Below are positions 1 to 64,000 of a stretch of 64,000 bases of DNA, piece by piece. A program made the position numbers and the translations under genes. Numbering within the stretch: position 1 is the first letter of the stretch; each line of letters starts with the position of its first letter. The stretch comes from Exobasidium rhododendri (lineage: Eukaryota > Basidiomycota > Exobasidiomycetes > Exobasidiales > Exobasidiaceae), in the NCBI GenBank assembly GCA_026210745.1, contig CP110631.1, forward strand, positions 2,046,001 to 2,110,000, written 5' to 3'. The notes beneath the pieces are model-generated. The model was given only the letters and a program-made list of their open reading frames with translations. It did not search any database and was not told the DNA's origin.

Positions 1-667
1 CGCAATAATCGACCAGTCTGCTTGTCGTGCTTCTTCACAATCTTGTGGAACCCAGTGTAGTTGAGCTTGGTGAAAAGAGCCAAGTCATGGACGTCTGCAA
101 TAATGACGGCCAGTCGCTCCTCCAAGTCCAAGAATCGCTCTTCGTAAGCATCAACGTCATCTGTATCACTGTCAAACTCATCGTCTGTTCCAACATCGTC
201 ATGCGCATAGACGGTATTGTCGGGCTGCTGAGCCTCTGATTGATTCTGCTCATTGACTCGTTCCGAGGATGGATGCGCGCTGCTACGAGACAACGATGAA
301 GTCGAGTTGCCGCGAGAAGAGACGAGTAAATGTACTTCAGATTGCGCCTTGCGTATGCGCTCGGTAAGTTCCGTTACCTGGGAATGGAAGGGATTTGTAG
401 ATAGCTTATCAGCAAGCAAAGCGAGGAACATACCATCTCCCTCAAATGATTGAGTGTCGAACTCACCTTGGTCTTTTGGAAGTCGTACACTTTGTCCAGT
501 TCTTTTCTCAGTTCATTCACAAACTCATCTTCATCCTTGTCCGTCCAGATCAGTCCTCCATTCGCGGCAATCCTCTTCTTGATGTCCTTTTTCAGTTCAC
601 TGTATCGGAGATATTTCGAGGACCACTCCGAATACAGCGATGTCTTAATTGTCCTGCCAAACTTCAT
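1..667 (-). CDS. VTC4: SPX-domain polyphosphate polymerase, Vtc4-like (5' part only)
   Basis: The gene runs off the left edge, so only the N-terminal SPX domain is present. Exon 1 is 667-467 (67 codons), an intron spans 466-378 (GTGAGT...CAG), and exon 2 runs from 377 to the edge in phase. The start [12 protein letters not shown] opens a typical SPX helix. A motif LDKVY follows at about residue 58, and a conserved segment IIADVHDLA...LNYTGF..I.KKHDK lies near the edge. This is the inositol-pyrophosphate/phosphate-sensing surface of SPX proteins. From memory of yeast Vtc4, both the WT...DF...ELDKVY segment and the IIADVHDLA segment fit Vtc4 better than Vtc2/3, Syg1 or Gde1. Vtc4 is the catalytic subunit of the vacuolar transporter chaperone complex, which makes polyphosphate from ATP. 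The catalytic tunnel domain lies outside the window, so the subunit assignment is tentative. A Ser-rich, then acidic, spacer sits between the SPX helices. Confidence 0.75.
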
Positions 668-1688
668 CTTGGCGTTAGTAGTGGCAGACGAACAACGCTG
701 CTCTCTTTCTTGACAGGAGGTAGCCCGACGTGCGAATGTTAAATGAACGTGTCAATCAGCTACCGTCTGAGTAATAAGGTGGTCCGAGTGTCGATTTATG
801 GCGGAGTTAGACTGACGGGGTCCTCGTTCTTCTTGTCAACTACCACAAAGATAGATAAGGGACAGCGAAGAACCTAAAGTAGGGAGTCGAGACGAGTCAG
901 CTGGTAAGAGGTGCCGTGATAGTATTGGCGAGGAAGAAGAGGAAGGAAGGAAAAGGGCACCTTGGAATGGACGTGCACTGGAAGATCGGAAGCCTGCCGC
1001 ACTGATATGAGAAGATCAAGGGCTGCCTATCCTATCTGCTCTTCAGCCCACCCGGGTGTCTCGAACAGCAAGCAGCACGTTCAATCGAGGCAAGTAGCTG
1101 CGAGCAATTTGAAGTCGACACTGTACTGCATACAGATACAGTTAGAAAAGACACCTTAAATTGCGTTCAGCCATGTCAGACTGTAAGCCCTGACTCTGAG
1201 AAAAAGCTTGGTTAGAATTTCAAGTTCAAATTCATCTCACATTTGGAGGATGCAAGGAATATCTATCCTGATGTACTCTAGTGCAGTACCCTGCTCCGTA
1301 GTCGAGTATCGGCCCCAATACAAACGTGTAAGAACGTATTTAAAAACGCGGAACTTACTCTCACTAGCAATGAGGTCGAATTACGATTAGCGTTCATTAT
1401 ATAGTTTAGCGGTGATTCCTGATTCGCTGAGTAGGAACACGTTCGCTCATTTTGATTTTGGGACTGCTTGTAAAGTCAGGCCTATAGATGCACGAAGTGG
1501 TTGCCCTGACACATGGAGCATGGTGATGCATGCTTAGGGCAAGGTGTGGAGGAGAGAGAGAGTGTGTGTGTGCGTCCAATCCAAGATTCAAATACAGCCT
1601 TGTATCGGTATGCGCAGAATAGTATTGTATTGTGGATTATAGTACATGTGTGTTGTAGTTAAGTGTGCGTGAAGGTGACGTCGAATCC
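668..1688. other. intergenic: VTC4 promoter plus COG4 3' flank
   Basis: About 1 kb without a believable gene. The only open frames are 60-80 codons and match nothing I know. It should hold the promoter of the VTC4-like gene (start codon at 667, minus strand) and the 3' end of COG4. Three CACGTT hexamers are visible: 746-751 (minus strand), 1076-1081 and 1438-1443 (plus strand). A short GA/GT-rich run lies at about 1553-1573. Confidence 0.6.
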
Positions 1689-4371
1689 TCACCATGGAAC
1701 GCGGCGTTGACGAATCTTGGTGACTTCCTGAGCACTAAGACGCCAGGCCACGTCATTGCCATTGGTGCTAGTGCTGCTACTAATCTTGTTGGTGCCTGGC
1801 TCTCCGAATGCACTGCCGAAGCCTCCAAGCGCCTGCTCCTCATCTGCATCATCTGCATCATCGTCCAAGTTGACAAGATAGGAGATGTGTGTCAATCTAG
1901 CAAAACGATCTCGTAGACCACCCAAGTTTGATTGCGACGAAAGGAAGTTGGTGAGGGACCTCACATCCTTGTCAAAGCACAAGGCGCCTAATTCGCTATA
2001 CTTTGCATTCATGACCCATTCTTCCCAGCCTGTCACGATTGTTTCGATACTCAATCGTAGCATGGTCTCCCAATTTTCCAAGATGAACAAATTTCTATAA
2101 TTACTCGTACCCAGAACATTCTCCCATCCCTTGATGAAGCGTCTCATGAAGAGCGAGATTGCGCCATTCTCTTGCTCCCGTTGCGAGAACTCTTCCTCGT
2201 TGACGAGGTAAGTGACGTCTCGCAGACTGTCCGTCAATAGCTGTCTTAATTTGGGTTTCAGAAGCGTTGTGTAGAGTAGTTCCAGATGCGTCCTTACAGC
2301 GTTGCGAATCCTCGGGATGAGAATGGAAAGGCCTTGCACGGTCGAGATGGCTAGAGACACTTCTTTTGGGAGAAAATGCTGAGAGAGGCTGGGCTCTACT
2401 GAAAGTTCAGAAATGATGCGCGTCATGTACTCTGCCGAAGTAGCCAAGACGTTGAGGTAGACGACAAAAGTGCTCCTCATCTCTCGACTGGCAGCATCTT
2501 TCCTTGGGCCCTCCACCGTCATGCTTGTGCTAGAATTTTTCCACACGCCGTCCATCTTCCTCACCAAAGCTTGCACGAAGTCTTCATCTATAATATACCG
2601 AACATTTCTAGACGTGCTCGAGAGGACTTCTAAGCTGGCTGTTGAGATTGCTCGTGCCATCACCATTCGCACCAGATAAAAGATATCATCCAAGAGTGAA
2701 GACATCAGAGGACGGGCAGAAAAGTCCACCGTATCCATTCGATGAGCTTTCTCAATGCTGCATCGCAGGAACCAGCTTTCGAGAGGAATGTAAACTTCTT
2801 GCATCATCTCGACGAATTTGCCGTCCAACTGGGAATGTAGGAGAAGATTGTCGGATGCTTCTCCTTGTATTTCGTTGGCTTCCACGTCTTGAGACGTCGT
2901 TTGAGGTGAAGTGATTGATTGTTGCTTACCCATCTTTGATATTCTTCTGAAATCTTTGACTTCAGTAGAGGCGCGTGCTGCGTTCCGTCCTTCTCCTGCG
3001 TCTGCAAGTGCCGATGATGGTGCAAGTCGGGTGGTAAGGAACAGACGGTACGTTCCCCATCTAGCAGCCATAGCAGCAACCTCGCCAATAATCCTGTCGA
3101 CTTCGCGAGTGTCTACCTCTACTTCTCCTTCTTGCCCATCCACTCCTCCCCCTCCTCCTCCCCCTCCCACAGAAGGGGTAGATGGTCTTCCTGGAATGCT
3201 AAAGCCGCCAGGACCTCGTAGAGTCGATTGCTTGCCAGATTTGCCGATAGAAGCGACGTAAGTGAAAGCGTACGACTTTGCTTCGTCGAGCTGAGGTAGA
3301 GCAATGGAGGATATCAGTGTGGGCGTTTATGCCCTAGGAGAAGAGTATGGGAAGGGCGTGTCTCACCTTTCTCTGTACATCCCGCACTTCAAACCAAGCG
3401 TCGCAGATTCGTTTGCCCAGTCTATCACACTCGTCTTGTAGACCAGGCATGACGCTTATTGCGAAATTACCAGCCCCATAGAATTTGTCGACCAAGGGTT
3501 GGTGTTGGTCGATTAGTTGAGCCAGGTGTTCAAAGAGTCTCGTAAGCAAGCTAGCATGAAGTAGCCCTGCTGAGCTCTGGCTACCTGACAGCCCTTCTGT
3601 AATTGCCCTGCCCCTCTCCCTGACCATTCCCTGTGCAAATATTCGATAGACGCTCAAACCTTCTTCCTTCCAACCGATAAGGGGAAACATCTTGAAGTAC
3701 TTTGTTGCGTCTACAGTATCTCGTGCGTCAGTTGCTGCCTCAAACTTTATGATGAATACCTGTAACAGCATTGTTCGCAAATGCTCAAGCTGAATGGGCG
3801 GCGGCTCGGGGTGATCTGAAGTGGGCACCATACTTGCCGCGAAGCGTGAATGCAGGACTTCCGCATCTATTGACATGGCTCTGATACAGTGTTGTGTTGC
3901 ACTTGTATAATCCTGCTGGTCAATACAAGCTGCTAATGACTGAAGCGACGCCTTCAGATCTGCTACCATCATCGCCCATTGCTGTGCCCTCTCCACCCTT
4001 TCACCTTCTTCATCTAATCTTCTAACGCTTTCACTAATCCTGTCCGCGGTGACTCCTGTCTCTTTGAGCCTTCTTTCGAGAACCTTTGCTTCATCTTCGA
4101 TTAGATGAATCTGTTGTCCCAGATTTTTCAGCAGATTTCTAGAAGTCTTGGTGTGTGCACGCGAATCGCTCAGGAGATCGTCGAGGTGAACGACTTGCTG
4201 AGAGGAGTAGGTGGATAATTGCGACAAGGCATGGCGAATGGCATGAGATGTGGTCAGGTCTTGAAGAACGTCAGCTTGCAAGTTTGTGGGCAAATTAAAC
4301 GGGTCGGAAGAAGGCGCAGCGTCACCTTCACGAGTCGAAACCTGTCGGCTCTGCTGCACCTTGACTGCCAT
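1689..4371 (-). CDS. COG4: conserved oligomeric Golgi complex subunit 4
   Basis: Exons 4371-3367 and 3290-1689, with a 76-nt intron (3366-3291, GTGAGA...CAG) joined in phase 0, give 868 aa, close to yeast Cog4. The N-terminal third is helical and coiled-coil (residues about 80-140), as expected for a CATCHR tethering subunit. The middle and C-terminal parts carry conserved segments such as VYIPLESWFLR, YLVNEEEF and the RF.RL.H.SYLVNLD end. Cog4 is in lobe A of the COG complex, which tethers retrograde vesicles at the Golgi and binds Sed5/Sly1. An oddity is a run of eight glycines just after the splice junction (about residue 376), flanked by acidic and proline-rich sequence, probably a disordered loop. 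The gene is head-to-head with the NOP13-like gene, with 254 bp between start codons. Confidence 0.9.
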
Positions 4372-4625
4372 TCTATGGACGACCCTTCTTTTTCGTGTTC
4401 ACAATCGGTGCCTCCAAAGTAGGGAAGTGAATACGCCGGTGTGACGTCTGATGGCCTCCCCTTGTCTTGCTTGTCTCGGCCGGTAGCGTCCCAAGCTACA
4501 ATTCAAAACTTCCCAAAAATTTCTGAAGAATTAGCCTTTTTTTGTACTCCTGCGCCCTCTGCATCGCTGCATCTTCATAAGACTCTTGTATCGCTACTGG
4601 CTCTGATCATCGTCCGATCCTCAAC

Positions 4626-6382
4626 ATGTCGGCGGAACACGTCGAAGAGGAGTCTACTAAAAAAGGTGAAGAAGGCCAAGAAACAAACAAGGAAAGAAGA
4701 CTAGCTCGAAAGGCAGAAAAGCAGGCGAAGCGGAAGGCATATACAGACCCGGAAGTAGGCAATGACGAGCAAGAGATCAAGGCGACGCAGAGCAATGGCG
4801 CTGACTATGAAGCTGAGCTGCAATCGAAAGAGGGAGAAGAAGAGGTCGAGGCCGTCTCGCACAAGGAAATGCGAAAGAGGAGGAAATTAGAGAAGCAGGC
4901 GACTCGATTAGGTCACGATGCCACTGGTTCTGTGGCAGGGCCTCCTGTGCACCCTTCGCGAGCATTGGCCGTTGCTTCTGCAAATGCAGTCAGCAGTGGT
5001 CCTATTCGAAGCAGTAGACATTCTGTCTGGGTAGGAAACATGTCGTTCAGAACTAATGCTGAGAGGCTGCAAGAATGGTTTGAAGAAAAGGGCGTGTATG
5101 GAATTAGCAGGGTCAACATGCCAAAGGGACCAAAGAAGACGGACAATAATCGGGGTTTTGCATATGTTGATGTACCAACGGCAGACGCTGTACAATCATG
5201 TATCGACTTGTCAGAGTCTCACTTGGATGGCAGGAAACTTTTGATAAAATCTGGCACGGACTACAGCGGCAGACCTGAAATTGACAAGACGGCGCTTGCT
5301 CTGGCTTCAGGACTCACAACAAGTGCACCACTCTCTTCCGCGAATGCCACAGAAGGTGTAGCGGCGCCGGAATCCACTGATGTGCCACAAAAGGGCAAGA
5401 CAGGCCTAACAAAGACTGCTCAGAAGATTCTGCGAGCTCAAAAGCATGTTCCAGGACCTACCCTTTTCGTCGGTAATCTTAGCTTCAATTCTACAGAGGA
5501 TGGAGTGAGAGAGTTGGTGGAAAGATCGGCAGCAGCAAGAGACGAATGGAGTAGTCAAAAGGACAAGAAGAAAGGGGGCGATAAGGTGAAGAAAAACAGA
5601 AGAGAGAAAGATGTTGATCAGGAGACTGCTAGTGACTCGGGCAGCAGCAGCAGTAGTAGCAGCAGTGAGGGAGAGAGCAGTGACGATGACGAGCAGGCCG
5701 ACGAAGATGACTCCAATGATGACGAAGGTAATACCAACGACGGTGTCGGGGAGAAAGACGTCAAGACGAGCAGGAAAGAGAAGAAGTCAAAGAAGAATGA
5801 AGGCTTGAGAGGTGCGGGTATTCGAAAGATACGAATGGGTCAATTTGAAGATACGGGGAAATGCAAGGGGTGAGTGCTCCCGTCGTTTGTGTTGAGCTGC
5901 GTCGCTGACCTTCTTCTGTAACTTGAAGATTTGCATTCATCGACTTTTTTTCGCCAGAATACGCAACAGCCAGTCTGATCGATCCTCGCAATTCCAGACT
6001 GGACGGCCGAGAGTTGACGTTACAATACGCTGGAGCAGATGCTATCAGAAGAGGTGCGCCAAAGGGACAGATCAGTCATGGACCTCGACCAAGACGAGAC
6101 AACCAGAGAGGACCCCCTAAGAGACCATTCAATGATGCATTTGAAACTCAAGAAGCGACAGTAGATTTAGGACCTGCACCAGAGCCAGGCACTTTTGATC
6201 CTGATGCACCTATGCCAAAGAAACACAAGGAGACGAAAGAAGAGAGGATCAAAAGAAGGGAAATTCAAAATGCCTCTTCAACAAAGAGAGCTAAACCTGG
6301 AGCAGCGCTGGCTAATGCACCTCGAGGCAAGATGGGTATCGAATTCAATGCTCCAAAGGGAGTCAAGAAGACGTTTGATTGA
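4626..6382 (+). CDS. NOP13: Nop13-like nucleolar RNA-binding protein, two RRMs
   Basis: Exons 4626-5869 and 5929-6382 (59-nt intron, GTGAGT...AAG) give 565 aa. The N-terminus is Lys/Glu-rich. RRM1 begins with SVWVGNMSF (about residue 138) and has RGFAYVDV as RNP1. RRM2 starts at TLFVGNLSF (about residue 280), but its loop holds a long Lys-rich then Ser/Asp/Glu insert (about residues 310-395). The domain resumes at GKCKGFAFIDF, which the intron cuts exactly inside RNP1. The tail is basic. The architecture and the interrupted second RRM resemble yeast Nop13, a nucleolar protein of pre-ribosomal particles; Nop12/RBM34 is the nearest alternative. The acidic-Ser insert is typical of nucleolar proteins and CK2 substrates. 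The stop is only 85 bp from the stop of the convergent small gene. Confidence 0.78.
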
Positions 6383-6467
6383 GACCTTCCCTTCCCTTTC
6401 CATTGGATACAGGATACAAGAAGCAGTGACTGATGTATTATACGAAATAGATCAACCATCCAGATCA

Positions 6468-7094
6468 TCAGTTCGTGAAAGCGTCCTTCACCTTTTCCAA
6501 TGCTCCCTTTGCTCCTCCAGAATGCTTGTTTGAAGAGGTATTCTCAGACGAATGAGATGTCTCGAAGCCCGTCTCTCCTTCTCCAGCATGAGCTTTGGAG
6601 AAACCGGTAGATTGGGTGCCCGAACCGGGAGCATCAAAAGCAGCACCTGCAGATGATGATAGATGACGACGACGACGACGACGACGACGACGATGATATC
6701 AGTGTCTCGTTCCTATGCCCTTTTCTTGGGGCTGATCAACTACTCACTGTGGTTCGCTGGACCTTTACTGCTGCTGTCAAAACCAGCTACATTGTCTCCT
6801 TCCGTTGCAGACATTTCTCCCCCACCCGATCCCTCGAAACCGGTGTAGCCCTGACCGGTCTTGCTGTTGGAGAAGCCCGTGGTACCGTCGCCTGCGCCAG
6901 TGGATTCGAAGTTGCGAGCTGAGACAAGCAACGGCGTAAGCTCTCCTGTTTTGTGCATGCCTCAAAGTAGCTTTTACTCTCCCTCTTCGCATCTCACCAT
7001 TACTGTCAGTGCCTGCGTCTTTATAAGAGAAGCCAGCAACGCCGGGATCTACTTCGCCTTCTCCAGCAGTCTGATTGTTCGTATTGTCGTCCAT
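6468..7094 (-). CDS. small Gly/Ser-rich protein with TGF-type repeats, unknown function
   Basis: I rebuilt this three-exon gene from frame and splice sites: 7094-6998, 6918-6748 and 6646-6468, giving 148 aa. The introns are 79 nt (6997-6919) and 101 nt (6747-6647), and both junctions join at codon position 1. The protein is acidic and rich in Gly, Ser, Thr and Asn. It repeats a short motif, x(T/A)GF(S/D/E), about six times (VAGFS, TTGFS, YTGFE, VAGFD, STGFS, ETGFE), and ends in a short amphipathic helix, KGALEKVKDAF. It has no signal peptide, membrane span or Cys. I do not recognise a family. It looks like a small intrinsically disordered, hydrophilin-type fungal protein. The second intron carries a (CGT)n microsatellite. 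The consistent phase of both introns and the regular repeats argue that it is a real gene. Confidence 0.6.
6654..6697. repeat. (ACG)n/(GAT)n trinucleotide microsatellite in an intron
   Basis: About 44 bp of GAC/GAT triplets lie wholly inside intron 2 of the small TGF-repeat gene, just upstream (in transcript sense) of its acceptor. On the plus strand the run reads as poly-Asp or poly-Thr in shadow frames, but it is intronic in the model above. Confidence 0.85.
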
Positions 7095-7489
7095 CGCAGC
7101 AGAGTGTAATTAAAGATAAAGGAGGATGAAGAAAGCCAACCGCACCAGCGATTCTTATTGCCTTGCGATCCAGTCGCTTCCGCCGATAGCTCAAAACAAT
7201 TACGTAGTTCAGTTGATCTACCATTCCCCGCATTTCGACAAAGGCCCCTCACCGAAGGCATACGCTCCTGGTAGGGGGGGGGGGGCGGGGGCAACATCGA
7301 AAAGTGGAGGGGTGCACCACGCACGTGACTATGCGCGTCGTAGAGCGGAACCGTGCTTGTGGTGTTGCAGATAGATACGTACGGAAAAACAAGCAGCCTC
7401 TACAATGTAAATAAATATTTGCCTCGAGTAACACAGTGTAGTCCGAGCGCATTGAAAAGGGTTACCAAGGTCAAGCACCAAGCAAGTGG
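7095..7489. promoter_or_regulatory. divergent promoter region between small TGF-repeat gene and FHA gene
   Basis: 395 bp separate the two start codons. It contains a run of twelve G (7274-7285), a pyrimidine/purine-rich stretch and a palindromic CACGTG E-box at 7322-7327. No gene is visible. Confidence 0.5.
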
Positions 7490-10400
7490 ATGGTGCAAGA
7501 CGATCGTCCACACTCCCACCACTTCGGCACCGCTCCCTCGATGCTGGCTACAATTCGTAGAAGTGTTGGATTCAGTCCAAAGAAGGCGGACGACGCGGCT
7601 CTTGCTGAGTCGCCATCGTCGTCTGCAGTCGCCTTCTCCTCCTCGTCCTCCTCGCCAATTCCTGATGAAATTGTCGCTCGAACGGGCATCGCGGTGCACG
7701 GCTACCTCGTGCTGGAAAGTAGTAAAGGAGTTGAAAAGGGTCGATTTCCGCTGCGAAAGAGCATCACAACAGTAGGACGACTACAGCATTGCGACATTCG
7801 AATCTACCAAGAGACGATCTCAAGATTGCACTGCCAGATATGTGTCGGTGAAGATGGGAAGACTACCTTGGAAGTATTCAATCCTCGCGGTGTCCGAATT
7901 AATCGACGAAAACTTCAAGGAATCGCATCTACCTCCAAAGAGTGCAACAATCGCTACCCACTACAAGAGTCGGACTTGATCGAGATCTTCAATCACTACT
8001 TTCGTCTAGAATGTCCATCACTAGGAGAAGATGTCAAGTCACAACAAGCCTGTAAGGAATCCTTCAGTCGCAAGCCATTACGAATGAGCTTGCTGAGAGC
8101 TACTATAGATCGTAATAACGTAGCACCGCACACCAGGGAGGAGGAAGAGAAGCGAAAGGAGAAAGCGGAAGCGGCAGAGGTGGGCGACGTGAAGAGCGAA
8201 CATCGCTCGAATCCTTCTTCACCAGCCGATAAGAAGGGTCCGGAGAGGAATATGGGCTTTCCTGTCGAGGAGAAGGAGAATATCGCCTTGAAGGGACGCC
8301 GTAGCTTTGTCCTATCAACACCGACTCGTCACACAACCCACAACGGGCCATGGGAGACGGAACCTCGACAAAACAAAGTCAGGAGGGTGAGCTTGAGCCC
8401 AGTGAAGGACGACTTGATGAGTCTGGGCAGGAAAGAGACGTTTGAAGAGGAGGACGCTGCAATTGTAATGATGGAAGAGGTAGAAGAGGTCGAGGCAGAG
8501 CCGAGCAAGCTGCTTGATGTAGAGGGAGAAGAAGAGATCGCACACGTAGACGTTACAAAAGAAAGGAGACCGATAACGCCTCCTCAAGAGGAACCTCCTG
8601 TCCAACAAGTGAGCGCCAGGAGCTCCTCACCAAAGAAGAACAGGAGGAGATCGAGCTTCTTCGGAAGAGCAGGGATCTTTGCTGGAATAAATCTCGGCTT
8701 TTATCCTCAGGAGAGGAAGGAAGAGGAAGAGCAGAAAGAGGCGGAAAGTGGAATGTTGAATGCTCTCTTATCCCCTCCCGGCTCGCCTACAAAGTTGCCA
8801 ACGCAGCTGACCCCGGAACCGAGACTAGATCATTATGGAATGCCCCGCTTACCTCGGAGCATGAGCTCACCGAGTGGACTCCATTACACTTCGCCTAGTA
8901 AACGAAGGAACATCAGCCTGAGGACAGCGACACTGCTCAAAGCCGGTCAACAAGTGTTTGAGCAGCAGAGGCTTCTCTCCCCTCCCACTTCACCGACAAA
9001 GTCGAGTAGTGCCGCCAGTCACCTTTCTCTCCTGGCACGCATTCCCTCGCCAGAAAAAAGGGCTGCAGCAGGTGAGATACTGTTGCCTGAGTCGGAAGAC
9101 GAGAGTGACGCCGAGGAGGAAGATGAAGTGGATGAGAGCTTGAGCTTTGTCGTTGAGGATCAAGACGATAAAGAACGGAAAGAGAAGGGCAAGGAAACGG
9201 TCGAGACTGCAGCCAAGACTCGCAATGGACCGCGAAGAAGTCATGGGGTCATGGAAACAAGGACGAAGGCAACGCTTCAGAGTAGAACATCGATGCCAGG
9301 AACCTTGCTGAGTGTATCTGTCGTCGACGGAAGTGACGATAAGATTGTGGTGGAATGGCAAAAAGAGTGGCGAGAAAGGAAGGAGGCGGAGGTATTGGGA
9401 AAGAGGGATAAGATGCAGGAAGATGAGTTTGTGGAACTGGAAGCGGCTCTCTTTGATGCCTTCGACAAGGTCCAAGATGAGGACACTGATGAAGAGAGGG
9501 AGGTCATAGACCACAACGTGCTAGAGTGTGAGGTCGAAAGCTTCGCGCAAGACGATGAGCAAAAGGAGGTAGCTGTCGATATGTCAATTGAAGGAGTGGA
9601 GAGGGAGGAAAATCAGGATCGATGTTGTTCCAGCACGCAAGAAGTCCCTAAACTTGAACTTGCGATCGCAGGCAGCCCATCGTCGGGTGTTTACAACGTC
9701 GAGAAGACAAGTCTGGTAGAGCTTTCCCTTGCTGACCAAACGGCGAAAGACGGGCAGCAAATTGAAGGCGTGAGAACAGAGGATGCCGTAGGAAGAAGTC
9801 TCTCTACGTCTATACCACAAGAGCTGAAAAATACTGTGCCAGCCAGGACGAGAAGGGCATCTGAGCAGCCTCGAAGGAGGTCAGCAAGACGGAGCAGCAC
9901 TGTTGCATCGAAGAGTGGGTATGGTAAAGGAAGAAAGTCAGAGGGGGAAGTAGCGGTAGCGAGTGTGCCTGTTGAATTGTCCGTATTTGCCACTGAGAAA
10001 GAAGCTCCCGGCGCAGAGACAGAGACTACGTCGACCGCCATTGTTCCAGCAACGTCAAAAATTTCAAGCAAAGGCCGAAGATCGAATGTCGCAAGTGAGC
10101 CGTCAGCTTCGAACGCTATACTTCCAGAGGAGTCGGGCACGGCGCCGCTGCATTCAGAGGACGGGAGTAATTATACAGTAGTCGAGGAGAGAGATACTCC
10201 GTTGATGACCGCACACTCTCCGGATGATTCGGAGGAGAGGAAAGAGGAAGCACTGCCACTAAGTCAGATGCGGGTGGTGAAAAGCTCACATCGGAAGCGC
10301 TCGACTGCCACCGCTGCTACCGCAGATCTCTCATCTGCAAAGGCAACAAAGCCGAGTAGGGCAGCAAAGACAGCAGCTGCAGCAGCCATTGTGGGTGAAA

Positions 10401-10846
10401 CGATCAGTCTGAAGGCGAGACAGGCGAGCGAATCGCCTGTAAAGATGAGCAAAATGATCCGAGGTAGTCAGAAGAAAAGGTCAAATTTGCCTTCCTCGAA
10501 TGAGCGAGACGATGGAGTGATTTGGAATGATGGGACGTTACTGCTCAAGAGTGATTGCTTGGTGCTGGAACCATCCTCACCCATAAAAAGAACAAAGAGA
10601 GCCGCCAAGAATGTAGCCGAAGAAAAGATAAAGGGCACGCTGACGAGAAAGAGCAGCAAGGCAAACTTACTCGGAGGAGACTTGAGATTGGGACGAAATT
10701 CGGATGGGAGCAAAGCGGACGCTACCACATCTCAAACAGTCGCTCGTTCGGCAAGATTGCATCGCAGGAGTCCTGAGGAAGGTAGCAGATCAACTCACTC
10801 CGAACCCGTCAGGACGTTGAGGAGTCGGTCCGCCGCCAAGCAATGA
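7490..10846 (+). CDS. large FHA-domain protein with long disordered tail
   Basis: Single exon, 1118 aa from the ATG at 7490. An in-frame ATG at 7541 is an alternative start. An FHA domain occupies about residues 70-150. The signature residues are all seen: VGR (strand 3), TISRLHC (S-R-x-H phosphothreonine contact) and NPRGVRINRRKL (N-x-x-G). FHA domains bind phosphothreonine peptides. The remaining 950 residues are predicted disordered: many SP/TP sites with basic residues (SPTK twice, SPSKR, SPVK), acidic blocks and Lys/Arg-rich segments near the C-terminus, consistent with a nuclear, CDK-regulated protein. A candidate PP1-docking sequence RRVSL lies at about residue 297. An N-terminal FHA followed by a long charged tail is seen in Ki-67 and, shorter, in yeast Tos4/Plm2; homology to either is not shown here. 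It is transcribed away from the small TGF-repeat gene. Confidence 0.8.
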   Translation: MVQDDRPHSHHFGTAPSMLATIRRSVGFSPKKADDAALAESPSSSAVAFSSSSSSPIPDEIVARTGIAVHGYLVLESSKGVEKGRFPLRKSITTVGRLQHCDIRIYQETISRLHCQICVGEDGKTTLEVFNPRGVRINRRKLQGIASTSKECNNRYPLQESDLIEIFNHYFRLECPSLGEDVKSQQACKESFSRKPLRMSLLRATIDRNNVAPHTREEEEKRKEKAEAAEVGDVKSEHRSNPSSPADKKGPERNMGFPVEEKENIALKGRRSFVLSTPTRHTTHNGPWETEPRQNKVRRVSLSPVKDDLMSLGRKETFEEEDAAIVMMEEVEEVEAEPSKLLDVEGEEEIAHVDVTKERRPITPPQEEPPVQQVSARSSSPKKNRRRSSFFGRAGIFAGINLGFYPQERKEEEEQKEAESGMLNALLSPPGSPTKLPTQLTPEPRLDHYGMPRLPRSMSSPSGLHYTSPSKRRNISLRTATLLKAGQQVFEQQRLLSPPTSPTKSSSAASHLSLLARIPSPEKRAAAGEILLPESEDESDAEEEDEVDESLSFVVEDQDDKERKEKGKETVETAAKTRNGPRRSHGVMETRTKATLQSRTSMPGTLLSVSVVDGSDDKIVVEWQKEWRERKEAEVLGKRDKMQEDEFVELEAALFDAFDKVQDEDTDEEREVIDHNVLECEVESFAQDDEQKEVAVDMSIEGVEREENQDRCCSSTQEVPKLELAIAGSPSSGVYNVEKTSLVELSLADQTAKDGQQIEGVRTEDAVGRSLSTSIPQELKNTVPARTRRASEQPRRRSARRSSTVASKSGYGKGRKSEGEVAVASVPVELSVFATEKEAPGAETETTSTAIVPATSKISSKGRRSNVASEPSASNAILPEESGTAPLHSEDGSNYTVVEERDTPLMTAHSPDDSEERKEEALPLSQMRVVKSSHRKRSTATAATADLSSAKATKPSRAAKTAAAAAIVGETISLKARQASESPVKMSKMIRGSQKKRSNLPSSNERDDGVIWNDGTLLLKSDCLVLEPSSPIKRTKRAAKNVAEEKIKGTLTRKSSKANLLGGDLRLGRNSDGSKADATTSQTVARSARLHRRSPEEGSRSTHSEPVRTLRSRSAAKQ

Positions 10847-11802
10847 AGTTGGGGCTTTATTGTATCATATACCTGCATACAGCACCTTCATGGAAGAATT
10901 GCGGGCGTGCACCATGTACAACTATTAAGATTGGTCCCTGATCTCCTCGGCTCGAGCATTCGTCTGTCATTAAAGGGACGAAATCAACAGTATCGGCGCG
11001 CAAGTAACCAAGAGGTAGCTCTGATGCATCCACGAAGATACTGGACGCAATTTGAGTGTCGCCGTACGGACTCCTTCAGAGGGTACTCCGACGACCACGT
11101 TGTGAGATCAACGCTAACCTGTACCATACCTCATTGGGCGGCCGAGATGAAAAAGAGACCTCTTTCGTCATTTCTCGACTCCTTTCCCAACGTGAAAGAG
11201 CAGCGATTCTTCTATTGTGCGACATGAATCTAATATTTCAATAAAAGGAGAAATTGCTTGTTAATAATTTGAAAGGACTGAAAGGGCTTGTGCGCGACGA
11301 CAAAAATGCCTGATCTGAGTTGCTTTTCCCATCTTCTCCACAAAATCAAACCCTAGCGGCGTCTGAAGACGAAGGGAAGGTAGGGCGTACACCAGGGAGC
11401 GAAGATATCTAATCGCGACCCCACCTTTCCTCTTCATTTGCCAGAGATTTGCCGTTGGACTTCTTTCTTTGCATATATACTGTACATGATGTGAGTCGAT
11501 TAAAATTGCTTAGCGTATTGGGGAGATAGATGGACAGGTTTTAAAAAATCCCTACAAGGATAGTGAAAGTGAAATTTGGGAGGCTAATGAGGGATCGCCA
11601 CTACCTGATGCTTCCACCTCTTGTTGTCGAAAATGATTTCCACTATAAACGCTGACTTCAATGTAATAATAGTCCTTCGCATATAATCTCTGGTGTGAAA
11701 GAGGAGCCAGGAAAGAAGGCAGAAAAGATGGGTCAATTTACTATCGAGTACTCCAGCTGCAGATTGATCTAAGGGAGGGAAGAGAGGAAAGAGGTCCGTC
11801 CC

Positions 11803-11840
11803 CACACACACGCACACACACACGCACACACACACGCATA
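11803..11840. repeat. (CA)n microsatellite, block 1
   Basis: CA repeats interrupted by single CG steps, about 38 bp. It lies about 200 bp upstream of the CRAL-TRIO start codon. Confidence 0.9.
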
Positions 11841-11919
11841 TAGGTCAGGCCAGCTCCCTCTGAAGAGGCCGATTGTGATCATCTTCTTGTCTCTCACCTT
11901 CCCTTCTTTGCAGGGAACG

Positions 11920-11978
11920 AACACACACGCACACACACACAAACACACACATATATATATACACATATACACACACAT
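11920..11978. repeat. (CA)n(TA)n compound microsatellite, block 2
   Basis: About 59 bp of CA repeats, then ATATATATAT, then CA again. It ends 57 bp before the CRAL-TRIO start codon, so it probably sits in the core promoter or 5' UTR. Confidence 0.9.
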
Positions 11979-12035
11979 TTTCCCATCCTCTCACCATCTT
12001 CCCCCATTTAATCGCCCACCTGTGCAACAGACAAG

Positions 12036-14145
12036 ATGGTGAAAGAAGTTGGCATGGCGGAAGTTGGTGAGTGCATGACGCCTGTGAGAAGGAGGGACGC
12101 TCGTGCTGATTGGTGCTAACGCTTCTCCCCGTCGTCTCACTGTCACGGCTCACAGCGCTCGCCGAAGGATATGTAGGCAATTTGACAGATGAGCAAGTCA
12201 AGAATTTGAAGGAGATGTGGGAAAAGGTGGGCATCGGAACATAACGCCTTGTAATGGAAATTGATGGCTTACATTCCGGTATCTCTCTCTATCATTTTCG
12301 TCATGCACTCTTGCCTCTCTGCAGTTCTTCGAATGTTGTCGAAAGGCATCAGGAAATAAGTCCGGGGGCGCAGGTGGAGAGAAAGCCAACGACGACTACA
12401 GCAGCGATGACCCCAAGAAGAGCGGCATTCCAAAAGGTGATCAAGCGAAAGAGGAAGCCAGAAAGAAAGAAGAAGAACAGGCTATGAACGAGCTGTTGCA
12501 AGAATACGGCAGTGATGCACTTCAGAGTACCTTTTGGAAATTTGTGAAATTCGATGATCCAGATACGATCATGCTTCGATTCCTACGAGCTCGTAAATGG
12601 GATGTCTCAAGAGCCATTGCCATGCTTGCTGGATGTTTGAAGTGGCGACTAGACAACAATGTGGAAGAGCTGGCAGAACAAGGTGATCTAGGAAACGGTC
12701 CAAAGGTCGAAAAGTTCCTCGAGCAACAAAGAAGCGGGAAAACATACGCACTCGGAGCTGCTATAAACGAGCAACCTATCTGTTACATTCATGTGCGAAA
12801 GCACTTTACCTACGGACAGCCCGGTCAATCCATGCAGCAATACGTCATCTATGCTATGGAGTCGTTTCGGCTGTTGATGATGCCGCCAAACGACAAGGTC
12901 ACTCTCCTCTTTGACTTGACAGGCTTCGGGCTGAAGAACATGGACTGGTCTTGTATTCTCTACATCCTGAAGTGTCTTGAAGCTTACTTTCCGGAGTCGT
13001 TGGGCATCCTGTACATTCACAATGCTCCCTGGATCTTCTCTGGAATTTGGAAGATCTTAGGACCACTATTGGATCCAGTCGTTCGGGCCAAAGTCAAGTT
13101 CACAAAGGGACCACAAGACATGACTGATCGTATCCCAGCAGAACGTCTGATCACTGATCTTGGTGGAGACATGACAAACGAATTCGAGTTCCTCGAGCCA
13201 CAAGAGGGCGAGAACGATCTGCACAAAGACACGGAAGAGAAGGAAAAGAGGGTCAATGCATATATGGACTTGGCCAAAGAGTACGAGGCCACAACAAAGG
13301 AGTGGGCGGAAAAGGGTGATCAGAAGTCCATTGACGGAAGGGAACTCCTCGTCAAGAAATTGAGAGTCGCACAGTTCCACATGGAGCCTTACACGAGAGG
13401 CAAGACCGTCTGTCATCGAGATGGCACGTTAGACGGTCAAGGCATCGTCACTTGGTTGTACAAGCAAAAAGACAGTGAGAACATCCGACACATTGTCGGA
13501 AGAAGGCATTGCGTCGCCGTCATCAAGAGAGAGATCAGTGAAGTCGAAGACGGTGGAAAGCTCTCTGACGCCGAAGCGAAGAGCGAAAAGGCCCTTGCCG
13601 ATGAAGACTGGGCTGCACTGTACGGAAGTGAGGAGCTTGCGAGGAAAATCGAAGGTGTGCGAGTTGATGGCAAGATTCCCGATGAAGGCACTATCACACA
13701 GCAGACCAAGGAGAACGGTGGTGTGTGTGACGAAGCGAATCTTGTGGTGGCCGGAGCGGGAGCTGCTGCCGGTGGTGGCGCCGCTGCTGCCGTCACCGCT
13801 GCTAAGTACACCGGTCCTCCCACTCCCACACACGAATACGCTGACGCACCTCTAGCAAAGGAAAAGGATACTGCGAAAGCTGTGGACGGCGATGCAAAGG
13901 TCGGTCCAAAGGCAGACACGGTAGAGGGAGGTGGAGCTGAAGGCGTCGTAGCTGTGCCAAAGGAAGAATCTAACGGTGATGCAGTCAAATCGAATGGCAA
14001 CGGCAACGCAAACGGCAACGGCAACGGCAAAAGCACCGACTACGCCAACGACAACAGCATCAAGGCAAAGAAGGAGGTGATCTCTGAAAAGGCAAAGAAC
14101 AGCACACTCGGCCGAAAGTTCGGTAGACTCATGGGCAAGGCATAG
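12036..14145 (+). CDS. CRAL-TRIO (Sec14-like) lipid-binding protein
   Basis: Exons 12036-12066, 12156-12226 and 12325-14145 (introns of 89 and 98 nt) give 640 aa. The N-terminal CRAL-TRIO-N region includes GNLTDEQ and later DTIMLRFLRARKWDVSRAIAML. The Sec14 lipid-binding fold spans about residues 170-320, with the strand TLLFDLTGFGLKNMD, the gate region YFPESLGILYIHNAPW and the LGGDM end. These proteins bind phosphatidylinositol plus a second lipid and support phosphoinositide signalling or lipid transfer. The arrangement resembles fungal Csr1/Sfh-type proteins more than Sec14 itself. A Lys/Glu-rich insert precedes the lipid domain. The last 190 residues are low complexity (Ala/Gly runs, then repeated Asn-Gly) and end in a basic KFGRLMGKA tail. 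The exact paralogue is uncertain. Confidence 0.85.
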
Positions 14146-14611
14146 ATGTCAAGCATCACGTCTCTCCTTCCTCTTTGTGCTTCACTCACGCTTACCGCTT
14201 CTCCTCTCATACCTCTCTCGTGTTTCTTACTTTAATCTCCCCTTTTCCTCTGTGATGGGCAAACTAATTCTCTCTTTCTTCCAAGCACGACTCTTCTATG
14301 ATTAATGGCAAATTCCAACGATCAGTAATGAACATCTCCCTTTGCATAGCTCTATTCCTGCCTTCCCAGGTCACACACGTCAGAGTCGTGACCCGTAAGG
14401 CACTCTCACGCTTGCCAGGAGGTATACTCCGCTCAAGCGAGGCTCTCCTTGCTTATATGTCGGTGCAATTGTGCTTGGCGAAGGGTATAAAATTGCAATT
14501 GCGTTTGCTCTCCTCGGAGACAAGGTAGACGACACTTTGCTCTTACCTTGCCTGCTTGGCTTCTAGTAGATAATGGGACGGAAGTGTGCAATGCTGCAGT
14601 AGTGTTCAACA
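14146..14611. other. intergenic between two converging genes
   Basis: 466 bp between the stop of the CRAL-TRIO gene and the stop of the LRR-like gene. Pyrimidine-rich at its left end; it holds only 3' flanks as far as I can see. Confidence 0.6.
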
Positions 14612-16453
14612 CTAAAAGTACACTTCGATGAAGGGGCCGCCTCGTTGAGCCGTGTCGCTGTTGACGTTGCCCCTTAACGCGCTGCCCCATCTTCCTCTTA
14701 CAGCGTCTAACAATCTCGCTCTCTCCCATTCCCACGGACCGACGTGAGCCCTACTGACCGGACAACGAGTAGGATATCCAGAGGAAGAAGAGACTTGACG
14801 TGGTAATGCAGTCAAATGTGTAGCATCTTGATCATCCACCGGATGATTTTCTTCTCCGGCAAGATCCCAAGCGTCGACCTGATTTCCATATGCAGCGTGA
14901 CGACGCTGCCGCCATAATTGCCGATCGTTTACGAAGATGGCTTTGCCTAGACCGGGTCTATGATCGAGCATATATGGACTATCGGTCGATGCTCCATGGT
15001 GAATCGCGTGCCATTTGCCAACAAAGCTTGGAGAGGCTTCCAATTTCGTCGTCTCCTCTCCCGGTTTCACGAAAGGAGTGCAATTGGCCAAGATGAGATG
15101 GCGCAACTTAGGCCATATGATGGTGGATCGTGTAGCAATTTGATCGACTGAGTACCACTCCAGATTGGCCAATTCTGATCCTATGATCCAGGCACATTCA
15201 CTCAAGTCTAGTATGGTCAATCTGAGTGAGGACTTCGAAAGTTGCGTTAGGAATGATTTTGTGTCCTTTGTCTTTTCGTCACCGTTGCTTTGATAGGTGT
15301 ACGAAGCTGCTTGATACGCTGCCTCCTGATCTGCAGAGTACAGCCGAGTCCTAGCCAAGCTGAGCATCTCCAGATTGCCCAACATGCCAATCACTCTTGT
15401 CAAGTCTTTCGAAAGGAGAAGCGAATGAAGATTTAATTGGTTATAATCGTTGTGCATTCCCCAGCCGGCCAAACTGAGCTGTCGCAATTGCAGCATTTGC
15501 CCTGATCTCGACAAGACGTCCTCGACCAGTCGAAAGCTACATCTTGCATAGGATAAATCGAGACTGGTGAGCAGATCAGATACCTCTCCTCGAGGGTGTT
15601 CATCTACATCCCAGGACTCTTCAGATGACTTTTCAAGGTCATCGTCTCCGCTCCCTCGCTTCTCAGCAAGGAACAGACGACGAAGACCAGTCTCGTTCAT
15701 CGATTTGCAAAGCTGTCTCCGGCCAGTCAAGGCCAACATTCTCTCTTTGAGATGAAGAGGGATCGCCAAGTCAGCGGGTTGTCCAAGGGTCCGCCCTTTT
15801 GGTATCTCTTGATCGTACAGATCGGCAGTGCACAACATCTTGGCGATGCGGCTCAATGCTGTATCACACAACGACATCAAGCGCTCCCCTTGGTAGCCTC
15901 CTATATACTTTCGAGCAGCGAGTGTACTTCTCCACCTAAGCCTTCGCTCTGAAGAAGAAGAAGAGGAAGAGGATGATGATGATAAAGCGTTGCTTGAATG
16001 CTGCCGTTCAGCTCTCTCTTCACCACTTCTCCAACTCGCAATGACTGGTCCTGCAAATTGTCGTCTTGTCCTCGCTCTCTGATCCGCCTCTTTCCTCTCC
16101 TGCTGACTCTGATGATTCGCCTGAAAGTAGAGCGGTCCAGCTCTGGCAGAGGCTGAAGTATTGTAGTAGCTTGGCAGGGCATGAAGGGTGGAGCTGACTT
16201 GGCTCATCCCGCCAGACCTCCGTTCAACATTTCTGCTCCTTCTCGCATCCTCTTGTCTCAGTTCATTCATCCTCTCGACTGTCGTTCGAGGCGTCGACGA
16301 GGTGACTGATGCATTACTCCCGCGAGCTAGGCGAGGTAAATGCTGACGCTTTGCAGGATCTAAATGACGAGACGACGGACCGGCGCGAGAGGGCGATCGT
16401 GAGGCTGTTTCATCCCGGTCATCATAGCCTTGATCAGGTCGACGATGCGCCAT
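14612..16453 (-). CDS. LRR-like protein of unknown function
   Basis: Single exon, 613 aa. The first 175 residues are Arg/Ser-rich and disordered, ending in a run of twelve serines. The central part has leucine-rich segments that look like degenerate RI-type LRR strands: LLTSLDLSYARCSFRL, LRQLSLAGWGM, NLEMLSLARTRL, LTILDLSECAW and LRHLILANCTPF. Each is separated by about 25-60 residues. The C-terminal part is Arg/Trp-rich with no known motif, ending PFIEVYF. There is no signal peptide or membrane span. LRR arrays bind proteins; the partner is unknown. I do not recognise the family by name. The gene is head-to-head with pyroglutamyl peptidase (302 bp apart) and tail-to-tail with the CRAL-TRIO gene. 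Confidence 0.72.
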   Translation of the reverse strand: MAHRRPDQGYDDRDETASRSPSRAGPSSRHLDPAKRQHLPRLARGSNASVTSSTPRTTVERMNELRQEDARRSRNVERRSGGMSQVSSTLHALPSYYNTSASARAGPLYFQANHQSQQERKEADQRARTRRQFAGPVIASWRSGEERAERQHSSNALSSSSSSSSSSSERRLRWRSTLAARKYIGGYQGERLMSLCDTALSRIAKMLCTADLYDQEIPKGRTLGQPADLAIPLHLKERMLALTGRRQLCKSMNETGLRRLFLAEKRGSGDDDLEKSSEESWDVDEHPRGEVSDLLTSLDLSYARCSFRLVEDVLSRSGQMLQLRQLSLAGWGMHNDYNQLNLHSLLLSKDLTRVIGMLGNLEMLSLARTRLYSADQEAAYQAASYTYQSNGDEKTKDTKSFLTQLSKSSLRLTILDLSECAWIIGSELANLEWYSVDQIATRSTIIWPKLRHLILANCTPFVKPGEETTKLEASPSFVGKWHAIHHGASTDSPYMLDHRPGLGKAIFVNDRQLWRQRRHAAYGNQVDAWDLAGEENHPVDDQDATHLTALPRQVSSSSGYPTRCPVSRAHVGPWEWERARLLDAVRGRWGSALRGNVNSDTAQRGGPFIEVYF

Positions 16454-16755
16454 GCTCGACTATGTAGCTCGAGGATGGGATCAGGAGGCGGAAAAGGCTC
16501 GTCGACACCTACACGACATAATCCTGTCATTGGAAGCAACCCTACCTTTTCCTTGGCAAATAGAGTGAAATGATTCGGCGCCTCCACGCCTGAAGTGCAC
16601 ATCTCTTCTCCACTTGAGAGAAGCGGAAGCCGCGGGAATGGTTACGTTTAATTGTGCCTGAGGCCACTAATGCAGAAGGTGTCGAAGGAAAGAGCTGCAG
16701 TACGTTGTTGGATCAGATTGGTCATCGACTCCATCATCGCTTGTCAACACGCAGG

Positions 16756-17882
16756 ATGCCGGCCATACCAGCCAGCCTTGAGCAGCACACAGGTGACGTG
16801 GAAGTGCTCATCACAGGATTCGGGGTGAGCCTGCAATTGACAAAAGGAGGACCGATGATGATTGACCTGACAGCCTCTTCTCGTTGACCAGCCGTTCATG
16901 GGATACACGAGGAATCCAGCCTGGCTGTCGACAAAGAATCTGCACGACACCTATATGTCGACAGAGCAGGCCCCCCTACCTACAGAAAAGAATGCATCAC
17001 CTCTATTGCCATTGTCGCCCAAATCTTCTCCTCGCATACACATACAAGCCATCCAATCGTCCGTCGCCTACTCGCATGTCTTGAGTTTGATTCCCAGAAT
17101 ACACGCAATGCAGCCATCAAATCCAGAAGCGAGAGAGTTTCTAGATCCATACGGCGATCTAGCAGAGCCTTCGACAAACATCGGTCCGCAAGGCAACGGA
17201 TCGCCCTTTCCAAAGGGATATCCAGTTAAGCTTCCCGAGAAGGGCACGTTCGACCTTGTCGTTCACGTAGGCGTGGGCGCAAAAGGTGGAATCGTTGTGG
17301 AGAAAGTAGGACACAAACGGGGCTATCAGATTCCAGACGTAAAGAAGGAGCTGGCTCCCATTGCTACAGACCAGAGTTACACGACAAGAAAGGAACAGCG
17401 TGCAAGTGAAGCGGAAGAAATGGAATTAGCCCGCTATCTGAAGGAGAGTGGCTCTTCCCCACTGCCCTCTGATGTGAGGCAGATAGGCCCAATCCGAGGA
17501 TTTGGAGAAGGATACGAAGAATTTCAAGATGAGGAGACGAATAGTGTAGATGTGTCTGCGTTGGTCGAGTGGCTAAAGACAGAGTGCAGACTGTCTCACG
17601 TTCGTGAATCACACGATGCAGGTCGATACCTCTGCGACTACATAGTGAGTGATGATCGAGAATTGCGTCGATCTTATGCCCGTTGACCTGAGTCTTATGA
17701 TCGGCGGCTCTCTCTCTACGCAGTTCTACTGCTCACTTTGCGAGGCAAAAAGGAAAGGCGCTGGCACAAAGGTGCAGTTCATTCATGTCCCACCAACAGA
17801 TGAACCTCAGTCGACAAAGGAGTGCCAAGATACGATTCAAAGTATCATCTGGTGGCTCGTTTGCCGGGATGGAGTACAGTAG
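16756..17882 (+). CDS. pyroglutamyl peptidase I (peptidase family C15)
   Basis: Exons 16756-16824, 16892-17644 and 17724-17882 (introns 67 and 79 nt, both phase 0) give 326 aa. It removes N-terminal pyroglutamate from peptides in the cytosol. The family landmarks are all present: VLITGFGPF at the N-terminus (split by intron 1), VHVGVGAKGG...VEKVGHKRGY with the catalytic Glu at about residue 160, SHDAGRYLCDYIFYCSL with the catalytic Cys at about 271, and FIHVPP with the catalytic His at about 295. Bacterial enzymes are about 215 aa. The extra length is in two inserts, at about residues 75-135 and 165-255, a pattern I associate with fungal members. An in-frame ATG at 16654 would add 34 residues without resemblance to the family, so 16756 is preferred. 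Confidence 0.9.
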
Positions 17883-18043
17883 CTGTACCCAATGACAGTG
17901 TTGTGTACCCTAGATCCAATCAACCTGACGCCTCCCCTTATTGTCATCATGCCTTCCGCTCTGCTCTCTCGCCATTCCCTCTTCATTTCGTAAAAAAAAG
18001 AACTTGTATCACTGTATTTGCATGCCCTCATGATCACCTATCA

Positions 18044-19081
18044 TTAGAAGACGAAGGGAAAGATTGCTTTGCGTCCTCGCGGGTAGTCCTTGAATTCTTT
18101 TCGGTAGTTGCGGTGCTTCTTTGATGCCCAGACAGTCATTTGGCCCACACTGACAATCGCAAAAAGCAAAGAAGCAGGATTAAGTGTGAGGATGGTGAAA
18201 GCAGTCCACGTAATCGTTTCAAAGAAGTAATTTGGGCAGCTGACGAAATCAAAAAGACCGCCTTTAGGTATCTTTCTCTCTCTCGTTCCAGCAGGTCTCA
18301 GATTTCTGAGAGTATTGTGGGACCAGTAATTACCAGCTTGACCAATTGCCCAAAGAGTCAGACAAAAAGTCAAGAAGTTTGGATCGTCTTGAGCCTTTCC
18401 TTGGACAGCAGCCGCGCCGTACCAAGGCGAATTTATACCGATGGCTAGAAGAACGCCTGAAAGAACCCAGTAATGGAATGAGTTCTTGAAGATGTTGAAC
18501 AAGGGCATGGTTCCGTTGCTGAATCGATGCACGAACAATGTTTCGTACTCGCGCTTCACATAATGGAACATCACCAAAGCTAAGGCCAAGGTCTGCATCG
18601 TCGATTGCTCGTATGGCTTGCGCCAGATCCTGGGTCCATAGTAGTATATGAGAGGATGTATGAACAGTGGACCAAACTGTAAGGATCAAGGCATTCAGCA
18701 TCGGCGTCGTCTTCTTTAGATCTACGACTACCCGGCAATTTAACGTACGTATTCAGTCAAAAAGACGGTCCGCCAAGCCACTTGAGGGCCGAGATCCTTG
18801 ACCCAGAGCGTATCGCCTGTTTTGACGTTCTCCTCGCTTAACGTCTTACTATCATCGAGAATGGCTCGCTTGTCTTCGGTGGTGAGACGTTGTCGTTCAG
18901 GCTTTAGGTGCTTAATCTTTGCTGCTACTGCCTTCTTTACTTCCAGGAGAGTAGGATTGGGAGAGAGGTCCAGGACAAGAGGAAAGGGTGAAGAGGTCGC
19001 TTTATGAGTGGCTGGGTTGGTGCGGTTGGCAATGGTCAGCTCAAAGTTGGCTTGACCCTGTGAGCGAGTAACGTGAGCCAT
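18044..19081 (-). CDS. TSC13: very-long-chain trans-2,3-enoyl-CoA reductase
   Basis: Exons 19081-18749 and 18676-18044 (72-nt intron, GTACGT...CAG, phase 0) give 321 aa, similar to yeast Tsc13. It catalyses the last NADPH-dependent step of the very-long-chain fatty acid elongation cycle in the ER membrane. The N-terminal 90 residues form the ubiquitin-like domain typical of TER/Tsc13. Several hydrophobic spans follow, with the steroid 5-alpha-reductase-like C-terminus: NTLRNLRP, IPKGGLFDFVSCPNYFFE (the conserved Tyr region) and a final KHRNYRKEFKDYPRGRKAIFPF. I chose the ATG at 19081 (MAHVTRS); an in-frame upstream ATG at 19150 would add 23 residues of no resemblance. Divergent from the SET gene (280 bp). 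Confidence 0.95.
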
Positions 19082-19361
19082 GATGGAGACGAAGGAGGAG
19101 AAGAGGAAAGATGTACGGCACCCGTGCGAAACTGAGACGAGGCTGGACAAGAGTCGCGCATTCAGTTTTCTGGCCCTATCTATCTACACACCACAGCGCG
19201 TACGTAGCACTCGTACGAAAGGGAGGGGTATTGTGTGACTGACTGCTCGAGAAGAAACAAAATTTGACTAAACCAAATTTCTGCATTGTATCTCTTGTGG
19301 CCTTGTAGGGTTCTCTTTTACCATCGACAGCACTCGATATCGACGTTGAGGAGGAACACCA

Positions 19362-21230
19362 ATGTCTTACAATGACACGGTGCTACTGGAGCCTGGACCG
19401 TCTTCCCAAACGAATGATCCTGTAGAGGCCAGCTTCGTCCGCAATTTTCGCCTAAGCGGTGGAGAATTGAGCCCACAGTGCAAATTCGTCCACTACAAGA
19501 CGATGGGAAGAGGGATGATCGCTGCTGAGACGATACAAGAAGGTGACCTGCTCTTTAGCATACCAAGACATATGCTACTGAACCTAAGGAATAGTATTCT
19601 ACCCGAGATTTGTAAAAGATTTGAGGACTTCATTGCGTTGAATGGCAGCTCTGACTTACCCAACAAGTGGGAAGATGTCAATACCGGATGGCTTGGTCTG
19701 ATGTTGACGATGATGTGGGAAAGCTTCCGGACTGATGAAGTCGGTAGTCAAGCATGGCAACTGTACTATGATAGGACTAAAGCTCAAGCATGGATTCATG
19801 TTGTGGAGGATGAGGACATATCGCCGCTTTCCCAGGAAGAAGAGGCAGAAGAAGATCCAGAAGGAGCTCTACCTTCGATCGGACGAGACTACAGGCATGG
19901 AGGTCGACCGAAAGGGAGACAAGACTGGGGCTTCTTCTTCAGCATCTTGCCCAAGCATTTCGACACGCCTATGTTCTGGAGTGAGCCAGACCTCGCCGAG
20001 CTGAAAGGGACGAACATTCTTGGGAAGATCGGCAAAGAAGAAGCTACAAAGGATTATCGAGAGAAGATTGAGCCATTTATTCGATCTAGACCGCACATCT
20101 TCTTTGGCACTTTGGCAGACGAATCTTCAATTGACGACTTGATTGCGACATACTACTCCATCGATCATTTTCACATAATGGGCAGTCGTATCTTGAGTCG
20201 CTCCTTTCACGTCAAGGACGTCAAGGAAGGAGTTCTAGGCGAGGAAGGCAAGGAATACGATGACCGGGAGATGAAGTCTGAAGAAGAAGAAGAGGAGGAG
20301 GAGGAAGCGTCCAATTCCGATGAAGATAAAGATGAAGAAGAGGAAGAGACGGAGGACATTGAGCAGATATCTATGGTTCCAATGGCAGACATGCTCAATG
20401 CACGTTCAGGATGCGATAACGCTCATCTGTTCTACAAGGCAGAGCGACTGGAGATGAGAGCTACACAGACGATCAAGAAGGGTGAGCAGATCTGGAACAC
20501 GTATGGTGATCCGCCCTCCTCTGATCTTCTGCGGAGGTATGGCTACGTGGATCTTGGCAATGCAGCAGACGTTGTGGAACTCCATGTTCAAGATTTGATC
20601 TCTGCTTGTTTGATGCTGGAAGAGACTGGGGCAGAGGCAGTAGGAGCCCGTCGTTTGATGCTCTCACAAAGAATACAATGGGCTTGCTCATTAGGCCTAG
20701 ACGAAGAGATACCCTTGCAATATCCTTTCCCACCTTCCCAACAACCGCCCTTTCGACCAGAACCACAGAGTCCGACCAGCAAAGAGCTCAGAGAGGCTGC
20801 AGCTGAGATATCGGAAGAGCTGCTCATTCTCGCTAGAGTACTATGTCTGAGCGACGAAGCCTTCGGGAAGGCAAAAGAAAAAGACAAGCTTCCCAATCCT
20901 CGCATTGACGCTCTGGAAGAACACAGCTGTGGAGCAAAGGAGAAAATGGCCGTCGCTGAGCTCATCATTGAAGCTATAGAAGAAAGAAGAAAGGCGTACA
21001 CTACCGACGAACAAGCAGACGAAGATCTCCTTTACTCTGGCAATGGCGACGCGCAGAGTCTCTCGACAAACAAACGTAACGCCTTGGTAGTTCGGTTGAG
21101 TGAGAAGAGAATCTTGAGCGAGACGAGGAAGGTACTAGAAGCCGCCCTACATTACGTCTTGTCGAAGAAGCGTAATGGTGAACAAGAAGGAAAGACGCAA
21201 CCGATCCACAAGAAGATGAGGAAAGTGTAA
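19362..21230 (+). CDS. RKM4: SET-domain protein lysine methyltransferase, RKM4/SETD6 type
   Basis: Single exon, 622 aa. A split SET domain is visible. The N-terminal part has GRGMIAAETIQEGDLLFSIP (about residue 50). The I-SET region follows, with WESFRTDE, WGFFFSILPKHFDTPMFWSE and YYSIDHFHIMGSRILSRSF. The catalytic half has MVPMADMLNAR...NAHLFYKAERLEMRATQTIKKGEQIWNTYGDPPSSDLLRRYGY (about 335-395), containing the N-x-x-x pseudoknot and the GEQIWNTYG substrate motif. A Rubisco-LSMT-like substrate-binding C-terminal domain follows. Yeast Rkm4 methylates ribosomal protein Rpl42, and human SETD6 methylates RelA; the fungal role is inferred. An acidic insert of about 40 residues (306-345) breaks the SET domain just before the MADMLN motif. 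A second acidic segment is near residue 160. Confidence 0.82.
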   Translation: MSYNDTVLLEPGPSSQTNDPVEASFVRNFRLSGGELSPQCKFVHYKTMGRGMIAAETIQEGDLLFSIPRHMLLNLRNSILPEICKRFEDFIALNGSSDLPNKWEDVNTGWLGLMLTMMWESFRTDEVGSQAWQLYYDRTKAQAWIHVVEDEDISPLSQEEEAEEDPEGALPSIGRDYRHGGRPKGRQDWGFFFSILPKHFDTPMFWSEPDLAELKGTNILGKIGKEEATKDYREKIEPFIRSRPHIFFGTLADESSIDDLIATYYSIDHFHIMGSRILSRSFHVKDVKEGVLGEEGKEYDDREMKSEEEEEEEEEASNSDEDKDEEEEETEDIEQISMVPMADMLNARSGCDNAHLFYKAERLEMRATQTIKKGEQIWNTYGDPPSSDLLRRYGYVDLGNAADVVELHVQDLISACLMLEETGAEAVGARRLMLSQRIQWACSLGLDEEIPLQYPFPPSQQPPFRPEPQSPTSKELREAAAEISEELLILARVLCLSDEAFGKAKEKDKLPNPRIDALEEHSCGAKEKMAVAELIIEAIEERRKAYTTDEQADEDLLYSGNGDAQSLSTNKRNALVVRLSEKRILSETRKVLEAALHYVLSKKRNGEQEGKTQPIHKKMRKV

Positions 21231-21849
21231 CGCTAGAAACCATAAATTTGTAAAATAACCATCTCCATCATCATCATCATCTTCTTCTTCTTCTTCTTCA
21301 TCTTCTTCTTTTTCTACGTCTGTCCTGCCGTATCCTCTTCTGAGTCTTTCTCTGGAACGTCTTCAAATGAGTGTTGCATCTTGCAGATTCTTTCGCGTCT
21401 CTCTTTGAATGTGAGTTACGGCCTACGACGACCGCACATACGCGGAGCTAAGAGGTGAGCATCTGTGAGCACGCGTTCCCGGCGGAAAGGAAAGAACGCC
21501 GCTGCAGGAAAAAGGGGGGTGGGGCCAGTGTGAGCGCGACTGAAAGAGTGAGCTGGGTGAGCAGGCGGCGGAGATAGCAGAAGACACACGCACAGACCGT
21601 GATGGCGTCGCTTTGGAAAGAGATAAGAGGAGGCAGCAAGAAGGTTCCGATGACTCTGAGTGAAGTCTGCATTCTCTCTTGTCGTCTTTGTCGTACACGC
21701 TAAGCAGTGAGCGCCCCATTCGGAAATACCAAGAAAATATCTTCCGTGAACACTCCGAAGCGGATCTTGGTCTCCCTGGGTTTGTATTAAATCTGTCGTG
21801 CGCACAATCAAATCCAGAATCTGTATGCTGACAAGACCATATTGAGCAG
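21231..21849. other. intergenic, with (ATC)n/(TTC)n tract; no visible first exon for the NmrA-like gene
   Basis: A (CAT)n then (CTT)n tract lies at about 21261-21314. The remainder is a mixed sequence with a G run at about 21513. A minus-strand frame of 160 codons (21905-21423) overlaps the NmrA-like exon and has no recognisable content. I searched this stretch for an exon encoding the missing beta-1 strand of the NmrA-like protein and did not find one. Confidence 0.55.
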
Positions 21850-22846
21850 CTACCGGCCAACAAGGTGCCAGCGTGGTCCGTGCCCTTTCTATACTGAATG
21901 ATCAAGCTACTACAAGTAGTCAGTCAACACGCCCACACCCCTTCGAGATCATCGCAGTCACAAGAGATGCAAAGGCAGCGAAAGCTAAAGCACTGGCTAG
22001 CTTGCCAGGTGTAGTGCTGCTTGAATCCGACTACGTACCGAAAGAGATATTCCTCAAGGCAAAGTCTATAGGTTCGCAAGGTTCAGTGTACGGTGCTTTC
22101 AGTGTCCAACGAAATAGTGAAGAAGTGAGGATTGGCAAGAGTATGGCAGATGAAGCAAGCTTGGCGGGAGTAAGTCACTATATCTACTCGAGTGTCAACT
22201 TTGGCAACTTACCGGGAAAGAAGTCTGGTGAGAAAAGGCCTCAAGGGATGATGATCAAACAGAATTCGTCAAAGCATCCACTGAACCCGGCTTCTCGTTA
22301 TCGCGCACAATTCCGCAGATATACCTCACTTTGAGACAAAACGAGAGATTGAAGAATACATCGCGGCCGAGCATCCCAGCCTTGCCACGAACGTGCTTCG
22401 ACCGGTTGCGTTCATGGACAACTTCAACAATGGCAATGGTTTTCCAGGCCACCTTTTACAACACCGTCTTCACTTCGAGCCTTCGTCAGCCGCTGCAATT
22501 GATCGCGTGCAGTGATATCGGTCATTATGCTGCCCTGGCATTTGCAGGCGGACATGAGAAGTACGGAGGTACATCGATGGATCTGGCTGGCGACTGTCTT
22601 GACATTGACTCCATCAAAAGAGTCTATGAAGAGGTAAAAGGTCGACCGTTGCCGACTACCTACAGTCCCTTCGGATGGGCCGTTACCAACCTTGTCAAGG
22701 AAATGCGAACAATGTTTGCTTTCTTCAACGCGAAGGAGGACGGTGGCTTCAATGCTGATGTTGCGTCCCTTCGTGCATCATATCCTGGCCTCAAAACATT
22801 CAGGGACTTTGTCAAAGAAGATCTGTCCACACGAGACTCAACGTAG
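21850..22846 (+). pseudogene. NmrA-like (HSCARG-type) NAD(P)-binding protein, truncated and frameshifted
   Basis: Exon-like segments 21850-22227 and 22319-22846 flank a normal 91-nt intron (GTGAGA...CAG). The first opens inside the Rossmann glycine motif (ATGQQGASVVRAL) and continues with FEIIAVTRDAKAAKAKAL and HYIYSSVNFGN. The second gives PHFETKREIEEYI and VLRPVAFMDNF. Around 22421-22440 the family-like reading then moves one base forward. After that point a different frame gives LQLIACSDIGHYAALAF, ISLAGD-like residues and the C-terminal YPGLKTF. Neither frame alone encodes both halves, and there is no room for an intron. The start Met and beta-1 strand are also missing. NmrA-like proteins are atypical short-chain dehydrogenase relatives that sense NAD(P) or act as repressors or reductases. 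A sequencing or assembly error is possible for the shift, but would not explain the missing start. Confidence 0.65.
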
Positions 22847-23169
22847 TAAATTTTAAAGGTGCTCTTGTAGAAACGGAGGGCACCGGAAAGACCAAGAAGC
22901 GGATCTTGTGCGGATGAATCGTACTCGCTATCTGAATGGCAGACTACACGATCAAGTCTGTCTCGGTCGCCAACTTACTGTTTTTAGAACAAGTCTTCTG
23001 CAGCGCCTGAGGCTGGCTTTGCTATCAACATGTAAACGAGATAAATGGTCCGGCGATCGAGCTGAAATATTAATAGGTGCAAGAATGGGCATAATGACAG
23101 GTAAAGAGAGAATGCGTCTCGATGCGATACGGCTACCAAGGACGCTTTCAAGTAAACATCTAGCACCCT
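22847..23169. other. intergenic between converging genes
   Basis: 323 bp between the broken NmrA-like gene and the last exon of the dehydrogenase gene. Nothing distinctive was seen. Confidence 0.5.
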
Positions 23170-25093
23170 TCAGCTCATGGTCGGCATGTTCACTGAAGCC
23201 CGCGAAGCGCCTGCATCGGCACTTCGCCATAGACTGAGGAAAGGGGGGGGGGGAGAGGTGGAGAGACATTCGATCAGCAAATTAAGCGAGACGAGATCGG
23301 GGCCGCACGGTTAGTGTACACACCTTGTGATTGTCTTGCTCTGGGTGTAGAAGTTGAGGGCTGCCTTGCCGTAGAAGCCATGATCACCCAAGACAGAGCC
23401 TTTGTTTCCACTCCAGGCAAACATGGGCAAAGGAACAGGGACCGGTACATTGATACCAATTTGACCAACGTTGACGTCCTTTTCAAACTTACGGGCGGTA
23501 GCTCCACTGTTCGTGAAGATAGCACTGCCGTTTCCATAGTAGTTCTTATTGATTATGTCAGTTGCCTCTTCCAATGAATCTGCCTTGACGATAACAAGAG
23601 TTGGTCCAAAGATCTCTTCATCGTACGCCTTCATACCAGGAGCCGCTTCCACGATCGAGGGCCCCACGAAGTTGCCCAGGGGGTAGTCGGCGCATCTGTA
23701 CTTTCGTCCGTCCAACAGTATCTTACCTCCTTCCTTTTCGACACTACCGGTCAGCGAGATGACTCTTTCACGAGCAGCTGGTGAGATCAGGGGGCCGCTG
23801 AGAGGGGGGGGGGGTTTACAAAAAAAATGAATGTGAGACTTTGAAGTTCACAATCTCAATGATACAGACTCACAGATCAGAGTCCTTCTCGAAACCGCCA
23901 GTGACTTTGAGCTTCTTGGCTCTCTCCACCATTTCTGGGATCCAATTCTGTGCCTCTCCTACAGCCACCACTACACTCAAGGCCATGCATCGTTGGCCAG
24001 CGGCTCCAAATGCAGCACCAGCAATACTGTTGAGTGCGTGCTCTTTGTTAGCATCAGGCATGAGAACACAATGGTTCTTAGCACCCAAGTTGGCTTGGAC
24101 TCGCTTTCCATTCTTTGTGCCTCGGTGATAGATGTGTGCACCTGCTTTGTCAGAGCCAACAAAGGTGATAGCCTTGATACGTGGGTCGTCACAGATTGCG
24201 TTCACCGTGTCGACCGTCCCATTGACGACATTCAGAACACCCTTAGGCAGACCAGCTCTTTCACATAGTTCCGCTATGATCATAGCAGCTCCTGGATCTC
24301 TTTCTGACGGCTTCAGAATCAACGTGTTACCAGTCACAGTTGCCATGGGAATAGACCAAAGTGGAATCATAGCTGGAAAGTTGAACGGCGCAATCGAAGC
24401 GGTGACACCGTGAGGAACTTTGCGCACATAAGTGTCCATATCCTTCGAGACTTCCATTCGATCTTCGAGCAGCGTCGAAGTGATTCCACAGGCAGACTCG
24501 ACGACTTGAAGACCACGCAATACGTCACCCTTTGCATCGGGGAATGTCTTTCCTTGCTCTAGTGTGATGCTGTTGGCGATGTCGTCCATGTGATCTCGAA
24601 TAAGGGCTTGAAGCTTTAGCATGACTGCCTGTCTACCCAGCAAGCTTGTATCTCTCCAATCTGGAAAAGCTGCTTCTGCATTCGCTACGGCTGCATCAAA
24701 TTCTTCCATCGTCGTATCGGGTACTCTCGTCAGCACTGTTTGAGTGGCAGGGTCGAGAACATCCACCCAACGACTAGTTTTGGAATCGACAAATTGTCCA
24801 TTGACGTAGTTTTTCGTCGTTCCACCCATCGTGCTTGTGCCTCTCCACTTTGACTCGACATCCTTCGCCCTCTCGAAAGCAAGTGAGCCAAGAGAGGAAG
24901 AAGCCGTGCCCTGACTCGCTGATGTCTTCGTCGCAGGCTGAGCTGACAATAGTCGACTCGTGTGTAGACATCTACGACAAGACGCCAAGGCACTCTTGTG
25001 TGAGAGAACGCTGGCAGATCGACGAGCAATCATTGTCCACAAGCGGTGATAATGGTGCAGCAAGGAACGGAGCGCAGACAGAGACCGGGTCAC
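23170..25093 (-). CDS. methylmalonate-semialdehyde dehydrogenase (acylating), mitochondrial
   Basis: Exons 25093-23874, 23797-23324 and 23233-23170 (introns 76 and 90 nt) give 585 aa. The ALDH6 family converts malonate- and methylmalonate-semialdehyde to acetyl- or propionyl-CoA, using NAD+ and CoA, in valine, thymine and beta-alanine breakdown. Evidence includes the N-terminal Arg/Ser-rich presequence ([11 protein letters not shown]), [47 protein letters not shown] and the catalytic GQRCMAL (Cys about 369). The last exon supplies the C-terminus SLWRSADAG...MPTMS, and the SKTITSLW join is exactly what the family requires. A start at 25033 (MIARRSAS) is an alternative. Both introns contain runs of eleven C just before the acceptor, in transcript sense. 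Divergent from the UCS gene (268 bp). Confidence 0.93.
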
Positions 25094-25361
25094 AGAAGCA
25101 GGTCAAAAGTGTGGAGAAGACACACCCACACACACACGATCAGGCGTGTAGCTGAATCTGCACCGGATCCCGGACGCTAGTGGGCATAGCAATTTTCCGC
25201 CCCCCCCCTTTTTAGGACCTCCCTCCTCGACCTTCTCAAAGGCCGCACGCGCTTGGGCCACTCACTGCGTTCCTGCCTTTGCCTTTTCCTCTTTTACGAC
25301 TTCGATCTGAACCATGATGACGACGGCAGAGGAGCAGACCTCCTGAATACGTGTGCTATCA

Positions 25362-27956
25362 ATGTCACTTCCGTCGGGCGTCGATCGAGACTCTATCATC
25401 GATGCATTCAATGCGAGTGCTGCCATCCAATCGAGGGCAACGGTAATTCTGCAGCTCTCTCAGGTGAAGGACGATGTCGTTGTCTCGCTTTTCCTGCCGA
25501 AAGTGAATCAGCTGTTGGCTACTCAAACAGGATCCGACCCGGGTTATTTTGCAGCTCTTCGATTCTTGTCCTCGCTGTTCGCAATTAAGCCTCTAGCAGC
25601 ACATGCTATACTCTTTGATTCGGGTAGTATCGTCAAAATACTCGCTCGAGCAGCAAATTCACCTGGACAAGACTACACACTTGCGTTCATCACCTCTGAG
25701 ATGTTGTGTGCGGCCGCCAATCACTCAGAATGTAGACGTTGGATACTCTCAAGCTCGATAGGTGATGGTGAGAAGGATAGCAAGATCGTAGAGATTGATG
25801 ATGCGTCCGGAGAAGAGACCGCTACGATGCATTGGCTTCTGTTATTTGTAGAGAAGGCAAATCTCGAAAATGCAAGTCATGGCTCCATGCTATCCAAGGT
25901 GGCTTTGCTATCATCGCTGACTCTGCATAAGATACGCAAGGGAAGTAAAGGAAAAGACAGAGATCATCAGGTTGGCGTCTCCGCGACACAAAGTGAAGAC
26001 GCTGATGATGTTGAGAGGAGGGAATTGGAGAAAAGAAAGCAAGAGGACGAACTCCTTTATAAGCTTAGTGTAGAACACCTGCTTCACGACGAGGGAAAGC
26101 AAGCAACATTTCTCGATGAAAGTTCAAACAAGTGGAGCATGGGGAAGAGCACGAAGGAGGAGCTCGCAAGAGTGTGTCGACTATCAAGTGTAGAGAGCCT
26201 CACGTATCTGTCTCTCGAAACGAGGACTCGGGACGCCATAGCTGCAAATCGAGAACTACTCACAGAACTGTGCCGTCTAGGGATCGATTCGAGCGGTGGT
26301 TCAGAGCAACATGCAAGAACTCTTTTTCCACAGAAAGGTGGCAGTGCTGACGGTGACATACAAAGAACCAGCACGTATGATCTAGTCAACGCGATGTCGG
26401 ATCTCCACGTACAGAGTCAAAAAGACAATGCCTTGCAGTATGGGCTTGCATCAGTGCTCGCAAACGTAATGGCATATCCTCTCCTCCTCTCTGCCGAAGA
26501 AAAGCAGATGGGAAAACTCAAGCGTATGGCAAACGCAAAAGAAAAGGTGAAGGGAGCAAATGGTGAAGATGAGGTCGGAGATAGTAGGATGACGGTAGAA
26601 GCTATTGAAAACAGGATCACGGAAGTTATTGCAGCGGGCGGTGTCTTAACCTTAGTGTCCATTGCATTGGCGACGGCGAAAGAGAGCAGAGTGAACGCTA
26701 GCATGGCCATACGAGAAACTGTCTCCAAGGCTTTCCTTTCTATGACCACGCGACAGGACAAGCTACAGCGAGGAAAGATCATCCAATCCGGTGGTGCCAG
26801 AGCGGTTCTGAGTCTGTCAAATCATTGGATAGCCGACTCACTCCGCGACAAAGAAGGCCGAAGCAGACCCCTTTTCGCTCCCATGCAGGCACTCTCTCAC
26901 CTGCTCATCACCGAGAATCCTACGTTGGTGTACAAGGATACGGCAGAGTGTATACCCTCGCTCGTGTATCTGTACCTACACACGGCGTCTTCACAGCTGC
27001 AAAGATTCGAAGCTGCATTGGCTCTGACTAACGTGGCGTCGCTATCAGAGTCACTGACAAGCGGAGTCGTTTCATGCGGCTTTCCGAAAAGGGTGATTGG
27101 CGGCATCAGCGCTTCGAATCTAGCTTCTGATGCGAGAACAAAGCAGGAGGATGGTGAAAGCAAAGTGAGGATCGAAGGGGTCTTGCACGAGAGGATATTC
27201 CTGGAGGAAAATGAGATGAATCGTCGATCATCGCTGGAGTTACTTTGCAATTTGTTAGTCGATCATAGTATCTTCAGGCAGTGGAGCGGTGAGCAGGAAG
27301 ATGAGGAGGACGAGATGAGCAGCAAGAATGCCGAAGTCAGTGTAGTCTCAGGTGAAAGGATAGCAATAGATGAGCAGAAAGGCAGAGTAATGAAGAACCT
27401 AACTTTCTTAGTTACTCTCTGCTCACCGATGGGATTCGATGGTAGTTCAGGCGAAAGTGGTCTCAAGCAACGCCTAGCAGCAAGTGGTGCAGTGGCCACC
27501 CTTGCAAGTTCTCCTTCGACCTGTGCTAGACTCTTGGCACTAGAGGAACGGAAATTGCGTCTCATCAGTAACTTAGTTGGTCAGGCTGCGTCAGAGTCGC
27601 ACGACACACAAAGCAGCGACGAGGTAGAAGCACGTCTGCACATGGAGGACATCTCAGAAGATCCAATCGGTGATCGTCATGCTTCGCTGCAGCTCGCTCT
27701 CCGCGGCTTGACATGCTTGGACTGTATGATACAGTACATAGGCTGGTTACAGGGTCCCGGGTCCCGTGATATCACTGTCTACAAACAGAAACTTGTGGAG
27801 GCAGAGTGCATTGACTCTATCAAGAATCTAGCCCTGTCTCTCACCAAGTCAAGCAAAGGCATGCTCCCGCACCCGGCGATACAATCGCTGCAGGAACAGG
27901 TCGCTCAGCAGTCTTTCAACTCGCTACGAGCGTGCAAAGCCCTTCATCTCGTCTGA
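25362..27956 (+). CDS. she4: UCS-domain myosin chaperone (She4/Rng3/Cro1 family)
   Basis: Single exon, 864 aa from the ATG at 25362. The sequence is an all-helical armadillo-like array, with repeated LLxLxx(A/S)xx patterns from about residue 60 to the end. The C-terminal UCS signature is clear: GGARAVLSLS, the region LAPMQALSHLLITENPTLVY, FEAALALTNVASL, and NEMNRRSSLELLCNLL. UCS proteins fold and stabilise myosin motor heads and are needed for actin-ring and endocytic myosin function. As in other fungi, no TPR domain is present (animal UNC-45 has one). An acidic/Lys-rich spacer at about residues 195-235 and another at about 390-415 interrupt the array. The stop is only 77 bp from the stop of the convergent mS29 gene. 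Confidence 0.82.
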   Translation: MSLPSGVDRDSIIDAFNASAAIQSRATVILQLSQVKDDVVVSLFLPKVNQLLATQTGSDPGYFAALRFLSSLFAIKPLAAHAILFDSGSIVKILARAANSPGQDYTLAFITSEMLCAAANHSECRRWILSSSIGDGEKDSKIVEIDDASGEETATMHWLLLFVEKANLENASHGSMLSKVALLSSLTLHKIRKGSKGKDRDHQVGVSATQSEDADDVERRELEKRKQEDELLYKLSVEHLLHDEGKQATFLDESSNKWSMGKSTKEELARVCRLSSVESLTYLSLETRTRDAIAANRELLTELCRLGIDSSGGSEQHARTLFPQKGGSADGDIQRTSTYDLVNAMSDLHVQSQKDNALQYGLASVLANVMAYPLLLSAEEKQMGKLKRMANAKEKVKGANGEDEVGDSRMTVEAIENRITEVIAAGGVLTLVSIALATAKESRVNASMAIRETVSKAFLSMTTRQDKLQRGKIIQSGGARAVLSLSNHWIADSLRDKEGRSRPLFAPMQALSHLLITENPTLVYKDTAECIPSLVYLYLHTASSQLQRFEAALALTNVASLSESLTSGVVSCGFPKRVIGGISASNLASDARTKQEDGESKVRIEGVLHERIFLEENEMNRRSSLELLCNLLVDHSIFRQWSGEQEDEEDEMSSKNAEVSVVSGERIAIDEQKGRVMKNLTFLVTLCSPMGFDGSSGESGLKQRLAASGAVATLASSPSTCARLLALEERKLRLISNLVGQAASESHDTQSSDEVEARLHMEDISEDPIGDRHASLQLALRGLTCLDCMIQYIGWLQGPGSRDITVYKQKLVEAECIDSIKNLALSLTKSSKGMLPHPAIQSLQEQVAQQSFNSLRACKALHLV

Positions 27957-28033
27957 AGATCATCTCCAACTTCCCCGACCGCATGTGTACATTTGACCCA
28001 TCTAATACAAATGAATGAGGAAACGTAGAACAA

Positions 28034-29638
28034 TTACATGGCAGATTTGCGTAGACTACGATCGAATACGCCCATGTTGCCTCCACTCTCTACCAACTTG
28101 GTCATGAAGTATTCGTCACTAGAGGCGTGCCACAATTGCCCTTCCTCCTTTGCAACCTCGAACAGGGAGATGGCTTCTGATTTCGTCAATTCCAACTCAA
28201 AGTCCACCTTTTCAAATTCGCAGTCTTGAATGAGGGCGTGCATGATCGGATCAAGCTTCTTGTAAGGATCAACGTTTTCCAGTTCGAGCGCAGATTTCAG
28301 CTCATCCGAAATCGGCCACTCTTTGTGTTGAAGACTGTATGCTGTCAACACCTTGCCCTTCTGTACTCCCCCAAAGCTACCGGGCCCACTTTTGCGAAGA
28401 CATGACTGCAGTAATCGAGGCACTGCAAGCTCATAACTCTTCAATTGCCTGTAGTCTGCGTCTCGGTAGGTAGTCGTCGAGAAGAGTGCCTGCGCTCCAT
28501 CAATCGCCACCAAGACGGGAACGTCATTTTGCTGAATCAATCTTTTAAGTACTATCTCTAGGATCTGTTGCGTAGCGGTAGGGGAGGCAGTGTTCTTGAG
28601 TCCTTCTCTGGCCACTAGAGTAACATTGGTATTTGCTTCGATGGTGAGTCCTCTATCTAGCTTGACAGCTTCCCCCCCGATTGTCAATTTGGACAAGCTT
28701 GTCTCATTGATAGATAGCAGACGCTCTAGTATTCCTCGTGCAATATCGGGCTGTAGATATGTTTGAAGTACCTCGCTGTAGACATAAGGTGATGAACTGT
28801 CGACTAGATTGATCGTTCGCGGAATGTAGATGACGATCCATGATGATTCCAGAGCATAAGAGAATGACTGAAGAAGAAGGGTGGATAGCCCCGACCCGGT
28901 CGGCCCCAGCAGTAGTGTGTTGGGCGATGATGAGGAGGAGGCGGCCGATTTATCCAGAATGTCGAACAGTCTCAACGAAGATGGGCGAAGAACACTGCGG
29001 GGCCGGGGTACTGACGCAAACTGTGCAGTAAGACGCAAGGACGAGGTGAGAATAATCAAGAGCGTTGATCACAGAGAGACTTACCTGCCTAGCCATTTCC
29101 CTCGTCAGACCAAAGCCTTGAATTCTTGTAGCATCCAACGTCCTCTTCGTCCACGCCATTGGCTGGTATAATTTTGCACTGCTTGCACTTTCCGGCATAA
29201 ACTCCTGCAATTGTGACATCTTCCTGGCTGGTTCAAAGAAGGGATTGGTCCGTGAGACAGCAGAGGAGGCCTGAGGCGAGGGAGAGGAAGATACACCCTC
29301 AAGGAATTAGCAAAGCAATGCGGACTGAGACCTCCATCCTCTCCTCATTTAGCTCACATCTCCACCACCCGCTCGTTTTTTCGATGATCGAGGCCCGCTG
29401 CTGGTAGGTCCCTTTCTGACAGGAGTCTTCCTCTTCACTTGCACTGAGAGAGGAGGGTCACGTTAGTCTGCAATGGGGCACAGCGACATACCCTAACAAG
29501 TGCCCACAACTCACCTTTGGCTCCTTTCTTCACCGCTGCTACAGCTACACTAGTCGTGAATGAGGCACATAGTGTTTGTAGCGTGACAGCACGCAAAGTA
29601 CTGCGAGGTCCACTGCCTCGAAGACAAGGTAAGGACAT
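28034..29638 (-). CDS. RSM23: mitochondrial small ribosomal subunit protein mS29 (DAP3/Rsm23)
   Basis: Four exons, 29638-29515, 29443-29358, 29270-29085 and 29020-28034 (introns 71, 87 and 64 nt), give 460 aa. The N-terminus is a basic mitochondrial presequence, followed by a Lys/Arg-rich linker. The DAP3 family core has LPQFMP-type and AKLYQPMAWTKR sequence, LLLGPTGSGLSTLLLQ as the P-loop region (about residues 168-183), YIPRT, VPVLVAIDGAQALFS (Walker-B region) and a C-terminal DPYKKLDP and GGNMGVFDRSLRKSAM. mS29 is a nucleotide-binding protein at the small-subunit head. The P-loop Lys is replaced by Leu (about residue 177), so nucleotide binding may differ. All three junctions are in phase, and the joined protein matches family length (yeast about 450). 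Confidence 0.87.
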
Positions 29639-29870
29639 TTCTTGTCTGCAGTGAGCGATGGAGACTGTGAATCAGAACAGGGTAAAAAGATGGTGATCGG
29701 GGAGCAGGTAATTGCGAGAAGGAATGAAAGACTCGAGAAATCCACGTGTAGGATTGGGACCTCCTCCTCCACGACCGGAACAGTCGCACATCTGCTACTG
29801 GTCCTGTGGACGCAATCCTTATCCCTCTTTGGGCCTTTCACACAGAAGCAGCGCAGTTCGTTCTCTCGTC
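29639..29870. promoter_or_regulatory. shared bidirectional promoter region of mS29 and KGD4
   Basis: 232 bp separate the two start codons, so the region must hold both promoters. No obvious TATA box. It lies between two mitochondrial genes. Confidence 0.5.
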
Positions 29871-30412
29871 ATGTTTCGCAGGACGCTGATACGACACGCA
29901 CAGGAAGCGAGGAAGCCGATGATTCGCTTCCCTGATCGGAAACAGACAGCACATAGTGCGTGGAACCTAGCAGCAGTCAGCAAAGTCAAATCTTTATCAC
30001 TGAATCGCTTCTTCTCTTCTACCTCTCTTTCTCTTTTAGAACAAGAAGAGCAACATCCTCATCCTGAAGCGCCAAAGCAAGTGGTGGAAAATTTCGGCCA
30101 CTTCAAAGAGGTCTTTGACTCAGGGCCTCACTTTCATCCGGAGAAATTGGAAGCTTCTTCTTCTTCTTCTTCTTCCTCCCCCTCCTCGTCTTCATCATCA
30201 GCACCTTCCGCAGGGAAAGGAGGAGGTGAAATCTTCGAAGACCTACATGAATTGCCACAGCGATTCTGGCAGACACCGAGCCTCGTCATGGGGCAGATCG
30301 AAATGGATGCGATCGACGTGAGTGTGTTCGGACAAGGCGGAGAAAACAGCTGTCAATGCTGAACGTTGCCCCTTTCGTCTTTCCTCAGAGTGGTGGTGCT
30401 ACATTGACCTAG
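29871..30412 (+). CDS. KGD4: alpha-ketoglutarate dehydrogenase adaptor subunit Kgd4 (MRPS36/YMR31)
   Basis: Exon 29871-30317 plus a 24-nt terminal exon 30389-30412 (71-nt intron, GTGAGT...CAG, phase 0) give 156 aa. The N-terminal ARKPMIRFPDRK matches the PLIRFPDRR box of the family. The C-terminal LPQRFWQTPSL.MGQIEMDAIDSGGA matches the conserved P-x(n)-EEME-I-GG end, whose SGGA is encoded by the tiny last exon. Kgd4 anchors the E3 subunit to the alpha-ketoglutarate dehydrogenase complex in the mitochondrial matrix; it was once classed as a mitoribosomal protein. The start at 29871 (MFRRTLIRHA) gives a short basic presequence. A run of about 20 serines (about residues 98-120) lengthens the middle compared with yeast (about 123 aa). 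Confidence 0.87.
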
Positions 30413-30509
30413 AGATAGCTACTGTCTTCATTACAATACTACAACATCGATAATACAACTATATAATACATGACTGAGAATCAACCCGGAAGGAACAGAG
30501 TGCGTTTAA

Positions 30510-32983
30510 TCAATCATCCCAACGCTCCCTATAGCGATGAATGCGATCCGGTTGTGTAGCCTCCGTCTCCAAGCGGGCGCACCGGGTCGAAAATCTCGGG
30601 TAGTAAGAGTCCACGACGGCTTCAATGTCCTCCGTCTTGATGACTTGTCCTTTGGCGTCCTTCTTGTTTAGTGCTTTGTACGAAGGCAACTTGACCATGT
30701 CGCTCACAACTCGAAATTCCCAGTGATGCAGCTTCGACTTGATGCTGGCGTGCTTTCCGCATGATTCGCCCAGGTAGAAAGTGAACGTCTTTTCTCCCCT
30801 TTCGTTCTTGCCCTCCTCTTTAATGTCCTCGGCGTCACTCGATAATTCGCTGCTAGAATACGCCGAGTCTATGACGAACGTCTCGGGGTCATAAAAGTGA
30901 CCCCAACAGGTGTAGGCAAATTCGCACTTCTGTGTGCTTCGATGGCAGGCAGCGCATCCAATGTGTTGCTTCCTCTCCACGCTCGTCATGGTCCGTCTCT
31001 CGAATTTGGGATAGTGCTTGAGGTACCAGGTGAACTGGCGTCGATTCGATTGCGACGTAAGACTGTCGTACTGCGACTTGAATTTTGCCTGCAGATTCGT
31101 TCGAACGGCCTCCAGTCGTGCCAGACGCTCGTCGCCGACATCCAGCTCTACAAGCGTAACAATGATGGACCGGATGTACTCTTGAAGACGATCACGTCGA
31201 TCCAGCGAGCGAACATCAGACAGGTAATCTTTGCTGACCAGGGACGGAGGGGAAAGGGACCTCTTTCGCTTCGAGATGATCTTTTCTCCTTTCCGAATGA
31301 TCTTTCCGATCGGCTTTCTTGCCACCCTGTCCGGAACAATGAAGTTCGACCTCTTCGGCTCCGAGCTGTCATCACTGTCATCGTCACTCGAAGAAGATGA
31401 CGACGACGACGCCGAGGCTGCGTCGCTGGAAGATGCCTCGCCCTGCCTCTTTCGCTCATTCCGTAGTCTCTGTCGGCGCAGACGAGCGATCTCCTTTGCT
31501 CGCTTGGCTTCGTGCTTCTTCTGAGACGTCGAACGAGCAAAGGCATCGACGTTGAGGTTTTGTGCCAAGTCGTCGTCATCAGAAGACTCTTCCCGGCTGC
31601 GTGCTTGCTCTTTCCTCTTTGCTTTCTTATCCGACTTTGCCCTAGGTTTCCCTCCTTTTGCTTTCGGACTACTCTTCTTGTCTTTCCGCATGATGAGCCG
31701 GGTATCTCGTTGATTTCCTTTGTCAACCTGCGCAGAAGAAGAGCCGACTTCTGGCTCTGGCCCTTGCTGCGACGTCGATTTCTCCTCTTCCACGATGCTC
31801 GACACCTTGTTTGGCCGTACTTGCTGACGGTCAACGTCCACCTCACTATTGTGATGAAGTCTCTTCAAGCTCTCTTGCCTTTGCTTTACCTGGAGTAGGT
31901 GCCCTTTGGCTCTGTCAACCCGGCCGTCTTCTTCGTCGCTACCCAGGAATAGAGAGGAGGTACTGGCCTCTGCAGCTCTTGGACGGCACCCACTTTCAGA
32001 GTGTGTACTCTTCGTCCCGACGTCAGTTCTCTCTTCCGGATCATGCGATAGAGCTGTCTCGGGGTGATAATTTGATCGCCTCACAGTCAAAGGGTGCTCG
32101 GGAAGTTTGAGCTTCGAGCGTGCAGGCGATTGTGCCATAGTATCCTTTGCTTCCTCGTTTGCTAGTGGAGAGGTAGAGGAAATTTCGGGAGGATGATCTG
32201 CCGTTGGAAACCCTACATGAGCCGTCTGCAAAACTACGGCGGAGTTGTGTCGTCCTTCATCTGGTCGCACGCTATCGGCAGTCGAAGGCCCCGACTCTTT
32301 TACTCGGTCCGCCTCATCAGAGTCTTCGATGTCAATCTCGACCGAGTCCTGCGTTGGTCTCTGGTCCTCCTCTTCTTCCTCCTCCATCTCCTTCTCGCCC
32401 TCCTCCTCGACTCCGACTCCTTTCCGTTCCCCTCCCTTCGCGATCATGTCATGCTCCTTGTTGATTATTGCCTTCACAGGAGCCTCACGTCTCATGTCTA
32501 AAGCGGTCTGAACTTCCTCTTCCTCCGCCTCTTCCTCACGAGTATTCTGATCGAGTTCTGCTTGACCTGATGCCTTCACCTGCGATACTCAGCACATCGA
32601 CGTCAGCTCCTCCCGGATTAAACTCGACTGTTCTTGGCAGTGACACCGTGACTCTAACTCACCAGTCTTGCACTCAGCGCCGGTACTTCTACCCACACAT
32701 TCGAGTCCTCTTGATGAGCCGCTTGACCAACGTGGTCGTAGCCATAATCACGCACAAAGCTTTCTTCCAGTCTGCAGTCTTCAAGTCTTTCTCCCACACC
32801 TCTTCTCAAAGCTGATTTGACGCTCGCTGCTCCCCGCTTTGAAGGCCTTGTCCGGGGAGCTAAGGTGGACGAAGTATACCGTTCCGGTGCGAGGCGAGCT
32901 CTGCTGGGACGTTGAGAGGTGGAAGCCTCAACGTCTTCGGTCCTGACAACTTTGCCCTGTGTCCTTGCCCTTTGAGGTGGCAT
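30510..32983 (-). CDS. DUF4211-domain nuclear protein
   Basis: Exons 32983-32663 and 32579-30510 (83-nt intron, GTGAGT...CAG, phase 0) give 796 aa. The first 550 residues are charged and disordered, with acidic blocks, Lys/Arg clusters resembling nuclear localisation signals (KKSSPKAKGGKPRAKSDKKAK region) and a Ser/Asp tract. The C-terminal 220 residues form the DUF4211 domain: VPDRVARKP-type linker, RQFTWYLKHYP, the Cys/His pair HIGCAACHRSTQKCEFAYTCWGHFYD (four Cys and two His, possibly a metal site) and LGESCGKHASIKSKLHHWEF. DUF4211 is found in fungal and animal nuclear proteins (QSER1 carries it); a chromatin role is inferred by analogy, not seen. It is tail-to-tail with KGD4 (97 bp between stops). 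Confidence 0.82.
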
Positions 32984-33602
32984 ATATGATGCGAAAGAGT
33001 CGTCACCACAGACTTTTGCGGACGGGGGGGGCGTCTATGGTATCGACTGCAGCCACCAAGTGAATGATTGCGCTACCAAAGAGAAGCACGCATTTATCCT
33101 ATATTATTGAGGAGAAGTTCCCAAAGATCAAGATTAGTTTTTAGTGATTGCGCGGTATAACTCGAGATGCGAATATAAGTGAATGGAACGCTAAAATCGG
33201 CTGTGACTTGCAAGGCCACATTCGGGCGCACATGGCCCTCCTAGAGAATTTATCCAGCTCAAAGGGCTTACTAGAGCAGTAGTGTCCTTTTGTGTACCTT
33301 TCTGTCGGAGTTACGAGGAAGAGGAAGAAGCAGCAAGGGTGTCAGTGACTCGCGAACAGCAGCAGCAGCAGCAGCAAGAGCGGTGATTCTAATCGAAGAC
33401 CAGCCTTTCATCCCTTTCTGTGCCTCCAGTTCCCGCTCTCCTTCACCTTCCCTTTTCCTCTTCCTCCCCACACCTTCCTCTTTCGTCAACTGCTTACTTC
33501 TCGTCCTTCTCCACCGAGACAACTAGGCTTCCATTTTGCGATCCGTTTGGGCAAATTGGCTGGCGAGCGAAGGGACCGCCAATTAAGACCAAAAGTCCCA
33601 CC
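32984..33602. promoter_or_regulatory. divergent intergenic between DUF4211 gene and RGG/coiled-coil gene
   Basis: 619 bp between start codons. It includes a run of seven G (about 33025-33031), a (CAG)n run (about 33359-33376) and a strongly pyrimidine-rich tract (about 33420-33520) just upstream of the plus-strand start, typical of fungal promoters. An in-frame upstream extension from 33420 lacks an ATG before 33603 and is not used. Confidence 0.5.
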
Positions 33603-35809
33603 ATGGCCGAGCCAGCGCAGAAAGTCATACCTGGAGCGCCGTCAACGATCAGTGCAAAGTCTGCCAGTAAAAAGAAGAAGCAGCCACAGCAGCAAAAGCA
33701 GGGAAACACAAACGGGGCTCAAACTTCTCCAAAAGATGCCGTTTCTCAAGCTGCTACCGCTGCAACGCTGATGGAAAAGGCACCCAGCAAGGACAAAGTC
33801 GACGAGAGCGTCAAAATTCAGGCAAAGGATTTGGCTGAAGAAGCAGAAAGACATGGAGCTATCGCAGCAGCTGAAATCGTCAAAGAAAAAGAGAGCGAAA
33901 AAGCTGGTTCTTCGGCTGAAAGAGAGAGCAAAAGCGCTCTACTAACAATCCTCGCAAAACGAGTCAAGATCCTTTCCAAGAAGCTGCAACGAGCAGTGAC
34001 GTATGAGGCACTGGAAGAGGAAAGGTTGAACACAGACATGAAGAGAATCATTGCGTCCAAGCCTGCGTTGGAAGCCAGTGTGGCCGAATTGACTGAAGCA
34101 GCAAAGGCGGTGGAGGTGAGTTGCGTACAGTTCGAATGTATCTCTCCGGTAATGCTTGACTGAAATCCACATATTGCGTCCAGATCGCCGAACAGGAAGC
34201 AAGCAAGAATGCGTCTCACCAATCGAGATTGGCAGTAGAAGCAGCAAAGAATGCCTTGATTACCGAACATGAAAAGAGGATCGCAACTTTGTGTCAATTT
34301 CTACATCTCTACTCGCTCACGCAACCATCTGTGATACCGACCTTTGCACCTATCTCACTGCCAGCTGTACTGGAGCAAGCTACTTCCCAAGAGGTAGGAG
34401 CAATTGCCAAGCTATACGCGGACTTGTCTTCCAATACCGAGGTGGTGTCGCAAGACGTGAAGAGTACCTTGATTGAAAAGCTGGCTTCTGGTAGCGAAGA
34501 TGACGTTGTGAAAGGGGTAACCTTCCAGCACATCAACGCAATGCTCGAAGGTCTTAGTTCACCTTCTGTACTAGTACAACCGGGTCAAGACCGAGATGTA
34601 AAAGTGGAAGCTGAGACGCAGGCAGTGCACGCAAATGGAAGTATTGAATTCCTCCAGAGTTCCGAAATTGACGATGCAACAGAGGCTAGCAATGCTTTGG
34701 AAGCAATTGAAGATGTCAAGCAAGCAGAGCCGGAAGGAGGTGCAGCAGACGGTATTCCCAGCTCGGAACTGAAGGGAGGAGCTAGTGTCAAGGGTGTGGA
34801 GAGCGGGAAAGGGTCTATTCTAGGACAGGAGGCTGGTGGTCAATCACAGTTGCAAGGTGAGCACGACGGGAGTGCAAAGGCGCAAGTAGAGGAGCCTATC
34901 CAGACGACGGAGATTACAAATGCAACTGGGAGCGTTGAAGCCGACGACAAAGCTGCGAAAGTGAGTGAAGGACGGTGTTCTCAAAGAAGGTAAATTTTGC
35001 CTTATAGCTAAAGAGATGTCCTATCCCTTCCCTCCTAGAAGGCCGACGAACTATTCCAATCTGGGCCGAAGGTGATTGATTGGGCAAACGATGATGACGA
35101 CTGGGGTGACATGATGATGCAACCGACTTCAAGCGCAAAAGCACCGACTGATGCGGTTATCGCTGCGCCTGTGAACACGACTTCGAATGGCAGCACTTTG
35201 AATCCTGCGGAAAAAGGGGGTGCGACGAATACCCCTGGGAAAAAGGCGAGTCACACGAACGGATCGAACGGGAAAATGAACGGTGACGTTCAGAAGGGCC
35301 AACCGGCTCACCACCAACGAGAGCGATCCAGCGGCCAACAACGTATCGCTACCCAACAACAGCAACAAAAACCACAACAAGAGACGGCCGCAGTGAAAGG
35401 CGCTGGAGAGGTCGATGAGGATGGATTCGAGACAGTGGCGAGCAGCAAGCGAACCAAGATGTTGCAACAACAGCAGCAGCAATATGCAGGTAGGGGCAAC
35501 AATCGCGGTGGACGAGGCGGTGGTGGTGGTGGAGGAGGAGGATCGAGCAGGACGGGTCGTGGCGGCTTCCTTCACGATGGCGGCAATAAAAGTCATGGAG
35601 GTGGTAATGGCGGCGGGAAGAGTGGCGGTGGTCAAGCGAGAGGTGGCGGCTTGCTGAGTGATGGTCGTGGCCGAGGTGAGCATGGTTCGAGGCGACGACG
35701 CGATGGCCTTGTTGTGCAGAGAAGCTCATCAATCTTCCCTCTTGCCTTTCTACTCATCTTCTCAGGCAAGAGCCGCGCTGGACGTTTAGATCAGGCCAGT
35801 GAGGTCTAA
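33603..35809 (+). CDS. coiled-coil and RGG/GGR-rich protein, possibly YAG7-like
   Basis: Four exons, 33603-34115, 34184-34960, 35039-35675 and 35766-35809 (introns 68, 78 and 90 nt), give 656 aa with all phases consistent. The N-terminal third is Lys/Gln-rich, then a helical segment (about residues 110-230; KRVKILSKKLQRAVTYEALEEERLN) that probably dimerises. The middle is acidic and disordered. A short conserved-looking box, WANDDDDWGDMM, starts exon 3. GFETVASSKRTK follows, then a Gln run and a long Gly/Arg-rich tail of RGG and GGR units (about residues 565-650), typical of RNA-binding or stress-granule proteins. The helical N-terminal part reminds me of the dimerisation domain of fungal Yag7-type proteins, but I cannot confirm it. 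Function unknown. Confidence 0.62.
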
Positions 35810-36034
35810 GGGGGCGTTCGTTTTCCATGGAGTGCTTTGGTGCCCCCTCCCCGGCAGGACCGACTGTTCCTGTGCTCCAGGCCGTCAAGAAAAAGACAAG
35901 AAAGGGTAGTGGTACAGTGATACAGATTTCGGTGTGTACAAGTACAGTGCAGTCAAAGCGTAGTAGTCTGGGCAGAGAGGTAGCTTGCCAGGACCGTCTT
36001 AGATATATATTGGCAAAGTTCCCCCGCTTCCTCT
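35810..36034. other. intergenic between converging genes
   Basis: 225 bp of 3' flank between the RGG protein stop and the CDC123 stop. Nothing else was seen. Confidence 0.55.
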
Positions 36035-37481
36035 TCATCGAGTCGGCAAATGTAAGACATCCTCGTCATCCCCGTCTACTTCATTTACCGCTGCTCGTGC
36101 AATCTGATGGTTCCACTCTTTGGCGAAGATTGCAATATTGTTCCCTTCTGCCGCTCCGACCACATCACTGGGAATCATATTGCGACCATAGGTGGGGAAA
36201 GATTGAGTCGTCTGCGCTCGTGAAGTGATCGTTCGAAGTCTTGGAAGTGGGACTTTGGGAGGCTTTGCTGTTCGCGGCGCTTGTCCACTCGGTCGAATGA
36301 GGATGGGCTCTCTTCCATCGGTAAAGATGCGCATGATCGTTTCTTCTTCTTCGTCATCGGATTCGTCTTCATCCTCGTCATCCTCGTCTTCATCATCTAG
36401 GCCGTCGTCGGAGCAATTCTCTTCACCCGACCATCTCTCCGCAATCTTTTCTATCTCTGACCACGTCCATAGCAATGCATCGGTGCGTTCCAAATACGGA
36501 TTCACGTCCATCAGGAAGACTTTGCTCATGTCTCTACTGATGTATGCGTCCCAGACAAAGTCATTGATCGGGAAAGGCGTTCGCCGTCTGTCCGATGGCG
36601 CCTCTGATGATGTCCCTCCTCCTCTCAACTGTGGTGACAAGTTGTCCAAAAAGAAGATGCGCAATAGCTTCCTCACTTTCAGTCGGAAAGAATGGTCTTG
36701 CAAGTGATCAAAGTAGGTTCCTGTGTCCCTTTGACTGATGCAGATCAGACTCCCAGCTCGAACAAAGCATCGAAACTCATGCGAGGTAGGAATCGTAAAG
36801 AACTTCTTCAATACAAGAACAGGTCGAATGGATGTCGAATGAGGAGGAATGTTCTCGGCTGCCCTTCCATCGTCGTCTGACAATTTCATCACCTCAAGCT
36901 CACGGAGTTGAGTGATGTCTTTCGACACAAAATCCGAAGATTTGAGAAGCAGATATATATCCGAAGGGGTAGTGCAACGTAGAGTAGATCCCGGCACAAT
37001 CCACGCAGCATCCTGTCGAGGAAGGAAAGGAAGGAGAGAAAAGGTAAATTAGACTCCAAACGTATCCCCTGATGAATACCAAACGAAGAGAAACACTTAC
37101 TGAGGGAGCGCTCCAATCTAGCTTGGGAAATACAGCTCCTTCGTAGGTGGATATGATCTGCCTGATACGTTCATTCAGTGGAGCAAAATCTCGTGGCTTG
37201 AGTGTTCCTCCCTCCTCTTCCTCCTCCTCCTCCTCCTCCTCGTCGTCGTCATGGTCTGATTTTTGGTCTTCATTGTCGTCATCGCTATCTCTCGGCAGGA
37301 TCAGTCCATCTTCTTCCAGCCACTCGACAAAGTCAGGCTGTAGGGTGAGTAGATCTATTACTGTCGCTTTCGGAGAAAATCGTCGGTACAAGGAAAACCA
37401 ATGGGGAAATCGAGTGTGATAAAATGCCAATTGGGGTGATGTGATGACAGGAAGCGTCGCCGATGTGGGCATGCTGGGCAT
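36035..37481 (-). CDS. CDC123: translation initiation factor assembly protein Cdc123 (D123 family)
   Basis: Exons 37481-37101 and 37012-36035 (88-nt intron, GTAAGT...CAG, phase 0) give 452 aa. Cdc123 is an ATP-grasp-like chaperone that joins eIF2 subunits (alpha/gamma) during assembly. The landmarks are visible: FYHTRFPHWFSLYRRFSPKATVIDL, PLNERIRQIISTYEGAVFPKLDWSAPSDAAWI, LLLKSSDFVSKDI, LVLKKFFTIPTSHEFRCFVRAG, LICISQRD, and FVWDAYIS...VFLMDVNPYLERTDALLWTW (metal and ATP ligands D-x-N). Two acidic inserts make it longer than yeast Cdc123 (about 360 aa): one at about residues 65-95 and one at about 325-355. The last 90 residues are Pro/Arg-rich and extended. Confidence 0.92.
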
Positions 37482-37846
37482 GGCGCTTCAGTAGTGGTCA
37501 GGTCCCATGTATCGCGTTCTTCCTGCCAACTTTAGCATTGGTTGAGAAGCTCGACCCCTTCCACTGTACAGCGTCCCTAAATGGCAGTGTATACAGGACT
37601 GGTAATGGGTCCATCGGCGCGTGGCGACATTGTTTGATCCAATGACAAAGTGGAGAGAGTCCTTCCGACTGGATCTGCCACGAAGCGAGCAGTCACTTTA
37701 TCACACACATTGTCTCGCATCAATACAGCCCTAGAGGGATCGCTACAAGATACTGATACTCTTCTATCTACTGCAATCGTCCAGACTCGTCTCGACACTA
37801 TAGACTTCGACCATCGTCTTTCTGGCCCTGCGCTGAGAGTCACACG
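37482..37846. promoter_or_regulatory. divergent promoter region CDC123 / EH-SH3 gene
   Basis: 365 bp between start codons. It contains no gene that I can support. An open frame at 37650-37949 overlaps the start of the EH gene and is a shadow. Confidence 0.5.
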
Positions 37847-40800
37847 ATGTATGGAGGAGGTGGTGGCCAATGGCCCGGCCAAAATCAGCAGGGCTACATG
37901 CAACCCCAGCAGACTGGCTACATGGGAATGCAACAACAGCGACCGATGATGACTGGCATGCCCCAACAGCAGCAGCAGCAATCACAGCAGGGCAATTTTG
38001 GTCCTCAACAGACTGGTATGGGCATGGGAATGGGTGGCCTCGGGATGGGCATGCAACCACAAGCCACCGGCATTGGTGGTAGTGGTATGAACATGAATCT
38101 AGGGATGGGATTGAATGCTGGCTTGGGTGGTATGAGACAACCGTCATACGGTCAGCCTGGAGGTATCATGGGCGCCAATCAACAAAGATTTCTCTCACCA
38201 AATTCTGGAATGATGCAATCCCAACCGACAGGCATGATGCAACCACAGCAGCCAACAGGGATGATGCAGCCACAGCAAACTGGAATGATGCAATCGACCC
38301 CTCCTAGACCTCCAATGGGCTTGCGTCCTCAAGCTACAGGGTATGCAGGAGGGCAGATGCAGATGCAACAGACTGGACTTATGCCACAAATGACAGGTAT
38401 GCCAATGGATCCTCGCATGCAGCTCATGTCGATGCAATTCTTGCCGGCAGCTCAACCATTTTCCGGTGCTCCCATGGCTGGCAATATGAACTTCAACAAT
38501 GCTAGTATGCAACCTGCTTCCTTTCAATCGTCCATTCAGAACTTATCACAACAGCAACAAGGCTCAAAAGAGCCAAAGATTCCATGGGCATTATCAAAGG
38601 AAGAGCGCAAGTCGTACGATTCCATCTTCCGAGCATGGGATCAAAAGGGGACTGGATTTGTATCTGGAGATGTTGCTAGAGAAGTCTTTGGTCAGAGTGG
38701 TCTGGACCGTGATCGACTCATGCAGGTTTGGCACCTCAGCGACACGGAAAATCGAGGAAAGCTAAATCTAGCAGAATTCCACGTCGCTATGGGTCTCATT
38801 TACCGAGGTAAGCAATGCAACAGTGTTCACTATTAGCAATCGGGAAGCAACACTGACTCTGACTTTTTGCTACTTGCCATGCGCTCCAGCTCTTAATGGC
38901 AATGACTTGCCTGATTTTCTTCCGCCAGAGTTAGTGCCACCCTCTGCGCGAGACTTGTCCGAGTCGGTCGACTTTCTCAAAGACTTGCTGAAACGGGACA
39001 CCAACGTTCGAAATACGACCGGCCTCAATTTGCCCGAGTCAGGGTCGAATAGCAATGCAGCATATGGCAAATCACGATCGTTCCACGAGAATCCTATTCA
39101 GAGGCAAGATGCAGCCGCATATAAGCACAGCGACGTTGAAAGCACGGGCTACAAAAGCAGTAGTAGACATCTAGATCGAAAGACGGTCCGATATGGCGGT
39201 GAGAGTGCGTCTGAGGATATCAGCGAGATGAAGAGACAGCTAGCACAGACACAAAAGATGCTCGACTTGCAAGAAGAAAACGATGAAGATGATCGAGAGG
39301 TAGAAAAGGAGATGGACGAACTGCGATTCCGCATCAAGAGAGTGCAAGATGACATTGATTACTACAATCGAAGAGGTGGCAGGGATGCAGGGGACAATCG
39401 GAGAAAGGCAGAAAGAGAATTGCTTCACCTTATGCACGAACGATTGCCCTTGTTGGAAAAGAGGCTGGAAGAAAAGGATCGGAAGGTGAAAGACAAACGA
39501 GCGGGTGAAAGCAAAGATCGTGATCGTCGCAATGAAGGTTTCGAGTCAAGACGTCGATACGATGATGATGACGATAACGATGATAGAAGAGATCATTCTT
39601 ACTCGTCATCACGCCGGGAAGATGATCGAAGTAGCCGAAGCGAGACTCCTACTCCGAGAGATCGAGAGCGTCAATACACTCCGGATCGCGAGTCAACAGC
39701 GGCAGCAGCACCACCACCACCGCCGCCTCCCCCCTCTTCGTCTATCGCAGACACTACACGAGTGCCCCCTCTTCCACCTGCACCGGCGCCTGTTGCTGCC
39801 ATCTCTGCCCCAGCTCCACCACCTGCTCCATCTTCTGGGCCGCCAAAGAACATGAATCCAGAGGAAAGACAAGCCTGGATTCGATCAGAAGCTCAAAGAA
39901 GAATTGCCGAACGGATGCGTGCTCTTGGAGCCGCAGCACCTGCTTCACCTTCCCTTTCGCCTGCTCCTACTGGCGTGCAAGATGGAAGTGTTGAGCAAAG
40001 GTTAGCAGCCGATAGAGCGGAAGCACAAGCTAGATCTGCACAAGCTGATTCAGAAGCGTCGGCTCGAGAGGAAGCTAGGCGTGCAAGACTAGAGGAGCAA
40101 AAGATCGAGAGACAAAAGGCGGCAGTGACGACGATTAAGTCTGAACTGAAAGAGCAAGAAAAGAGTAAGAGTGCCCCTCCACCTCTGGTGATGCAAGCTG
40201 CCAGAGAAGAAGTTAACGAACAGGAAGAGATGTTGCGAAGAAGAGAAGAAGTACTTCAGAGGGAAAAGGTGGAAAGACAAGCCCGATTCAAGAAATTAGA
40301 AGAAGAAGAAGAAGAAGCTAAAAGACAAGAAGAGAACTTCAAGCAAAGACAAGGAATGTTTCAAGGCAAAGCTTCGTCGACTGCTCTTCCTACACCAACC
40401 CGTAAAGGAAAGGGTGGACCGCCTCCTCCACCACCGAGTCGTTCCAAAGTGGTAGCAGGAGCTGGGGCAGCCGCAGCATCTTCACCTCCAGCAGCCCCCT
40501 CTCAAGCTGCTTTACCTATTCCTCCGATTGCAGAGCCACCTGCCGAGACTCTTGCTGCACCTCCAGCCGCTGCCACAGTCAGTGGAAGTCCGAGCACCAA
40601 CCCATTCCACCGCATTCAACCTAACGGGTCTGCTGCAACGATGTCAGGTACGACGAATCCATTCTTTCGAGGTGGCGATCAAAATACTACGTCTGGATTG
40701 CCAGCCCCGCAACGAGCAGCTACACCTGCTACACCTTCGGTAAATTCATCTTTGCCAGTCGCAGCTGCGCCACCTCGATCGGCCCCAAAGGCATCGATGG

Positions 40801-41939
40801 ACGACGATGACTGGGGTGAAGACCACGCCAACGATGACGAAGACGACGATGCAGCAGATGGTCCTGGTTCCACCAATCGAGCTACTAGACAGAACTTAGC
40901 TCAAGCTTTATTCAGTGGTCTAGTATCGACCTCTTCTCCCTCCACTCCTCCTCCGCCCACCACGACCAAGTCTACCACGACCAGCGCAGCAAAAGCAGCT
41001 TCACCTGCTCCAGTTGCCCCTGCTCCGCCTGCAGCACCACCAGCTACGGCAGCCGCTGTGTCACCCGTCTTCGCAATTGCGCCTTCCACCGGGACGCCAA
41101 ATCGCGGTGCTTTGATGGGCGCAATTCAAGGAGGTTTGAAGCTACGAAAAGCCAATACTGTCGATAAAAGTGCCCCCGCTGTGTCTGGATCGGTGATTGG
41201 GGATGCTAGTGCCCCTGTTCAAAAGTATGTTCCGCCTCCTAGTCCTCCTTCTCCTCCTTCTGCCACTCTTGCGAGAGGAGATGAAGAGGAAGAGGAAGAA
41301 TCTGCTGCCCGCGCTTCTTCTAATCCCAATCGACAATCTGTTGACTGGGCTAATCAGTTGGCAGCTGAGCAAATGAACGGGACCGCAAAAGCCAGCACTC
41401 TTCCGGACGAACCGAGTGTGCGCGAAGCGGAAGAAGATAGCGAGGATGAAAGGGAAGGTCCAGAAGACATTGAAAGCATCAAGGGAGTCTCACATTTTAA
41501 TGGTCATGTCACGGCTGCTGAAGACATCAACGGAGGAGGCGATGGGCTTGATGAATTCGACCTGACTAAGACGGTTCGAGTAAGAACCTTGTATCCTTAC
41601 CACAGCCAAAGAATCGAGGATCTTACCTTCTTGGACAGCGTCGTTGTCCTGGCGCATCCAGCAAAAGATGCAAGCAACGATTGGTGGTATGGGACAATGA
41701 ACAACGGTACCAGGGGAACCTTCCCCAAGTCGTATGTTCAAAGCGTGGAGAATGCAAAGACGGCAAAGGCATTGTATGACTTTGAAGGTTCATCTCCCGA
41801 GGAAATGAACTTTGAAGCCGGTCAAAAGTTGCGCATAGTCGATGACGAAGATGAAAATTGGTGGAAAGTCCTCGACGCCGAAGACAAGATCCTCATCGTT
41901 CCAGCAACTTATGTGGAAATAATCAGCACAGGTCAGTAG
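37847..41939 (+). CDS. EH-domain, coiled-coil and double-SH3 endocytic scaffold (Pan1/intersectin-like)
   Basis: Exons 37847-38807 and 38890-41939 (82-nt intron) give 1336 aa. The order is: Gln/Met/Gly-rich N-terminus (1-240) with about nine QxTG motifs; one EH domain (about 244-340: [27 protein letters not shown] and LWHLSD-type second hand); coiled coil (about 435-520); Pro-rich runs; a WH2-like [21 protein letters not shown] (about 645); a Glu/Lys helix (about 690-820); Ala/Pro-rich linker with NPFH and NPFF (EH ligands); the acidic box DDDDWGED; and two SH3 domains at the C-terminus (about 1218-1275: [23 protein letters not shown]; 1280-1336: [26 protein letters not shown]). It should act in actin-linked endocytosis. 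A stop follows the second SH3, but a phase-compatible donor (GTCAGT at 41932) overlaps it; see the intersectin finding. Confidence 0.85.
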
Positions 41940-42565
41940 AGAGAAGCGGCAGGCTAGACCTATTTCTTCCCCTTTCTTTCATGATCTCTCTTTCTCTCTC
42001 TCCCTTCATCACACCTTCCTTTTTCTATCTCCTCGGCAAGACCTCCCTCTTTCACATAATTTCCTTTCCTTACCTTCTTCCTTTCCGCGGTGGGGGGGTC
42101 CTGTGATCTTCGCAGCGTGCGCAGACGAAGCGGGAACGGCGGAATCAGCCAGTCAAAGAGGGAGGACTGGTGCAGAGAATGACACGGATGAATCAGTCTC
42201 TTTCATCTGTCTGCCATCTCTGCGCCTGCCAAGAATTCATTTCTTCTTCCTCCCTCTCTTGCTTGCGCTTTCTCGCTTACTCGCTTAGTTTTTGAAGTGC
42301 ACGCTTGCTAAAATTTCCTCTTCTTTGCCTCCCCTCGCTTCATACCGCTACTCCCGACCATCAAATCCTCATCCATCTTGTAATGCCATTGTCGATGATC
42401 CCATACGGATTCTCGCCTTTCGATGCTGTTTACTCCTGAACAATCTGGATCTGTTGCAAATTTTCACCCTCAGTTGTAGCATCGGTAGCAACAGTAGCAG
42501 CACAAACGTTGCCATCGTCGACCTCTACTCTTGACGCTTCCTTCAGCAAGACCGAGAGTGCGGGA
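41940..42565. other. intergenic or possible long intron between EH-SH3 and RhoGEF genes
   Basis: 626 bp. It starts with a pyrimidine-rich stretch (41960-42090), has a G-run (about 42091), and contains open frames at 42103-42288 and 42440-42565. The latter is in frame with the RhoGEF start. Acceptor-like CAGs at 42113-42115 and 42498-42500 could join to the donor at 41932 in a compatible phase. As drawn it is a spacer carrying the 3' end and the promoter. Confidence 0.5.
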
Positions 42566-44789
42566 ATGCAACAGAGCACGGTACCTTTGCGTACTACGTT
42601 GCCCCTCTCGGCGAGCACAGAAACTTCAAACACACCCACCACGATCACCGCCGACGAGATCGATGAGAGGGAGATCTTGGAAAAGGTCCTCAAGGAGTCT
42701 GAACGCGAAGCGAGACTGGATCATGTGGCTAGAGCAAGAGAGTGAGTGAATCGGGAGTCGACTTCTGCATGATCGGGTTGGCTCTCCATCCCTATGGACT
42801 ACTAAAGTTTCCCCCGTTTACCGGTACAGCGAAAAAGATCTACAACGGGCGATCGAGCTGTCGGCATATCACAGCGACGAGCAACGACTGCAACAAGCAA
42901 CCGGCTCAGAGACTAGTGTAGATGGAGAAGAAGAAGAGGCAGACTCGGACTCTACGACCGGCTGGACTTCTAGTGAGGAAGAGGAGGAGAGTGAAGAAGA
43001 GGAGGAAAGCGAGGAAGCGAAGCAACTGAGGGCCGCTGAAAGAATTAAGGTGCTAGAAGCTGCAGGTATCCTCGAGTTGGACAATTCGACGGAAGTTCGA
43101 TTGCCCATGCAAGCAGAGGACAAGGTGCTGCGGAGAAAGTCGATGAGAAGACCTAAGCCAGAGCGACCTGATCGAATCATACACAAGCGAAAGGAAAGAC
43201 CAAGTCAGCCTAGCAGACCTCCGCCACTCCCACCGAAAGAAGCAAAGGCGCCAGAGATGGAAATGGAAGATGCATACGATCGATATGTCAAGATGTCTAA
43301 GAAAGTCCAGATGAGCTCACCCACCCCCAATGAACTCAACGGAAACAAGTCACCAAAGTCGGTTGTGACAGTATCGCCGCCCGCTAGTCCAGGCCAGAGT
43401 CCAGGACCAGCTTTTACGTCCACTGGTGGTGGTCTGCTCAACACGATCAAGAGCATGTCTTCTAGGATAGGTGCAAGTAGTCCTGCCGAGCGGAAGACAA
43501 CGCCGGTCATCTCTGGACCAATGGCGATGAGAAACAACAGCCCTAGTGCAATGTCTTCTTCTACCAGTGCGAACTCGATCACAAAGGTGTTGCTGCAAGA
43601 GCAGATTGTAGAGCAAGGCGCTTCCTCTTGGAGCAGTCTGATCGACAGTCGAGCGCTAGCGCAGATGCCGGACATGGAGAGAAACCGTCAGGAGGCCATC
43701 TTCGAGCTGATACGTACCGAGGGTACCCACGTTCGAGACTTACAGATCATCGTCGAAGTCTACTTTAATGCCATGCAAGGTGCTCCCTCCTTTACCTCGA
43801 AAGCACAGACGGTCATTTTCGCCAATGTGGAAGAGGTGCTCCTTGCAGCAGTGTCGCTTCTTTCTGATCTGGAAAGTCGACAAAAGGAGTCAAGACTGTA
43901 TGTGACAAAGATTGGAGACATCCTCGACAATCACATGAAGATGATGCACGTCTACATGCCCTATTGCGTAAATCAATCGCCCGCAAGACAGATTCTCCTG
44001 TCCGAGAGAAGTCGAGTGGCAGAGCTGGACAACATGCTCATCGAGCTGAGGAATTCGCATCCCGCAGCAAGAGGGCTAGACTTGAGCAGCTTCCTGCTAA
44101 TCCCAATGCAGAGGCTAACCAGATACCCTCTCCTCATCTCGCAGATCATCAGATACACCAACACCGAAGCAGATCCAAAGGAAGCCAAGGACCTTCGTAC
44201 AGCTATGCAAACATCCCAGCAGCTTCTTGACAAGACAAACGAAGCGATTCGATCGAGAGAAAGCAACGAAAAGCTCGCAGAGATGTCGCAAAAGTTGAGT
44301 GTCGAAGGAAAGATCAAATTGGACTTGACAAAACCGACTCGTTGCATGGGTGATCGAGTCATCGTCAAGATGGACACGCTCACGAAGCAGAAGAGCGGTC
44401 GAAAGATCGACGTCATTCTATGCTCAGATATCTTGCTGCTGCTGAGCGACGACCGTCTGTACCGCATGCCACTTCCGTTGGAGGAGATTGTCATTCGAGA
44501 GGTGCCCTCAAAGTTGACTGGTAGAGATGACTTGTCCTTTCAGGTGATGCATCAAGGAAGAGAGAAGACGAACTTGCGTTGTTCTTCTGCCAGAGTCTGT
44601 CATGCTTGGATGCACAGTATCGACAGTGCCCGATCAGAGTGTCTGGCCGCTGCGGTGAGTCTGGCCACGTCACACAAAGATCTACTGTGAAGGCTGACCC
44701 TCCTGTCTTGTTTGTCTTTCTCCTGCCTTTAGAACAGGGCATCGAGAGCTCCATTGAACAGATTGAGTACCTCTTCCTCTCTCCGCTGA
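42566..44789 (+). CDS. Rho guanine nucleotide exchange factor (DH-PH) with N-terminal UIM-like motifs
   Basis: Exons 42566-42741, 42830-44654 and 44733-44789 (introns 88 and 78 nt; phases agree) give 685 aa. The N-terminal 40-80 region has EILEKVLKESE and EKDLQRAIELS, the second fitting a ubiquitin-interacting motif. An acidic block and a Ser/Pro-rich linker follow (about 90-265). The DH domain (about 280-480) has RQEAIFELIRTEGTHVRDLQII, SSFLLIPMQRLTRYPLLI (conserved helix) and a TNEAI end. The PH domain (about 500-640) has RKIDVILCSDILLLLSDDRLYRM and ends in CHAWMHSIDSA. DH domains load GTP onto Rho, Rac or Cdc42; the target is not readable. The downstream order after the EH-SH3 gene mimics intersectin-long. 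The ATG at 42566 is the first in this frame, but the frame is open back to 42440. Confidence 0.82.
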
Positions 44790-45221
44790 TCATACTCGTG
44801 CTTGCATCAGAATCTTGGAATACAATATACCCTTTTTTATACTACGGACTGCAAAAGTTTCTCATTCACCATGACAGGAGTTAGCCAGTTTTAACAGGTG
44901 CTCGTCAAACTTGACATGTGCAATGGGAGTCCGAGCCCCTTCTTCTCATCTGCGTGCGCCTCTGATCCTACTTTCTTCATCGCGCTCGGATACCGCGCGA
45001 TCCCCACTCCCCCTTCCGCACTGTCCTCGGAAATGATCCAGTTGACGAGCCATTTAATTCCACAATCTTGATGTATCGATGATGATTGCAGAAGGCAGGG
45101 TGCATGCCAGTCCTGTGGTCCTCAATTGTTGCCGGAGGTTGCCGCTTCCTTCATCGAATATTTCTTCTACCTTCCATACCCTACCAAGTCAATCTTCTCT
45201 TCCCCAGCATACAGCACAACG
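44790..45221. other. intergenic between RhoGEF and Tag1-like gene
   Basis: 432 bp; holds the RhoGEF 3' flank and the promoter of the next gene. No gene was recognised. Confidence 0.55.
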
Positions 45222-48200
45222 ATGGCGACGGGCGGGCATCAGTGGTCCTACGAAAGTGGGCGGAGACAAGGAAATCCACTACTGTCTCCTTTGACGCCCT
45301 TGCCACTATCACCGTTATCGCCATCGAACGTGAAGCGACCCTTGATTAGTCGAGTGCCGACAGACTACAGCAAGGAGAGGAGCAGCCAATTTGGGCCAGA
45401 CGGCTTTGTGCCCGAAGGACACCGTACCGAGCCAGCAGCTGCATCGCTGTGGAACAGGGAAGTACTAGGAAAGAAGGTGTCTTTCTGGTGCCTGTATGTT
45501 TTGCTGCCGATAGGTGTCATCTTCACAGTGATTCTGTTGGTGCCAGTCATGGCTGCCATTGCCAATCATGCGCTACACACAGCCAAGTTTGATATCCAAT
45601 CATCCAACATCACCGGTGCTGGTAATTCTTCTTTCGCTCTGGCCCTTCGTGCGAAAGTGTCAGACACAGGAGTTTTCCCGGCTTCCCTAGAGTTTCACAA
45701 ACCGATCGATGTTTACTGGACCGACCCACAATTGAAGAACAAGACTCACCTCGGTCACTTTGCTATGGCTCGTCTTTCTGCCTCTGGTGGTAATGCCAAA
45801 GTCAACGAAGTGAATTCTGCCTAGCCTGTCCTGTGTTGACTCTTGCTTTGTCACTAATGCACCCACTCCCCTTCCGGTCCCTCTCCTTCTTGTCTTCTCC
45901 CCGGGCAGCTCACAAATTTCAACATCGACGACCAGGCGGCATTCACCCTCTTTGCGAAGAAGCTCGTGTCAACGTCAAACTTCACTTGGCACATTCAATG
46001 CTCAGATGTACGGGTCAAAGCATTCAACTTTCTCCCCGTGTACAAGCCGCTGCAACTGGAGAAGGACATTGTGATTTCAGGATTGAATAACTTGCCCAAC
46101 ATCACGTTGATCGATGTGCAACTACCAGGCGATGATCCTAATGGTGGAATTCAAGTCAGTGCTACCGCGATGATCGTCAATCCTTCGCCATTTGGAATGG
46201 AGATAGGCACGCTCTGCATGGGGCTATACTATGACGACGTCTTTCTCGGCCCAATGAAAGCCACTGGAGTCAATTTGACAGAGTGAGTTGGGAGAAGAAG
46301 GGGAAGGGGGGGAGGGAAACAAGAGCTTCTCGCATTACTCGTAACGATGTTCGTCTGACTCTAGCTTTCCTGGATCCGCAGGGGCAGCAACATCCTTCTC
46401 TTGAACGGCCGTATCCTTCCTCACTACAACAACGCCACAGCGCTCGATCGGCTCGGCGTTCTCTTCACAAATTACATCAATAGCGTCCCATCCACGGTCT
46501 CAATTAAGGGTATTAATGCCACTCGAACTAATGGCGATGTCGTCGGCTGGCTTTCACAGGGGATCTCTTCTTTGACTTCAAGTATTGCCTTTGTTCCCCC
46601 TCAGCAGATCAATCCGATCAAGGGCATCGTGATCCAGGACATCAGTCTTGCTTTCCACAAAGACCGTCCTTGGAGTCCGACTATCTCCTCCAAGCATCTA
46701 CTAGGAACAATCGCCTTGCCCTTTGGCTTTTCTATCGACATCACACAGCTTGCCACACAACTCTCAATCGAGTACGAGGGAGCAACAGTGTCTTCTGTGA
46801 CGGGTAGCTATGCCGCCGCTACTACAAACGTGACAGCGCAGAGCAGTCAGGGAACGTACGGCACGATCGCGCTCACTCTGCCAGCCTCTCCAATGACACT
46901 GCCAAATACTACCGACTCTGCCAAGACGGAACTTGCCAATTTTGAAAAGGCGCTCGTCAATAGCAAAGGTCCTGTAAAATTTGTAGCGCAGGGCTCAGCA
47001 AAGGCACTCACCAACACGCCGATCGGCAAGCTCGTGCTGGACGGCATCAAATTCAACGTCACAAGTGGCCTAATCGGACTCAACGGGCTTCAAACGTACG
47101 CCACCGTCATCAATGCCGTCGATGTCACCGGTGGAACAAGACACGGCATCACTCTTGCCGTCAATCTGACCATGGTCAATCCTTCCAACTTGAAGCTGTC
47201 TGTCGGAGATGTGACGTTTCATCTGATCGTCGGCGGTGCGGTGCTAGGTACAGCGACACTTTACAACACGACGATCAGACCGGGAAGGAACGACTTTGCT
47301 GCCAGTGTACTATTTGACCCCAACAGCCACCCGTCCATCGGCGCTCCGATGCTCAGTGACTTTATCTCTGGGAAGGACACAGAGGTGACCATTGGCGGAT
47401 TTGCAGGCTCGTCTTCCATTCCCTCCCTTGCGCCGTCACTGGAAACGCTTCGCCTAAGCAGCACTCTGCCATCTCTGCACAAGATGCTAGTGACAAAGAC
47501 AGTTCTAGTCATACCAAAGGACATTTCACGCACCGGGATTGCGTATGCATTTGTTCAGATTGCCAATCCGTTTGCCTCTGCCATCGACATTCTGAGAGTG
47601 CAGGCTTCTGCCAACTTTGACAACATGACACTAGGCACTATCAATCAAGACTTGATGGCAAGTAAGAACACGATCCACTCGCCCGGCAAGACGACTTCAC
47701 TGTCGCATGGCGTTCCGATCAAACTCAACCTTGAAGCAGCACATCTGATCCGCTTCATCGAGGCAGCTGCTGACAAGTACAACGTCAGCTTGGGTCCTCT
47801 ACCACCGTTCTTCCAACAAGTCCTTGATCTGAAAGACACAAAATCGTCGGTGACATCCTATCCTGACACGTTTCCTCCTACCTGCCGTTCGGGTAAAGCA
47901 TTCGACATCGACAGTGCCGTCTTGGACCTCTTGAAGCCACTCACAGCCTCGATACCCCTCAATCTGACGCTCAAGATGGGCGAATACACGACGAGTCTGC
48001 AAGCAATACAACAGCCTGTCCCGGTAAAGATGGACAAGACGTCTCTGTATCTGATTGGCCCTGCTGCAGCACCTCTGATCCAACTCATCGTCGATCAATC
48101 AGCCCTGAAAGTCAACCTAGCCAATGCTACCAACTTAGTAGACACCGGCTTTGACGTCAGCATCAGCGGATCACTGCTCACGAAAACACCGGCGGACGCT

Positions 48201-50705
48201 TATATCGAGTTCCCCGACGGAGTCACAGTACAGTATCGAGGAGTCGACATCGCTACTCTGACCTTGTCCCCGTTGTGTGTCCTCGTTCCCGACGGTATAC
48301 CCTCGCTAGCTTCCACAGGTCACCTCAAGATCCTAGAAGAACAGGCCTTTGAAGACTTCTCGGTGGATCTGCTTACGAAGAAGACCTTCGACTGGGTACT
48401 GCATACCACAACTGCGACTGTCCGTACTTTGGGCATCATCTTCTCCAACGTCAATCTGAACAAAACCGTCACCTTGAATGGCCTGAACGGTCTTCCTGGC
48501 TTGAGCATCACCAGCTTCAGCTCACCGGGAGATGCGGCGGGTCTCATCAAGATTGCGGCCACTACGTCGATCAGATCGCAAGCTTCCCTCGGCGTTCAAT
48601 TGGACTACGCAACTTTCGATCTATTCTTTGAAGGCACGCTACTTGGTAGCATCCAGTCAGACAAGCTCTTTCTTGCTGCCCATGCAGTAACCGTGTCATC
48701 TTTCCTGGGTGTGTTGAACAGTCAGGCAAACAGTGAAGTCGGTCTCGCCAAGGTAGGCGTCCTCTTCAGTCGGTACCTTGCCGGTGCAGACACGATTCTG
48801 ACAATCAGAGGTGCGAGTGTCAAGACGAGAGCGAGCGGTATGAGGCAGGTCGGATGGCTTTCCAATTCCCTACAACGATTCTCCACCAATGTGACACTTC
48901 CGGGCAAAGCCCAGCAAGTCTTGCAGTCCATTCAACTGTCAGATCTTACCGTCACCATCGACGATTCAGCGGATGTGAGTGGAGGGAGGATATTCGAGCT
49001 AATTATGGTATCGCTGACTTCTTCCATTCCTTGACCTTGTCTTCCTGCTCTCTAGCCGAACTTGGTCATTGTCGACAACAAGCAGACGATTTCTACGTTT
49101 GCAAATCCATTTGGATTCCACCTGCAGCCTCTCCAAGTGAAGCCCTCGATCGTAATCATTTATAATGGCGTTCGAACAGCCAATTTGACGCTGTCCACAC
49201 TGACGACTGTCCAGGGCGGCACGTCAAGCGGTCCAAAAGATGTCCAGAAGTTGGCGTTCGGCTTTCAGCAGCAGACACTAGTAGCGCTGGACAGAGTGTC
49301 TTTCGACAGCTTCCTCTCTGCAATGGCAAACACAAACAGCACCACATTCACCCTGACTGGGTCGACGGATGTTGTGGCCAAGACTCAGGTGGGGAATGTA
49401 GCCATCAGCGGAGTCAAATTCACTCTCTCGACATCGATGAAGGGGATTAATTCATTCGGCGGAGTGGGACCGGTCAGCAGCGTGGTAGTGAATGACCCTC
49501 GACCAGAGTATCTTGGAATACAGCTACTGACTGAGCTCGACAACCCAAGTACTGTCAGCATCATCACCGATCACGTCTCTCTCCCGGTGTACGGAGCTCT
49601 CGACATGACGTACATGGGACTGGCCGTGATACCGAGCTTGAGCCTGTTCCCGGGCAAAAATCTAGTGCCAACGACATTCCAGCTCTACATCTCCAACAAC
49701 GACACAAAGGTGCAGAACATCCTCACTGCCTTCATCCAGCCGAGAGATTTCAAGACAGCCGGCTTAGCCAACAAGATTCCCCTTGTGATCCAGGGAAACC
49801 TCCTACCGACTGGTGTGTCAGTTTCGCCGTACCCACCTTTGCAAGAAGCCATGTCAAACGTAAGACTAGAAAGCAGCTTGGTCGGACTAGGTGCTCGAAT
49901 CGTCGTCAATGTTCGAGTGTACATCCCACTGGCACTGGTCGTGCAGGCACTCGGTGGAATACTGAACCCGACAGCAGCAAATGCGTCCGTCTATGCGTAC
50001 GGATACATAGATGCAGTCAACGACCTGCCTGTACAGCTCGAATTCGTCCAGCTGGACACCAGCGTGTCAAATACAAAGGATCCAAGTCAAGGTGTCTACA
50101 GCAGGCTTTCCCATACCTTCACAAAGGAGGATCCTTTCATCCTACCTGCAGCTGACGTCAAAGGCCAACCTTCTGTACCGTTCACTACCTCACCGATGAT
50201 TCCGCACATGCTGCTCACAAAGGGACTCTTGGGCTCTCTCTCCCTTGTCCCGAATAATGTCGATACGAGTAACGTAGTGCAAGCCAATCTGGTAGGTCCC
50301 AATGGCACCTTCTTTTTGCCTGGATTGCACTACAAGGAGAACGACGTCAACACCACCTACTACATCACAAACAACACAAGTGGGGACAACGGTGGGCTAG
50401 AGTTGAATCAAGTAGTGGGGGGACTGAAAGGCTTGCTCAGTCTGCTAGATGGGGAGACGCTCACATCTATGCTCGGTAATCTGACGGATTTAAATCCATC
50501 AAATCCAGGATCGATCACGAACACGCTGAGTGGACTCGGCCAAGGGATTGCGAGCGTCTTCACTGGGAAGGGTGCGAACGGGACTACGGCAGCCGCATCA
50601 ACTGGCAGCAATGCAATGTCCACAAGAGAGCTGGCGTTGTCTCCATCAAGCCCTATCCATGTCATTCCCATCGCTCATCGACGAAGAAAAGCGCTGTCAT
50701 TCTAG
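45222..50705 (+). CDS. TAG1: Tag1-like vacuolar membrane protein with tandem DUF3712 modules
   Basis: Exons 45222-45809, 45909-46282, 46382-48974 and 49056-50705 (introns 99, 99 and 81 nt; phases agree) give 1734 aa. A 90-residue Ser/Pro-rich cytosolic tail precedes one strong transmembrane span (FWCLYVLLPIGVIFTVILLVPVMAAI region, about residues 92-115). About 1600 residues of beta-rich sequence follow, with many Asn-X-Ser/Thr sites, so that part should face the vacuole lumen or outside. At least four DUF3712-type (LEA-like) modules can be seen by recurring FxxxPxxIPLxLxGxL/V and NPT-like signatures (for example around 46.5-47.1, 47.1-47.6, 48.2-48.9 and 49.2-50.3 kb). Yeast Tag1 is a vacuolar transmembrane protein that ends autophagy after long starvation; this one is longer, so orthology is tentative. 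Confidence 0.7.
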
Positions 50706-51188
50706 AGGGATACCTCCTCGTCGTTGGCCGTACGTTCGTGTGGGACCCCTCTCTTCCCACTCCCTTCTGCTTTGTCTACCCAAATTTCCTATTACCGGCG
50801 ACCGGTGAAGTAGCCGATACGCATGATGCCCTCCTCCACAATCTTCTGTCCTCTTTGTCCAAAATTTGCTGTACACATATATATCGCTGCTTTTAATTTT
50901 TTCCTTCCCCTCGCTCGCTTTCACTTTATCGCAGAAATCTCTGAAGCAATGGCATGGCATCCCACCAAAGAACACCGGTAATAATGAAATTGAATTTCAA
51001 CTTCACTTTCAACTCGGAGATTTTGACGGGTTTTTTTTAATCAAATCCTTTAGTTCCCAACAGTGCGTCGTCCCCCACTGACGCTTTTCAGATCTCTTAA
51101 GTACTCGCAGCTCAGCGGGAGAGATGTAATCGGGTCCTCGTTGATATTTATCTGCAGTACACATAGCACAGTACACGACGACGACATC
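50706..51188. other. intergenic between Tag1-like and SDR genes
   Basis: 483 bp; AT-rich patches at about 50870-50905 and a T-run at about 51031. Holds the 3' flank and the promoter. No gene was found. Confidence 0.55.
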
Positions 51189-52283
51189 ATGGCAGCTAGC
51201 AGATTCCAGGCTTCAGATATTCCCGAGCTGCAGGGAAAGGTGGCCATCGTGACGGGTGGGAATGGTGGAATAGGGAAAGAGACCGTTCGGCAGCTTGCTC
51301 ATCATGGTGCAAAGGTCTACATGGCTTCCAGAACAGAGTCAAAGGCACAAGCTGCCATCAAGGAGCTGAATGAGGCTGCAGGAAAGTCACTGGACGTTCA
51401 TTTCATAAACATTGATCTCATGGACCTTAGTTCCGCGAAGAGATGTGCGGAACAATTCCTATCCGAGGAGACTCGACTGGATATTCTAGTCACTAATGCC
51501 GGTGTCATGGCGGCACCCTACAAGCTGACCGATGACGGGATTGAACAGACTTTCCAGGTAAATCACCTCACTCATTTTGCCCTCTTCCAACTACTGGCAC
51601 CTGTCATGGCAAAGACTGGAAAAGACAGTGGCCACCCTTCTCGATTGATCAATCTTTCCTCCTTTGCCGTGAGTTGTGTGAATTTTGTTCTACCCTTTTG
51701 CAACTTGTCTAAACACAGTAATACTCTCATCGTCCATTCGCTCTGAAAGCACAACTTCCTCACCTACAATCCTGCCATCTCACCTGACTTCACGAGCAAG
51801 GCAGCAATCAATCGAGGAATGGGGCCCAGTCAATTGGGAAAGTACATGAGATACAGCCAAGCCAAGCTGTCTGCTATCCTCTTCTCTCGACAAGTGAACA
51901 AACAATACTCACCTCAAGAGATCCGATCTTCGGCTGTGCATCCTGGTTTTGTTGCAAGTAACCTCTATGACAACACACCCTTGAAAGCACTTGCTCCTCG
52001 CATCTTCATCAAGACGTCTGATGGCGCTTTGTCTTCCCTCTATTGTGCCACTTCCGAAGTGGTCGAGACCGAAGGCTCATGGTGTGTATCATACCATCGG
52101 GGTGAAGGTCTTGCATGTATCGCTCACTGCCCTTTCCCTCTTCACTCCCTCATTTCTACGATCAGGGACATTTATCGAGGTGACTACGGCTTGCCGCAAC
52201 ACGACACTGCATACAGCAAGGATCCAGAGCTGCAGAAGGACCTCTGGACTCTCAGTGAGGCTCTCACTCGTGCACATCTGTAA
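51189..52283 (+). CDS. short-chain dehydrogenase/reductase, retinol-dehydrogenase-like
   Basis: Exons 51189-51668, 51750-52081 and 52166-52283 (introns 81 and 84 nt) give 309 aa. Classical SDR motifs: TGGNGGIG cofactor loop (residues 22-29), VTNAG at about 105 and the catalytic YSQAK (Tyr about 195, Lys about 199). No signal peptide or membrane anchor. It resembles fungal WW-domain-oxidoreductase or retinol-dehydrogenase-like SDRs, with the NADP-type Arg after beta-2 (ASRTESKA) suggesting NADP(H). The substrate is unknown. The gene ends 118 bp before the left end of the transposon-like element. Confidence 0.85.
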
Positions 52284-52401
52284 TGCAGCATCTCTTATCA
52301 ATGCCATGAGTTATTGTGTTGGAGTCCAAGTCCAGCCTTGACTTTGAAATGTACATGTACATCCTTCCATACCCTCCTCGCTTGATTTTGATTCCCATCT
52401 A

Positions 52402-52805
52402 CCATGCGCTACTACTATTAAATACACGTGGGTTTTTTGACCACTATCGAATACGCCGTGTACGACATGCTGTATCACCATGACTGGCCTCCCCATGTAA
52501 AATAGGATCTAATGAAATAAAATTGTATGAAGATTCTGAACCAACTTGTCTGAAGCAAAAAGTGTAAAACATGCCGTTTTGAGTGAGCTGCTCTAAGTGT
52601 GAAATTTTATTAGGCCCTAAAAAACCAGTCAAAAAGTCCCGGGAACGCGAACACCATACACGGTGTATCAATGGCAATAACGGTACTACCATAACGTTGT
52701 TCAATGAGCTCGAGACTTTGATACAATGTAGAAAAGTACAGTATTATATATATGAGATGTGAAAAAAAATGAGACAATACATATGAAAGAGAGGAGATAT
52801 AGAGG
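52402..52805 (+). repeat. left arm of about 404-bp inverted repeat
   Basis: Pairs with 54064-54469 in reverse complement. Long blocks agree with only scattered mismatches; for example the block following GACCACTAT at 52439 matches over about 45 bases with one difference. It marks the homologous end of two oppositely oriented copies. Confidence 0.85.
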
Positions 52806-53759
52806 TATCGAGCCACTACGCCAGAAGGGTCAATACTACAAAAAAAGTCATGGTCACGGTACAGGATTTACGCGAATCTAGCTCTACTGCCTCCGCGCAA
52901 GAGCTGCAAGCTCCAGTAAGTTGAGTGGATCATTAGTAGTATCATATCTAGCACTCTATTCATTTATAATGACCGTTTGTTCTCAATAAGGGTGTGTCGG
53001 CACACATTTCTCAACTTCACTTTAACTGACCCCCAAAAACAGACTCGACTTCAATTATCTCCTTCTTTTGTCACTATGATATATTTTAGGACTTAATAAA
53101 TGTTTTAGCTGTATATCATAGCAATGTATGCTAGTAATACTATCTGCCCTAAAAGAGCCTGTAGATCACGCAAATGAGCTTTGTAGATGGTAAAATGATC
53201 AAATTTGGGTCATTATGGCAGTTTCACGGTCCTAAAATGACCCAATTTTGCTATCTTATCTGATAGACGTCGTGTTGAGTTCATACTCTACAGTTATGTC
53301 CGGAATTAGTAGGAAAAGGGATTCAATGCTTAAAAACGACCAATTATTAATCATACTGACAAGTAAACGGCCTTTGTAGCTTTTCAAGGCCATTTTCAAT
53401 GGTGTACCCGATCAGCATGATTCTGGAATCAATACACAATAAAATAAGTTTTGAACTTAATAGAAGTTGTTCATTACTATCTTCTATATCGTTTCCTGCT
53501 TTTAAATTTGTACATTATTAATGAGAATATGCTACAAAGCAAGATACCGCTGACACCATGGTGCAAAATTTCTAAAAAATGATGGCGTAGTGCGTATTTC
53601 TCAGTGATAGCTTTTTGGACGCGCACAAAACCAACACACCATCTTCTCTTATAGGAAAACTTCATCAAATTCCATGAGAGCGTCTATTTTACATAGGGAG
53701 AGTGATCCGATAGGAGTGCATGGTCATGCCTGCAACGTCAGAGGGCGCAAATAGGGGCC

Positions 53760-53890
53760 AGGAGAGCGTCAATCGGGTGTTTTCACGTTCCCGAAATCAC
53801 GTGTATTTAATAGTAGTACCATGCGCTACCACTAGTAAATACACGTGATTTCGGGAACGTGAACGACGCCCGATTGACGCTCTCCCTGCC
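53760..53890. repeat. central near-palindrome at the A/B junction
   Basis: The two copies meet end to end here. Reading outward from 53817/53819 in both directions gives the same terminal repeat plus about 40-60 bp of subterminal sequence (ATTTCGGGAACGTGA, then CCCGATTGACGCTCTCC), so the segment can fold back on itself. Confidence 0.85.
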
Positions 53891-54469
53891 CCTTTTTGAG
53901 CCATTTCTGTACATAGATGAGTATTATAGCATGCATTCCATCCACACCCAAGAGATTGAGAGATGAGAAGCATTTTGTGAGGTACTTGTCCTATGATCGA
54001 AATTGTTCTGTCTGTGCCAGAATCGCGTGAAAAGTGACCACTATTGAATACACCGACGCCATCAACCCCTATATCTCTTCTCTTTCATATGTATCTTCTC
54101 ATTTTTTTTTACACCTCATATATATAATACTATACTTTTCTACATTGTATCAAAGTCTCGAGCTCATTGAGCGACGTTATGGTAGTACTGTCGTTGCCAT
54201 TGATACACCGTGTATGGTGTTCGCGTTCCCGGGACTTTTTGACTGGTTTTTTAGGGCCTAATCAAATTTCACACTTAGAGCAGCTCACTCAAAACGGCAT
54301 GTTTCACACTTTTTGTTTCAGACAAGTTTGTTCAAAATTTTCATACAATTCTATTCCATTAGGAGCTATTCTACATTGGACATGCGGTCATGGTGATACA
54401 GCATGTCGTACACGGCGTATTCAATAGTGGTCGAAAAACGCACGTGTATTTACTAGTGGTAGCGCATGG
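53819..54469 (-). mobile_element. TIR element B (651 bp), internally deleted relative nested in element A
   Basis: It has perfect 29-bp terminal inverted repeats (53819-53847 and 54441-54469) that differ from element A at two bases. TA lies on both sides (53817-53818 and 54470-54471). It sits in inverted orientation: its left 70-90 bp match the right end of A, and its right 400 bp match the left end of A (52402-52805). Much of the interior of A is absent, so B is a deletion derivative of the same family. No coding capacity was seen. Confidence 0.8.
54064..54469 (-). repeat. right arm of about 404-bp inverted repeat
   Basis: Reverse complement of 52402-52805; belongs to element B. The pairing stops at GATATAGGGG/GATATAGAGG, beyond which the two copies are unrelated. 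Confidence 0.85.
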
Positions 54470-54479
54470 TAGCGCATGG

Positions 54480-54676
54480 TATATCTCGTCTGCCTGCGTG
54501 GGGGAGAGCATAAGTTTTCTTTCGCGCGAGTGAGAAAGATGCTGGTCACGTGCCAGGAAGATTTTGATTTCCACTCTTTTTTTGGAGAGGTCGATTTCGA
54601 GCTTACAAGTTGGAGGTGGACAGAGAAAGGAGAACAGGAACGGCATACTCTCACACCAGCGAAGGACGCAAGCGTC
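54480..54676. promoter_or_regulatory. short MDN1 upstream region
   Basis: Only 197 bp separate the right end of element A from the MDN1 start chosen here. The region is open in the MDN1 reading frame back to an ATG at 54476, which lies in the terminal repeat of element A. Confidence 0.5.
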
Positions 54677-57600
54677 ATGGTGAACGACAAAAGCGCTATG
54701 AAGTCTATCTATAGTGTGGATCTAAGACTAGCTTCAACTTCGCTGTACGAGGAGTTGATGACTCTCGACACACTTGAGCCCAGTCGACAACTTTCAATCG
54801 TCGAGCAGTGGGCCAGCACATCAACACCAACAGCCACCCAGTCCGACCTAATCGACGCACTTAGTCACATCATACTACACCCTCTATGCACAGAGACCGT
54901 TGCTGTACGATTTCACCCCCTTCTACTTGAGATATTGACTCGATCAGCAGAAAGAGTCGAAGCAAGCGAGTCTGGTTGGTCAGAACCAATCATTAGACCT
55001 CTCTATCATACACTGGCAAGGTTACTTGCGCCATTTCCTGCAATACTGCCGTGAGTGCTCAGAAGGGAGTCTGCACTAGTAGTGATGCTTCAGACTCACA
55101 TTGGCTCTTTCTTGCTCCCTTCTTTGGCAGTATTGTGGCTCTATTTATATCCTCTTCGAAATTGCGACCATTACCTTTGATAGAAGAACAAGGAGAACTG
55201 GAGGCATTTCTCCTCTCAACATATCGTCTCATCCATTCTTCTCCCAATATTCTGCATGCATCTGGAGCTGATTGGTCCTCGAGTGTATTCCTTGGAGTGG
55301 CTCGATCATCCTCTGGATCATCTAATGGCGTAAAGCTCCTCGCACTACGCATCTTTGCAATCATGGAGCGTGTATCTGAAGCTGTCCATGAAGGATTGCA
55401 GCTACAGCTCGTCGGATTCCCCAGTCATCTGCGAGAAGGTGCTGAAGTGGGTGCCAATGCTCTGATGAGTATAATGAGCGGCACTTTGCTCGTGGAAGAG
55501 GTAGACGGTTGGGTCCTTCCTCTTCAAGAGGCCAAGAGGGTCCGCTTTGTACGGAGTGCCGCCAGTAGACACTGCACTGAAGTTGGAGAAAACGTGCTGG
55601 ATCCAACACAGCTTGCAAGCCAGACAGCTAGCGTCGGAGGTATCCTCTTTCACCGCCAATCGCCTCTTGTTCCGTTGCAAGATTCTTATAGAGAGACTGA
55701 ATCGTTACAAACTATTCTCTACAATCTTGGGCAAAAACTCGCTGCCAACCTTCCTATCCTACTCTCTGGACCGGAAGCATGCGGAAAAACATCGCTGATT
55801 CGACACGTATGCCTTGTTTTGCAACCAAATGCACTCATCAATCCCATCATGACGCTTCAGCTAGGCGACCAATCCGGTATCGATGCCAAATCTCTGATAG
55901 GCTCGTTTATCTCTTCTACGAAAACACCTGGAACCTTTGAATGGGTGGAAGGTGCCTTGACAAGGGCTGTTCGACTGGGGAAATGGGTAGTGTTGGAAGA
56001 CATTGATCGAGCTAGTGGGGAGGTCTTATCAGTCATCAAGCCTCTCGTGGAAGACATGTGTCGAAGCAAGCAAGTCGGAGCGAGACCGTCCTTGGATCTT
56101 GGTTCTCGTGGTCGAGTGGAAGCTGGCAGCACCTTTGCACTCTTTTCAACGAGGACAACGCCGTTGCAAAAGGAAGGCGGCAGCACACCTCGGCCCACCT
56201 ACTTTGGACATGAGCATTGGCAAGAGGTAGAGATGAAAGCCCTGCGGCAAGACGACATTTTGGCAATCGTAAAAAGCAACAACGAACTTCTGTCCTTGGC
56301 ACAAGATGGCACTTGTGAGAGATTAATCTCCACCTGGCTCAAATTCACCAGCGCCGCTTCCAATCGAAGTCTATCGTCGTTGACAAGGGACCGCCAATCA
56401 GCAGCTGGCACAGTACGAGTGCCCTCTTTTCACGATTTGCTGAAGTGGTGTCGCCGGATAGAGGCCTGTCTGAAGAAGAGCGGCTCAGCGGCGGCCACCA
56501 TCTCTCGTGCTCCCCTCTCGAATCAAGCGTTACAAGAGGAGATTGCAATCGACGCTTGCGACATCTTCTTAGGGTCAACACCACCATCGTGAGTAGCACT
56601 GTGTAGCTGCTGATCTGATGGCATGTCAGACTGAAATGTCTCTCTCCTGTCAACCTCTTTTGCAGATACTTTTCTGCTTCACCTGACCAAGGGTTGAACG
56701 GTAAGGGTATGCTTCATGGAGCAAACGATCGGTACAGCACCTTGATTGAGCTTCTCGCCAATGAATTAGGGGTTGATCGAATGGCTATTTGGCACAACGT
56801 AGCGGAACGACGACCAGAGTTCAAACTTGAAACATCAGATGGCCAAGGTGGAAAGAAGGTCATCATTGGTCGCAGTCAAATACAAAGGTCGAGCGTGGGC
56901 GCTGCTGCTGTTCAGCCGATCTCGCGTAATTTCGCCTTGACTGGTCCTGCTGCTCGCTTGATGGAGAGGATTGCCGTGTGTGTTTCGTTGGGTGAGCCGA
57001 CGTTGCTTGTTGGAGAAACGGGAACGGGAAAAACGACAGTCGTGCAGCACCTTGCTTCCCTCGTGCGTAAGCCTCTCGTTGCATTGAATTTGAGTCAACA
57101 AACAGAGACATCCGACTTGTTGGGCGGCTTCAAGCCACTTGATCCAAAGTTGCCTGCGATGGAGCTACACAACCAATGGGTCAACCTCTTCCAACAGACT
57201 TTCTCATCCCGAAGAAACGGTGCATTCCTCAAAGCAGAACGGAAAGCACTGCAGGCCGAAAATTGGAAGCGACTGTACGGGACCTGGAGGGAAGCCGTTC
57301 GTCTGGCATTGGATAAGCTGACACGCATCGAGAAGCACACGTCAGCATCAGAACGAGCCGAAGAGGAAGAACGGGCAACGAAAATTCGTCGATTGACCAA
57401 CGGAGGAGGCAAGCAAGATCAGGCCTCTTCCTACTCTCCGCAAGAGAACGATGCCCTGTCGAAACGGTGGATGGAATTCCAAGATCAAATCGAGACTTTC
57501 GCAATGCAGTACACTACCAAGAAAAGACATCTGGTCTTTTCTTTCGTGGAGGGTCCGCTAGTCAAGGCGATACGATCTGGATCGTGGGTGCTGCTCGACG

Positions 57601-60600
57601 AGATCAATCTGGCCACTTCGGAAACACTCGACTGTCTTACCGCGCTCTTGCAGTCCCCGGACAGTAGCATCGTCTTGACAGAGAAGGGAGACTTGGAGCC
57701 CGTCACAAGACATGCAGACTTTCGATTGTTTGCTTGCATGAATCCTGCCACAGACGTAGGGAAGAAGGATCTGCCCAACAGCCTTCGAAGCCGCTTCACC
57801 GAGCTGTACGCGCCGAGTCCAGACTCTGATCAAGAAGCCTTACTGTCCATCGTCGAGAAGTACATCGGTCAGGAGTCTGTGGGAGATCGAAGCTTGATCA
57901 TGGACGTAGCTCAAACATACTCACAAATTCGGCTGCTTTCCCAGCAACACCAGTTGGCAGACGGTGCCAATCAGAGGCCTCACTACTCTGTTCGAACGCT
58001 GTCGAGGGCCTTGACGTTTGCAAAGGATATCTGTGCCGTGTATGGCCTTCGTCGAGGGGTCTGGGAAGGCTTCATCATGACGTTTACCATGCTACTTGAT
58101 TCAAAGAGTGCAGCGACTGTCAATGACGTCATCAAACGAGAGATCATGTCGAAAGCAAAGAATGCGAATGCTGCTGCTCTCTTTGTCCCTGTGAAACCGA
58201 CGAACGGTAGTGCCTCTTATGCCCAGATTGGCTCTTTCTGGATCGAGACAGGTGCTTTCCCGCTAGACCTCGCCGTGGACTACGTTCTGACGCCCTCCGT
58301 GCAGGACAAGCTGGTCGGATTGGCAAGAGCCGCTTTGACCCGTCGCAGTCCGGTACTCATCCAAGGCCCTACCTCTGCAGGTAAGACGAGTGCTATTGAA
58401 TACTTGGCACGGAGAACTGGCCACAAATTTGTGCGAATCAACAATCACGAACACACGGACATCCAAGAGTACATAGGGTCCTATTCTTCTGATCCGGACA
58501 GCGGACGACTTGAATTTCACGAGGGTCTTTTAGTAACTGCCTTACGGCAAGGACATTGGATCGTCTTGGATGAGCTCAATCTCGCGCCCACTGATGTTTT
58601 GGAAGCATTGAACAGACTCTTGGACGACAATCGGGAACTGGTCATTCCAGAGACAGGCCAAGTCATCACGCCGCATCCTCACTTTATGCTCTTTGCCACG
58701 CAGAATCCACCTGGTCTGTACGCCGGTAGAAAGGTGCTCAGTCGTGCATTTCGAAATCGGTTCTTGGAGATCCACTTCCAAGATGTTCCCCAAGCAGAAC
58801 TGCAGACCATCCTAACGAATCGCTGTCAAATGGCGCCAAGTTACGCCGAGAAGATTGTCCAGGTCTTTCGAGAGCTGCAACGGAGAAGACAAGCGGGCAG
58901 AGTGTTTGACACAAAGCAAGCCTTTGTCACGCTTCGAGATCTCTTTCGATGGGGCAGTCGACAGGCGGACAACTATCAGCAGCTAGCCGAGAACGGGTAC
59001 ATACTGATTGCTGAGCGTGCCAGAAAGCCAGAAGATGCGTTGGTGGTGAAGCAAGTGATTGAGGAAGTAATCAATGTGAAGATCGACACAAGCAAGCTGT
59101 ACGACATCTTCAGCGTGGATGTCTTGACGGACAGAGTTGGAGCACATTTGGCCGAGGCTATGCACACCTCCATCGAGGGCACCGGCATTGTTTGGACCTC
59201 TTCCATGCAAAGACTTGCGTGCTTGATAGCGTCCTCTCTGCGATACAATGAGCCAGTCCTACTCGTCGGTGAGACTGGATCGGGAAAAACGTCAGTCTGC
59301 CAAATCCTAGCGAACGTCTTTGGACAGTCACTGATGACGGTGAATTGCCATCAAAGTACCGACACGGCCGATCTAATCGGAGGTCAAAGACCACTACGGA
59401 ACCGGTCTGTTCTCCAAGAAGCAGCTCGAAGGCAAGGAGTGGAGGTATTGTCTAGGAGGGGAGTGCTTCTTGACGACGGTGCTGATCTGAACAGCGTTCT
59501 TGCTCATCTCCTCAAGCTTTCGAGTGCAAAGGGAGAAGATAAAGAAGAAGACGAAGCATCTTTGGGAGCAGCTGCAGCGATCAGCCAGATCAATCATGCC
59601 TTGAGTCTCTTTGAATGGAACGATGGACCTCTCGTTCAAGCGATGAAGACGGGAAACCATCTTCTTCTCGATGAGATCTCCTTGGCAGATGACAGCGTGC
59701 TGGAAAGATTGAACAGTGTGCTGGAGTCAGGACGGACGTTGGTGCTAGCAGAGAAAAGCAACTCCAACATCGATCAATCGATTGAGATCAAGGCAGATGC
59801 GTCCTTTCAGGTCATTGCTACGATGAATCCGGGCGGTGACTATGGCAAAAAGGAGCTCAGTCCTGCTCTACGCAATCGTTTCACAGAGATCTGGGTTCCT
59901 TCTGTTTCTGAGCGTGACGATCTCTTGCAAATCGTCAATAGTCAATGGAAGGAGACGCCGCTTGATTCCGGAATGCGCGAATGGGCGGAAAAGATGGTCG
60001 ACTTTCTTTCTTTCTACACGAATGAGCTGGGTGGCAGAGATGTGAAAGCTGTCGGATTGCGTGACTTGATTGCTTGGGCGAGATTCATGAACGCAATGCA
60101 AGCCACCGATCCCACGTCCATGTCCGTGAAGGAGGCGTTTGTGAATGGCGCGTTCATGACGTTGATCGACGGTGTGGCGTTGCATTCGTGGGTGGCGACA
60201 AAGTCAAGACAGCAAATCCGAGCCGTCATCAATACACTCTCTAGTCGCATATTCCACGTAGCAGACTTCGACGAGGCCGCTCGAGCGAGGCTCACTTCCA
60301 TACAGATATCTTCTTCAGACGCACAATTTTGTCTAGGCAACTTCACCTACCCGAAAGGGCAAGACTCGGTACTGGAGACGTCGTTGAGTCAGTTCAACTT
60401 TGTTGCTAGCACCCCTTCCAAGAATGCCGTCCGAGTACTCCGAGCGATGCAAATTAGCGAGCGAGCCGTGATGCTGGAAGGAAGTCCTGGAGCGGGAAAG
60501 ACGAGCTTGATCGTTGCCTTGGCCAGAGAGTGCAACTACAAACTCACGCGAATCAATCTGTCAGACCAGACGGAGTTGTCTGACCTGTTTGGTGCAGATT

Positions 60601-63600
60601 TACCGGTAGAGGGCGGAAAAGCCGGGGAATTTGACTGGAGAGATGCCGCATTCTTACAAGCGATGCAAGAAGGTAGTTGGGTGTTGTTGGATGAGATGAA
60701 CCTGGCGTCTCAGACGGTGTTAGAGGGTCTTAATTCTTGTTTGGATCATCGCGGCAGCGTTTATCTTCCAGAGTTGGGTAGGACGTTTACCAAGCATGCC
60801 GACTTTCGAATCTTTGCTGCTCAGAACCCTCAACATCAGGGAGGCGGCAGGAAAGGCTTGCCCAAGTCGTTTTTAAATCGTTTCACAAAAGTGTATATTG
60901 AAGAGTTGCAAGATCACGACTTCTTCGACATTCTCACCACGATCAAGCCAGATTTCCATCAAGAAGTGTTGACGAAGATGATACAGTTTAACGGCAGGCT
61001 ACAGGCTTTGCTGCAGGATAGTACTCTCTTCAGTAAGATGGGACAACCATGGGAGTTCAATCTGCGTGATCTGTTGAGGTGGCTCGTTATGATTCATTCA
61101 CATCTAGGACTCAATTCGACTCCAACAGATCCTATAGAGTACTTTGGCAGTCTTTACCTTCTTCGCTTCCGTACGCGACAAGATCGAATCAGGGTGGCCC
61201 AGCTGTACGAGCGCATCTTCGGAGTCGAACCAAAGATCAATCAACGTCCTTGGTTCTCGATCTCAACGGCACACTTTCAGATCGGCCACGTCGTCCTTGC
61301 ACGCAGACCGCAAAGACCGCCTTTTCAACGTCGAGTCAACTTTGCACTCTCCAAGAACCACCTGGCCATCCTTCAATCATTGGGGGAATGTGTGCAGCTC
61401 AAGTGGCCAAGCATCTTAGTCGGAGAGAGTCGATCAGGCAAGACAACACTAGTCCGTCGTTTGGCCGAATTATCGAACTGCAAGCTGGAAGAGGTGAAGT
61501 TGAACAGCGGTACGGACGCCATTGACGTCGTTGGTGGCTTCCAGCAGGTGGACGGCAAAGAAGAAGTCGCACATCTTCTCACTATCGTCTTGAGTATTAT
61601 ACAATCAATCCAGACTTCCATCACCGCGCTACTCACTATGAGCGATGATGACTTGCACTCTTTCTGGAAAGCACAGTCGTTTTTCAACGAGCAGCTTGCC
61701 CTACTGGAGAGAGAGGACACTGTCACTGCTGCTGCTGCTGCAACTCCGATTGCGTGGCAGTCGATCATCAGTGCCATATCCCACTTGGAGCGATCCGAGC
61801 TCATCAGCGAGCGAGACCGAGAGATCGTCGCTCACGCCTCCACGAGACTCTCGACACTATCTCAGCAGGGCCCTTCTCGCAGTAGCGGCAAATTTGCCTG
61901 GATCGATGGCCCAGTACTACGAGCTATGAGACAGGGCTGTTGGTTACTGCTAGACGATGCCAATCTCTGCTCTTCGTCCGTTTTAGATCGATTGAATTCG
62001 CTTTTGGAGCCAGGTGGAAATCTTGTCCTGAGTGAACGCGGTGTAGTGGACAGTGGAGTAGTAGAAGTGATCGAGCCTCATCCTGACTTCCGCATCTTTT
62101 TTGCTCTGGATCCACGTCACGGCGAGTTGAGTAGAGCTATGCGCAATCGCGGTCTTGAAATATACATGGAGCCCTTTCACGACGAAGAAAGGGAGGGGCA
62201 CGAAGAGGACTGGATCGGCGATGCTACTCTTCAAAGCGCTCAGACTTGGACAGAGCCCGTTGAAGCACAGCGGGAGGACAAATACAGTCACAAAATGTCC
62301 ATGCAATTAGCTTTACTTGGTCGAGCGCTGTCTCCACTGCAACTGCACATCGCCCACCACATTGTAAAGGAGGAACAGATCCGTCATCTTCAAATTCTGC
62401 TGAACAGTACCTTGATTGCAGAGACCTCGCTCACGCTGAAGTCGCATTTGAAACTTACATCAACCGTCAATGCATCCTTTGTGGACGAGATGGGCTTTGA
62501 TCTGCAACTGAATCCCAATACTTTCCAGAGAGAGTCCAAAGAGCAGAGCAGCTTCTCTCACGTTCTTGAGCTGCTGGTAAAGACCAGCACATTTCTTGCC
62601 TACTTGCAAAGTGCGACAGCTGGAATAACAAGAAGCGACAGTCAAGAAGAAGCAAGCATACTGCAAAAGTCAGCCCTGTACAGTCGAGGACAAGAAATCG
62701 AGCAGCTTTCCCGCCAAGATCGACACCTTTTCTCGTTGGTCGTATCTGTCGCAGGAGGACTTCAAGGGCGTCTTCGCGCAGATCTCACGATGAACGATGG
62801 GATGACGAGGGTCATTCAATACCTGCTTGATTGCTCCGGCTTCTTGACCTTGAAATGGAGCAGCGCTACACTCAACGACTATAGTATAAGCAAGATTGTG
62901 ATTGAAAAGATGCAGAGTGCACTGACTGACTTGTCAAAGCTCGGCATGCCAAGCATGGATGATGTAGAAGATGAGATTGACTCTGTGTCTCGTCAAATCA
63001 AGCTCACTTCTGGACACGCAATGCACCAAATCTGGAGGTGCTTTCTGCCGTCGGTCTTTGAGCCGGAGGCACTCAATTTGGCTGTGTGTATCACTCAGTA
63101 TTTGTCAGAAAAGGGCAAGAGAGTGTCGCAAGGTAAGAGAAAGGAAGAGCTGGTGGAGCAGAGAGAGAAAGAGAAGGAAAACTGACATAGAAGACGTTTC
63201 TTTCACAAACCTCCTACTCATACAAAACAGACCTTGTCTCGAACGCGGTTGACGTAGCTGCCACTCTATTGGAGGATCACAGTCAGTGGACAGAGGAAGA
63301 GCGCGGCGAGTTAATTTCAGTCGCTCGTCGTGTCATCTCTGCGTTGAAACAGGATCAGAAGCGTTCTCAGCAGGAGGGACAAGAAGAACAAGAGGAGCAA
63401 CAGAAGGAAACCTCGCCAAATGATGATTACCTCCTCCTGTGCGCTCTGCTTCTACGGGTCTCCTACAGCAACAAAGAGGAAACATCCAATGCACAGAGGC
63501 GACAGACTTCTCTCATGGAGCATATCAAGACTGACGAGGCATTCCCCAAGGATGTCGCTGTATCGCTCAAGTCGACTGCAGCCCTCTCTTGCAGTGCCAA

Positions 63601-64000
63601 GCTGCCGGCAGTCTCCAAGAGCAGTCTGAGCTGGGTTAAAGGTATCTTCCTGAGCGCGCCCCTTCAAGCAAGTCAAGCTGGAAATACGCAGGATTTATTC
63701 CGACCTCTTCTTTTGTTTTCGGTGCTTCAACGTTGCTCAAGCACCGTCAAGACGTCTTTTTCCGAATTGCAAGTGAAGAAGGAGCAGATCAAGACGCTGG
63801 TAGAGATCGTCGGCCATATATCGCCAAACGCAAGTGAAAGTCGTAGCCAAGCGATGGACGTTCTTCTTCTGAGCAGCATCAACGCAATCTCTGCTGCCCT
63901 GGTGCAAGCCCTTTGTGAGCAATTTAACGTTTTGGGAGCAGAAGAGCAGCTTCACAAAGTCGTGCAATCGAGTAGCAGCACAGATCGGCGTGATCGGATC
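54677..64000 (+). CDS. MDN1: midasin, AAA+ ribosome-maturation ATPase (3' end outside window)
   Basis: Exons 54677-55050, 55131-56588, 56666-63132 and 63231 to the edge (introns 80, 77 and 98 nt; all phases agree) give about 3020 residues so far, with no stop. Midasin/Rea1 strips assembly factors from pre-60S particles. All six AAA modules are present with Walker A: GPEACGKTS (about 338), GETGTGKTT (727), GPTSAGKTS (1178), GETGSGKTS (1480), GSPGAGKTS (1883) and GESRSGKTT (2197). The matching Walker B sequences are VVLEDIDRA, VLLDEINLA, IVLDELNLA, LLLDEISLA, VLLDEMNLA and LLLDDANLC. Modules 1 and 6 deviate from DE-x-N-L-A, as is common in this family. AAA2 carries a Lys/Glu insert and AAA4 an acidic insert. 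The alpha-helical linker begins after 62.2 kb; the D/E-rich and MIDAS regions are outside. Full-length homologues reach about 4900 aa. Confidence 0.97.

Follow-up and report, generated by a model that had tools for sequence, protein, structure and literature searches.

At one site in a 64,000-nucleotide stretch of DNA from the plant-associated fungus Exobasidium rhododendri (the window, C2:2046001-2110000 of a 17.6-Mb genome in four contigs), two related sequences with inverted ends lie one inside the other. What are these sequences, how did they come to be nested, and what could have moved them? The strain, CBS101457, is named among the sequenced Exobasidium species in the available text of PMC13010171.

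Two related elements are nested at a TA

The outer sequence, element A (52402-54479), measures 1,425 bp once the inner element B and one TA are removed, and its 29-bp terminal inverted repeats (TIRs) are then identical. Element B (53819-54469, 651 bp) has two 29-bp TIRs of its own, identical and inverted, with a TA on each side, and it splits the right TIR of A at an internal TA into 53798-53818 and 54472-54479. The features of the site are as follows.

52399..52806, + strand: left arm of an inverted repeat created by the nesting, 408 bp (partner 54065-54472, 91% complementary)
52400..52401, no strand: TA, left flank of A (target-site copy), read directly and computed
52402..54479, + strand: element A, non-autonomous, interrupted by B, 1,425 bp without the insert
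52402..52430, + strand: left 29-bp TIR of A, CCATGCGCTACTACTATTAAATACACGTG
52442..52457, + strand: subterminal repeat of the inner TIR motif, CACTATCGAATACGCC, at element position 41; candidate second transposase site
53744..53902, + strand: near-perfect palindrome at the inverted junction of the A right end and a B end
53798..53818, - strand: inner 21 bp of the right TIR of A, ending in the target TA (53817-53818)
53819..54469, - strand: element B, an internal-deletion relative of 651 bp, inserted in the opposite orientation to A
53819..53847, + strand: 29-bp TIR of B, one end
54065..54472, - strand: right arm of the inverted repeat, 408 bp (partner 52399-52806)
54441..54469, - strand: 29-bp TIR of B, other end, inverted and identical
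54470..54471, no strand: second copy of the target TA, right of B
54472..54479, - strand: outer 8 bp of the right TIR of A, GCGCATGG on the + strand, severed by B
54480..54481, no strand: TA, right flank of A

Direct reading and computation agreed to the base with the original prediction that A has perfect 29-bp TIRs only without B and one TA, that B has perfect repeats of its own with a TA on both sides, and that the target TA (copies at 53817-53818 and 54470-54471) sits within the right TIR of A. B was likewise found in the opposite orientation to A, the two are relatives, as had been proposed (their 29-bp ends are 93% identical), and neither carries a transposase. The 29-bp end pattern, allowing up to three mismatches, occurs three times in the window and never in 100 dinucleotide shuffles; genome-wide, the A-type end pattern occurs 32 times, compared to zero occurrences of a reversed control pattern.

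The duplication of TA on insertion of B, also part of the original prediction, could be read from an uninterrupted relative: L009, which is 97.8% identical to A, has an unbroken right end and therefore serves as a paralogous empty site. At the nested sites, the uninterrupted end has one TA and the split end has two, and because the opposite end of A keeps the pre-insertion sequence, the TA step is directly visible at the nested site itself. An element that brought one TA with it would formally leave the same sequence, and duplication, favoured by the symmetry, is much the better reading.

The neighbours of A are a short-chain dehydrogenase-like gene on one side and a midasin-like gene on the other, both of which we recognised by eye from their open reading frames, and we take the very large AAA-ATPase gene on the right to be midasin. 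About 200 bp separate A from the probable start of this putative midasin gene (interval 54480-55054 of the window), and A may therefore affect its promoter.

A and B belong to a family with TA flanks

DNA searches of the genome with A and B found full-length and partial relatives, the counts being lower bounds. Among these we delimited 27 elements, and every one of them has TA on both sides (27/27), so that the repeat ends and TA flanks on which the original prediction had staked its boundaries recur throughout. The two 29-bp TIRs of an element are identical in 18 cases, differ by one mismatch in seven and by two in two. L033 (C1:1633738-1634274) is not among the 27: this decayed relative retains a single recognisable end, which is G-like, and so offers no pair of ends to delimit it. 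A looser end pattern occurs at 54 places in the genome, 52 of which are ends of delimited elements; of the remaining pair, both with two mismatches, one (C1:1633738) adjoins L033 and the other (C1:5468789) we take as a chance match.

The family falls into three tip types: 17 elements of A type (CCATGCGCTAC), eight of S type (CCATGCCGGATC, including L27, described below) and two of G type (CCATGCGCGACGGC; L31 and L28). The A-type members are A, B, a copy of B, both members of a second nest (L020) and 12 others. These should have 34 ends, of which 32 are intact, and each of the missing two is split by a nested copy, which reveals a second insertion into a TIR, at C1:4777369. In this L020 nest (C1:4777369-4778793), an A-type element with TA on both sides lies in the left TIR of another A-type element, at a TA at positions 12-13.

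Several copies are nearly identical to one another. B differs from the copy at C1:1443462-1444112 at two of 651 positions, the identity of the L16/L17 pair rounds to 100.0% and that of the L29/L30 pair to 99.7%; movement of the family appears to have been recent. Two A-type elements lie 3 kb apart (C3:3494199-3495624 and C3:3498628-3500051), possibly through local hopping. The first 405 bp and last 246 bp of B match the two ends of the 1.4-kb copies, with at most one shared base readable at the joint, and by its sequence B is a simple internal deletion.

These copies bear on two other accounts of the site. Positions 52399-54472 could be a single foldback-like element with long inverted repeats and a 10-bp tandem duplication at its right tip, without any nesting: the outer arms of 408 bp, formed by the left part of A and the right part of B, are 91% complementary and reach the outer ends, and the 20 bp before the flank are two copies of TAGCGCATGG. 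However, B occurs alone elsewhere, as a 651-bp element with its own TA flanks and two differences; A without B matches the 1.4-kb copies end to end; and the ends of A are identical to each other over 29 bp and only 93% identical to those of B. As both parts exist free-standing, we ruled out the single foldback element, which is exceedingly improbable. The nest could also be an assembly artefact that joins two unrelated places, since both elements have copies elsewhere and the nest was read from the assembled sequence. Against this, the junction falls exactly on a TA and completes the 29-bp repeat exactly, and a second nest of the same design is found at C1:4776869-4780706, which makes an artefact hardly credible. 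Insertion of B into A is the reading that we retain.

Two insertions fall within family ends

Two of the 27 insertion sites lie inside TIRs of the family itself, one at TIR positions 9-10 and one at 12-13, and in each nest the newcomer points the same way with respect to the tip of the element that it entered; none of the 27 lies in a family interior. TIRs hold 210 of the 3,093 TAs of the family. With a genome total of about 573,000 TAs, extrapolated from the window, 0.0099 TIR hits would be expected, and the probability of at least one more given the first is 0.0095 (post hoc). At the 25 other sites, no significant base preference beyond TA was seen across ten flanking positions (lowest P 0.358), and a target-site base preference was set aside on these grounds; the flanks of the 25 sites appear somewhat richer in AT, with a GC content of 0.456 compared to 0.509 at window TA sites.

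One explanation is that transposase bound to a resident TIR draws in the incoming element, so that the family favours its own ends as targets. The share of two in 27 with the same relative orientation, the small expectation and second-hit probability, and the lack of a significant flanking-base preference at the other sites all point in this direction. However, there are only two events, the first of which was the reason for looking; the TA total is an extrapolation; AT-richer flanks would slightly raise the expectation for the AT-rich TIRs; and insertions elsewhere may have been lost by selection. TIR targeting is therefore suggestive only, and a preference for own ends as its cause is possible but rather doubtful.

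A relative encodes a candidate transposase

The original prediction held that A and B were activated by another copy, which should share their ends and TA flanks and encode a DDE transposase. The best candidate in the genome is L27 (C1:5452024-5454933), a 2,910-bp S-type element with TA flanks. Its minus strand contains four main open-frame blocks, three of which match Psq, Tc5 and DDE_1 domains, while the C-terminal block matches nothing. Joined in a model of five exons and four GT-AG introns, they give a protein of 582 aa with no internal stop that matches DDE_1 (PF03184; 50.9 bits, cut-off 22), HTH_Tnp_Tc5 (27.3 bits, cut-off 22.2) and HTH_psq (23.6 bits, cut-off 20.4); single exons scored 21.6 and 21.4 against DDE_1, slightly below the cut-off of 22. 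The second and third catalytic D of the model are separated by 35 residues in a manual count (DD35D). Three acceptors of intron 2 keep the frame open, so the acceptor used is uncertain. The deposited protein at this locus, CBS101457_002273, is shorter (364 aa) and lacks the N-terminal region with the DNA-binding domains, which this locus seems to encode, and the splice sites of the 582-aa model are therefore predictions. The domains and the DD35D spacing bear out the placement in IS630-Tc1-mariner that had been drawn from the TA and narrow it to the pogo/Fot part.

Searching the genome with the L27 protein gave a single 100% match, L27 itself, and one other, L28, which is 61% identical to the N-terminal part and has one stop inside, a mark of either an intron or damage. 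When the genome was searched with the DDE_1 family, six copies of another family were listed and L27 and L28 were not, so this search may also have overlooked other relatives whose genes are split by introns. In a protein database, six proteins among 7,991 scored candidates matched L27 at E <= 0.001, and the best from outside the E. rhododendri genome was 27% identical over 64% of the model.

The six copies of the other DDE_1 family (L037-L042, at C1:147470, C2:3659714, C2:4581194, C2:4893171, C3:2761381 and C1:5260520) are 1.9 kb long, lie between TAs and have the ends CAGTAGAACCTCC. Compared with L037, the other five show 99.9-100% identity, each DDE_1 match lies in a 521-codon open frame, and by these sequences the family was probably active recently. 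It was rejected as the mobiliser of A, as its ends are unlike those of A by eye.

At the DNA level, L27 and A align at A positions 13-430 (83%) and 1174-1413 (89%). TIR positions 13-29 are identical in A and L27, B differs from them at position 17, and the differences between A and L27 lie in positions 7-12, giving the outer tip CCATGCCGGATC in L27 compared to CCATGCGCTAC in A and B. The search that had been proposed for an autonomous partner thus yielded a DDE transposase in a TA-flanked relative, with an outer tip that differs from that of A; activation by another copy gains a transposase-bearing relative, and given its outer tip L27 is a putative mover of A and B.

A and B could instead have been moved by an autonomous element with the CCATGCGCTAC tip that is now absent. 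In this assembly, the elements with intact A tips are all 1,426 bp or shorter; the true partner could thus have been lost, or this strain may not carry it. A transposase-bearing element exists for each of the other two tip types (L27 and L28), and there is none for the A tip, despite its having most of the copies (17/27) and near-identical pairs. On the other hand, A and L27 share TIR positions 13-29 in full (B departs from them at 17), and their differences are confined to positions 7-12. We consider an absent partner a serious contender with somewhat less than an even chance.

Proposed mechanism

Very probably, A and B are non-autonomous elements of the pogo/Fot branch of IS630-Tc1-mariner that were moved in trans, with L27 as the best candidate source of transposase, and B entered A later. 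A transposase made elsewhere in the genome would recognise the 29-bp ends of A and B, the recognised part being probably the inner TIR, CTANTAAATACACGTG, together with the subterminal repeat of the same motif. It would then excise the elements and join them at a TA, which would be duplicated. The best candidate for its source is the L27 gene with its HTH_psq, HTH_Tnp_Tc5 and DDE_1 domains, whose protein would presumably be made and act on the ends of A and B. A would first have inserted between two host genes, and B, internally deleted but with both ends, would later have entered the TA at positions 9-10 of the right TIR of A. From that point B could presumably still move, and A alone could not.

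A further copy of the inner TIR motif lies at element position 41 (five mismatches in A, four in B, three in S_L22 and L27), and another lies within the right end, where that of B (416) and that of L27 (2674) have three mismatches each and that of A has five. B has lost its interior and retains all four motifs; in L28, only the position-41 copy was found, with five mismatches. These recurring motifs are candidate transposase sites. Sleeping Beauty-like elements have two-site ends, which the motif layout at the ends of A, B and L27 resembles.

Segments are exchanged around a shared core

The ends of the non-autonomous copies do not all share the history of their interiors. The ends of G_L31 match L28 (left 430 bp, 94.4%; right 250 bp, 88.0%) and are distant from A (320/440 and 154/248 identical), compared to 506/560 identities to A and 513/560 to L21 over core positions 441-1000. 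Positions 1001-1170 are also distant from A (109/169), so the well-shared core is limited to positions 441-1000. In S_L25, positions 180-320 side with G_L31 (40 of 48 informative sites), and the rest of the element sides with S_L22 (286 of 292). Among the copies compared, the left 430 bp are L27-like (80.9-90.0%) in A-type copies except L21 and in seven non-autonomous S copies, and the right 250 bp are 87.6-89.2% identical to L27 in A-type copies and 62.7-70.4% in L21 and S copies, the low values arising from about 155 bp in a second form that is also present in B. Judged by these mosaic patterns, copies have exchanged segments with one another, and parts of the ends were among them; slower divergence of a conserved core could explain G_L31 but not S_L25.

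The core itself, about 740 bp in A (window 52831-53575, A positions 430-1174), has essentially no match to L27 or L28. No transposase remnant was found in it by blastn or tblastx against these two elements, and the idea of such a remnant was dropped on that basis; the sole exceptions were matches of the ends that ran a few bases into the core and one weak tblastx alignment with L28, which extends inwards from the right end (39% over 31 codons, A 1130-1222). In a genome search with A, which skips common words, the core was unmatched outside family copies.

The inverted nest could form a hairpin

Folded as RNA, the 159-nt palindrome at 53744-53902 has a free energy of -117.4 kcal/mol (z -18.39). 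At 53759-53902, Rfam gave mir-581 (E 1.7e-5), mir-137 and STnc400; these matches were rejected as hairpin fits, since they are far below gathering scores and lie on the nesting palindrome. The genome has four Piwi matches at three places, three RdRP matches and four RNase III matches, two of the last close together in a 1,465-codon frame, which makes RNA silencing plausible; the nest hairpin, if transcribed, might feed it. A decayed-looking Argonaute duplicate was seen at L043:1410-4070 and 4228-7121 (C3:1409909-1415620), with a frame 96% identical over 360 aa to that at C3:2934354. That L28 broke an Argonaute gene was ruled out, since the Argonaute-like matches stop about 160 bp before L28, which thus lies beside them.

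A broader and more speculative view, which we think improbable, is that one non-autonomous core persists by changing its ends through conversion or interrupted repair. It would carry L28-like ends in one copy and L27-like ends in others, with three tip types of which that of A has no surviving partner; landing in resident family ends would be favoured and would be one route of exchange, and the inverted nest hairpin could feed RNA silencing against the family.

Significance and comparison with known systems

This is a new pogo-type family of a known kind and with an ordinary mechanism, whose insertion record is unusually clear; it stands out for nested insertion into ends and for its exchanged segments. 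In open-licence PMC literature (titles and abstract starts), nothing on these elements appeared among the matches listed. With its near-identical copies, a single candidate transposase gene and 27 delimited members in a 17.6-Mb genome, it offers a compact test system for asking if pogo-type transposases insert preferentially into their own ends, to what extent a changed outer tip restricts cross-mobilisation, and how non-autonomous elements track diverging autonomous ones via end swaps.

The TA duplication (27/27) and terminal inverted repeats are those of IS630-Tc1-mariner elements. Within the pogo superfamily, the family resembles Fot and Fot-like elements in its TA duplication, short TIRs and fungal host, and in the HTH_psq, HTH_Tnp_Tc5 and DDE_1 domains and DD35D spacing of the L27 model: according to the available text of PMC7386202, nearly all Fot and Fot-like transposases are DD35D, their DNA-binding domains are HTH_psq and/or HTH_Tnp_Tc5, and a duplicated TA is found in FotC, in FotD and among some of the Fot-like elements. 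Most Fot elements described there have a TAA duplication and TIRs of 40-60 bp. In contrast, the base after the right-hand TA is A in only 2 of 27 elements, and the 29-bp ends fit type 1, defined in that text by ends of 40 bp or less. Like MITEs or internally deleted Tc1-mariner elements, A and B keep their ends and subterminal parts without a transposase, but A, at 1.4 kb, exceeds the general MITE limit of 600 bp given in the accessible part of PMC4877112, and has a core of about 740 bp that is unmatched in L27 and L28 and is found with different ends.

As in Mu killer of maize, to go by the excerpted text of PMC3440606, inverted transposon sequence could give hairpin RNA; unlike Mu killer, the arms formed by A and B hold no transposase sequence. 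Finally, as with the P-element construct and the maize self-insertions in the portion of PMC4744444 at hand, a copy has entered a resident copy of its own family. In the worked P{lacW} example given there, the insertion concerns a marker gene, whereas both E. rhododendri cases lie in the terminal repeat itself.
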